Shown in pieces: positions 1-39,942 of a stretch of DNA of 39,942 nt (the stretch's first letter is position 1; every line of letters begins with the position of its first letter). The stretch comes from Planctomycetaceae bacterium (GTDB lineage: Bacteria > Planctomycetota > Planctomycetia > Pirellulales > Pirellulaceae). The notes below the pieces were generated by a model, which saw only the letters and a program-made list of their open reading frames with translations, was not told the DNA's origin and did no database searches. Position numbers and translations under genes: made by a program. The stretch spans positions 1 through 39,942 of the forward strand of contig JABHUV010000083.1 in NCBI GenBank assembly GCA_018658605.1, written 5' to 3'.

Positions 1-105
1 AGTGATTTTAGTACCAACACCACCAAGGTATTTGGCTTTACCACGGGTCTCGACAGAATTTCCAATCTGTGCTTGTTTGTTACAAATTTCGCAAACTCGA
101 GCCAT
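1..105 (-). CDS. rpmB: 50S ribosomal protein L28, partial (N-terminal 35 residues)
   Basis: Structural protein of the large ribosomal subunit. Only the first 35 codons lie in the window; the gene runs off its left edge. The translation begins MARVCEICNKQAQIGNSVET and goes on with a GKAKYLGGVGTKIT segment, as in planctomycete L28. Cys5 and Cys8 form the CxxC of the zinc-binding form of L28. The ATG at 105 is preceded on the minus strand by GAGGA about 8 nt upstream, a good ribosome binding site. A short inverted repeat (CCCC-7 nt-GGGG) lies about 35 nt upstream of the start; its role is unknown. Identity is confident despite the truncation. Confidence 0.9.
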   Translation of the reverse strand, partial: MARVCEICNKQAQIGNSVETRGKAKYLGGVGTKIT

Positions 106-431
106 CTTCGCGTTCCTCTTGAAAAACGATCACACCCCGTTAAAAGGGGACTTGGGGATTTGTAGTTATTTGAAACCGTAAGTATAACTTGTCATCGGTG
201 GTCTGCAACGGGTGCTTTTATCCCATTACTACGTTTGTTAATTGTTTTTATTATGGGAAAACCTGCTACGTTAGGTGTGTAAGCACGCAATTTACGAAAA
301 TATGTCGTCTGTGCCTACAGTTTTTACTGTAAACGATTCGCATCGCCGTCCAAGAACACTTAAAATGACTGACTTATTGGACGTATGTCCTACTACTGAT
401 TTAAATGCCCGCGTTCTCTAGGAAGTTAATG
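106..431. other. Intergenic region between divergent rpmB and secreted thioredoxin-fold gene
   Basis: About 325 bases with no supported gene. It must hold the promoter of rpmB (leftward) and of the secreted protein (rightward). The only structure I see is the small CCCC/GGGG inverted repeat at about 135-150, in the rpmB leader. Only very short ORFs without family resemblance occur here. I see no tRNA, riboswitch or terminator. Confidence 0.5.
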
Positions 432-1814
432 ATGTTTTCACTGAATCGATTCGTTTTACCAGCTGTGTCTACTTTGATGGTTTGTATTCTTTCGATGAGT
501 ATCGCGGTGCCGGATCAATCTTTGGTGGCTGCCGAGTTGCTTGTTTATCAGGGTACGATGGTGCCTGATGACGGCGACGCTAGAACTTCGACGAAAGAAT
601 TCAAAATCACTGTGCTGCGTGATCAAACGGGTGACGGTGGTGTATTGCATTGGACGATAAGAGAGAGTGGTCGCGGGGAATTGTCCTGGATTGCACAGTT
701 TGGGGTTTCTAAATGGATTGACGGAAACGGTATCAATCTACAATCGTCGCGGACTTCACTCGCTAACCCGCTGATATTATTTAACTCAGAGAACCACTCG
801 TCGTTAATTCCGCTGGCGCTGTTTCAAATTGCTGATGGCGGCAAGATCAATATGGATACTGTCTGGAAGCAAGGGGCTTTAAGCTATCGCGTGCTTGAGC
901 GAGAAGAGGTGAATGGAAAATCGTTTTGGCGAGTATTGGGATTTAATAGTTTTGGCACCAAACGAACAGTGTGGGTTTCCACTGATGGAATAATTAATAG
1001 GCTTGAAGAACGAGTGACGGTAGGGCAAGGTGAACGTCATACGCTTGAATACCGACTTGTCAAACGAGAGGCCTTGAGCGATGAGGTGCGTGAGAAGACG
1101 GTAGCGGCTTTTACGGCGTTTATCAGCTTGCGTGATCAGCTTAAATTGGATTTGCCAAACACGGAAGTTGTGTGGGATGACGTACAACTTAAGTTATTGC
1201 GTGCTCAGAGCGACAAATTAATCGATATTGCCAAGACAACGACTCTGGCGGAACTTTCGTTGATTGCTAAAAAAGACGTGCAGTCACAAAACGGTCGCCG
1301 TGGTGGCGTGGCAGCGCTGATGACGCGAGCGTTGGGGCGTGTCGTAACGGATCCGGGGTTTGAGTTATATCGTGGGTCTAGTTTCGCCGATGCGTCGCTT
1401 AAAGGGAAAGTGACGATTTTGCACTTTTGGGATTACAAGGACAGTCCGTTGAGTCCACCGTACGGGCAAGTTGGGTATCTAGATTTCCTGTCGCGGAAAT
1501 ATGCGGACAAGGGTTTGCAGGTTGTGGGGGTCGTGGTTCGTCCTGAACTTGAAGATCCCGCGCAGCGAACGCGAGTTCGCGCGTCGACTAGAAAGTTCGC
1601 GAGCTTCATGAATTTAAGTTACCCAGTCGTGGCGGACATCGAAGGTTACATTAGCGAGTTGGGCGACCCGCGTCGCGCAGGAGCAAAGTTGCCATTATTT
1701 ATCGTGTTGGACAAATCTGGCAAAGTCATTCACTACAAAGTTGGGTTTTATGAAGTCGACCGTCAGGTGGGTCTAAGGAAGCTTCATGATCTTGTGAAAG
1801 AGCAATTGGAATAG
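432..1814 (+). CDS. Secreted protein with C-terminal thioredoxin-like (TlpA/AhpC-type) domain lacking the CxxC
   Basis: A predicted exported protein of 460 residues. I chose ATG 432 because AGGAAG at 420-425 sits 6 nt upstream; ATGs at 405 and 429 are in frame. The N-terminus is basic and then hydrophobic (MFSLNRFVLPAVSTLMVC), ending near an A-A-E site, so it is a signal peptide or anchor. Residues about 30-290 resemble no family I can name. Residues about 305-460 look like a TlpA-type thioredoxin fold: FELYRGSSFADASLKGKVTI, a FWDYKDSP loop, later a cis-Pro-like KLPLFIVLDKSGKVI strand. The loop that should carry WCxxC has no cysteine, so thiol-disulfide exchange by the usual mechanism is unlikely. 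It may act as a binding or scaffold domain in the periplasm. It stands alone between oppositely oriented genes. Confidence 0.7.
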   Translation: MFSLNRFVLPAVSTLMVCILSMSIAVPDQSLVAAELLVYQGTMVPDDGDARTSTKEFKITVLRDQTGDGGVLHWTIRESGRGELSWIAQFGVSKWIDGNGINLQSSRTSLANPLILFNSENHSSLIPLALFQIADGGKINMDTVWKQGALSYRVLEREEVNGKSFWRVLGFNSFGTKRTVWVSTDGIINRLEERVTVGQGERHTLEYRLVKREALSDEVREKTVAAFTAFISLRDQLKLDLPNTEVVWDDVQLKLLRAQSDKLIDIAKTTTLAELSLIAKKDVQSQNGRRGGVAALMTRALGRVVTDPGFELYRGSSFADASLKGKVTILHFWDYKDSPLSPPYGQVGYLDFLSRKYADKGLQVVGVVVRPELEDPAQRTRVRASTRKFASFMNLSYPVVADIEGYISELGDPRRAGAKLPLFIVLDKSGKVIHYKVGFYEVDRQVGLRKLHDLVKEQLE

Positions 1815-1860
1815 CTTTTTTGTTGAAAATACATGGTGGGCAAACTCGGAGAGAATGTCC

Positions 1861-2694
1861 CTACGCATTACGTGTGAATGCAAGAATCTCGGCGTGGCAG
1901 TGGCCGTTGGTGGCAATGCCCTCTTGATGATGCACCGTCGCAACGCCTTTCCAGTCTGTGAAGATGCCACCGGATTCTTGAATCACGGGAAGAATTGCTG
2001 CTGCATCCCAGACGTTAAAAATCGGGTCAATCATCACCTCAGCACGTCCCGTAGCGACGAGTAGGTACCCGTAGGCGTCGCCCCAGGTGCGAGTAATAGC
2101 CGCCTGTTGCTCGATGTTTTGAAACACCTGACGGCGGTTACATTCCTCATAGGTGCTTAATTGGGTTGTAACAAAACAGGCATCTGCAAGTGTCGTGACG
2201 CTTGAAACTCTTGGTATTGTCATCGCCGCCGCAGCACGACAATGCCGAACACCTTTACCAATTTCGGCAAAAATAAGCTCATCTAAAGCAGGTATGTAAA
2301 TCACGCCGATCTGACTCTTACCGTCGTGCTCGATTCCTATCAACGTAGCGTAGAGTGGTACGCCTGAGATGAAAGACTTGGTGCCATCAATTGGATCGAG
2401 TACCCAGCGGTAGCCGTTCGAGCCAGCAACGTCATCAAATTCTTCGCCAAGTATCGCGTCTTCGGGGAAATCGTCGGCGATGAATTTCCGGAGCAGCAAC
2501 TCCGCCTCCGTGTCTGCTGCAGTAACAGGTGAGCGATCTGCTTTCTTGATTACCTCAAGTTGGTCATCTTGGAATCGAGTGAGTGTTTGTTGTCCTGCAG
2601 CAACGGCATATCGTACGGCGGAGAGCAAACGCGCACTGAAGTCCGTATCGAGATTGTTAAGCTGATTTGTTAGTTGTTCAAGGCGATTGTTCAT
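1861..2694 (-). CDS. hisN: Histidinol-phosphatase, inositol monophosphatase superfamily (HisN-type)
   Basis: Likely removes phosphate from L-histidinol phosphate in histidine biosynthesis, using two Mg ions, in the cytoplasm. At 277 residues it has the family length. The Li-sensitive phosphatase motifs are present: GEE at 83-85, WVLDPIDGT at 97-105 with metal-binding Asp100 and Asp103, and VWDAAAILPVIQESGG with Asp230 near the C-terminus. The string DPIDGTKSFISGVPLY is typical of the HisN branch rather than SuhB/CysQ. ATG 2694 is chosen because it follows the lspA stop by 20 nt; longer in-frame extensions would run deep into lspA. No clear Shine-Dalgarno sequence is visible, so translation may be coupled to lspA. 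A general inositol phosphatase is the alternative. Confidence 0.82.
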   Translation of the reverse strand: MNNRLEQLTNQLNNLDTDFSARLLSAVRYAVAAGQQTLTRFQDDQLEVIKKADRSPVTAADTEAELLLRKFIADDFPEDAILGEEFDDVAGSNGYRWVLDPIDGTKSFISGVPLYATLIGIEHDGKSQIGVIYIPALDELIFAEIGKGVRHCRAAAAMTIPRVSSVTTLADACFVTTQLSTYEECNRRQVFQNIEQQAAITRTWGDAYGYLLVATGRAEVMIDPIFNVWDAAAILPVIQESGGIFTDWKGVATVHHQEGIATNGHCHAEILAFTRNA

Positions 2695-2714
2695 GATTGC
2701 GTTACTGTTGTTTA

Positions 2715-3326
2715 TTAGGTTGCTTTCGTTTCGTTCTTCGTTTGTTGACTTGTCGCGTCTTGGCGAAAGGAGAAAATGCCAAGCATGATTGCTCCGCAAA
2801 CCAGAAGGCAATCAGCGATATTAAAATTTGGCCAGACATGACCCTGATAGGTAAATAGGATGAAATCGCGTACGCCATAAGCAAAATTAGAATAGTCATC
2901 CGCAAATGTATCAGTGGGATGCCAAAGCCCTAAGCGGTCATAGAGATTTCCTAGGATTCCGGCGGTCACGGCGGCTAAGCAGACGGTGAGCCAGAGGCTT
3001 CTCCAACCACCATACTTTATAAACCAAAATGCAATAGCTAGCAGAGCAACGCCGGAAAACATTGCGAAAAACGAACTCCCCCCCTGCCCGATGCCAAACA
3101 ATGCCCCTTGATTGACTGCTGTTTGAAAACCAAAAAAATCCTCGATGACCCACCACAATTCAAAAGGACGTTTTCCAGGCAATCCAAGCTTGGCAAACAT
3201 ATAGGATTTCGACCAGAGGTCAAACACAAGGCCAACAATGGCGATCGCCGTGAAAAGTCCGCAGCGGCGCCCAAATGAGAGAGACGAGTCATCAGTTGTT
3301 CCGATGGCATCCTCGTTATTATTCAT
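2715..3326 (-). CDS. lspA: Lipoprotein signal peptidase (signal peptidase II)
   Basis: Membrane aspartyl protease that cleaves prolipoprotein signal peptides after diacylglyceryl modification. Of 203 residues, it carries the family motifs: NQGALFGIG at 72-80, GNLYDRLG at 126-133, GVRDFI with catalytic Asp154, and NFNIAD with catalytic Asp172. About four membrane segments are visible. It is longer than the E. coli enzyme (about 165) because of a polar N-terminal tail and an insert around 134-150, as is common in planctomycetes. I chose ATG 3326 rather than the upstream GTG 3356 because it lies 4 nt after the stop of the dksA-like remnant, the spacing expected of an old translationally coupled pair. 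hisN follows downstream. Confidence 0.9.
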   Translation of the reverse strand: MNNNEDAIGTTDDSSLSFGRRCGLFTAIAIVGLVFDLWSKSYMFAKLGLPGKRPFELWWVIEDFFGFQTAVNQGALFGIGQGGSSFFAMFSGVALLAIAFWFIKYGGWRSLWLTVCLAAVTAGILGNLYDRLGLWHPTDTFADDYSNFAYGVRDFILFTYQGHVWPNFNIADCLLVCGAIMLGIFSFRQDATSQQTKNETKAT

Positions 3327-3330
3327 ACAG

Positions 3331-3483
3331 TTAGCCCGCTTGTATTTCGCTAGCACATTTAACGCAATATGCGGTGAAGGGAAGGACGTTTAATCGTTGT
3401 TTGGGGATTTTGAGTTAACACTGCTCACAAGCACCGTAGCTCTCTAGTTCGATGCGGTCGAGAGCATCGGCGATCCACTGAAA
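3331..3483 (-). pseudogene. Remnant of a DksA/TraR-type C4 zinc-finger protein, interrupted by stop codons
   Basis: Reading leftward on the minus strand, the frame gives QWIADALDRIELESYGACEQ then C, an in-frame TAA (3415-3417), then LKIPKQRLNVLPFTAYCVKC and ASEIQAG with a TAA at 3331-3333. This matches the C-terminal zinc finger of DksA/TraR proteins (R-I-x-x-x-x-Y-G-x-C-x-x-C-G-x-x-I-P-x-x-R-L-x-x-x-P-x-x-x-x-C-x-x-C). All four Cys remain, but TAA occupies the position of the conserved Gly after the second Cys. A further in-frame TAA at 3484-3486 cuts it off from any N-terminal coiled coil; a weak match to that part may persist in another frame upstream. It ends 4 nt before lspA. I read it as a decayed gene. 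A sequencing error cannot explain both stops. Confidence 0.72.
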
Positions 3484-3744
3484 TTATAGCAAGTATTTAA
3501 CCAATCGACTCCAACTGCAGATTCTAAGAATTGGAAATCGTACTGTCAATGATTTTAATCTGAAGGCGTCATCAAAAACGGCTATGAAATAAGAGAGTAC
3601 CTTCGTTCCCACTAAAATGTATTAGGAGTCTTGTTGCTCAAAATTGGTGTCTGATTTATACTGATTTCATAGACACAATACAAAACTCTGCCGTTTTTTA
3701 TAAGGTTAGTGGAAAAGGCTCAACCACTGTCATGGCCGTAGCAA
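3484..3744. other. Intergenic region upstream of thrC
   Basis: About 260 bases between the dksA-like remnant and threonine synthase. It should contain promoters for thrC (plus) and for lspA-hisN (minus), and possibly eroded N-terminal codons of the dksA-like gene. I looked for a Thr/Ile-rich leader peptide and a terminator hairpin before thrC and found neither; the short ATG ORFs here (for example near 3549 and 3618) close after a few codons. Confidence 0.4.
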
Positions 3745-5145
3745 GTGAATTTTCGCGAAATAGCGTACCAAGAATGCATTCATGTAGACTGTTGCAAAGT
3801 TTATGCCATCGACGAAGTTTTGACGAGTTGTTTGGAATGCGGTAGCTTACTAGACGTCAAATATGATTGGAAATCTGGTCCAGCCCCCGAGAGTTGGTCG
3901 ATTTTCCAGGACAAATGGTCACAGCGACTCGACCCGTTAGCACGCAGTGGTGTGTGGCGTTTTCACGAACTGTTGCCGTTCGCGCTTCGTGAGCAAGTTG
4001 TTACCGTGGGTGAAGGCCAAACGATTCTACAACAAGCTGATACGGTTTCCCATTACGCTGGCATGGCGAGTGGCAAGCTGTTTTTGCAATACGAAGGAAT
4101 GAATCCTTCAGGGAGTTTCAAGGACAACGGTATGACTGCTGCGTTTACTCATGCACGCAGCGTGGGATCCCAACGTGCAGCTTGTGCTTCCACTGGCAAC
4201 ACCTCCGCTTCGTTGGCTATGTATTGCTCGGTGTCTCAGCAGATGAAGTCTGTGATTTTTATAGGCTCTGGAAAAATTGCCTACGGTAAATTATCTCAGG
4301 CACTCGAGTACGGAGCATTGACAGTCCAGATTACAGGGGACTTTGATGATGCGATGTTGCGTGTTGTCGAAGTCTGTAAAAAGCTTGATATTTATTTGGT
4401 GAATAGTATCAATCCCTTTAGGCTTGAAGGCCAAAAGACGATCATGTACCGCGTGATCGAAAGTCTAGGTTGGGAAGTGCCCGATTGGATTGTCGTGCCA
4501 GGTGGTAACCTAGGGAATTCAAGTTCCTTTGGAAAAGCATTCAGCGAACTGTTTGCACTAGGATTAATTGACCGAGTACCACGACTTGCAGTCATCAACG
4601 CTCGTGGTGCCAATACGTTACACGAGTTATACGAGAATCGGTCGATGCGTTGGAATGATGGTCGTATCGACCGCTCCATTCAGGAACAATATTATCAGGA
4701 GTTGGATACAAAACAGAAAAAGGCTTCGACGATTGCGAGTGCGATTGAAATCAACCGCCCTGTCAATCTCGATAAATGTTTGCGAGCGTTAGATTATTGT
4801 GACGGTGTTGTCCGCGAGGTTTCCGACCAAGATATGCTTGATGCCAAAGCTCAAGTGGGCGCGGGGGGCATCGGTTGCGAACCTGCAAGTGCGGCAAGTG
4901 TGGCTGGCGTGAAGTTATTACGTGAGCAAGGAATCATTGCGGCGAGTGATCGAGTTGTTTGCATTCTAACGGGCCATCAACTAAAAGATCCTACGGCAAC
5001 GGTTGCATATCACACAACGGATCAGAAAAAATTCAACGAGGTATTAGGCGTTCGCGGGATGACTCGCGCGAATTACGCAAATCGAGCGGTCGCTGTCTCT
5101 AATGACCTAGACGAAATTATTCGCGCCATTAAAATTTATGGCTAG
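3745..5145 (+). CDS. thrC: Threonine synthase
   Basis: PLP enzyme converting O-phospho-L-homoserine to L-threonine. It has 466 residues. The N-terminal region has a cysteine cluster (Cys11, Cys16, Cys17, Cys29, Cys32), as in threonine synthases with a zinc-ribbon-like head, followed by LLDVKYD. The PLP lysine is Lys126 in [11 protein letters not shown], and the glycine-rich phosphate-binding segment [15 protein letters not shown] and a late [11 protein letters not shown] block are present. The start is GTG 3745: a stop codon lies two codons upstream, the next in-frame Met is past the zinc-ribbon region, and the ATG at 3732 is in another frame. No clear ribosome binding site is visible. dapB follows after 82 nt on the same strand, so the two probably form an aspartate-family unit. 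Confidence 0.92.
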
Positions 5146-5227
5146 GCTAGGTTTCTGAATTGAGTTCGAATGATAGACATAGCAAACCGGCGTAACATCG
5201 GTGTTAACACGGACAAGGATATTGAAA

Positions 5228-6025
5228 ATGAGTAATTTGGGACTTGCCATACATGGTGCGGCTGGTCGCATGGGACAACGCTTAGTTGCATTGGCCAGTG
5301 TCGACAAACAATTGAATTTGGTGGCTGCTTTTGAATCTGCAGAACACCCGCGTGCCGGTGAGGATGCCGGGTCGGTTGCTGGTATTGGAGCGATTGATGT
5401 CGTACTAAGTCCAACTTGGAATGTCGATATTGACGTTGTTGTGGATTTTTCAGTACCCGCGGGTGCGGAGAGTATCACACAACAATGTCTGGCCAATGGT
5501 ACGCCTTTGGTGGTTGCCACAACAGGCTTGAATTCCGAACAACAAGACTTAATTCGTTCGGCAAGCGAACAGATCCCTATAGTGTGGGCTCCGAGTATGA
5601 GTACCGCGGTTAATCTAGTGATGAAGCTAGCTCAAACGACTGGGGCTGTGCTCAAGGATGTACCTGGTGGTGCGGACGTAGAGATCTTGGAACGTCACCA
5701 CAGATTCAAAGAAGACGCACCTAGTGGAACGGCGCTGCGTTTCGGCGAATTGATTGGGGAAGCAATGGGGATTTCTGCAGAGGTTCACGGGCGGCAGGGT
5801 CAAGTGGGAGCTCGCGAGCACAACGAAATTGCCTATCACGCCATTCGCACAGGTGATAATCCGGGAGAACATACTATTGTCTTTGGAATGCTCGGCGAGA
5901 CGATTGAGCTAACCGTCCGCGCGTCAAATCGAGATAGTTATGCTTTGGGTGCGTTGACTGCTGCGAAATTTGTCGCTGCACAGTCAGCTGGGTTGTATTC
6001 GATGAATGATGTTTTAGGCCTGTAG
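5228..6025 (+). CDS. dapB: 4-hydroxy-tetrahydrodipicolinate reductase
   Basis: NAD(P)H-dependent reduction of 4-hydroxy-tetrahydrodipicolinate on the lysine and meso-diaminopimelate pathway, in the cytoplasm. The 265 residues match the family length. The N-terminal Rossmann motif is HGAAGRMGQ (residues 9-17). The substrate-binding signature E-I-L-E-R-H-H-x-F-K-x-D-A-P-S-G-T-A lies around residues 148-166, and the closing ALGALTAAKFVAAQSAGLYS is typical. ATG 5228 was chosen over 5201 because AAGGAT (5215-5220) is 7 nt upstream and the Rossmann strand begins right after it. It is the second gene after thrC. No lysine riboswitch fits in the 82-nt gap. Confidence 0.95.
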   Translation: MSNLGLAIHGAAGRMGQRLVALASVDKQLNLVAAFESAEHPRAGEDAGSVAGIGAIDVVLSPTWNVDIDVVVDFSVPAGAESITQQCLANGTPLVVATTGLNSEQQDLIRSASEQIPIVWAPSMSTAVNLVMKLAQTTGAVLKDVPGGADVEILERHHRFKEDAPSGTALRFGELIGEAMGISAEVHGRQGQVGAREHNEIAYHAIRTGDNPGEHTIVFGMLGETIELTVRASNRDSYALGALTAAKFVAAQSAGLYSMNDVLGL

Positions 6026-6105
6026 AGCACTAGCTGAGTGTGACAAGCCATCCTAACTGTTCTTGCTGGCAAGGTCATCGATAGCCTTGGGGTGAGTATC
6101 GATTA

Positions 6106-6879
6106 TCAGATTTGCTCAACGGGATAGCATGGAGTTTCTTCTTTGAAGGGAATTGGCTCACCACCGTTTGCAAGGAATATTGCGTATTGTTGATAGCTGA
6201 GATGTGACATTGCCAACGACACCAGTCCTATTGCGGGGTAAATGCCAACAAAGCACATTAGCATTCCAATGAATGAAACAAAGATGCTTGAAACCATGAG
6301 GAATAATGATGACATAATTTCCTCTAGCCACATCATTCGCACAAAACCGCGAATCCAACGGTAATTAAATGTTTCACTGAAAGATTGACAAAGGCCCGCT
6401 CGCAACATCAAAGGTCCGATGATTAGGTGACCGATAAAAAAACCGATGATTGTTGTGTATGCGATGAAGATCGTTACAAGCATCATTACTAATGGCTGCT
6501 CACCGAGGTCGAACATCACGCGGATCGCCATTAGGACAAAGATGATAATAAAAAGTACAAGCACCATCAAGAACTGCAGCACCAATGAAACGACGAATGG
6601 GTAGACCCCGCGAGTTAACATTTCGGTGAATTGGTTAAAGTCAAACTTAGACATTTTCTCGTTGGGTCGCCGGATGAATCCTTCTACGACTTGGTACTGA
6701 TAACCCATAAAGACAAGGTGTCCAATGACTGGAATGAAAAAGCAGAGGCTAGCCAATAGCAGATTCATAAACCAGTCATCTCGCTCAAATACGTGCGTGT
6801 AGGATCGCATGTATTCCGTTTTGAGGCGTGTCGTTCGATTGGCACTTGGGATTGTTTCTGATCCACTGTCGGCAGACAT
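6106..6879 (-). CDS. DUF4013 family integral membrane protein
   Basis: A 257-residue membrane protein of unknown function. The block WFMNLLLASLCFFIPVIGHL followed by VFMGYQYQVVEGFIR matches the DUF4013 pattern (a W-x-x-x-L-L-x-G-x-x-x-x-I-P-I-x-G-type first helix). Further hydrophobic helices lie at about 92-118, 130-165 and 190-225. The first 35 residues are polar and the last 25 are polar and acidic. DUF4013 proteins occur widely in bacteria and archaea without an assigned activity. It lies just downstream of thiC (gap about 45 nt) on the same strand and may be cotranscribed, but nothing ties it to thiamine synthesis. Confidence 0.75.
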   Translation of the reverse strand: MSADSGSETIPSANRTTRLKTEYMRSYTHVFERDDWFMNLLLASLCFFIPVIGHLVFMGYQYQVVEGFIRRPNEKMSKFDFNQFTEMLTRGVYPFVVSLVLQFLMVLVLFIIIFVLMAIRVMFDLGEQPLVMMLVTIFIAYTTIIGFFIGHLIIGPLMLRAGLCQSFSETFNYRWIRGFVRMMWLEEIMSSLFLMVSSIFVSFIGMLMCFVGIYPAIGLVSLAMSHLSYQQYAIFLANGGEPIPFKEETPCYPVEQI

Positions 6880-6923
6880 GTTGTTGGCTCCGTATGGAGT
6901 TATTAATTCGCCGTCAGCTCAAT

Positions 6924-8455
<1,532 letters not shown>

Positions 8456-11400
8456 CTAAAGAATTGGTCCTAGCCAGCGGCGGGCATCTTCGACCGGCAT
8501 GTTTTTACGTCTGGCGTAATCTTCCAGTTGCTCCTTGTCGATACGGTCGACCGCGAAATACCGAGCTTCGGGGTGTGCAAAATACAGTCCGCTGACGCTC
8601 GCTGCCGGCAGCATTGCGAAACTGTCGGTCAATTCAATACCAGTTGTTTGTTGAACCTCCAGCAATTCCCAGATCGTCGACTTTTCTGTATGGTCTGGTT
8701 GAGCGGGATAGCCTGGGGCGGGACGAATACCGCGATATTGTTCAGCAATTAACTCTTCGTTCGAAAGATTTTCCGAATTGCCATATCCCCAGCATTGCCG
8801 CGCGTGTTGGTGTAAATACTCGGCAAAAGCTTCTGCGAGGCGATCCGCGAGAGCTTTGGCCATAATGGAATTGTAGTCATCTCCAGCGGCATCGTACTCG
8901 GCAACCAGTTCCTCGACGCCGATGCCCGTCGTCAAGGCAAAGGCTCCGATATAATCTGATCGGTTGCTTTCAAGAGGTGCAACATAATCAGCAAGGGAGC
9001 GGAAGTAATTTTGTCCCTTGCGGCGAGTCTGCTGTCTCAGCGCGTGGAACACCGTTTTTTGTTCACTGCGGGATTCGTCCGTATAGACAATAATGTCGTC
9101 AGCAACACTGTTGGCTGGCCAAAATCCGTAGACTGCCGTTGCGCGAAATAATTGCTTAGAAATGATGTCGTCAAGAAGTTGTTGTGCATGCTCGAACAAT
9201 TCACGAGCGGGCGCCCCGAGCGTTTTATGTTCGAAGATGCGCGGGTATTTCCCTTTGAGTTGCCACGTCATGAAGAACGGCGTCCAGTCGATGAAGTCTC
9301 GCAACGTATCGAGAGCTTGACTTTCGATGGTGCGATTGCCAATAAACTCCGGCGTGGAGATATCGACTTCAGGCCAATCGGTTCTCAGGCGATGATTGCA
9401 CGCTTCTTCGTAGCTGACCAATTTGAGTTGCCGAGTTTCAAAGCTAGTGACTAATTCGGCTTGCTTGTCGAGATTGCTCTGCTGATATCCATCCCGTAAT
9501 TCAGGATTCAATAATTTATCAACAACACCGACGCTACGGGATGCATCCAGAACATGGACAACGGGATTGTTATATTCAGGTGCGATACGTACGGCAGTAT
9601 GGCGTGCACTGGTTGTGGCACCACCAATTAATAATGGCACGTCAAGCTGCCGGCGTTTCATTTCCTTGGCAACGTGAACCATTTCATCCAAACTGGGCGT
9701 AATTAGTCCCGATAGACCAACGATGTCAACGTTTTCTTCCAGAGCAGTGTTCAGGATTTGTTCACTCGAAACCATGACACCTAAGTCAATGATGCGATAG
9801 TTGTTACAGCCTAAAACGACCCCGACAATGTTTTTGCCGATATCGTGTACGTCCCCTTTGACGGTTGCTAATAGTATCGTCGCGCGGTGGGAAATATCAT
9901 CGCCGTCGAGTTTTTCCTCTTCCATGAACGGTAGCAGATAGTTGACCGCTTTTTTCATCACGCGTGCCGATTTCACGACTTGAGGTAGGAACATCTGTCC
10001 CGCCCCAAATAGATCGCCGACCGTTGACATGCCAGCCATTAATGGGCCTTCAATCACCTGCAGTGCGCGATCTACCATTTGGCGGAACTCTTCGACATCT
10101 TCTTCTATAAAAGCGTCGATACCTTTGACCATCGCGTGCGATAGTCGCGCGGCGACGTCTTGCTTACGCCAACTGAGATCTTCTTTTATTTCTCGAGTAG
10201 CTTGCCCTTTATACGATTCGGCGAGATCAAGCAAGCGGTCTGTGGCGTCCGATCGACGGTTGAGCAACACATCTTCCACACACTCGAGCAGATCCCTAGG
10301 AATCTGCTCATAGATTTCCAACTGCCCGGCGTTGACAATACCCATGTCCAATCCGGCCTGAATCGCATGGAATAGAAATGCCGAATGCAGAGCTTCTCGC
10401 ACGACATTATTACCACGGAAGGAAAACGAAATATTGCTGACTCCGCCAGAGATCTTCACGCCTGGGCACAGCGCCTTGATCTGCCGAGTTGCTTCGATAA
10501 AATTTATGCCATAGTTGTCGTGTTCAGCGATACCGGTGGCGACGGTCAATATGTTGGGATCAAAAATAATGTCCGTTGCTGGCAATCCAACTTGTTCGGT
10601 AAGTAGATCGTAAGCGCGTTTGCAAATCCGTACCTTCTCAGATGTTTCAGTGGCTTGTCCTTCTTCGTCGAAAGCCATCACAACGGTTGCGGCACCGTAT
10701 TGCCGAATTAAGCGAGCGCGTCGTAGAAATTCTTCCTCGCCATCTTTGAGACTGATCGAATTAACGATAGCTTTACCCTGTTGACAGCGCAGTCCGGCTT
10801 CGATGACGCTCCATTTGGAGCTGTCAATCATGACCGGTACTTTGGCAATATCGGGTTCCGCAGCGATTAGGTTTAGATACCGCGTCATCGCGGCTTCGCC
10901 ATCGAGCAGAGCGTCGTCCATATTGATATCGATGACGGCGGCGCCACCGAGAACTTGTTGGCGGGCAACGTCGATAGCTTCTTCATAAAGTTCGTCGCGG
11001 ATCAGCCTCGCGAACTTTCTGGAACCGGTAACGTTGGTTCGTTCACCGATCATTAGAAAGTTGGAATTTGGCCTTAGCGTGAGAGCTTCTTGGCCGCTGA
11101 GGCGAGTTAGTTGAGGGACTGTGGGGACTTCGCGTGGCGCCGCGTTCTCAGCAGCTTGGGCTATCGCTGCGATATACTCTGGCGTGGTTCCACAGCAGCC
11201 TCCGATGATGTTGATCCAGCGATTTTCGAGGAAGGCACCAATTTGTTGAGACATTTCACTTGGTGTTTGGTCAAAACCGCCGAATTCGTTTGGTAATCCA
11301 GCGTTGGGGTGACAACTAATGTGGACCGGCGCCAATCGTGATAGCTCTTCGATGTAAGGTCGCATTTTTTCAGCACCGAGAGCACAGTTGATACCGACGC

Positions 11401-12127
11401 TTAATAGGTCAAAGTGTGACAGGCTGTTCCACAGCGCCTCTACGGTTTGACCAGTCAATGTCCGCCCAGCTTCATCCGTGATGGTAAAGGAAGCCATGAC
11501 CGGCAAAGATGTGTTGTGGTCTAGGAAATATTTACGGATTGCAAATAGGCATGCCTTAAGGTTGAGCGTATCAAAAGTTGTTTCAGGAAACAGAATGTCA
11601 ACCCCGCCGGCGACTAACGCACTTATTTGACCATAGTAGGAGTCGACATGTTCGGTGAAAATGACTTCGCGAAATCCAGGGTCTTCGATTTGGGGGGAAA
11701 TCGAACAAGTTTTTGTGGTGGGGCCGATGGAACCGGCGACGAAACGTGGTTTGTCGGGGTTGTCATTTGTAAATTCATCGGCAGCGCGACGAGCACACGT
11801 TGCCGCGGCAACGTTCAAGTCGTAAACGAGATCTGGCAAATCGAAATCGGCAATGCCTATTTTGGTAGCACCGAAGGTGTTGGTTTCAATGATATCCGCG
11901 CCAGCCGTTAGGAACCTGCGGTGAATGTCCGTTAACGTGTCAGGGTGCGTGATGGATATCAGATCGACGAAGTTTTTGACATCTTTATGATGGTCTTTGA
12001 ATTGTTCACCACGGATTGTCTGTTCGTCGAAACCTAAGGAAAAGATGGTCGTACCCATAGCGCCATCGAGTACCATTACTCGGTGTTGCATGATTTTTTT
12101 TAGTTCGTCAGTACGATCGGAAGGCAT
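8456..12127 (-). CDS. metH: Cobalamin-dependent methionine synthase
   Basis: Transfers methyl from 5-methyltetrahydrofolate to homocysteine through methylcobalamin, giving methionine. It is full length at 1223 residues, with all modules in order: homocysteine-binding barrel (about 10-325, zinc ligands Cys248, Cys311, Cys312 in GGCCGTTP), pterin-binding barrel (about 355-620, [18 protein letters not shown]), cobalamin cap (about 650-740), B12-binding Rossmann domain (about 745-890, DVHDIGKN with axial His761), and SAM-dependent reactivation domain (about 930-1223, ending with [18 protein letters not shown]). The ATG at 12127 begins right at the family start. The 117-nt leader shows no cobalamin or SAM riboswitch I can recognise. 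The gene lies downstream of the radical SAM operon on the same strand. Confidence 0.97.
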
Positions 12128-12244
12128 GGTTCGATGTGTTTGTCAAAGGGGGTGTTTCGATGAGAAATATCCAAATTGTGAGTTTACCCGAGGAATTGGA
12201 TTATGGTTAGCCGTAACTACACAATATCTTATTGGCACCTATGT

Positions 12245-13792
12245 TTAACGGGCGGTTTGCGAATGATTGTAATGGTTCTGTTTTCTCCACGTAAACAGGG
12301 CAACGTTGCCAGAGAAGTCAATTCGCGAATATTGTTGTTTGTGGAAAGCTTGTTGAGTTAATTGTTCCCATTGGCGAATTCGGCGAGAACCGCGGACAAT
12401 TACCCATGTGCGAGGTGCCACCAAGTACGGTTGCAGTGTGGCTGCCGAGGTATCAGCGGAACTCAGAGCTGTGACGTTCCAACGCGGCTCTAGACTATAC
12501 AAACCGCGTACTGGGAACTGACAATATTGTTGCAACGGCACTCTGCCAGATTGCACGACCTGCTGCGTCGCTAATTGTGGATCTTCAATTAACCCCGACA
12601 TCAGCAACACATTGCCGCCTCCGGTTTGAGCGTTTAAGTACTGCACAATTTGCTTCCAGGACTCTCGTTTCACCGTTACTGTGTCTGCCAAATATTGCTC
12701 AGCCACACTGTGCCCGAGAACGCCCCACGCACAGAATGCGATTAGAAAGCCCGCAGTTTTCATGACGGGCCGCTGCAGGCGACAAATGGCGGCACAAAAT
12801 AATAAATAGAAGGCAGGTGTGATTGATATCAAGTACCGCGGGAAGAACCAATTGACCCATGCGAACCGGGTACAAATCCAAGCGGTTAGCAGCGGCAGTA
12901 GTCCCCACATGAGGAGTGTTTTGATGCTGGAATCGCTCGCCGAGTGTTCGGCGTTATTTTTCAGTTTTGTAAGTGCCTGATGTTTTTGTAGGAGGCGGTC
13001 GAGTATTAGCAAGCCACAGGGAATCATTACTAAGGCGATTATGGGGAAACTGGTAGCGAGTCCTTCAACGGTAGCCCGTTCTGGCGTAATAAACGTTGCC
13101 CAGTTGTCGCGCATCGCGAAAACTGAAGCGACATGATTCAGCCGTGCAAAGGCAAAGGTGGCAATTGTGACGGTTTGTAACAGTAGAATTTTGATAGGTA
13201 TTTGGTTGCCGTTAGGGAAGATTACCCGCGACAAAAATAGCACGCCAATAATAGGCAACGCTGTATAATGGGTGTAGAACATGGCCGTTGCACAGAGCGT
13301 CCACATGACTTCCGTTAATACCCTAGATGGGAAATGTTGAATGCGGGTGGTTTGCAGAGTGAACAGGAGGATTGTTAAAAACATCAGAAACGCGTAAGGC
13401 CGCGCTTCTAGCGCAAAAAGAGTTACCAAACGGTCGCTGGCGAACATCACCATGACACAGCCGAGTAACACAGGGTGCACTTTTTTCATCACTCCCCAGC
13501 CTGCCATGAGTGCGATGCTGGCGATGGTTGATATTATGGAAAACGATCGCAGGACTGATTCTGAGGAACCAGCAAGTTCGGTGATAGCTTTGAGGATGAA
13601 GTAATACAGCGGCGATTGATTTCCGGCGTTCCCGCGGGGAATAATGTCTGCAAATCCGCCGTTGACGGTCCACGATGTGTGCAGTTCGTCGATCCACAGC
13701 GGCTTATCAATGTAAGTGATGGTTATTGCGACCAGAGCAAATCCAGCGATGGCTGTTATTGTTAAAATGGCAAGGATTTGTTGATGGCGCAT
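12245..13792 (-). CDS. GT39/ArnT-like membrane glycosyltransferase
   Basis: A 515-residue polytopic membrane protein resembling the PMT/ArnT (GT39, GT-C fold) family, which moves sugars from polyprenyl-phosphate donors to lipids or proteins on the outer face of the membrane. After the first helix it has PLWIDELHTSW, where Asp35 and Glu36 match the acidic catalytic loop of GT-C enzymes, and then QSPLYYFILKAI, the usual second motif. About ten more hydrophobic helices follow, and a soluble C-terminal domain of about 150 residues. It starts 27 nt after the metallophosphoesterase-like gene and is the last gene of that operon. Substrate unknown. Confidence 0.72.
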   Translation of the reverse strand: MRHQQILAILTITAIAGFALVAITITYIDKPLWIDELHTSWTVNGGFADIIPRGNAGNQSPLYYFILKAITELAGSSESVLRSFSIISTIASIALMAGWGVMKKVHPVLLGCVMVMFASDRLVTLFALEARPYAFLMFLTILLFTLQTTRIQHFPSRVLTEVMWTLCATAMFYTHYTALPIIGVLFLSRVIFPNGNQIPIKILLLQTVTIATFAFARLNHVASVFAMRDNWATFITPERATVEGLATSFPIIALVMIPCGLLILDRLLQKHQALTKLKNNAEHSASDSSIKTLLMWGLLPLLTAWICTRFAWVNWFFPRYLISITPAFYLLFCAAICRLQRPVMKTAGFLIAFCAWGVLGHSVAEQYLADTVTVKRESWKQIVQYLNAQTGGGNVLLMSGLIEDPQLATQQVVQSGRVPLQQYCQFPVRGLYSLEPRWNVTALSSADTSAATLQPYLVAPRTWVIVRGSRRIRQWEQLTQQAFHKQQYSRIDFSGNVALFTWRKQNHYNHSQTAR

Positions 13793-13819
13793 AATCAGTT
13801 TAGCGGTTACGAGGACAAC

Positions 13820-14602
13820 CTAGTGCTTGCCAAGGGTTCGTTCTTTTTGTGGTAGGACTTCCAAGCAAGTCGTCCACCAGCCAGTTTTGATTGTGTCAAT
13901 AAACTCGCGTGGCAATTGTTCGTTTTGCATGTCTTGGGCAAGTTGTTGATAATCATACTGGATTGGAATGAATTCGACAGCGGTTTTGCTACCGGACACT
14001 TCGAGTATGGTGTACCAGACGTTGGTCGTGCCATCGTTTTCGGGACGACCAAGTACTCCGACGTTTACGAATAGCCCCCTAGGGAGTTGTCTTTGCCACT
14101 TTATCCCAGTATGCGTCACCGCAATTACGTCGGCGGCATGTTGGGAGAAAAACGGATCTAGGAAATGATCGGGTGACGTTGATTCCCAGAGGAATTCGTT
14201 TAGTTTTCGGGGGCTGCCATGGCATAGTAGGATTTGAGTTTGTTCAACTTGGATGATGCGGGTGCGTGGTAGTTGGCGAAGGTAAGCTTTGTTTTCAGCG
14301 CATGTATGTTGCTGCGTATATTGATAGCTTATGTTTGCAAAGTAGTTATCACGTTCATCGGTATAACCGCATTGGCAGTTATCTAAATCGTTGCCAATGG
14401 AATTGTCGTAGTTGCCTTGAATGCATTGCACGTTATGTCGGTGGAGAATAGGGAATATGCGATCTGGAAACGGGCCGAATGCTCCGAGGTCGCCCAGGCA
14501 GTAAAGGTCAGATATCCCGCGACCACGGGCGTCATTAATAGCTGCAGCGAGTGCCAAGTAGTTGCTGTACACTCCGCCGAATAACGCGATGCTTGTCGTC
14601 AT
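13820..14602 (-). CDS. Metallophosphoesterase-like protein with degenerate metal site
   Basis: A 260-residue protein of the calcineurin-like phosphoesterase fold. Motif positions are clear but the ligands are changed. The first motif, normally D-x-H-S-N, reads G10-V-Y12-S-N, so both the Asp and the His are lost. GDLGAFGP keeps Asp38. GNHD reads GNYD with Asn64 kept. The CHGSP block keeps His128. The final GHTH reads T-H164-T-G166, losing one His. A Cys-rich stretch (CQCGYTDERDNY, 76-87) is unusual. It is therefore unlikely to be a normal two-metal phosphatase. Its start overlaps the radical SAM stop as TAATG, so translation is coupled. It may be a regulatory or binding partner of the neighbouring enzymes. 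Confidence 0.75.
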   Translation of the reverse strand: MTTSIALFGGVYSNYLALAAAINDARGRGISDLYCLGDLGAFGPFPDRIFPILHRHNVQCIQGNYDNSIGNDLDNCQCGYTDERDNYFANISYQYTQQHTCAENKAYLRQLPRTRIIQVEQTQILLCHGSPRKLNEFLWESTSPDHFLDPFFSQHAADVIAVTHTGIKWQRQLPRGLFVNVGVLGRPENDGTTNVWYTILEVSGSKTAVEFIPIQYDYQQLAQDMQNEQLPREFIDTIKTGWWTTCLEVLPQKERTLGKH

Positions 14603-15501
14603 TAAGCATCTCCACTCGTAAGGCCAAGTGAGGAATTAGAACAGATTGCTCCGTATTGATAGCAAGTGAGACAGGCACCATGTGTGATGGCGTAGTCTGT
14701 TTGAGTCGCCTGTTGCAAGTTGGTACCAAGAAATGAATCGGGTTCCTCGATCAGGATTGGACAGACGTGGACTCCGCGATCTGTGACGATTCGCGCGTGC
14801 TCGCAAACGAGTTGCGAGTTATCGAATTCGTCTAGCATTTCCGAGGTCACCCGTTGTGCGTCGGTATATCCACTGCTGCGTTGTGCTTCTGCACCGATTT
14901 GCAAAGCGGGTAGAAGTTTAATGCGTGGACGACCGTAGCCAGCTTCCTTAAGAGTCGTGATGAAATTGGCTAATACGGCACGGTCGTCGGCTATTGGCCA
15001 GGTCCGAGTCGCCGTGATGATTGGCAGGAAGCCCGCTTTGACGAGTTGCTGTACGCCTGCCAGCGCTCGTGCAAAGGTTCCGGTACCTCGAATCGGATCA
15101 TTGGTAGCGGGATCAAATCCGTCAATCGAGACTCGGAATTCAAGGCTATAGCGACTTGCTCGAGATGCTGCGACCAAGGCGTCGATCCAGTCCGGTTTGA
15201 GTACGGTTGCATTGGTCAGCACAGTCGCGGGACCGTATTTGAGAGTTGCGCTGAGGATCGCCGTCATTTCGGGATTTAGAAATGGTTCTCCTCCAGTAAA
15301 GTAATAGCCTTTAACTCCGAGTTCTACGCTTTGTTGCAGCGATGCTTGGACTGCTGCTAGCGATAGAAATCCAAAATTGTTGTTGGTGGGACTACAGGAG
15401 ATGAAACAGTGGTTGCATGAGAGATTGCAAAGTGTCCCGCTGACCTGAAACCAAAGTTCATCAAGATGAGACAAGCTGACAGTGGGTAATATTGTTGACA
15501 T
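14602..15501 (-). CDS. Radical SAM protein with Cys-rich C-terminus (SPASM-like)
   Basis: A radical SAM enzyme of 299 residues. The SAM 4Fe-4S motif is CNLSCNHC (Cys25, Cys29, Cys32), followed by the SAM-binding GGEP (70-73). The C-terminal part has Cys233, Cys247, Cys277, Cys280 and Cys287 (VCEHARIV, HVCPILI, ACLTCYQYGAIC), consistent with one auxiliary Fe-S cluster as in SPASM/twitch proteins, which often modify peptides or build cofactors. ATG 15501 is used, 7 nt after the stop of the FAD gene; ATG 15525 inside that gene is also possible. I cannot assign a substrate. No small Cys-rich precursor peptide is evident next to it. It is coupled to the metallophosphoesterase-like gene by a TAATG overlap. 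Confidence 0.82.
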   Translation of the reverse strand: MSTILPTVSLSHLDELWFQVSGTLCNLSCNHCFISCSPTNNNFGFLSLAAVQASLQQSVELGVKGYYFTGGEPFLNPEMTAILSATLKYGPATVLTNATVLKPDWIDALVAASRASRYSLEFRVSIDGFDPATNDPIRGTGTFARALAGVQQLVKAGFLPIITATRTWPIADDRAVLANFITTLKEAGYGRPRIKLLPALQIGAEAQRSSGYTDAQRVTSEMLDEFDNSQLVCEHARIVTDRGVHVCPILIEEPDSFLGTNLQQATQTDYAITHGACLTCYQYGAICSNSSLGLTSGDA

Positions 15502-15508
15502 GACGGAA

Positions 15509-16756
15509 TTATTTGAATGTGGCATAGAGGTCGAGGTCTTTGCGGTCCCCAATAATTTGAAACAGCTGCGTTATTTGTTGCAATCCCACACTGAATAAGA
15601 AGTTTGAATTGCGCCCGTAGCTTTTAACTCCGAGGACGTAAAAATTGGGTTCTGGATTAATAAGATCTGTTGAACACATGGGTGATTGATCAAGGCAGTC
15701 TTCGGATCCGTGGTCTAGTAGTTTAGCGGCGAGTTGGATTGGTCCCTCGGTTGCATAGCATAGGTGGACTTGTAGTTCTCGGAATATGGAGTTGTCGGGT
15801 TGAAATCCGGTATGCGCAAAAATTTGATCGACGACGAGCGTTATCTGTTTGCGGTCGTTTTCATCGTCGTGGTATTGGTGTAACTCCACTTCGAATGTTC
15901 CGGCATCTTGCTGCGTTATGCGGTGGATGATGGTTCCCGCGAGACGAGTGACTTGTTTGTTAGATGGTGTTTGGTTTGCTTGTTGAACTAGGTCACGGCG
16001 ATTACTCAACGGGTCATTAGCGATGGTGGTAATTCCTAATTGGTTCGAGTTGCGTGTAATCCAGGTAATGGTTGCCTCTGCGGTCGAGCGAGTTTGAGTT
16101 AGGTTGACTAGGGTGTGGGCAGCGGTATGCCCAGATCCAACGACTAGGATGCGTTGGTTGCTAAGAGTGGCCGCATGCTCAGCAGTTGGACTCAGTCGGT
16201 GAAATTGATTGTGACAATTGTTCTCGCCAATAGCGGTTCCGCCACCAGCACCAATTGGATTGGGTTGCCCAAGGACACCGGAGGTGTCGATAACGATGTC
16301 CGCGGTAATAACAGTTTCTTGATTACCATCTTGGATTAATACGCGAAACGTATCGGCGACGCGGGATTGCCGGTCAGCTAGATCGGTTTTGATGTGCCAC
16401 GAACGGGAAACGGAAAGAACTTTCGTGTTCGTGCGAATATGGTTAACGATTAGGTCGGTATGACTTAGTGGCTCGAGATAATTTTTGAACCACTGGGTTC
16501 CAGTCTGTAATTGGTCCAAAGCATCCAATGGATGGTTGGGAGATTGACCTGCGATGGCTGCTCGCCCTAATGTTGAACTATTGTCTCCAAATGATGAGAA
16601 CATACTGATGTGCTGCCACTGCAATACATGTTGGCAGACTTGACCTTTTTCGATCAGGGTGACTTGGTAGCCCAAGTAGCGAGCATAGAGTGCCGTTTCG
16701 AGTCCGATGGGGCCAGCACCGATGATGATGATATGAGCGGGAGTGTCGATTGCCAT
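15509..16756 (-). CDS. FAD/NAD(P)-binding oxidoreductase (flavin monooxygenase / thioredoxin-reductase-like)
   Basis: A 415-residue flavoprotein. The N-terminal dinucleotide-binding motif IIIIGAGPIGLETA has Gly13, Gly15 and Gly18, followed by an acidic Glu at the end of the second strand (TLIEKG), as for FAD. A second Rossmann motif, ILVVGSGHTAAHTL (Gly207, Gly209, Ala212), is typical of NAD(P)H binding in CzcO/FMO-like enzymes. A late FAD-contact strand reads FAHTGFQPD. ATG 16756 is chosen because it starts right before the Rossmann strand; upstream codons look non-coding. It is the first gene of the operon with the radical SAM and metallophosphoesterase-like genes, so it probably acts in the same pathway. 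Substrate unknown. Confidence 0.8.
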   Translation of the reverse strand: MAIDTPAHIIIIGAGPIGLETALYARYLGYQVTLIEKGQVCQHVLQWQHISMFSSFGDNSSTLGRAAIAGQSPNHPLDALDQLQTGTQWFKNYLEPLSHTDLIVNHIRTNTKVLSVSRSWHIKTDLADRQSRVADTFRVLIQDGNQETVITADIVIDTSGVLGQPNPIGAGGGTAIGENNCHNQFHRLSPTAEHAATLSNQRILVVGSGHTAAHTLVNLTQTRSTAEATITWITRNSNQLGITTIANDPLSNRRDLVQQANQTPSNKQVTRLAGTIIHRITQQDAGTFEVELHQYHDDENDRKQITLVVDQIFAHTGFQPDNSIFRELQVHLCYATEGPIQLAAKLLDHGSEDCLDQSPMCSTDLINPEPNFYVLGVKSYGRNSNFLFSVGLQQITQLFQIIGDRKDLDLYATFK

Positions 16757-17014
16757 AAAATTCGTTTCGTTCTCAGCAATGACGTTTGCTTGCCTGTTGT
16801 TGGTATGCTGTCGTATTCTAATATGAAAACGGCAGCAGTAGTACCACAAACAATGTGGTTAAGGGATAGAGTCCACCGTCAGCGGATGCCCGTTTGTATC
16901 GCGGAAATTAATACCGCAAATCAGTTTCCACGTGTGTAATGCAAGTACAGTTTCGAATAAATTGAAATTGCAATTGTGTAGATTATCTCAAATCGTAGGA
17001 CTTGGAGTTGGAAA

Positions 17015-18157
17015 TTAGGAATTAATAGGATCCGTTATGTTACTATTACGGAGGATGCTGAAATGGGAGATGTCAATGGCTGGTGTATCACCGGTCATGA
17101 GATCAGCCATCACGACAGCTGTGGCAGGTGACATTTGTAGGCCACTGCGAAAGTGGCCAGCGGCGATAAATAAATTGTCCGCTGCGGTGATGCGACCCAG
17201 ATAGGGCATGCCATCGAAACTCGCCGGACGTAAACCTGACCAACTTTGTTTAATCTCGAGTCGGTTGAGTGGTGGAACAAGTTGACCGGCGAAATCTGCC
17301 AATTGATCGAGCATCTGCTGAGTCGTCCCTTTGTTAAATCCAACCTCTTCTTCGCACGAGCCAACTAAAACATGTCCATCTCGCCGTGGAATCACATAAC
17401 GTGACCCCTCATTGATCACTCGATTGATGGTTCCTGTTGCTGCCTGATACAACAGCATCTGTCCACGAATAGGAACAATGCCATTTTCAATATTCAGTTG
17501 TTGTAATAACATGGTTGACCAAGCACCGGCGGTAATGCATATTTGCCTAGCTCTCAACGAGCCCCGTGGCGAAGGCACACTATGGATATGGCCTTGGTCG
17601 ATTGGAATATCATTGACAGCACAGTGAGGTGTAATGAGTACACCGTTCTTTTCACATGCCGCAACCAGTGCTTGTAAATGTCGCGGATTGCGGAGCAGCG
17701 CATCGTTAGGCAAATAATAGGCAGCGAGAAATTCATCAGGATCCAGTGCCGGCTCGAGTTTGCGCAGTTGTTGTGAGTCGAGTTTTTCAACGGCAATACC
17801 TTCCGCTGGTAAGGTGGCAAGCAATCCTGCTAGGGCGGCTGCTTCACCCGCACGGCGCGCAACGTGCACGCCCCCGCAAAATTCAAAGTGGTTATCAATG
17901 CCGGTGTCAATTTTTAGACGGTCAGCCCATATTGGATGGAGTTGCTGGCTGAGTCCGCGTAGTTTATCAAGCGGGTTTAAGGCGTGTTGCAAATTCGCGT
18001 CCGGTAAGATTCCGCCGCCTGCCCATGAAGCTTCACGCCCCGGTAAGTTTGCATCAATTATGTGAACGGTTTTACCGCGAATGGATAGTTCCCACGCGAG
18101 CGACAACCCAATGACACCGGCTCCAATAATCAGCACATCATGTTGTGCGTCGTTCAT
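17015..18157 (-). CDS. thiO: Glycine oxidase ThiO
   Basis: FAD enzyme that oxidises glycine to iminoglycine (dehydroglycine) for the thiazole half of thiamine, in the cytoplasm. It has 380 residues with the DAAO/ThiO pattern: VLIIGAGVIGLSLAWELS (Gly12, Gly14, Gly17), REASWAGGGIL after the second strand, a mid GIVPIRGQML block, and the C-terminal GLRPASFDGMPYLGR and HFRSGLQMSPATA segments that contact FAD. Its start overlaps the stop of the DUF2064 gene by 4 nt (ATGA). No thiS or thiG lies beside it. thiC is about 9 kb away on the same strand. A related D-amino-acid oxidase is a less likely alternative. Confidence 0.85.
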   Translation of the reverse strand: MNDAQHDVLIIGAGVIGLSLAWELSIRGKTVHIIDANLPGREASWAGGGILPDANLQHALNPLDKLRGLSQQLHPIWADRLKIDTGIDNHFEFCGGVHVARRAGEAAALAGLLATLPAEGIAVEKLDSQQLRKLEPALDPDEFLAAYYLPNDALLRNPRHLQALVAACEKNGVLITPHCAVNDIPIDQGHIHSVPSPRGSLRARQICITAGAWSTMLLQQLNIENGIVPIRGQMLLYQAATGTINRVINEGSRYVIPRRDGHVLVGSCEEEVGFNKGTTQQMLDQLADFAGQLVPPLNRLEIKQSWSGLRPASFDGMPYLGRITAADNLFIAAGHFRSGLQMSPATAVVMADLMTGDTPAIDISHFSILRNSNITDPINS

Positions 18158-18825
18158 GACAAGAACTCCCGTTGCAGCGAATTGAGTTCATCGCAAAGCC
18201 AGTGTCCACTCTGTTCGAGGTCTTGCTGTAATTCGTGGAAATCATCAATCGTATCGACGTCGAGCCAAGGGGGTAGTAGTGAGTAGGAGATGTTAGCGTT
18301 TTGTAGTTTGGTGATCGTCTGTTGGAGAACATCGTCGGTGGACCAATCAACGTCTTCAAACACGGGTGGCACGATATTGCGTGCTCCGATGAGATAATAT
18401 CCGCCGTCGCGGGCAGGACCGATGACACACTGATGTGTATCAAGTTGATCAAATGCTTGTTGGAGTAGTGCTGCGGGTAAGTGCGGACTGTCGCTGCCGA
18501 TCAGAACAACCTTTTCGATTTGGTGGGCATGTGCGTCAACGAAATATGCGAGCATGCGTTGTCCGAGATCGCCCGTGGCCTGAGCAACCATGGTCCAGCC
18601 AGCGGGTAGGCATTGGATAAATTCGGTGTATTGGTCAGTCGGAGTGAAAGCAAGTACACTGCGTTGGGCGATGCCGGTAGCTGTTTCCAGCGTCGCTTGG
18701 ACAAATTGCCGATAAACGTTTGCTGCAAATTCATGGTTGGTATCGCGTGCAAGTCGAGTTTTTACTTGACCCGGCTCCCAGTATTTAGCGAACACACCGA
18801 GTTGAGATTGAAATGGTTTGGTCAC
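18154..18825 (-). CDS. TIGR04282/DUF2064 glycosyltransferase-like protein
   Basis: A 223-residue protein of the GT-A nucleotidyl/glycosyltransferase fold, family DUF2064 (TIGR04282, annotated for some members as arsenosugar biosynthesis). Motifs seen: FAKYWEPGQVKTRLA (nucleotide-binding, Lys22), LIGSDSPHLPA (metal-binding D-S-D-like segment), GPARDGGYYLIGA, and WLDVDTIDDF near the end. Many genomes have this protein without arsenic genes, and I see no arsM or arsenosugar radical SAM gene here, so the exact product is open. It overlaps the glutaredoxin-like gene and thiO by 4 nt each, so the three are translated as a unit. Confidence 0.82.
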   Translation of the reverse strand: MTKPFQSQLGVFAKYWEPGQVKTRLARDTNHEFAANVYRQFVQATLETATGIAQRSVLAFTPTDQYTEFIQCLPAGWTMVAQATGDLGQRMLAYFVDAHAHQIEKVVLIGSDSPHLPAALLQQAFDQLDTHQCVIGPARDGGYYLIGARNIVPPVFEDVDWSTDDVLQQTITKLQNANISYSLLPPWLDVDTIDDFHELQQDLEQSGHWLCDELNSLQREFLS

Positions 18826-19058
18826 AAACGGCTTCCTATGATACGGCGTAGTAGGACTTCGTTGATTTTACCACGGAAACGCACCTTTCCATCAATCTCT
18901 ACGACGGGAATGCACATTTCGTACTTGTCAAGTAATTCTGAATCCTGAGAGATATCAATAGTCTTTATGGAGAATCCGTACATATCGAGTATTTCATAGG
19001 CTTTATCGCACAGCGGGCAATTGTCTCGAGAATAAAGTGTGGCGGAAAATGAGGACAT
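18822..19058 (-). CDS. Glutaredoxin-like protein (DUF836 type)
   Basis: A 78-residue thioredoxin-fold protein. It begins with a short strand (SATLYSRDNC) and has the redox motif CPLC (Cys14, Cys17), then a helix and a cis-Pro region CIPVVEIDGKVRF followed by RGKINEVLLRRII. This matches small glutaredoxin-like proteins of the DUF836 family. Likely role: thiol-disulfide exchange in the cytoplasm, target unknown. It is the first gene of the unit with the DUF2064 protein and ThiO (ATGA overlap). Confidence 0.85.
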   Translation of the reverse strand: MSSFSATLYSRDNCPLCDKAYEILDMYGFSIKTIDISQDSELLDKYEMCIPVVEIDGKVRFRGKINEVLLRRIIGSRL

Positions 19059-19321
19059 TTGATGAGTTCGTGCGTTTTAATTGTAGGTTGATTGTGGCGG
19101 CGCCGGTAAAGTCCTTATTTTATTATCTATTGTGGTTGCGCCGATACCGTATGTCGACGCTTTCTAATACTATTAGCTACATATACAGCGGTTAAACTAT
19201 ATAGCGGTAAGCGACATTAAAGTCTTGATACGCTATGATGGTTGCTTCACGTTAACTAGTATATCCAAGCCTTTTTACAGTTTGTCACTCCGTGTGCCAA
19301 TTTTCTCAATCCGAGTAAACC
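19059..19321. other. Divergent promoter region with imperfect direct repeat
   Basis: About 260 nt between the divergent glutaredoxin-like gene and the kinase gene. It contains two similar 13-14-nt units, tatacagcggttaa (19182-19195) and tatatagcggtaa (19198-19210), which could be an operator for a dimeric regulator. No gene or terminator is supported. Confidence 0.3.
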
Positions 19322-20881
19322 ATGGCGATAACGACCCGAAAATTTCTCGACATATTGCGTCGCAGTAAGTTGATTGACGATGCGCCCCTCAAGAAAGCGT
19401 TGCGGCTTTGTGTCAAGGAAAATGGCGGAGCATTACCCAATGATGCGAAACAGCTGGCAGATTTTTTGATTGACCAGAATGTAATTACGAATTGGCAATC
19501 GAAAAAGCTACTCGACAAAAAATACAAAGGTTTCTTTCTTGGTAAATATAAACTGTTAGGGCATATCGGTGTTGGCGGAATGAGCACTGTCTATCTAGCA
19601 GAGCATACGCTGATGAAACGATTGCGTGCCATCAAAGTATTGCCACGAGATCGCATAGATGATTCTTCCTATCTTGAGCGGTTTTATCGGGAAGCTCAAG
19701 CGACAGCGGCGTTAGACCATCCGAATATTGTCAGAGCGTACGATATTGATAGTGCCAGCGAGACTCATTATTTAGTGATGGAATACGTTGCAGGAAAAGA
19801 TCTGATGACGATCGTTAAAGACGATGGCCCGACAGGATTCATTGAAACCGCACAATATATTTTACAAGCAGCTCGAGGCCTAGACCACGCACATACAGTT
19901 GGGATGATTCATCGCGACGTCAAACCGGCTAATCTGTTGGTTGAAGAAAATGGACAGTTGAAGATTCTCGACATGGGTCTCGCACTCATGAATGACGATG
20001 ATTCTGAACTCGCGGGCTTAACGGACAAGCACAACGAAAAAGTGTTAGGTACTGCAGATTACCTTGCTCCTGAGCAAGCGCTCAATAGTCACAACATTGA
20101 CTTACGAGCAGACATTTATGGATTGGGCTGCACGATGTATTACGCATTGACTGGGCATCCTCCATTTCCTAAGGGAACATTGGCTCAGAGGATAGCACTG
20201 CATCAATCGAAAATGCCTCCGGCGATAAGCGTGGATCGACCTGATTGTCCTGACGCATTAGCCGCAATTTGTTTTAAAATGTTACAAAAAGAAGTCGATA
20301 ACCGGTATCAGAATTGTTTGGAGATATCTGTCGCGTTGGAAACTTGGTTGCAAACTCAGGGTATTGATGCTACGAAAAATGTAGCCGATCCAATTCACCT
20401 GCCGCCACGCCAAGACGCAAACCAATCCACCGATACGATTGTGGAAGCGATGCATGCGGCCGTTGCTGTGGCTAATCATGTTGCCGTTGGTGGTAGTACT
20501 TCATCGGTTCAGTTGATTTCCGGCAGCGGTTCGGCACTGAGCGATAGTCAATTTATGGGCGCTCCCGGTAGCAGTATTAGTACAGGGAACAGCCGTATAG
20601 AGCTTGGTGCTGAGGGTGGGCGACAATCATTACAAAGCACCACTCATGGACTGTTAGATGGTACCACCACTTCGACTATCCTGCAGCGAATGCCGCTTTG
20701 GGGCTGGATTATGATTACGTTAAGCATCGTTTGTGTACTCGTGGGAATATTGACAGTGGTATATTTGGCTGTAATGGATCCCTCGACCAAACAAACCACT
20801 CAAAAGCAGACTAACGGCTTTGTTAATTTGGAGGCCTTTCCGCAATCAGTCAGAGCCTATAATAATAACAGCTGTATGTAA
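19322..20881 (+). CDS. Transmembrane Ser/Thr protein kinase (Hanks type)
   Basis: A 519-residue kinase. Residues 1-68 form a small helical domain (ending with N-x-I-T-N-W-Q-x-x-x-L-L) shared with the pseudokinase at 34204-37218. Kinase domain about 76-350: glycine loop GHIGVGGMSTV, ATP-binding Lys105 (AIKVL), catalytic Asp199 in HRDVKPANLL, and a DMG motif at 217-219 in place of DFG, followed by GTADYLAPEQA and DIYGLGCTMYYALTG. A linker and one membrane helix at 460-485 follow, leaving a short 34-residue extracytoplasmic tail. All catalytic residues are present, so it is probably active. It is followed by the double cytochrome c motif gene (gap 87 nt). Input signal unknown. Confidence 0.9.
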   Translation: MAITTRKFLDILRRSKLIDDAPLKKALRLCVKENGGALPNDAKQLADFLIDQNVITNWQSKKLLDKKYKGFFLGKYKLLGHIGVGGMSTVYLAEHTLMKRLRAIKVLPRDRIDDSSYLERFYREAQATAALDHPNIVRAYDIDSASETHYLVMEYVAGKDLMTIVKDDGPTGFIETAQYILQAARGLDHAHTVGMIHRDVKPANLLVEENGQLKILDMGLALMNDDDSELAGLTDKHNEKVLGTADYLAPEQALNSHNIDLRADIYGLGCTMYYALTGHPPFPKGTLAQRIALHQSKMPPAISVDRPDCPDALAAICFKMLQKEVDNRYQNCLEISVALETWLQTQGIDATKNVADPIHLPPRQDANQSTDTIVEAMHAAVAVANHVAVGGSTSSVQLISGSGSALSDSQFMGAPGSSISTGNSRIELGAEGGRQSLQSTTHGLLDGTTTSTILQRMPLWGWIMITLSIVCVLVGILTVVYLAVMDPSTKQTTQKQTNGFVNLEAFPQSVRAYNNNSCM

Positions 20882-20968
20882 TAAATCTAACAACATTGAT
20901 TATATTGCTCATTAGGTAAACAAAAATTCGACAATCACCAACTAGGAAATAATTTACAGGATTCCAAC

Positions 20969-22846
20969 ATGATTCAATTAACTCAAAAATATCTTTTGAT
21001 GCTGCTTGCCGTTGCCGCGTTTTGTAATGCAGCAAGTACAGCAGTAATAGCTCAAGTCACCCCGCAGCAACGCAAAATTGAATTGGAACTACGGACGGCT
21101 GTAAAAAAAGCGGGCAATCTATTTGGACAAGGTAAGTTTGATGAATCGGCTGATGTCGTTATTGAGGTTCAGAAAAAATTTGATGAAGCGATGAAGAAAC
21201 CTACTGAGCAGACGTTGTTTCTGTTTTCCAAAGTTTTTAATTCATTGAAAAAAGCGCATGCCCTGTTGGAACTCGAAGGTGTCAGTCTACCGGAACTTAA
21301 AGAACCGATGATTGCGAAGCCTCTGCCGATGCCAGCTAAGGGAGCGTTAACCAAAGTGCCCGACGGTAAAATTAGTTTTGTGAACCATGTTGTGCCAATC
21401 TTAATGGCCAAATGTGGGAATTGTCATATCCGCAATGCGCGGGGAATGTTTAGTATGGCGGATTTTGAAACTCTGATGAAAGGGCCGGATGCTGGCGTCG
21501 TTATTTTTCCGAAAGATGCAATCGGTAGCAGAATCATTGAGGTCATCGAAGAAGGGGATATGCCGCGTGGTGGGTTGTCTGTCACTGCGATTGAGTTGGA
21601 CGTGTTGAAAAAGTGGATAACCGACGGCGCTGAGTTTGATGGCGATGACAAGAAGAAAAACCTAGCTGAATTGAATCCAGATGCGAGTGTTGGCGATTTG
21701 CCAGTTGTTAAACCAGAGTTCGCAAAAGGGAATGAGACGGTAAGTTTTAAAAATGATATAGCACCATTGCTGCTAGCACATTGTGCGAGTTGTCATGGAC
21801 TTGGCGATCGTCCAAGTGGTCGCTTTAATCTCACAACGTTTGCGGGAATGTTGCGAGGTGGTGAAAATGGGCCACCGGTATTGCCGGGCAATCCGGCCGA
21901 GAGTTATCTCATCAAGAAGCTCTTAGGCACTGGTGGAGGTCAACGGATGCCGGCCAACGGTGATCCATTTGATGATGCGCAAATGGAGTTGATTTCAAAA
22001 TGGATTACCGAAGGTGCGACCTTTGATGGTTTGTCGTTTGACCAAAGTTTAGGCCGAGTTGTGGCGATCGCTCGTACCGAAAAGTACACGCATGAGGAAT
22101 TGGCGGCAGAGCGAGTGGGAATTGCGCAAAATAACTGGAAACTGAGTATGTCGGGAATTAATAGCCAATCCGCTGAAACCGATAATTTCTATATCATTGG
22201 ATCGTTGACTGAATCGCAATTAAAGAAGTTTGGTGAACAGGCGGAAGCGGTGATGGGAAAGGTGCAAGTTGCTCTGAAGGTTTCCAAAAGTACGCCATTG
22301 ATCAAGGGTCGTATTTCTTTGTTTTTTTTCACCCAACGCTATGATTACAGCGAATTTGGTCAGATGGTCGAGAAGCGACCGTTGCCCAGGGAATGGCGGG
22401 GACATTTTCGCTATGATACTGTTGATGCCTACGGAGCATTAGTGGTTCCACGAGGCGAAGATGTTATCGATGGCATCGTGGCTGAACAAATTGCTGGGAT
22501 TTATGCGCAGTCGCTCGGGAATGTGCCACGCTGGTTTTCCACCGGCATGGCACGGGTGATCGCGGCTCGTGTAGTTAAAGCGGATACTCGCATTCAAGAT
22601 TGGAAGAAAAACATCGCGTCCGCTGCGGCGAAGATGGCGAAACCTGATGACTTCATCACCGGTAAATTAGGCGGCGAAGATGCGTCGCTTATTGCCTATA
22701 GCTACGTTGATTTTCTCATGAAGAATCCGCAACGGTTTAACGTTTTAACAAAGGCATTGCAAAATGGCGCTAAGTTTGATGCGGCATTTGCAGCGACTTT
22801 TGGTGATACGCCAAATAAAGTGGCAGATATTTGGTGGAAAGGCTAA
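20969..22846 (+). CDS. Secreted protein with two cytochrome c CxxCH motifs and an inactive peptidase-like C-terminus
   Basis: A 625-residue exported protein. Residues 1-28 are a signal peptide ending near VIAQ. After a helical segment, two planctomycete-type cytochrome c repeats follow: CGNCH (149-153) with a later GDMPRGG, and CASCH (272-276) with a later RMPANGDP; the Met residues may be distal haem ligands. Each repeat has an F-x-N-x-V/I-x-P-x-L-x-A-x-C lead-in as in the PSC1-type domains. The C-terminal 250 residues resemble the DUF1570/gluzincin pattern (VPRWFSTGMARVIAAR is like P-x-W-L-x-E-G-x-A), but no HExxH is present. A ribosome binding site AGGA lies 8 nt upstream. Role: probably electron transfer or haem-dependent binding in the periplasm. 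Confidence 0.72.
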   Translation: MIQLTQKYLLMLLAVAAFCNAASTAVIAQVTPQQRKIELELRTAVKKAGNLFGQGKFDESADVVIEVQKKFDEAMKKPTEQTLFLFSKVFNSLKKAHALLELEGVSLPELKEPMIAKPLPMPAKGALTKVPDGKISFVNHVVPILMAKCGNCHIRNARGMFSMADFETLMKGPDAGVVIFPKDAIGSRIIEVIEEGDMPRGGLSVTAIELDVLKKWITDGAEFDGDDKKKNLAELNPDASVGDLPVVKPEFAKGNETVSFKNDIAPLLLAHCASCHGLGDRPSGRFNLTTFAGMLRGGENGPPVLPGNPAESYLIKKLLGTGGGQRMPANGDPFDDAQMELISKWITEGATFDGLSFDQSLGRVVAIARTEKYTHEELAAERVGIAQNNWKLSMSGINSQSAETDNFYIIGSLTESQLKKFGEQAEAVMGKVQVALKVSKSTPLIKGRISLFFFTQRYDYSEFGQMVEKRPLPREWRGHFRYDTVDAYGALVVPRGEDVIDGIVAEQIAGIYAQSLGNVPRWFSTGMARVIAARVVKADTRIQDWKKNIASAAAKMAKPDDFITGKLGGEDASLIAYSYVDFLMKNPQRFNVLTKALQNGAKFDAAFAATFGDTPNKVADIWWKG

Positions 22847-22933
22847 ATGACTCGCCACTAGATTTGGTTGAAGTTAAGAATCATCGGCTAACATTCCTGT
22901 CAACCATTAGGCGCCTGAGTTCATTGTGAGATC

Positions 22934-23980
22934 ATGTTTATTCTAGAAGTTGATACGGTTGGGCAATATTTAGTTGACCAAGATATTATTGCGAGTGTGA
23001 GTGACGTGCAGGTTCGACAGTTACTCGGCGGGGTCTCCAATCGTGTGTTGTTAGTAGTGTTTTCTGGCGATCGAAAGCCTTGGGTCTTGAAGCAGGCGAG
23101 GGAACAACTGGCCGTCGAACAGCCATGGTTTTGTAGTGTAACGCGCGTGCTGCGTGAAATGGATGTGTTGCAAATCAGTAATCGGATGTTGGCTGGTAAA
23201 ACGAATGTGTTACCATGTCAAAGCGTTGTACCAGAAATCCTTTTTGAAGATCGCGAGAATTATGTTTATGCAATGACTGCGATGCAAGGCAATGCTAGAG
23301 AATGGAAACAGGATTTACTTGCTGGGGAACTCGACGCCGAAATATTTAAGAGTGTTGGTTGGTTACTCGGGATAATGCACGGCGGTTCGTGGGAAGATTC
23401 GGAAATAGCCGAACAAGTTGGCGACCAAGTGTTTTTCGAGGAATTACGAGTCGATCCATATTATCGCCAAATTGCTCGAGTCCACCCTGCTCTGCAACCT
23501 GCGATTGACAGTCTGGTGTCCGATCTGTCAGATCATCGGCGTTGCTTAGTGCACGGCGATTTTAGCCCAAAGAATATGTTGGTCGAAGATGCCGATGTTA
23601 CACGATTGATGTTGTTGGATTTCGAAGTAGGTCATTTCGGCGACCCAGCCTTTGATTTGGGATTCTTCCTGACACATATAGTTATTAAGTCAATTCGGGA
23701 TCCGTCTCTGGCGGTGCAATATGCCAAGATGGCACAGGTGTTTATCGCAGAATATCAGCGGGTAATGTTGCCACGAGTTGGCGCTGCAGTGGTAGGGGAA
23801 ATTGAGAGTCGTGGTTGTACAAACCTTGGTGCGTGCTTGGTAGCTAGAGTGGATGGAAAAAGCCCTGTGGAGTATTTGTCAGATTCCGAGCAGCGGGAAA
23901 CTGTGAGGCAACTTGGCAAACGTCTGTTACTTGGCGATGTCCAACGTGTGGAGAATATCTGGGATATAGAGACTGTTTGA
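22934..23980 (+). CDS. APH-fold small-molecule kinase (MtnK / choline-kinase-like)
   Basis: A 348-residue aminoglycoside-phosphotransferase-fold kinase. Motifs: nucleotide loop LLGGVSNRVLLVV, ATP-binding Lys53 in WVLKQAREQLAV, Brenner motif VHGDFSPKNMLV with catalytic Asp209, and LLDFEVGHFGDPAFDL with metal Asp229. The K-Q-A-x-x-x-L-x-V-x-x-x-W stretch recalls methylthioribose kinase, but overall identity to MtnK is not obvious and other mtn genes are absent. It probably phosphorylates a small metabolite. It ends directly before the divergent enolase, whose longest reading frame overlaps its stop codon, so the two are likely translated together. Confidence 0.72.
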   Translation: MFILEVDTVGQYLVDQDIIASVSDVQVRQLLGGVSNRVLLVVFSGDRKPWVLKQAREQLAVEQPWFCSVTRVLREMDVLQISNRMLAGKTNVLPCQSVVPEILFEDRENYVYAMTAMQGNAREWKQDLLAGELDAEIFKSVGWLLGIMHGGSWEDSEIAEQVGDQVFFEELRVDPYYRQIARVHPALQPAIDSLVSDLSDHRRCLVHGDFSPKNMLVEDADVTRLMLLDFEVGHFGDPAFDLGFFLTHIVIKSIRDPSLAVQYAKMAQVFIAEYQRVMLPRVGAAVVGEIESRGCTNLGACLVARVDGKSPVEYLSDSEQRETVRQLGKRLLLGDVQRVENIWDIETV

Positions 23981-24045
23981 GATATATTCTTTTGAATGAT
24001 AAATATTTCATTAGGTTAATGATTTGTGGGAGCGATTGTGTATTT

Positions 24046-25395
24046 ATGGCGAGTTTAATAACGAAAGTGATTGGTCGAGAGGTTCTTGATAGTCGTGGCA
24101 GGCCAACAGTGGAAGCGGAAGTACATACAGCCTCCGGAGTGGTGGGCAGAGCGATTGCTCCTTCCGGTGCTTCTACTGGGGCGGCTGAGGCGTTTGAATT
24201 GCGCGACGGTGATTCGAGCCGTTATGGTGGCCTCGGGGTATTACAGGCGGTCAATAATATTAATGCAGTGATCAGCGCGGCGTTGTCCGGAGTGGATGCC
24301 GCTGATCAAAAATTCGTTGATGGTCTCTTATTGGAGGTAGATGGTACGGAACAAAAAAGTAACCTTGGTGGCAATGCCATAATCGCGGTATCGCAAGCAA
24401 CGGCCCATGCAGGGGCAGCAGCGCGGGGGGTGCCACTTTATCAGCACTTGCACCGCGTTATTGTTGAACAAACGGTCGACCTGGGATTCTCACCAGATCT
24501 GTTTCCGGCTCCACGGATTCCGCTACCGCAGACAAATATGATTTCCGGCGGATTACATGCCGGTGGGAATTTAGATTTTCAAGATGTGCTTATCGCCCCC
24601 GTTGGTGCGACGGATTATGCAACTTGCCTGGAGTGGATCGTGAGAGTTTATAAGTGTTTAGGGCAATTGTTGACATCACGTGGGTATGAGGGATTCTTGG
24701 TTGGCGATGAAGGTGGCTATGGTCCTAAGTTAACGAACAATCGTGATGCGGTGGCAATCGTTGCTCAGGCAATTGAAGAAGCAGGATTAATTCTTGGCGA
24801 ACAAGTCGGAATTACGTTGGATGTAGCCGCCACGCATTTTTACCGTGACGGGATGTATCATCTGCAAACCGAAGGTGGGCGGGTTCTATCGAGCGATGAA
24901 ATGATTGACATGCTTGCAGGTTGGGTAGAAACGTTTCCCATTATTAGTATCGAAGATGGGTTGGCCGAAGAGGATTGGGACGGATGGCAACAATTAAATT
25001 CGCGGCTAGGTACTCGCATTATGGTGGTGGGTGACGACTTGTTTACGACCAATGCGAAGCGGGTCCGCAAGGGGATTGAGTGCGGTGCGGCGAACAGTGT
25101 GTTGGTCAAGGTAAACCAGATTGGGACGATAAGTGAGACGATTGAAACGATGGCTGTGGCGCGGGGGGCTGGGATGAAATTAGTAGTGTCGGCGCGCAGT
25201 GGTGAAACGGAAGACGATACGTTGGCAGACTTTGCCACCGCAGCCGCGGGTGACCAAATCAAAATCGGTTCGATCGTTCGCAGTGAACGCTTGGCTAAAT
25301 ACAATCAGCTCTTACGTTTGGCAGAGAAAGTACCCGGATTTGGGAATGACGGTGGTATTGCCGCGGGGGCGGGTCTCGGTGGCGATCCGTCGTAA
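24046..25395 (+). CDS. Divergent enolase (phosphopyruvate hydratase) family protein
   Basis: A 449-residue enolase-family protein. Seen: GASTG near the N-terminus (41-45), His171 in SGGLHAGGN, Glu222 in VGDEGG, metal ligands Asp259, Glu303 and Asp330, catalytic Lys355, and Lys406 in QIKIGS. Two differences stand out. The loop Q-E-F reads FQD (Asp180 in place of a conserved Glu), and the S-H-R-S-GETED motif reads S-A-R-S-GETED (Ala383 in place of His). It may be a weak enolase or act on a related phosphorylated substrate. ATG 24046 was chosen because the canonical strand starts there; upstream in-frame codons reach back to TTG 23977 in the kinase stop. It is paired with the APH kinase. Confidence 0.8.
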   Translation: MASLITKVIGREVLDSRGRPTVEAEVHTASGVVGRAIAPSGASTGAAEAFELRDGDSSRYGGLGVLQAVNNINAVISAALSGVDAADQKFVDGLLLEVDGTEQKSNLGGNAIIAVSQATAHAGAAARGVPLYQHLHRVIVEQTVDLGFSPDLFPAPRIPLPQTNMISGGLHAGGNLDFQDVLIAPVGATDYATCLEWIVRVYKCLGQLLTSRGYEGFLVGDEGGYGPKLTNNRDAVAIVAQAIEEAGLILGEQVGITLDVAATHFYRDGMYHLQTEGGRVLSSDEMIDMLAGWVETFPIISIEDGLAEEDWDGWQQLNSRLGTRIMVVGDDLFTTNAKRVRKGIECGAANSVLVKVNQIGTISETIETMAVARGAGMKLVVSARSGETEDDTLADFATAAAGDQIKIGSIVRSERLAKYNQLLRLAEKVPGFGNDGGIAAGAGLGGDPS

Positions 25396-25414
25396 TTAAC
25401 ACGCTGTATCTGCT

Positions 25415-26530
25415 TTACATTTGCTTGCCGATGGCGTTGGCAATGATGCGGCAGCGGCCCATAGTGTCTTCGAATTGCTCTGGTGTTAAGGATTGATAAC
25501 CGTCGCTCATTGCTTCTTCGGGATGAGGGTGCATTTCAACGATCAGCGCATCCGCTCCGATGGCTACTGCGGCGACGGCCATATCGGGCACCAAGTATGC
25601 ATGCCCCGTGCCGTGACTGGGATCTATCACGATTGGTAAATGCGTCTTGTCTTTGAGGTAGGTTACTGAGGCCAGCGGTAGTGTAAAGCGAGTGTGTGAT
25701 TCAAACGTGCGAATTCCTCGTTCACACAACATCACTCGTGCGTTACCTTCGTTCATGATGTATTCCGCAGCTAACAGGAACTCATCCATGGTCGCTGACG
25801 CTCCACGTTTAAGCATGATGGCACATTCGGTATTGCCAACTGCTTCTAGCAAACGATAGTTTTGCATATTGCGTGCACCAATCTGTAAAACGTCTGCATA
25901 GGAGGCAACCAAATCTATATCTTCAGTCGCCAAAACTTCCGTCACGACGGCTAGCCCTGTTTCCTCTCGAGCATTCGCTAATATTTTTAGCCCTTCTTCT
26001 TTCATGCCCTGAAAACTGTAGGGGCTTGTACGAGGTTTAAACGCTCCGCCGCGTAAGCCCGTTCCGCCAGCTGCCTTCACAGCCCGAGCCGCTTCCATCA
26101 ACTGCTCTTCAGATTCAACACTACAGGGGCCACCGATCATACCAATGGTGTTACCACCTACAACGAGGCTGCCCGCTGTAATGATAGTCGGTTCCAGTTT
26201 AACTTCTTTACTGGCAACCTTGTATGGTGCGAGAATTGGTAGAATTTCAGCCACACCTGCTCCCGCTGCTAGCGACTCTTTGGTGGTTTCTCGTTTTTCA
26301 CCGACGGCGGCAATCACGGTCCGTTCGGTTCCCTCGATAATATGAGATTTCAACCCTAGAGATTCAACTCGTTGAGCCATTGCGGAGATTTCTTCGGACG
26401 TAGCGCTACTTTTCATTACAACAATCATGCCTTCTACACTTCCCTTGTTAAGGTACTTCGTTACGGGTTTATGCACTCTGACGACCGGAGTTTTAAATTC
26501 TGCCTCAGGCAGTACTTCTGATATAGTCAT
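25415..26530 (-). CDS. aroF: 3-deoxy-7-phosphoheptulonate synthase (DAHP synthase, type I-beta)
   Basis: First enzyme of the shikimate pathway, condensing PEP and erythrose-4-phosphate. It has 371 residues. The N-terminal part, from [14 protein letters not shown], is the ferredoxin-like/ACT-like domain of the B. subtilis and Thermotoga branch. The barrel has [51 protein letters not shown] and [13 protein letters not shown], covering the metal and substrate ligands. ATG 26530 has AAGGAA 11 nt upstream; the alternative ATG 26428, 34 codons later, is the more usual family start. The 5' leader carries an aromatic-rich leader peptide and a terminator (see separate entries), so expression is likely controlled by attenuation. 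Confidence 0.95.
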
Positions 26531-26563
26531 GAGATACCAAATTCCTTGTTTTATAAGTAGACG

Positions 26564-26598
26564 AAAAAAGCCCCGATGACTATTTTCATCGGGGCTTT
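26564..26598 (-). terminator. Intrinsic terminator in the aroF leader (attenuator segments 3:4)
   Basis: A perfect 13-bp stem: AAAGCCCCGATGA on the minus strand (26598-26586) pairs with TCATCGGGGCTTT (26579-26567) around a 6-nt loop, directly followed by a run of T (26569-26564 on the minus strand). It is a strong intrinsic terminator oriented toward aroF, with only 33 nt between its U-tract and the aroF ATG. A terminator here would stop all aroF transcripts from upstream, so it makes sense only if it is conditional. Termination of the DUF1501 unit is a less likely use, since that gene ends 282 nt earlier. Confidence 0.9.
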
Positions 26599-26684
26599 AG
26601 GATGTTTTTTTGTTTTTCTGTTAACGATTTGTTAACTTGCAGAATAAACTACGCATTCCTATTAACCCCGCGTTGCCACGGGTA
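26586..26684 (-). promoter_or_regulatory. Transcription attenuator upstream of aroF: pause and antiterminator pairings
   Basis: Three exclusive structures can be drawn on the minus strand. Segment 1 (TACCCG, 26684-26679, the Tyr-Pro codons plus part of Trp) pairs with segment 2 (CGGGGTTA within 26670-26658). Segment 2, CGGGGTTAATAGG, pairs instead with segment 3, CCTAAAGCCCCG (26601-26590): CGGGG with CCCCG, TT with AA, AGG with CCT. Segment 3 is the 5' arm of the terminator (26598-26586). A ribosome stalled on the Phe/Tyr/Trp codons covers segment 1, frees segment 2 for segment 3, and prevents the terminator. A ribosome reaching the stop codon covers segment 2 and lets the terminator form. 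This is the classic trp/pheA logic. The pairings were drawn by eye. Confidence 0.8.
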
Positions 26685-26723
26685 ACTAAAAAAGAAAGCG
26701 AAATTTGCAGTACAGTTGATCAT
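26649..26723 (-). CDS. Aromatic-amino-acid-rich leader peptide of aroF (24 residues)
   Basis: A short ORF, ATG 26723 to TAG 26649. It begins MINCTAN, then F-A-F-F-F-S-Y-P-W, then QRGVNRNA. Four Phe, one Tyr and one Trp fall within nine residues, just before the pairing segments of the attenuator, much like the E. coli pheA leader (FFFAFFF). The enzyme gene behind it makes the common precursor of exactly these amino acids. No Shine-Dalgarno sequence is visible before ATG, which is not rare in this window. Its role would be to report charging of tRNA-Phe, Tyr and Trp, not to make a functional peptide. Confidence 0.82.
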   Translation of the reverse strand: MINCTANFAFFFSYPWQRGVNRNA

Positions 26724-26765
26724 TTTTATGAGTTAAAGATATCGTTGTTTTTGGTGAATGGCTCG

Positions 26766-26788
26766 ATTATACACTCGGCGGTATTATA
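26766..26788 (-). promoter_or_regulatory. Candidate -10 boxes for the aroF leader transcript
   Basis: Two exact TATAAT hexamers on the minus strand, at 26771-26766 and 26788-26783, lie 40-60 nt upstream of the leader peptide ATG, a suitable place for a promoter driving the attenuator. No good TTGACA -35 match is found at the normal distance, so this is tentative. Confidence 0.35.
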
Positions 26789-26880
26789 GGCATAGCATCG
26801 GTCGGGACTACCATCATTAATTAAAATCTTTCATTCTTTTTTCACAAGACGTTCAAACGGCTCAATTTACGGAGAATCTG

Positions 26881-28131
26881 CTAGAACACGCCATCGATGA
26901 TTTCGCCATCTTCGACGATCCGAATTGGCCGACCAATACGACTTATGTTCTCGTGGAAAGAATCGATACCCAGTGCATCATAGATAGTTGTTAATAGGTC
27001 GTTTACGGAAACAGGTTGATCCGTAATGTTAGTTCCGGAGTCATCGGTGGCACCGATGACCTGACCACCTTGAACTCCAGCGCCTGCTAAAGCGACATTA
27101 AATGCTCGCGGGTAATGATCCCGCCCTGCTCGGCTATTAATTCGAGGTGTACGGCCAAATTCTCCCATCCAAATTACGAGCGTCGTATCGAGAAGTCCCC
27201 TTTGCTTTAAGTCCGCGAGCAATTGTGCGTAGGGTTTATCAATTTCTTGGCACAAGGTATTGGTTCGCGAGGCATTGTCAAAATGCGTGTCCCAATTTGA
27301 AGAGGTGACTTCGATAAATGTTACGCCCGCTTCGACCAAGCGGCGCGCCATCAAACAGCCGGCGGCAAAGTTGCCGTCCCCATAGGCAGAACGTACGTCA
27401 CTGCGTTCTTGAGTAATATCAAAGGTTTTCATCTGAGGGCTCAGTACAAGTCGAGATGCTTTTCCATAGAGATTGCGGTTGGTCTTAACAAATTGCTTAG
27501 AGCCTTCCGTAGATCCGTCGTTTTCAAGATTCTCTAATAGCCCTAGCCGGCGAATATAGCGATCTCTGGATGTCGACAACTCAGTGTTGGCTGGCATTTG
27601 GTCTGCAGAGTTGAGAATAAATGGATCGTACTCCACTCCTAGGAGACCGGCAGAGAAAACACCGCGACTGCGGCCAATATGCACGAAGGAAGGGAGTTCG
27701 GATTCTTGATCTCCAACGTGTTGTGCCACATGAGCGCCAATCGTGGGGTGCTTAATGCTGGCAGTCGGTAGGTAGCCGGTGTGGGAAACGTAAGATGCCC
27801 GTGGATGGCTACCTTCGGGGCCATGCACTGAGCGGATCAAGCAGAGGTCTTTCATTGCCGCAGCGGTGGCTGGTAATTGCGAGCTGATTTGAATCCCCGA
27901 AACTGCAGTACTCGTAACCGTAGTTTCACCACCATTGGCATGGTCTGGTTTTGGACTGAACGTTTCAAATTGACTGGGTCCGCCGCCCATCCACAGCAAG
28001 ATACATGCTTTGGCATTAGTGCGCATGGCGGCTGCATTGGCAATGATAGGTGATTTCCAGGCAGCGACGGATGTCAGCGCTGTAGTGGATGTTTGCAGCC
28101 AAGAGCGGCGGTTGATTTGATTGATCGTCAT
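26881..28131 (-). CDS. DUF1501 family protein (secreted, PSD1 partner)
   Basis: A 416-residue protein of the DUF1501 family, related to the sulfatase/alkaline phosphatase fold and abundant in planctomycetes. The N-terminus (NRRSWLQTSTTALTSVAAW) resembles a twin-arginine or related export signal. Family blocks: CILLWMGGGPSQFETFSPKP, SHPRASYVSHTGYLP, a FIEVTSSNWDTHFDN motif, VIWMGEFGRTPRIN, GRDHYPRAFNVALAGAGVQGG. ATG 28131 has GAGGT 8 nt upstream, better than the longer start at 28173. It follows the DUF1549/DUF1553 gene by 72 nt, the usual partner order. The exact biochemical role of these pairs is not settled; sulfated-polysaccharide use has been suggested by context. Confidence 0.9.
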   Translation of the reverse strand: MTINQINRRSWLQTSTTALTSVAAWKSPIIANAAAMRTNAKACILLWMGGGPSQFETFSPKPDHANGGETTVTSTAVSGIQISSQLPATAAAMKDLCLIRSVHGPEGSHPRASYVSHTGYLPTASIKHPTIGAHVAQHVGDQESELPSFVHIGRSRGVFSAGLLGVEYDPFILNSADQMPANTELSTSRDRYIRRLGLLENLENDGSTEGSKQFVKTNRNLYGKASRLVLSPQMKTFDITQERSDVRSAYGDGNFAAGCLMARRLVEAGVTFIEVTSSNWDTHFDNASRTNTLCQEIDKPYAQLLADLKQRGLLDTTLVIWMGEFGRTPRINSRAGRDHYPRAFNVALAGAGVQGGQVIGATDDSGTNITDQPVSVNDLLTTIYDALGIDSFHENISRIGRPIRIVEDGEIIDGVF

Positions 28132-28203
28132 CTGCTTGTACCTCATTCGAATTGGCGTTGCTCGGAAAACCACTGTAATTGTTTCGAGTAACGATGTGTG
28201 CGG

Positions 28204-29802
28204 TTATCTGCGTGTTTTGAACTCAGCGGAATTAAGAAGTGCCCATAGAAGGTCTTCAAAGGATTCATTGCGATTGGCGACTTGTTTGATATATGCCAAA
28301 CTCGTGTTAAGTTCTTGGCGATTGGGCCGACGTGAAAAAACTCGCAAATATAATTCCTGTACAGCCGCGCGATCTGATTGCACTTCTTGCAATAATCGAT
28401 AAAGCATCGTTCCTTGTTGTACTTGGACTTGTTCGTTGATGAACGTCGAATTCATCATGGCTAGTGATTGAGGGATGGAAACGGTGACGTCACCGCGCGG
28501 GTCATTCGGGTCGTATCCAAAGACATTGGCAAAGACGTTACGAGGTGATTGTGTGCGTCTAGGTCCCTGTCCGGTGCCTGGACTACCCGTGTCTGAAATT
28601 TCAAATACACTCATCATGCTATCGAACAATTGGTCAGACCGCAGTGGTTGGATCGTGTTCGCTTGGAAGGGGATCTGATCATAATTTCGGCGATCGAGGC
28701 TGCTTCGTTGGTACGCTTGGGTACTCATAATCGTCTGCATCAACCACTTAAGGTCGTAACCAGACAGCGTAAATTCCTTGGCAAGGTAGTCCATTGTTTT
28801 AGGTGCGGAGGGTGTACGGTCGGGCCCAATATCATCGACGGGTTCATAAAAACCTTCGCCAACAAGTTCTGCCCACACTCTGTTGGTCACGGCTTTGGCG
28901 AACCAAGGATTGTCTGGTGAGGTGATCCAGCGTGCCAGTGAATCACGCCGTACTGAATCAGTTGTACCGGCAGGTAGTGTTTGTCCTGAAACAAAGAACT
29001 TGGGTGTCATCACTTGCCCAGGTTGAGTTGGTTCAACTAAGTTGGGCATGGTGTGTTCCAAAGTTCCCACAAAGCGGTTGTTTGCGTTGGTAGTTCGGCG
29101 ACGGCCAACAAAATCGGTAGCGGTAACTATAAATGAGCGAGGTTCTTGTTGTGGTCGTAATGCAACGCGGGGGAAAAAGGCGACTAATTCGTGGAATTGT
29201 TCTTGTTTCCAACGATCGGTTGGATGGTCGTGGCATTGAGCACATTGAATTTGGATACCTAGGAAAATACGTGAAATCTCAGAGACGGTCTCTTCCGGAC
29301 GTCCCTGTTGGGCCGCAATGAGAACGGCGCGACCGTCTTCCTTGATATCACCTTTGGCCGTTATGAAATCCGCGGCAATTTGATCCCAACTAACCCCATT
29401 GTTCAGTGCATCGGTCAAGTAGGACTCTAGTGAGGTAATACCTAATAGCGATTGTTCGTTCGTGCGACGAAACATAATTACGTCTCGCCAGTACCGACTC
29501 CAGTTTGCACCATAAGCTTTATCCGTTAATAAAAATTCAATCAGTAGCGATCGTTTAGTAACGCTCGGTTCAAATCCGTATACGAGTACGTCTTCAAGTG
29601 AAGGTGGTTGTCCAACGATATCAAAAAAAGCACGTCTTAAGAACGTTTCATCGTCACAAATATTGGTTTGAGAAACTACTGTTTCGCTGACCAGTAGTTC
29701 GTCAATTTGTTTGGCAACCTCGATTGGTGATTGAGCAAAAATGACTAGCGGTGAGAAACACCACACAGCAAGAAAAAGAACTGGGTTCAGGAGTTTTGTC
29801 AT
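28204..29802 (-). CDS. DUF1549/DUF1553 domain protein (PSD1-type)
   Basis: A 532-residue secreted protein. Residues 1-24 are a signal peptide (LLNPVLFLAVWCFSPLVIFA). DUF1549 region follows: RRAFFDIVGQPPS, NWSRYWRDVIMFRR, then a haem-type CAQCHDHP motif with Cys187, Cys190 and His191. DUF1553 region: RRDSLARWITSPDNPWFAKA, NRVWAELVGEGFYEPVDDIG, DYLAKEFTLSGYDLKWLMQTI, QAYQRSS, and near the C-terminus LYLRVFSRRPNRQEL. ATG 29802 is used; an in-frame start at 29835 adds 11 residues before the signal peptide. It lacks the separate N-terminal PSC1 cytochrome domain that many larger homologues have. The DUF1501 gene follows, as expected for this pair. Confidence 0.9.
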   Translation of the reverse strand: MTKLLNPVLFLAVWCFSPLVIFAQSPIEVAKQIDELLVSETVVSQTNICDDETFLRRAFFDIVGQPPSLEDVLVYGFEPSVTKRSLLIEFLLTDKAYGANWSRYWRDVIMFRRTNEQSLLGITSLESYLTDALNNGVSWDQIAADFITAKGDIKEDGRAVLIAAQQGRPEETVSEISRIFLGIQIQCAQCHDHPTDRWKQEQFHELVAFFPRVALRPQQEPRSFIVTATDFVGRRRTTNANNRFVGTLEHTMPNLVEPTQPGQVMTPKFFVSGQTLPAGTTDSVRRDSLARWITSPDNPWFAKAVTNRVWAELVGEGFYEPVDDIGPDRTPSAPKTMDYLAKEFTLSGYDLKWLMQTIMSTQAYQRSSLDRRNYDQIPFQANTIQPLRSDQLFDSMMSVFEISDTGSPGTGQGPRRTQSPRNVFANVFGYDPNDPRGDVTVSIPQSLAMMNSTFINEQVQVQQGTMLYRLLQEVQSDRAAVQELYLRVFSRRPNRQELNTSLAYIKQVANRNESFEDLLWALLNSAEFKTRR

Positions 29803-30073
29803 AGTGTGTCGTAAAAATGGTGAATAGCAGTTCATAACCTATATTCTTTCGAGGTGGTTTTGAGTGCCCCTGCTATGGAGGTATTAAACACCTAGATCGC
29901 TGGAAGGTTTTGCTAAAACATTTTGATTCCCCAAAATCCCGTTGGTAAGATGGTTTTTCAAATTAAATGTTATTATATAGCAACTTTACGGGATGATTAT
30001 TGTTTAATAGTAGGGAAACTAAGGGGCAAGCAAGTGTGAAGTAAACACTTAATGGGTTGTACTGGAGAAATAG

Positions 30074-30625
30074 ATGCAGAAATTAATGATTGCAATAGTA
30101 TTGGTAGTTGGGTCGAGTTACTGGATCTCAATGTGTAATGCACAAGCGCCCAGTAATCGTCAAAACCTAACGCCCCAGCAGCGACAGCAGCAATTTCGAC
30201 TGATGTTACAACGCTTCGACGTCAATAAAAATGGTCAGTTGGACGCTCCTGAGTTAACAAGAATGCGTGAATCGAATCCACAATACCGCCGAAAACGCCA
30301 AGACGACACTGGCAATCAGTCCAACAAACCAAGTGGCGAACCCGCGGCGAATGCTCGCAGGGAGAATGCTGCCCAAGTAATCCAGCGATTCGACAAGGAT
30401 GGTGACGGTGTTCTCAATGACAAGGAACGAGCGGTAGCTCGCCAAGCGTTACAGCAATTAAGGCAACGCTCAGGGAATACTCGCCAGCTTTTTTCCTTCA
30501 ACGTTAAACGCAACCGGTTAGATTCTACACGGCTGATGCAAAAGTATGATTTTGATGGTGATGGCATATTGAATGCTAATGAGCGTCGAGCGGCAATTGA
30601 TGCTCTTCCTAAAACAGCCAACTAG
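30074..30625 (+). CDS. Secreted EF-hand protein with three calcium-binding loops
   Basis: A 183-residue exported protein with a signal peptide (residues 1-24, ending CNAQA; the Cys21 gives a possible lipobox-like site). Three EF-hand loops follow the D-x-D/N-x-D/N-G pattern: 49-60 (DVNKNGQLDAPE), 107-118 (DKDGDGVLNDKE) and 159-170 (DFDGDGILNANE). Linkers are rich in Gln, Arg and Asn. GGAG lies 7 nt before the ATG. Such proteins are common on planctomycete surfaces; calcium binding is likely, partner unknown. It converges with the kinase gene on the opposite strand. Confidence 0.85.
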   Translation: MQKLMIAIVLVVGSSYWISMCNAQAPSNRQNLTPQQRQQQFRLMLQRFDVNKNGQLDAPELTRMRESNPQYRRKRQDDTGNQSNKPSGEPAANARRENAAQVIQRFDKDGDGVLNDKERAVARQALQQLRQRSGNTRQLFSFNVKRNRLDSTRLMQKYDFDGDGILNANERRAAIDALPKTAN

Positions 30626-30661
30626 CATAACGGAAGTTGGGCTGTTGCATATGTTGAAGGC

Positions 30662-32113
30662 CTATTCGGCGAGTTCTTTCAGGATAGCTTTGAAATCGGC
30701 GCGTGTGCGAAGTGGATGCAAAAGCGGCTCAGTTTTCAGGCGATTTAACATAGCAGGATCCTTGAAAACACCTGCTAGCATTGCGCGGCGGATAAACAAA
30801 ACCGCATTCTTAGCGGATTCTTTGTTATCTGGTGTAAAGGCAGAAATCAAAGCGGCCTCAAAGAACACTTCATCGGCCAGTTTGCCATCGTGTTCGGAGG
30901 CTTGCTCAATCATCTCCAGCACCAATTTGATGGACGCCTCTTGTCGAGCATTTTCTGCTTGAGCGGCCAAGTATTTGATATTTTGTGCGTTCAGTATTAA
31001 CGCTTTGTTACGTGCTTGAATGGCAAATGAGGATACGGCCATAAACATCATGAACAGCATGACAAAAAATGCCATTGTCAAATTGGCAACGACTTTGTTA
31101 CGTTTTCGCCATCTGCGAATTCGCCCAATAGCCCCCACGGGACGAGCCATGATTGGTTCGTGGGAAAGCCAAGCCTTTAAGTCTGTGGCGAGATTGTTCG
31201 CGGTAGCATAGCGGTTCACAGGGTCTTTCTGTAAGCATTTTAAAATAATCGTTTCCAAGTCTCGTCCGATGGACCCCACTAATTTACGAGGAGCGGTTGG
31301 TTCATCATTTACAACTTGTTGCATCAACATCTTGGCAGCACCTCGAAATGGACGCTCACCAGTTGTTAATTCATAAAGAATGACCCCCAGTGAGTAAATG
31401 TCCGCACGACGATCGACTTGATGCCCTTCGCCTCGTGCTTGTTCCGGCGGCATATAAGCGGGTGTACCCAGAATACGCCCATCCATCGTCATGGTAACTT
31501 CACCAATGTCCCGTTTGGCGAGACCGAAATCCATCACTAACGGTGTGTTGTCCAATTCGAGCATGATATTGGCGGGTTTAAGATCCCGATGAACGATACC
31601 TTTTTCATGCGCATGGTGTAAAGCGTCGGCAATGGATATGCACAGCGTTGCGGCCTCTTGAGCCGACATCTTTTTAGCGGTTAACCACTCTGAAAGGTCA
31701 ACTCCTTTTACATAATCACTCACGATATACAAGCGATCATCGTCGCGACCAACTTCGTGAATTGTCACGATTCCTGCGTGGTTAAGCTGAGCGACCGCTC
31801 GAGCTTCTCGTAGAAACTGCTCTTCACCGTCACTTCCAATTGACCGTTTGCGAGGAATCTTTATCGCAACGGTACGTTTGAGTTCTAGATCATTCGCTTT
31901 CCATACGGTTCCGCATCCTCCGGCACCGATTTGTTCGACTAATTCAAAGTGACCAATTTTAGTGGTCATGCGACCTTGATGTTCTAGTGTCTCTAGATTG
32001 TCTTGGTCGAAGATTGAGAAAATGCTCTCGCACTGACCGCAATGAACACTATCCAGCGCGGAGTCATGTGCTATTTCAGCGAGACTTTGGCAATTGGGAC
32101 AGCGAATTTTCAT
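30662..32113 (-). CDS. Ser/Thr protein kinase with N-terminal zinc ribbon and membrane helix
   Basis: A 483-residue kinase. A zinc ribbon (Cys5, Cys8, Cys25, Cys28) leads into the kinase domain (about 55-320): glycine loop GAGGCGTV, Lys85 in VAIKIP, catalytic Asp177 in HRDLKPANIM, DFG at 195-197, GTPAYMPPEQARG and DIYSLGVILYELTTGERPF. It is probably active. After a basic stretch comes one membrane helix at about 341-366 and a short C-terminal tail ending in a TPR-end-like HPLRTRADFKAILKEL. It is the last gene of the minus run that starts with ltaE and the pseudokinase (gap to the STN-like gene 112 nt). Its substrate may lie in the same cluster. Confidence 0.92.
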   Translation of the reverse strand: MKIRCPNCQSLAEIAHDSALDSVHCGQCESIFSIFDQDNLETLEHQGRMTTKIGHFELVEQIGAGGCGTVWKANDLELKRTVAIKIPRKRSIGSDGEEQFLREARAVAQLNHAGIVTIHEVGRDDDRLYIVSDYVKGVDLSEWLTAKKMSAQEAATLCISIADALHHAHEKGIVHRDLKPANIMLELDNTPLVMDFGLAKRDIGEVTMTMDGRILGTPAYMPPEQARGEGHQVDRRADIYSLGVILYELTTGERPFRGAAKMLMQQVVNDEPTAPRKLVGSIGRDLETIILKCLQKDPVNRYATANNLATDLKAWLSHEPIMARPVGAIGRIRRWRKRNKVVANLTMAFFVMLFMMFMAVSSFAIQARNKALILNAQNIKYLAAQAENARQEASIKLVLEMIEQASEHDGKLADEVFFEAALISAFTPDNKESAKNAVLFIRRAMLAGVFKDPAMLNRLKTEPLLHPLRTRADFKAILKELAE

Positions 32114-32225
32114 AGAGTGTTTGTTCGTAGAAAAACATACGATAGATTGCAGGTGTGATGTGCGACCAGTAAATGTATTATGTCATACATCACGATAGGC
32201 ACACAAGCGATAAAAACTGGCAACC

Positions 32226-34139
32226 CTATTCGCTAGGGTCGGGAGGCTTTGTGGGCGTGGTGATTTGCACGATCTGGCGATGTACTGGAGCTGGTGCACT
32301 GATGATGGTAGTGGTGCCAGGGCCTTGTTCGATAATGCGAATGTCGAGTGTTTCTCGCATCTCGTGAAGTGTTTCGAGTAATGCATCGCGACGTGTTTTG
32401 TCGATTTCGGTGAGGTCGTAAAAACTGATCAAATTTGTTTCGAGTGCATGTTTTGCTGAAGTTATTTCGAGAACATTGTCAGCGCGGGCAATGAACGATA
32501 AGCCGTTAGAGGTGAGTAGTTGTTCTAAGCCACTGAGTAGCGTTTCATTGTCCGTTACGAGTGTGACTTGACTCGTGGGTGTCCAGCCAACTTTCCACAA
32601 TTGATCCCAATTAACTTGAAAATGGAGTCCAGTCTCGCTGTTTAGATATGCCAAAATACGAACTAGTGGTGTTTTGCGGTGGAAGTTCAACGATGAATCT
32701 TGTTGATATTGTTCCCACGCATCGCGTTCGCTTGCCAGGCCATCGATGGCTTGTAGCTTCTCGGACTGCAGCAGGCGTAGCAACAATCGTTCCACTTGAT
32801 CCTGAACTCGTTGGTCGCCTTGAATTGTTACTCCTGTTGACTCGTCGGCGATGTCCCCAGAGGTTATTGATGCGATTGGCTTTTTGGGATCTGCCAGAGA
32901 TTGGTTCACGATATCGGACAGTTCAATCGCCGTAGTGCCCAGTTCCTCGATACGTTCCAGTGGAATATCTACGCGTAGAATGTCGGGACTAATATGTCGT
33001 TGATGTAGGATGATGACATGTCCACCATTTTGAATCATTGTAAGACCTAACGGATCTAAGATTGTGGTTAGAATTGTCGCTAAAGTTTGATTTTCCACCG
33101 AAATTGAAACGGGACTGAATAGAGATGTGTCAGAGAGTTCTAGAGACTGCAAATCGACAGTGACGGGAAAGTTTCCCAACGTCGTTACAAGATAGAAAAA
33201 CCGGAACAGCGGCAATTCCTCTTTGATACTTAACTGCGGTACGGTGAATGATAATCCGGCTTCAATGTTAACCTCGGTTGCTGCTTGTGGATTACTGGCG
33301 GGGCTAGGCATAGCCGGTCGTTCTGGACTTGTCAGAATGGGGTTGGCACTGTTTCCTAAAAATGGCGCGACATCTACAAGTATGTTGTTTAACTCTCCGG
33401 TCTCTGTCGACGTCTCTGCAGTAGCTTCAAATCCCGGAGGCGCTGCGGAAGGAATTCCCGCTTCTGTAGCGGGTGGCTCCGTCTCGGGCATCGGAGCCGG
33501 ATTCGTTGTTTCGCTGGTAGTTGATTCTGCGCTGATTGGCGGCTCTGATTGTACAGGTGGTTTCTGAATATCTTCTGAATCAATGTCTTCCGATTGAGGA
33601 TTTATAATCGGTTCTGATTGTTCTACAGCGTCCTGAGTCGACAAATTAGATTGTTGTGCGAATTGATTTGGATCCTCACTACTAGCAAAAACGACAAGGC
33701 TAATAATTGTGGCGATGGTGATTAGGCCGCTCACGCAAAGTCCGATAACGACACGCTTCCGTTTGTTTACTTGTGAATCGTTCGAGTTCCAATCAAGCGG
33801 AAGCAAGTCTGCTTGTTCATCAAGTTCATCCACTATCGAGTCACTTGCTTCGACGATAGGTTGATCTTGCATAGCGGGCGAGTCTGATTGGTCACTAGCG
33901 AACAGATTATCAGCAGAATCGTCAATGGGAATGTCATTATTTGGGTTGTCCTCTGCCACATAGCCAAAATCATCGACGGTGTCGTTGGCGTTCTCGGGGT
34001 CTTGGAATCCTGGCGGTACGTTTGGGAGTTGCACCATGCTACTGCATCTGGGGCAAGCGAGGATCTGCCCCAGTAGTTCGGGTTTGCTGACGATGAGTTT
34101 CGTGCGACACGTCGTGCAGTGTATCGGGAATGGTTGCAT
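32226..34139 (-). CDS. Zinc-ribbon membrane protein with secretin-type (STN-like) repeats
   Basis: A 637-residue protein. An N-terminal zinc ribbon (Cys8, Cys11, Cys29, Cys32) is followed by an acidic linker, a membrane helix at 130-152, and a long Pro/Glu/Thr-rich stretch to about 275. The C-terminal part has repeated beta-alpha units such as PVSISVENQTLATILTTILD then PLGLTMIQNGGHVIILH, and LVTDNETLLSGLEQLLTSNG with ADNVLEITSAKHAL, resembling the short STN domains of secretins and TonB-dependent receptors. It is probably anchored in the cytoplasmic membrane with these units outside. It sits between the pseudokinase (gap 64 nt) and the active kinase, which suggests that they form one signalling module. 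Confidence 0.6.
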   Translation of the reverse strand: MQPFPIHCTTCRTKLIVSKPELLGQILACPRCSSMVQLPNVPPGFQDPENANDTVDDFGYVAEDNPNNDIPIDDSADNLFASDQSDSPAMQDQPIVEASDSIVDELDEQADLLPLDWNSNDSQVNKRKRVVIGLCVSGLITIATIISLVVFASSEDPNQFAQQSNLSTQDAVEQSEPIINPQSEDIDSEDIQKPPVQSEPPISAESTTSETTNPAPMPETEPPATEAGIPSAAPPGFEATAETSTETGELNNILVDVAPFLGNSANPILTSPERPAMPSPASNPQAATEVNIEAGLSFTVPQLSIKEELPLFRFFYLVTTLGNFPVTVDLQSLELSDTSLFSPVSISVENQTLATILTTILDPLGLTMIQNGGHVIILHQRHISPDILRVDIPLERIEELGTTAIELSDIVNQSLADPKKPIASITSGDIADESTGVTIQGDQRVQDQVERLLLRLLQSEKLQAIDGLASERDAWEQYQQDSSLNFHRKTPLVRILAYLNSETGLHFQVNWDQLWKVGWTPTSQVTLVTDNETLLSGLEQLLTSNGLSFIARADNVLEITSAKHALETNLISFYDLTEIDKTRRDALLETLHEMRETLDIRIIEQGPGTTTIISAPAPVHRQIVQITTPTKPPDPSE

Positions 34140-34203
34140 AGTTCACACCTTTGGCATCAGCGTAGGATAGGGAGGATAATGGATCCGCGTGAATTGCTTG
34201 TTG

Positions 34204-37200
34204 TTATTCTACAAAAACGGCGGGGAGTGTGTATTTATTGGCTGCCGCAGCTTTACGAGTGGTTATCAGGATTATTTTATTCCCTGGGTCATTTGGGTCA
34301 GTTGTGATAAGCCAAATCAGTTTTTGGTTAGACATTGAGGGAGATGTCACTGTAGGGTCCGGATTGGCTTTCATCACAATGCCGGTCAAGACTTCCGCTA
34401 GTGGTTTGTCTTTCATTGTAAAGTCGCGAATCGCTTGGTTTCTGGTAATGCCATCCTGCATCAGGTCATTGCCGGCAATATCTATTCCAAATTTAAATGG
34501 TAGTCCTGCTAGCGAACTTCTGACTTCGTTGGCGATATCGGCAATGGCAAGATTTAAGTCTTGTTGTGGAATGTCGACACTGAAGGAATATTGCAAGACC
34601 TCTTCGATCGTTTTGGGCAACATCGGTTCATTGCTTACGGCAACGCCTCCGGCACTAGGTTCTGAAGCTAGGCTCAGTTCACTAGCGATAATCAAATTGG
34701 AAGCAGCTTGGATTGGTAACGCAATATTAAGTACAGGGGTATTGTCTTCAATTTGGATTCGTGTTTGTTCATGTAAAAAGGCGACCATTGCTGGGAAGCG
34801 AAATGCAAGTGCGCGCCAATAGGGTGAGGGGTTGAGGGTGACCATATGTGCTTCAATTTTGTCATGTAATTCGCCCATGCGGTCGCGTAGTTGAGTAACG
34901 AGTTCGCGTTTGTCGACCGTTAAGCCTGCGGTCATTCTGGATTCGATATAAAGAACGGAGTCAAAATGCAGGCTCACCATGGCTGCTTCTAGTTCATTGC
35001 CAAGCAACCACTGAAGCGGCTCACGAATCTTACTGGGTTCACCAAAATAGAATTCATGACCATCGCGAAACAAGGTTGTGGAGAGAAAGCTGGGAGCGAA
35101 TAGTATTGTGAGGTGCCGTTCGCGATCAGATTGTTTGATGAGTTGCGTAAGTGTACGACGAATCAGTGGCGGGTTACCCTTGAGTTCAAGGGTGGAGGTC
35201 ATGGCCGATTTTGTTCCCATAACAAATAATCCACCGCTCTCAGGAACAAGATAGGTCCAGGTGCTTGCTTGATATATTGTTCCATGCTCAGTTTCCTCTG
35301 CCGCCGGATTTCCCAATGTTTCCAAAATCTGTTGTGCCGTGGCCTCGCTCTTCAGGTGAACGACCATCGATACAGTGGGGAATGCGACCCCTTCCTCGTC
35401 TCGCCATGAGAGAAGCAGCTGCTTAATGTCTTGTAGTTTGAACCCTGTCGTCGCCTCCCAAGTAGACAGATGTTTTTGAAACGCCGGTCCCAGTGATTTG
35501 AGGACGTCGTCAGCGACGGTGGATTTTAGGAGTTCTTCAACTTGGATGGCAATGAACAGTTGTCCGGCCGGAGGTGACCACGCTAAGTTGATTGCGTTAC
35601 CGGAAGTGGGTGATTGCCACAGGGATTGTCCATCATCAGTAATGAACTGCGAGCCACCTGTCTCAGCTGGCACAGTGTTACCATTTTCATTTCCCCCATT
35701 CCCATTGTTGGTATTTGTAGTATCTCCAGCCGTTGATCCGCCATTATCGGTTGTCGTTGTGTTTTGTTGTGGATCTGTCGGTTTTTCAAGAATAATGACG
35801 AGAGCTGCCACGCCTATAAGGCCAGCAGCCAATCCAATCCATAGCACGGGGTTCATCCACGGAGAATTTGATTGACGTCGTCTGCGAGCGGTGGTATTTG
35901 CATTGCGCGGACCGACCGAGGTGTTGTCACTATCGAAAGATGGAGCCGCATTATCGTTGCTCGGTTCGTTGGCTCCATATTCTTTGGACGTTACGGATTG
36001 GTCACTGGTGTTGTCTAAAGTCACTTGGATTTGTGGAACTGGCGTTGCAGCAGTCGCGACGGGTTGTGTTGATCTGACGGGTGGGGGAGGTAATGGCGTC
36101 GCGTCGAGGATAGTACTTTCTGCGGTAATAGCTGCTTCAAACTCGAGGGATGATTGTGAAAGGTCAGAGTGCTGCGGAGGCGATTGCATTTTAGAGGGTA
36201 GAACCGTCGCAAGTTTATCGGCAACTTCCGACGCAGATTGATAACGCGTGGCCGTTTGCTTAGCCATCATGTAATTGGTGAGTTGTGTGATCGGTTTTGA
36301 GACCCCGTATGCTGATAAATCCGCAATTGGTTCGTTGGCGTGTAATGTCATCTTTTCTTTGATGCTGCCGCCCGGAAAAGGCTGCATACCGGTTAGCATT
36401 AAATACAGAATGGCGCCGAGACTATAAATATCCGTCGTGATATTCAGATTTGCATCGGGCAACTGTAGTTCGGGAGCCATATAGTCCGCCGCTAACACCA
36501 GTGCTTGGTTCTCTTCATCCGCAGGCAGATTGAGTGGGCGGTGAATTTGATCAAAAAACGGAAGTAATTTCACCTGCCCTTCTTCGTTAAGCCAAATGCT
36601 ATTGGGTGTTAGATGTCCGTAGACAAGGCCTCGTTGGTGAAGTTGGTCTAGGGCTTGCGCGATCTGCCAAGCGATTGAGCAGGCGTCGACTTCGTTTAAA
36701 CGCGCTGTCGTGGCCATGCGTTGAGTTAGCGATTGAATTTTGGGCGATCTAATTATTTCATCTTGCAGTACAACGCACCGATAAGAAGGTTCGTGCACGA
36801 GGTCGAAGACCCGCCAGATATAGGGATTGCGCAATGCAGCAAACGTTTTTATGCGTCGTATGATGGGCCCGAAGAATCTGGGTTGTTGACATTCGTCTCC
36901 AGTCAGAAAATGAAGGATAACTGCATGCTTCGTTTTATGGTGATGAGCTTGAAACCAACCCTTGAGAGGCCCCGCTGGTATTCGGTCCTGAACCTGATAG
37001 TGGCCAAAGTTAAATGGCCCTTTACGCCCCTTTAATAGGATGTGGGCTTGATAGACAGTAATCGCTTGTTGTTTGATCAACCACTTGGATATCGCATTAA
37101 CGTCACTGGTTTTTGAGGGTGCGATTTTTTGATATTTGTTATGCAAGTCACTAAGTTGCTCACTCGGTAACAGTCCGCTCTCCTGCAGCAGTTTCCAGAA

Positions 37201-37218
37201 TTTGTTGGGTGTGGTCAT
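34204..37218 (-). CDS. Transmembrane pseudokinase with STN-like extracytoplasmic region
   Basis: A 1004-residue protein. Residues 1-70 match the N-terminal helical domain of the kinase at 19322-20881. The kinase-like domain (about 72-335) has lost its catalytic residues: the glycine loop reads IPAGPLKGW, VAIK reads V-I-L-H103, HRDxKPxN reads Y200-G-H202-L-T-P-N-S, and DFG reads P-F-F. The structural DIYSLGAILYLMLTG block is intact, so the fold is probably kept. A linker leads to a membrane helix at about 454-478, then about 520 extracytoplasmic residues, ending with an STN-like NQAIRDFTMKDKPLAEVL unit. It is probably a scaffold or sensor for the active kinase downstream. It starts 15 nt after ltaE. 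Confidence 0.78.
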   Translation of the reverse strand: MTTPNKFWKLLQESGLLPSEQLSDLHNKYQKIAPSKTSDVNAISKWLIKQQAITVYQAHILLKGRKGPFNFGHYQVQDRIPAGPLKGWFQAHHHKTKHAVILHFLTGDECQQPRFFGPIIRRIKTFAALRNPYIWRVFDLVHEPSYRCVVLQDEIIRSPKIQSLTQRMATTARLNEVDACSIAWQIAQALDQLHQRGLVYGHLTPNSIWLNEEGQVKLLPFFDQIHRPLNLPADEENQALVLAADYMAPELQLPDANLNITTDIYSLGAILYLMLTGMQPFPGGSIKEKMTLHANEPIADLSAYGVSKPITQLTNYMMAKQTATRYQSASEVADKLATVLPSKMQSPPQHSDLSQSSLEFEAAITAESTILDATPLPPPPVRSTQPVATAATPVPQIQVTLDNTSDQSVTSKEYGANEPSNDNAAPSFDSDNTSVGPRNANTTARRRRQSNSPWMNPVLWIGLAAGLIGVAALVIILEKPTDPQQNTTTTDNGGSTAGDTTNTNNGNGGNENGNTVPAETGGSQFITDDGQSLWQSPTSGNAINLAWSPPAGQLFIAIQVEELLKSTVADDVLKSLGPAFQKHLSTWEATTGFKLQDIKQLLLSWRDEEGVAFPTVSMVVHLKSEATAQQILETLGNPAAEETEHGTIYQASTWTYLVPESGGLFVMGTKSAMTSTLELKGNPPLIRRTLTQLIKQSDRERHLTILFAPSFLSTTLFRDGHEFYFGEPSKIREPLQWLLGNELEAAMVSLHFDSVLYIESRMTAGLTVDKRELVTQLRDRMGELHDKIEAHMVTLNPSPYWRALAFRFPAMVAFLHEQTRIQIEDNTPVLNIALPIQAASNLIIASELSLASEPSAGGVAVSNEPMLPKTIEEVLQYSFSVDIPQQDLNLAIADIANEVRSSLAGLPFKFGIDIAGNDLMQDGITRNQAIRDFTMKDKPLAEVLTGIVMKANPDPTVTSPSMSNQKLIWLITTDPNDPGNKIILITTRKAAAANKYTLPAVFVE

Positions 37219-37233
37219 GGTGGTTTCTAGGTT

Positions 37234-38316
37234 CTAATACTGATCGCCGGAGCCAGTCAATTTGCGGTCGTTCTTCAAAGCGGTGGTGACAATATGGTTC
37301 AATATTTCGCAGGCCTGATTTATTTGTGTTTTTGAAACGTTAAGGTGCGTGACCATTCGAACCCGAGTTGGCCCGAGCGCGAGACACCGTACGTTTTGTG
37401 ATGCGAGTTCCGCCACGAGTGCCGCCGGCGAACCGACGCGAGACGAAACATCAAACATGACAATATTGGTATCGGCGCGATCTCCGGCGAGCTGTAATCC
37501 TTCTGTTTCACGGACAGTTTGGGCTAGTTGTTTAGCATTTTGGTTGTCAGTGTGGAGCTGTTGGATATTGTGTTCGAGTGCAAATAGAGCACCGGCAGCG
37601 ATGATCCCAGCTTGTCGCATACCACCACCAAACATTTTACGATGGCGGCGTGCAAAGGCAATCATTTCTTTTGTGCCACAGAGCGCCGAACCGACAGGCG
37701 CTCCCAAGCCTTTGCTAAAACAAATGGAAACGGTGTCAAAATGTTGTGCCCACTGGGCTGCTGGTATTCCCGAGGCTGCTACCGCATTAAAGAGTCGAGC
37801 ACCGTCGAGGTGCGTCGCCAGACCGTTGTCGTGGGCCCAGGTGCAGATCTCAACTACTCCGTCATAGGGTAAAACACGCCCGCCGCCTCGATTGTGAGTG
37901 TTTTCTAGACAGACTAATCTGGTGCGACAGAAATGCTCGTTGTCAGCCTTAATTGTGCCAATGAACTGTGCGGGGTCGAGCACCCCATCCTCACCGGGCA
38001 ATAACTGCACGGCTAGGCCACTTAGGGAGGCATAGGCGCCTTGCTCGTAACTATAGATATGGCATTGCGATTCACAAATAAACTCTTCGCCGGATCGGCA
38101 ATGAATACGCAGCCCGATTTGATTGCTCATTGTTCCCGATGGTACAAATAGAGCCGCTTCTTTTCCGGTAATTTCGGCGATTTTTTTTTGCAACCGATCT
38201 ACCGTCGGGTCGATGTCAATGACATCATCATCGACATCCGCTTGAGCCATCGCTTCGCGCATTTGTTGTGACGGCTTAGTGACAGTGTCGCTACGTAAAT
38301 CAATTGGAGTGGTCAT
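37234..38316 (-). CDS. ltaE: Low-specificity L-threonine aldolase
   Basis: PLP enzyme cleaving L-threonine or allo-threonine to glycine and acetaldehyde. It has 360 residues, the family length. Seen: RSDTVTKPSQQMREAMAQAD at the N-terminus, ALFVPSGTMSNQ, HLDGARLFNA with Asp171, and the PLP lysine Lys202 in FSKGLGAPVGS. The usual acidic GEDPT segment reads D-I-D-P-T. ATG 38316 starts a standard MTTPIDLRSDT terminus. It lies 15 nt upstream of the pseudokinase gene on the same strand and may be cotranscribed; no functional link is evident. Confidence 0.93.
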   Translation of the reverse strand: MTTPIDLRSDTVTKPSQQMREAMAQADVDDDVIDIDPTVDRLQKKIAEITGKEAALFVPSGTMSNQIGLRIHCRSGEEFICESQCHIYSYEQGAYASLSGLAVQLLPGEDGVLDPAQFIGTIKADNEHFCRTRLVCLENTHNRGGGRVLPYDGVVEICTWAHDNGLATHLDGARLFNAVAASGIPAAQWAQHFDTVSICFSKGLGAPVGSALCGTKEMIAFARRHRKMFGGGMRQAGIIAAGALFALEHNIQQLHTDNQNAKQLAQTVRETEGLQLAGDRADTNIVMFDVSSRVGSPAALVAELASQNVRCLALGPTRVRMVTHLNVSKTQINQACEILNHIVTTALKNDRKLTGSGDQY

Positions 38317-38538
38317 AGGAGGTGGGATTATACTTCAGAAATGGACAGTTCAAGTAGTCGATGAATCTATTGCTATTATGAAGTCCTAATGCGGTGGTGG
38401 GAATATCATTGAGGAAAAAAGAGTGGGATACGAACCGAGAAAGCGAGCAAATTCAAGGGGTTACCAAAAATCAACCTCTCGTTCACAATATAAGTACTAG
38501 AACACACCGGTTCTTAATCAATAATATACGTGTAAACC
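38317..38538. other. Divergent promoter region between ltaE and hisD
   Basis: A spacer of 222 nt with no supported gene. It should contain promoters for ltaE (minus) and hisD (plus). I checked for a His-rich leader peptide and terminator ahead of hisD, in view of the aroF attenuator, and saw neither. Confidence 0.35.
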
Positions 38539-39903
38539 ATGGCAGATTCCCTTAATATCCAACGTTTTAATACGCGGCAAGACAGCATTGTGACTGTCGT
38601 GGCAGCACTGCGTGATAAGCTCAATCCCGGCGGAGATATCGTAAGCTCAGCAGGGCGACAGCTGACGATTGATGTGTTTGGAGAGCCGCTCACACCGACC
38701 CAAGTTGTGCAACGCATTTGTGCTGATGTACGCAATGATGGATTGTCGGCTGTTTTGCATTACACAAAGTCCTTGGACAACGTCGAACTTGATGCGGATT
38801 CGTTGCGAGTCAGTGCAGATGAATTACAATCTGCTCATGCCGCTGCTGATCCTGAATTTCTTGCAACCATTGGCAGGATTCGTAACAATATATTTGAATT
38901 CCAACGGGCGATTTTACACTCGGATGTAACCATACCTACTACCAACGGCGTATCACTTTGTCAGCGGTATACGCCTCTTGGGCGTGCTGGACTGTGTGTG
39001 CCTGGTGGGGCGGCGGCTTATCCTTCAACTGTACTCATGACGGCAGTGCCTGCCCAGGCGGCTGGAGTGCAACAGTTGGCCGTGGTGGCTCCACCCACGA
39101 AATTTGGCTCCAATAATCCAGACCTGTTAGCAACCTGCCACGAAATTGGCATTACGGAAGTTTATCGCATGGGCGGCGCGCAAGCAGTCGCGGCGCTGGC
39201 CTATGGACTGGAAAACGTACCCGCTGTTGATATTATTGTGGGTCCAGGCAGTATGTTTGTGGCGTTGGCAAAGCAACTGGTGTACGGCACAGTGGCGATT
39301 GACTCGATTGCTGGGCCTAGTGAAGTTGTTGTCATCGCCGATGCGACCACTCGGCCTGATTTTGCAGCGGCCGATTTATTGGCTCAAGCGGAACACGCTC
39401 CGGGTGCAAGTATCCTAGTGACGTGGGATGAAAATATATTGGAGGAAACTTTTGCACAACTTGAACTTCAAGTCGCAGCACTCGAGCGACATGATGTTAC
39501 GCGTCAGAGCCTCGAAGAATTCGGCGCTTTGATTCTAGTGCGCAATGCCACTGAAGCAGTTGAGATCACGAACCAATTGGCGCCGGAACATCTGCACATC
39601 GCGATAGCAGAACCGCATGATTTGCAATTACAACTGACAACCGCCGGAGCGACATTTTTGGGTAATTACACTCCGGTTGCATTGGGTGACTATGTCGCCG
39701 GTCCCTCGCATACTTTACCGACGTCCGGTACGGCACGTTGGTCGTCGGGACTGTGTTCAAATGACTTTTTGCGAAGTAGCAGCGTGATTGAATATAGCCA
39801 GTCGGCGATTCAGGCGGTGGCTGGTGATGTGGCGATTATGGCGAACAAAGAAGGTTTAACCGCCCATCGCCGCAGTGTCGATATCCGAGTTGAGTCTGAG
39901 TAG
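38539..39903 (+). CDS. hisD: Histidinol dehydrogenase
   Basis: Oxidises L-histidinol to L-histidine in two NAD steps, with a zinc ion, in the cytoplasm. It has 454 residues. Family blocks: RYTPLGRAGLCVPGGAAAYP with STVLMTAVPAQAAGV, GITEVYRMGGAQAVAALAYG, DSIAGPSEVVVIAD, LLAQAEHAPGAS (Gln and His zinc/active-site ligands), LAPEHLHIA, and GDYVAGPSHTLPTSGTAR. The first 20 residues are less conserved. ATG 38539 is supported by the family length. It ends 39 nt from the edge, so a his-operon partner may follow outside the window. hisN, at the other end, is not in the same operon. Confidence 0.95.
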   Translation: MADSLNIQRFNTRQDSIVTVVAALRDKLNPGGDIVSSAGRQLTIDVFGEPLTPTQVVQRICADVRNDGLSAVLHYTKSLDNVELDADSLRVSADELQSAHAAADPEFLATIGRIRNNIFEFQRAILHSDVTIPTTNGVSLCQRYTPLGRAGLCVPGGAAAYPSTVLMTAVPAQAAGVQQLAVVAPPTKFGSNNPDLLATCHEIGITEVYRMGGAQAVAALAYGLENVPAVDIIVGPGSMFVALAKQLVYGTVAIDSIAGPSEVVVIADATTRPDFAAADLLAQAEHAPGASILVTWDENILEETFAQLELQVAALERHDVTRQSLEEFGALILVRNATEAVEITNQLAPEHLHIAIAEPHDLQLQLTTAGATFLGNYTPVALGDYVAGPSHTLPTSGTARWSSGLCSNDFLRSSSVIEYSQSAIQAVAGDVAIMANKEGLTAHRRSVDIRVESE

Positions 39904-39942
39904 CGGTGAATCTATGTCTAATGTAAGAAAAATAATTCGAGA

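What the first reader, a model, noticed from the sequence alone, without database searches (positions are those of the whole stretch)
26564..26723. Ribosome-mediated attenuator with an aromatic leader peptide before DAHP synthase
The aroF leader has every part of a translational attenuator: a 24-codon ORF with F-A-F-F-F-S-Y-P-W, a first segment overlapping the Tyr-Pro-Trp codons, a second segment that can pair either with it or with the 5' arm of the terminator, and a 13-bp terminator with a U-tract 33 nt before the aroF start. The architecture matches trp/pheA attenuators of enteric bacteria, but here it guards the shared first step of the aromatic pathway and its peptide combines Phe, Tyr and Trp. 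I know of no well-described case in Planctomycetota; that novelty is a judgement from memory.
Basis: partly seen in the sequence, partly recalled or inferred. Interest (0 to 1): 0.88.

Follow-up and report, generated by a model that had tools for sequence, protein, structure and literature searches.

The report
Three-aromatic leader-peptide attenuator before DAHP synthase
A short gene packed with phenylalanine, tyrosine and tryptophan codons sits before the first enzyme of aromatic amino-acid synthesis and, judged from many related planctomycete bacteria, probably works as an RNA switch that turns the enzyme on when those amino acids run short.

Summary
On the minus strand a 24-aa ORF (MINCTANFAFFFSYPWQRGVNRNA, 26723-26649), a 1:2 hairpin, an antiterminator and a 13-bp terminator with a U-run precede a DAHP synthase. 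With the RNA under a ribosome masked, segment 3 is sequestered 0.11 with no ribosome, 0.88-0.90 for stalls at F8-Y14, 0.48 at W16, 0.00 at the stop. Of 212 de-duplicated upstream regions of DAHP-synthase genes, almost all planctomycete, 114 carry an aromatic-rich leader followed 15-53 nt later by a terminator; 99 of these 114 contain Phe, Tyr and Trp. Antiterminator pairing coevolves: cognate -20.9, permuted -16.8 kcal/mol, 0 of 5000 permutations as low. New: just under half of the ATG leaders (50 of 108) sit at a promoter placed for leaderless mRNA; no aromatic leader was found before trpE or prephenate dehydratase; Leu-rich leaders precede leuA and Ile-rich ones a citramalate-synthase-like gene. 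The mechanism is a known kind, and a Corynebacterium DAHP-synthase attenuator with Phe-Tyr-Phe codons is published. This is a new variant of a known kind. Translation and response to starvation are untested.

The parts
26766..26788 (-). two TATAAT sequences (26788-26783 and 26771-26766), candidate -10 elements of the leader promoter, 59 and 42 nt before the leader ATG
   Evidence: read from the sequence; no good -35 seen and not listed by the promoter scan
26649..26723 (-). leader ORF, 24 aa, MINCTANFAFFFSYPWQRGVNRNA; control codons F8 26702, F10 26696, F11 26693, F12 26690, Y14 26684, W16 26678; no Shine-Dalgarno motif seen
   Evidence: aromatic-rich ORF plus terminator in 114 of 212 upstream regions, window included
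26667..26682 (-). 1:2 hairpin: CCCGUG (26682-26677) / loop GCAA / CGCGGG (26672-26667); an outer stem pairs Phe codons with GGAAUGCGU
   Evidence: 1:2 pairing coevolves weakly across 96 clusters
26657..26670 (-). segment 2, antiterminator 5' side (CGGGGUU..UAGGA), inside the leader ORF
26590..26602 (-). segment 3, antiterminator 3' side, overlapping the terminator 5' arm
26564..26598 (-). intrinsic terminator: 13-bp stem, loop AAAUAG, U-run to 26564
   Evidence: 3:4 covariation in 30 relatives, window not among them
25415..26530 (-). DAHP synthase with N-terminal ferredoxin-like domain; alternative start 26428
   Evidence: Pfam PF00793 and PF18152, NCBIfam TIGR01361 and NF006421 above cut-off

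Best explanation
A ribosome-mediated transcription attenuator of the DAHP-synthase gene that reads the supply of charged Phe, Tyr and Trp tRNA. RNA polymerase makes the leader and a ribosome translates the 24-codon ORF. With aromatic tRNAs charged, the ribosome reaches the stop codon and covers segment 2, the 3:4 terminator forms and transcription ends near 26564. If charged aromatic tRNA is short, the ribosome stalls on the F/Y/W cluster and covers segment 1, segment 2 pairs with the terminator's 5' arm and polymerase reads into aroF. Shown here: the parts, their conservation, coevolution of 2:3 and 3:4, and codons that match the pathway (F/Y/W at DAHP synthase, Leu at leuA, Ile at a citramalate-synthase-like gene). 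Inferred: that the ORF is translated, that stalling occurs, the direction of the response, and that each of the three amino acids counts.
For: 114 of 212 upstream regions have leader plus terminator. 81 of 143 relatives with >=60% identity reach the aromatic threshold against 0 of 143 reverse strands and 5 of 715 shuffles. Leader and terminator co-occur, 89/92 versus 16/51, Fisher p 1.3e-17; in the more distant set 22/22 versus 7/47. In the chosen leaders F/Y/W are 14.8/7.6/5.0% of residues against 5.0/2.9/2.3% from base composition, partly by the way they were chosen; Leu, Ile, Val and Cys, which were not chosen on, fall below expectation, so a T-rich sequence alone does not explain it. 2:3 cognate -20.9 versus permuted -16.84 kcal/mol (sd 0.28), 0/5000; the control pairing with the 3' arm is no better than permuted, 1715/5000. 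In alignment A1, changes on both sides in 5 of 10 antiterminator and 8 of 12 terminator pairs; covariation score above all 500 shuffles for both. Window states 0.11 / 0.88-0.90 / 0.00. Leu-rich leaders plus terminator before leuA in 25 of 28 loci, Ile-rich ones before a citramalate-synthase-like gene in 15 of 20.
Against: No expression data. At equilibrium the complete window leader forms the terminator in all five states tested (0.92-0.96), so switching must rest on co-transcriptional timing. A coarser measure over the whole terminator arm gives the window 0.67 for its best stall, 0.32 with no ribosome, 0.27 at the stop, and 0.18 for the last aromatic codon, below its shuffled control of 0.26. 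Over 114 leaders the no-ribosome state sequesters the arm nearly as well (mean 0.62) as stalling (mean over codons 0.69); for the last codon 0.58 against 0.46 in shuffled controls, above the own control in 84 of 114. A stall at W16 of the window is predicted to give only 0.48. 51 of 143 relatives lacked the pair at the threshold used; 7 of them have a weaker or more distant one, the other 44 showed none in up to 700 nt. The low value at the stop is partly by construction, because RNA under and behind the ribosome was left out.
Confidence: 0.9

Rival explanations
1. The attenuator is real but only one aromatic amino acid (most likely Phe) matters in the cell; the Tyr and Trp codons are passengers, as reported for Tyr in the Corynebacterium AroR leader.
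For: Phe is the commonest control residue. In C. glutamicum the AroR leader holds Phe-Tyr-Phe but Tyr supply does not change transcription (review PMC11802643, passages seen). In the window W16 is poorly placed (0.48).
Against: 99 of 114 leaders hold all three residues, 82 of 96 cluster representatives. Trp codons lie mostly 4-13 codons before segment 2, as Phe codons do, though none at 3 codons where Phe has 23. No other aromatic leader was found at trpE or prephenate dehydratase.
Confidence: 0.3
2. The nascent peptide itself arrests the ribosome or senses a free amino acid (TnaC-like, recalled), rather than codons sensing charged tRNA.
For: The C-terminal part of the peptide (GRGAGG-like) recurs and follows Pro residues in many relatives.
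Against: F, Y and W occur mixed at each offset from segment 2, and the Gly-rich part is explained by segment 2 (CGGGGCCGGAGG), which must pair with the terminator arm. Leaders before leuA and the citramalate-synthase-like gene carry Leu or Ile instead.
Confidence: 0.05
3. A T-box or other ligand-binding riboswitch; the ORF is incidental.
For: A terminator with an alternative antiterminator is also the layout of such elements.
Against: No Rfam family matches the window at gathering score and none at E up to 1 in L001, L022 or L039. The antiterminator 5' side lies in or near the ORF, ending a median 8 nt before the end of the stop codon.
Confidence: 0.02
4. The hairpin is the terminator of the upstream gene (ORF 28173-26881) and the leader ORF is chance.
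For: The upstream ORF lies on the same strand, with 157 nt between its end and the leader ATG.
Against: In 50 of 108 ATG leaders a promoter-like -35 TTG and -10 sit directly before the leader ATG; leader and terminator come and go together; the aromatic ORF is conserved.
Confidence: 0.01

Closest known systems
Corynebacterium glutamicum aroR leader before aroF (DAHP synthase); Neshat et al. 2014, seen only through passages of PMC11802643 and PMC4046766
   Same: Leader peptide with aromatic codons before a DAHP-synthase gene; ribosome-mediated attenuation; responds to Phe.
   Different: Actinobacterium; Phe-Tyr-Phe is named as its aromatic run and Tyr is reported not to matter. Here Phe, Tyr and Trp occur together in 99 of 114 leaders, in another phylum.
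Enteric trpL and pheL attenuators (layout recalled; Trp leader is Rfam RF00513 as cited in PMC4046766)
   Same: Control codons in segment 1, 1:2 / 2:3 / 3:4 alternatives, U-run terminator.
   Different: Those guard end branches (trp operon, pheA) and read one amino acid; this guards the common first step. The window matches no Rfam family.
Leaderless leader peptides of Streptomyces lividans (trpL1, leuL1, ilvL and others; PMC8079986, passages)
   Same: Leader peptide ORF beginning at the transcript 5' end.
   Different: Those are leaders of other pathways in an actinobacterium, by mapped starts. In Planctomycetota the leaderless arrangement is inferred from promoter position at aroF leaders (50 of 108); at leuA and the citramalate-synthase-like gene a -10-like hexamer 3-12 nt before the start was seen in 2 of 25 and 3 of 15. 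The window's own leader is not of this sort.

Membership tests
Ribosome-mediated transcription attenuator (trp/phe type) | Short leader ORF with clustered codons of the pathway's product | tested here: met
Ribosome-mediated transcription attenuator (trp/phe type) | Intrinsic terminator between leader ORF and structural gene | tested here: met
Ribosome-mediated transcription attenuator (trp/phe type) | Antiterminator pairing that excludes the terminator and is freed by stalling | tested here: met
   (by sequence and folding only)
Ribosome-mediated transcription attenuator (trp/phe type) | 1:2 protector hairpin that restores termination without translation | tested here: inconclusive
   seen for the window (0.11 versus 0.88); pairing coevolves (69 of 114 better than non-cognate) but the no-ribosome state is not protective in most relatives
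Ribosome-mediated transcription attenuator (trp/phe type) | Stop codon placed so that the terminating ribosome covers segment 2 | tested here: met
   segment 2 ends a median 8 nt before the end of the stop codon, quartiles -11.75 and -1
Ribosome-mediated transcription attenuator (trp/phe type) | Leader is translated and readthrough responds to amino-acid starvation | not testable with these tools
   needs ribosome profiling, 3'-end mapping or reporters
Rfam amino-acid leader and T-box families | Match to the covariance model at gathering score | tested here: not met
   0 matches in the window
C. glutamicum aroR attenuator | Common descent with aroR | not tested
   no actinobacterial leader was fetched; similarity is of function and layout only

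The most novel reading that the evidence does not exclude
Planctomycetota run entry points of amino-acid synthesis by one family of ribosome-mediated attenuators: Leu codons at leuA, Ile codons at citramalate synthase and, at DAHP synthase, a mixed Phe/Tyr/Trp cluster that acts as an OR gate, so that shortage of any one aromatic opens the whole pathway and no separate attenuator is kept at trpE or pheA. In nearly half of the species sampled the aromatic leader is read from a leaderless mRNA starting at its own AUG.
Probability: 0.55. Interest if true: 0.75.

Novelty: new variant of a known kind. Interest (0 to 1): 0.62.

Why it matters
It would extend classical attenuation to a phylum for which the literature searched held no such report, show one leader integrating three amino acids at the common first step, and show natural codon-swapped versions of one design (aromatic, Leu, Ile). 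Leader translation from a leaderless start raises a testable question about how such mRNAs recruit ribosomes fast enough to keep up with polymerase. It also gives many phylogenetically spread sequences on which models of attenuation can be tested.

Tried and rejected
Rfam at gathering score on the window (0 hits) and at E up to 1 on eight relatives (no attenuator, riboswitch or T-box family). Reading the element as terminator of the upstream gene, riboswitch or arrest peptide: rejected for the reasons given under rivals. trpE (30 loci), prephenate dehydratase (29) and hisG (29, one further at an edge) were searched for leaders: no aromatic leader at any; ORFs rich in the pathway's own amino acid at 3, 5 and 2 loci, not alike between loci. 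As a side control, 2 of 29 leuA loci gave an aromatic ORF at the same threshold. Lower-scoring second DAHP-synthase copies: 20 stretches fetched, 6 gave no usable alignment start, 0 of the remaining 14 had a leader. Model R1 (segment 2 plus terminator) was searched in 30 genomes, some of which supplied its sequences, so they match by construction: in 22 the best hit has E below 1e-5 and by its coordinates lies just upstream of the DAHP-synthase match; the other 8 have weak best hits (E 4e-4 to 0.05), one of them beside DAHP synthase (G358); several weaker hits lie before leuA-like genes; the list of matches was cut.

Rows dropped: not every match (171 of 392 genomes; 202 of 296) was fetched; I took the tool's loci and the best-scoring part. 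Of 234 records, 225 gave a usable upstream region and 212 remained after near duplicates. Identity for short fetched stretches was measured on about 50 residues only, so the 60% line is rough. Searches use 108 of 114 leaders (those with ATG). Alignment A1 holds 30 of 32 leaders chosen by a Gly-rich pattern out of 96 cluster representatives; L022 and L214 were left out and the window is not in it. The leuA count leaves out L321 (28 of 29 loci); the citramalate-synthase-like count uses 20 stretches out of the second hits, at a low threshold (3 Ile in 8), for which Phe in place of Ile gave 1 of 20.

Full report
OBSERVATION. Read on the minus strand, the window holds ATG at 26723, 24 codons (MINCTANFAFFFSYPWQRGVNRNA) and TAG at 26651-26649. 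A terminator of 13 pairs lies at 26598-26567 and its U-run ends at 26564. The stretch 26740-26555 folds at -50.7 kcal/mol against -31.3 for shuffles, z -4.9. Segment 2 (26670-26657, inside the ORF) can pair with CCCGUG of segment 1 or with the terminator's 5' arm (-18.3 kcal/mol). The downstream ORF is a DAHP synthase with a ferredoxin-like N-terminal domain (the class name type I-beta is recalled). PF18152 and NF006421 start at residue 35 of the ORF, and 59 of 80 relatives align only from residue 33-35, so its start may be 26428.

STATES OF THE WINDOW LEADER. I left out the RNA under and behind a ribosome whose A-site codon is given (front edge 12 nt downstream) and folded the transcript up to the terminator loop. 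The share of segment 3 paired upstream is 0.11 with no ribosome, 0.88, 0.88, 0.88, 0.90 and 0.90 with stalls at F8, F10, F11, F12 and Y14, 0.48 at W16 and 0.00 at the stop. This is the classical pattern. The complete leader at equilibrium forms the terminator in all five states tested (0.92-0.96), so the choice must be kinetic. A coarser measure over the whole terminator arm gives the window 0.67 (best stall), 0.32 (none), 0.27 (stop) and 0.18 at the last aromatic codon, not above its shuffled control of 0.26.

RELATIVES. A scan of genome contigs gave 80 loci; searches of 392 phylum-level and 296 order-level genomes matched 171 and 202 genomes at the E-values used, and a best-scoring part was fetched. 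After near duplicates were removed 212 upstream regions remained, 143 with at least 60% identity to the window protein in the aligned part. At a threshold of 6 F/Y/W in 10 residues, 81 of these 143 have a short ORF in the last 400 nt, against 0 of 143 reverse strands and 5 of 715 dinucleotide shuffles; 18 of the 69 others also do. At a threshold of 5 and with a terminator required within 75 nt, 114 of 212 qualify, 92 of them among the 143; the gap from stop codon to terminator is 15-53 nt, median 29. Examples are MTTLRSYYFYFWFFFTLAGRGEEGAM (L022) and MHSLRPATFGFYFYFYSPPGRGAGGGL (L039). Phe occurs in 114, Tyr in 113, Trp in 100 and all three in 99 of 114. F/Y/W exceed the composition-based expectation 3.0-, 2.6- and 2.2-fold, partly because leaders were chosen on them; Leu, Ile, Val and Cys fall below it, Gly, Thr and Asn lie above it. 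Leader and terminator occur together: 89 of 92 against 16 of 51. Named contigs with a leader include Pirellulales (L007), Gemmataceae (L066, L068), Singulisphaera (L048) and Phycisphaerales (L071, L075) (titles, list); two Isosphaeraceae contigs (L055, L057) have a weaker one. Of the 51 relatives without the pair, 7 have a weaker or more distant version and 44 showed none in up to 700 nt. None was listed for the Chloroflexi-named loci L078 and L080 or for L079 (one search list).

COEVOLUTION. For 114 leaders the energy of segment 2 with its own terminator 5' arm averages -20.4 kcal/mol against -16.1 with arms of other species, better in 108; pairing with the 3' arm shows no such preference, better in 63, p 0.45. 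With one representative for each of 96 clusters the values are -20.9 and -16.84 (sd of permuted means 0.28), 0 of 5000 permutations as low; control 1715 of 5000. The 1:2 pairing gives -14.2 against -12.8 (sd 0.25), 0 of 5000, but is better than non-cognate in only 69 of 114. On a MAFFT alignment of 30 leaders the antiterminator has changes on both sides in 5 of 10 pairs, 87.4% of cells paired (29.5-54.6% when slid), covariation score 0.183 against 0.137 in shuffles; the terminator 8 of 12 pairs, 86.2%, 0.268 against 0.172; no shuffle of 500 reached either score. The count of antiterminator pair types was not beyond shuffles (141 of 500 as high).

AGAINST. Across 114 leaders the mean sequestration of the terminator arm is 0.69 when stalled (mean over codons), 0.21 at the stop and 0.62 with no ribosome. 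For the last aromatic codon it is 0.58 against 0.46 with shuffled spacers, above the own control in 84 of 114. Only 26 of 114 show the best stall clearly above (by 0.2) the no-ribosome state (all). So in most relatives the simpler reading of this calculation is: antiterminator by default, terminator when a ribosome reaches the stop codon. The protector hairpin of the window is not general by this measure, though 1:2 pairing does coevolve.

PROMOTER AND START. In 50 of 108 ATG leaders (41 of 94 cluster representatives) a -10-like hexamer, most often CATAAT, ends 6 or 7 nt before the ATG; 4.05 are expected from shuffles. All 50 have TTG 16-18 nt further upstream, 2 at a control spacing. Shine-Dalgarno-like motifs precede 8 of 108 leaders (8.8 in shuffles) and 79 of 108 DAHP-synthase starts (no shuffle was made for the latter). 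This would place the transcript start at the AUG, a leaderless leader mRNA. The window differs: its TATAAT sequences end 59 and 42 nt before the ATG, and it has no Shine-Dalgarno motif that I can see.

OTHER PATHWAYS. In about 30 of the same genomes no aromatic leader was found before trpE (0 of 30), prephenate dehydratase (0 of 29) or hisG (0 of 29). Second DAHP-synthase copies have none (0 of 14); in four genomes checked by coordinates such a copy, 44-50% identical, lies beside the prephenate dehydratase gene. In contrast, leuA has a Leu-rich leader plus terminator in 25 of 28 loci, for example MNQNLLLLQLLLITPGC. A second LeuA-like gene, first met among weak hits of model R1, has an Ile-rich one in 15 of 20, for example MTPCRLINIAIIGIAIPQGERR; Phe in place of Ile gave 1 of 20. 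That the second gene is citramalate synthase is my inference from its sequence, not from a family search. The codons thus follow the pathway, which is the strongest indirect evidence that they are sensors.

LITERATURE. A review states that the AroR leader of C. glutamicum contains Phe-Tyr-Phe, that transcription of the operon with aroF is enhanced under Phe limitation and that Tyr availability has no effect (PMC11802643, passages); PMC4046766 predicted the aroF leader (passages). Neshat et al. 2014 was not read. S. lividans has leaderless leader peptides (PMC8079986, passages). Trp leaders are proposed for Chlamydia trp genes (PMC3937554, passages). PMC4833913 reports a distance peak of short leader genes in Planctomycetes, explained by reinitiation, and does not hold the words aromatic or leaderless (passages). 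Searches for Planctomycetes or Rhodopirellula with leader peptide and attenuation, or attenuator, listed 1, 4, 0 and 1 papers; those whose passages I saw do not report this element, the rest I saw only as listings. Searches on citramalate synthase leaders and on leaderless starts in Planctomycetes listed one paper each, seen as listings. The premature-terminator survey PMC2965389 does not hold the terms planctomyc, Rhodopirellula, aroF, DAHP, aromatic or leuA in its main text. Most subscription journals are outside this library.

VERDICT. The mechanism class is old and a DAHP-synthase example existed; new, as far as these searches reach, are the phylum, the three-aromatic leader, the leaderless start in nearly half of the leaders, and the matching Leu and Ile leaders. 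Response to starvation is untested.

Noticed in passing
L294-L320 and L322, for example L314, L316, L317, L319 upstream of leuA: Leu-rich leader peptide plus terminator before leuA in 25 of 28 planctomycete loci.
   Followed up: partly
L404-L423, also L387, L392, L398, L401, upstream of a LeuA-like gene: Ile-rich leader peptide plus terminator before a citramalate-synthase-like gene in 15 of 20 loci; an apparent Ile attenuator.
   Followed up: partly
L043, L046, L048, L070, L072, within about 350 nt upstream of DAHP synthase: A different recurrent element (in L046: GGTAACCAGAGGTGGCTGC ... GCCGACGGGCTGCCGTCGG .. GCAGCCACAA) lies before a terminator; the aromatic leader is absent in four of these five. 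Rfam gives only sub-threshold sRNA hits over it (CC2171, Ms_IGR-5).
   Followed up: no
G002:C16, G001:C17, G358:C4, G320:C166: A second DAHP synthase (44-50% identical) lies directly beside the prephenate dehydratase gene.
   Followed up: partly
window 26429-26530: The DAHP-synthase ORF has 34 residues before the conserved domain that 59 of 80 relatives do not align to; the start at 26530 may be too far upstream.
   Followed up: partly
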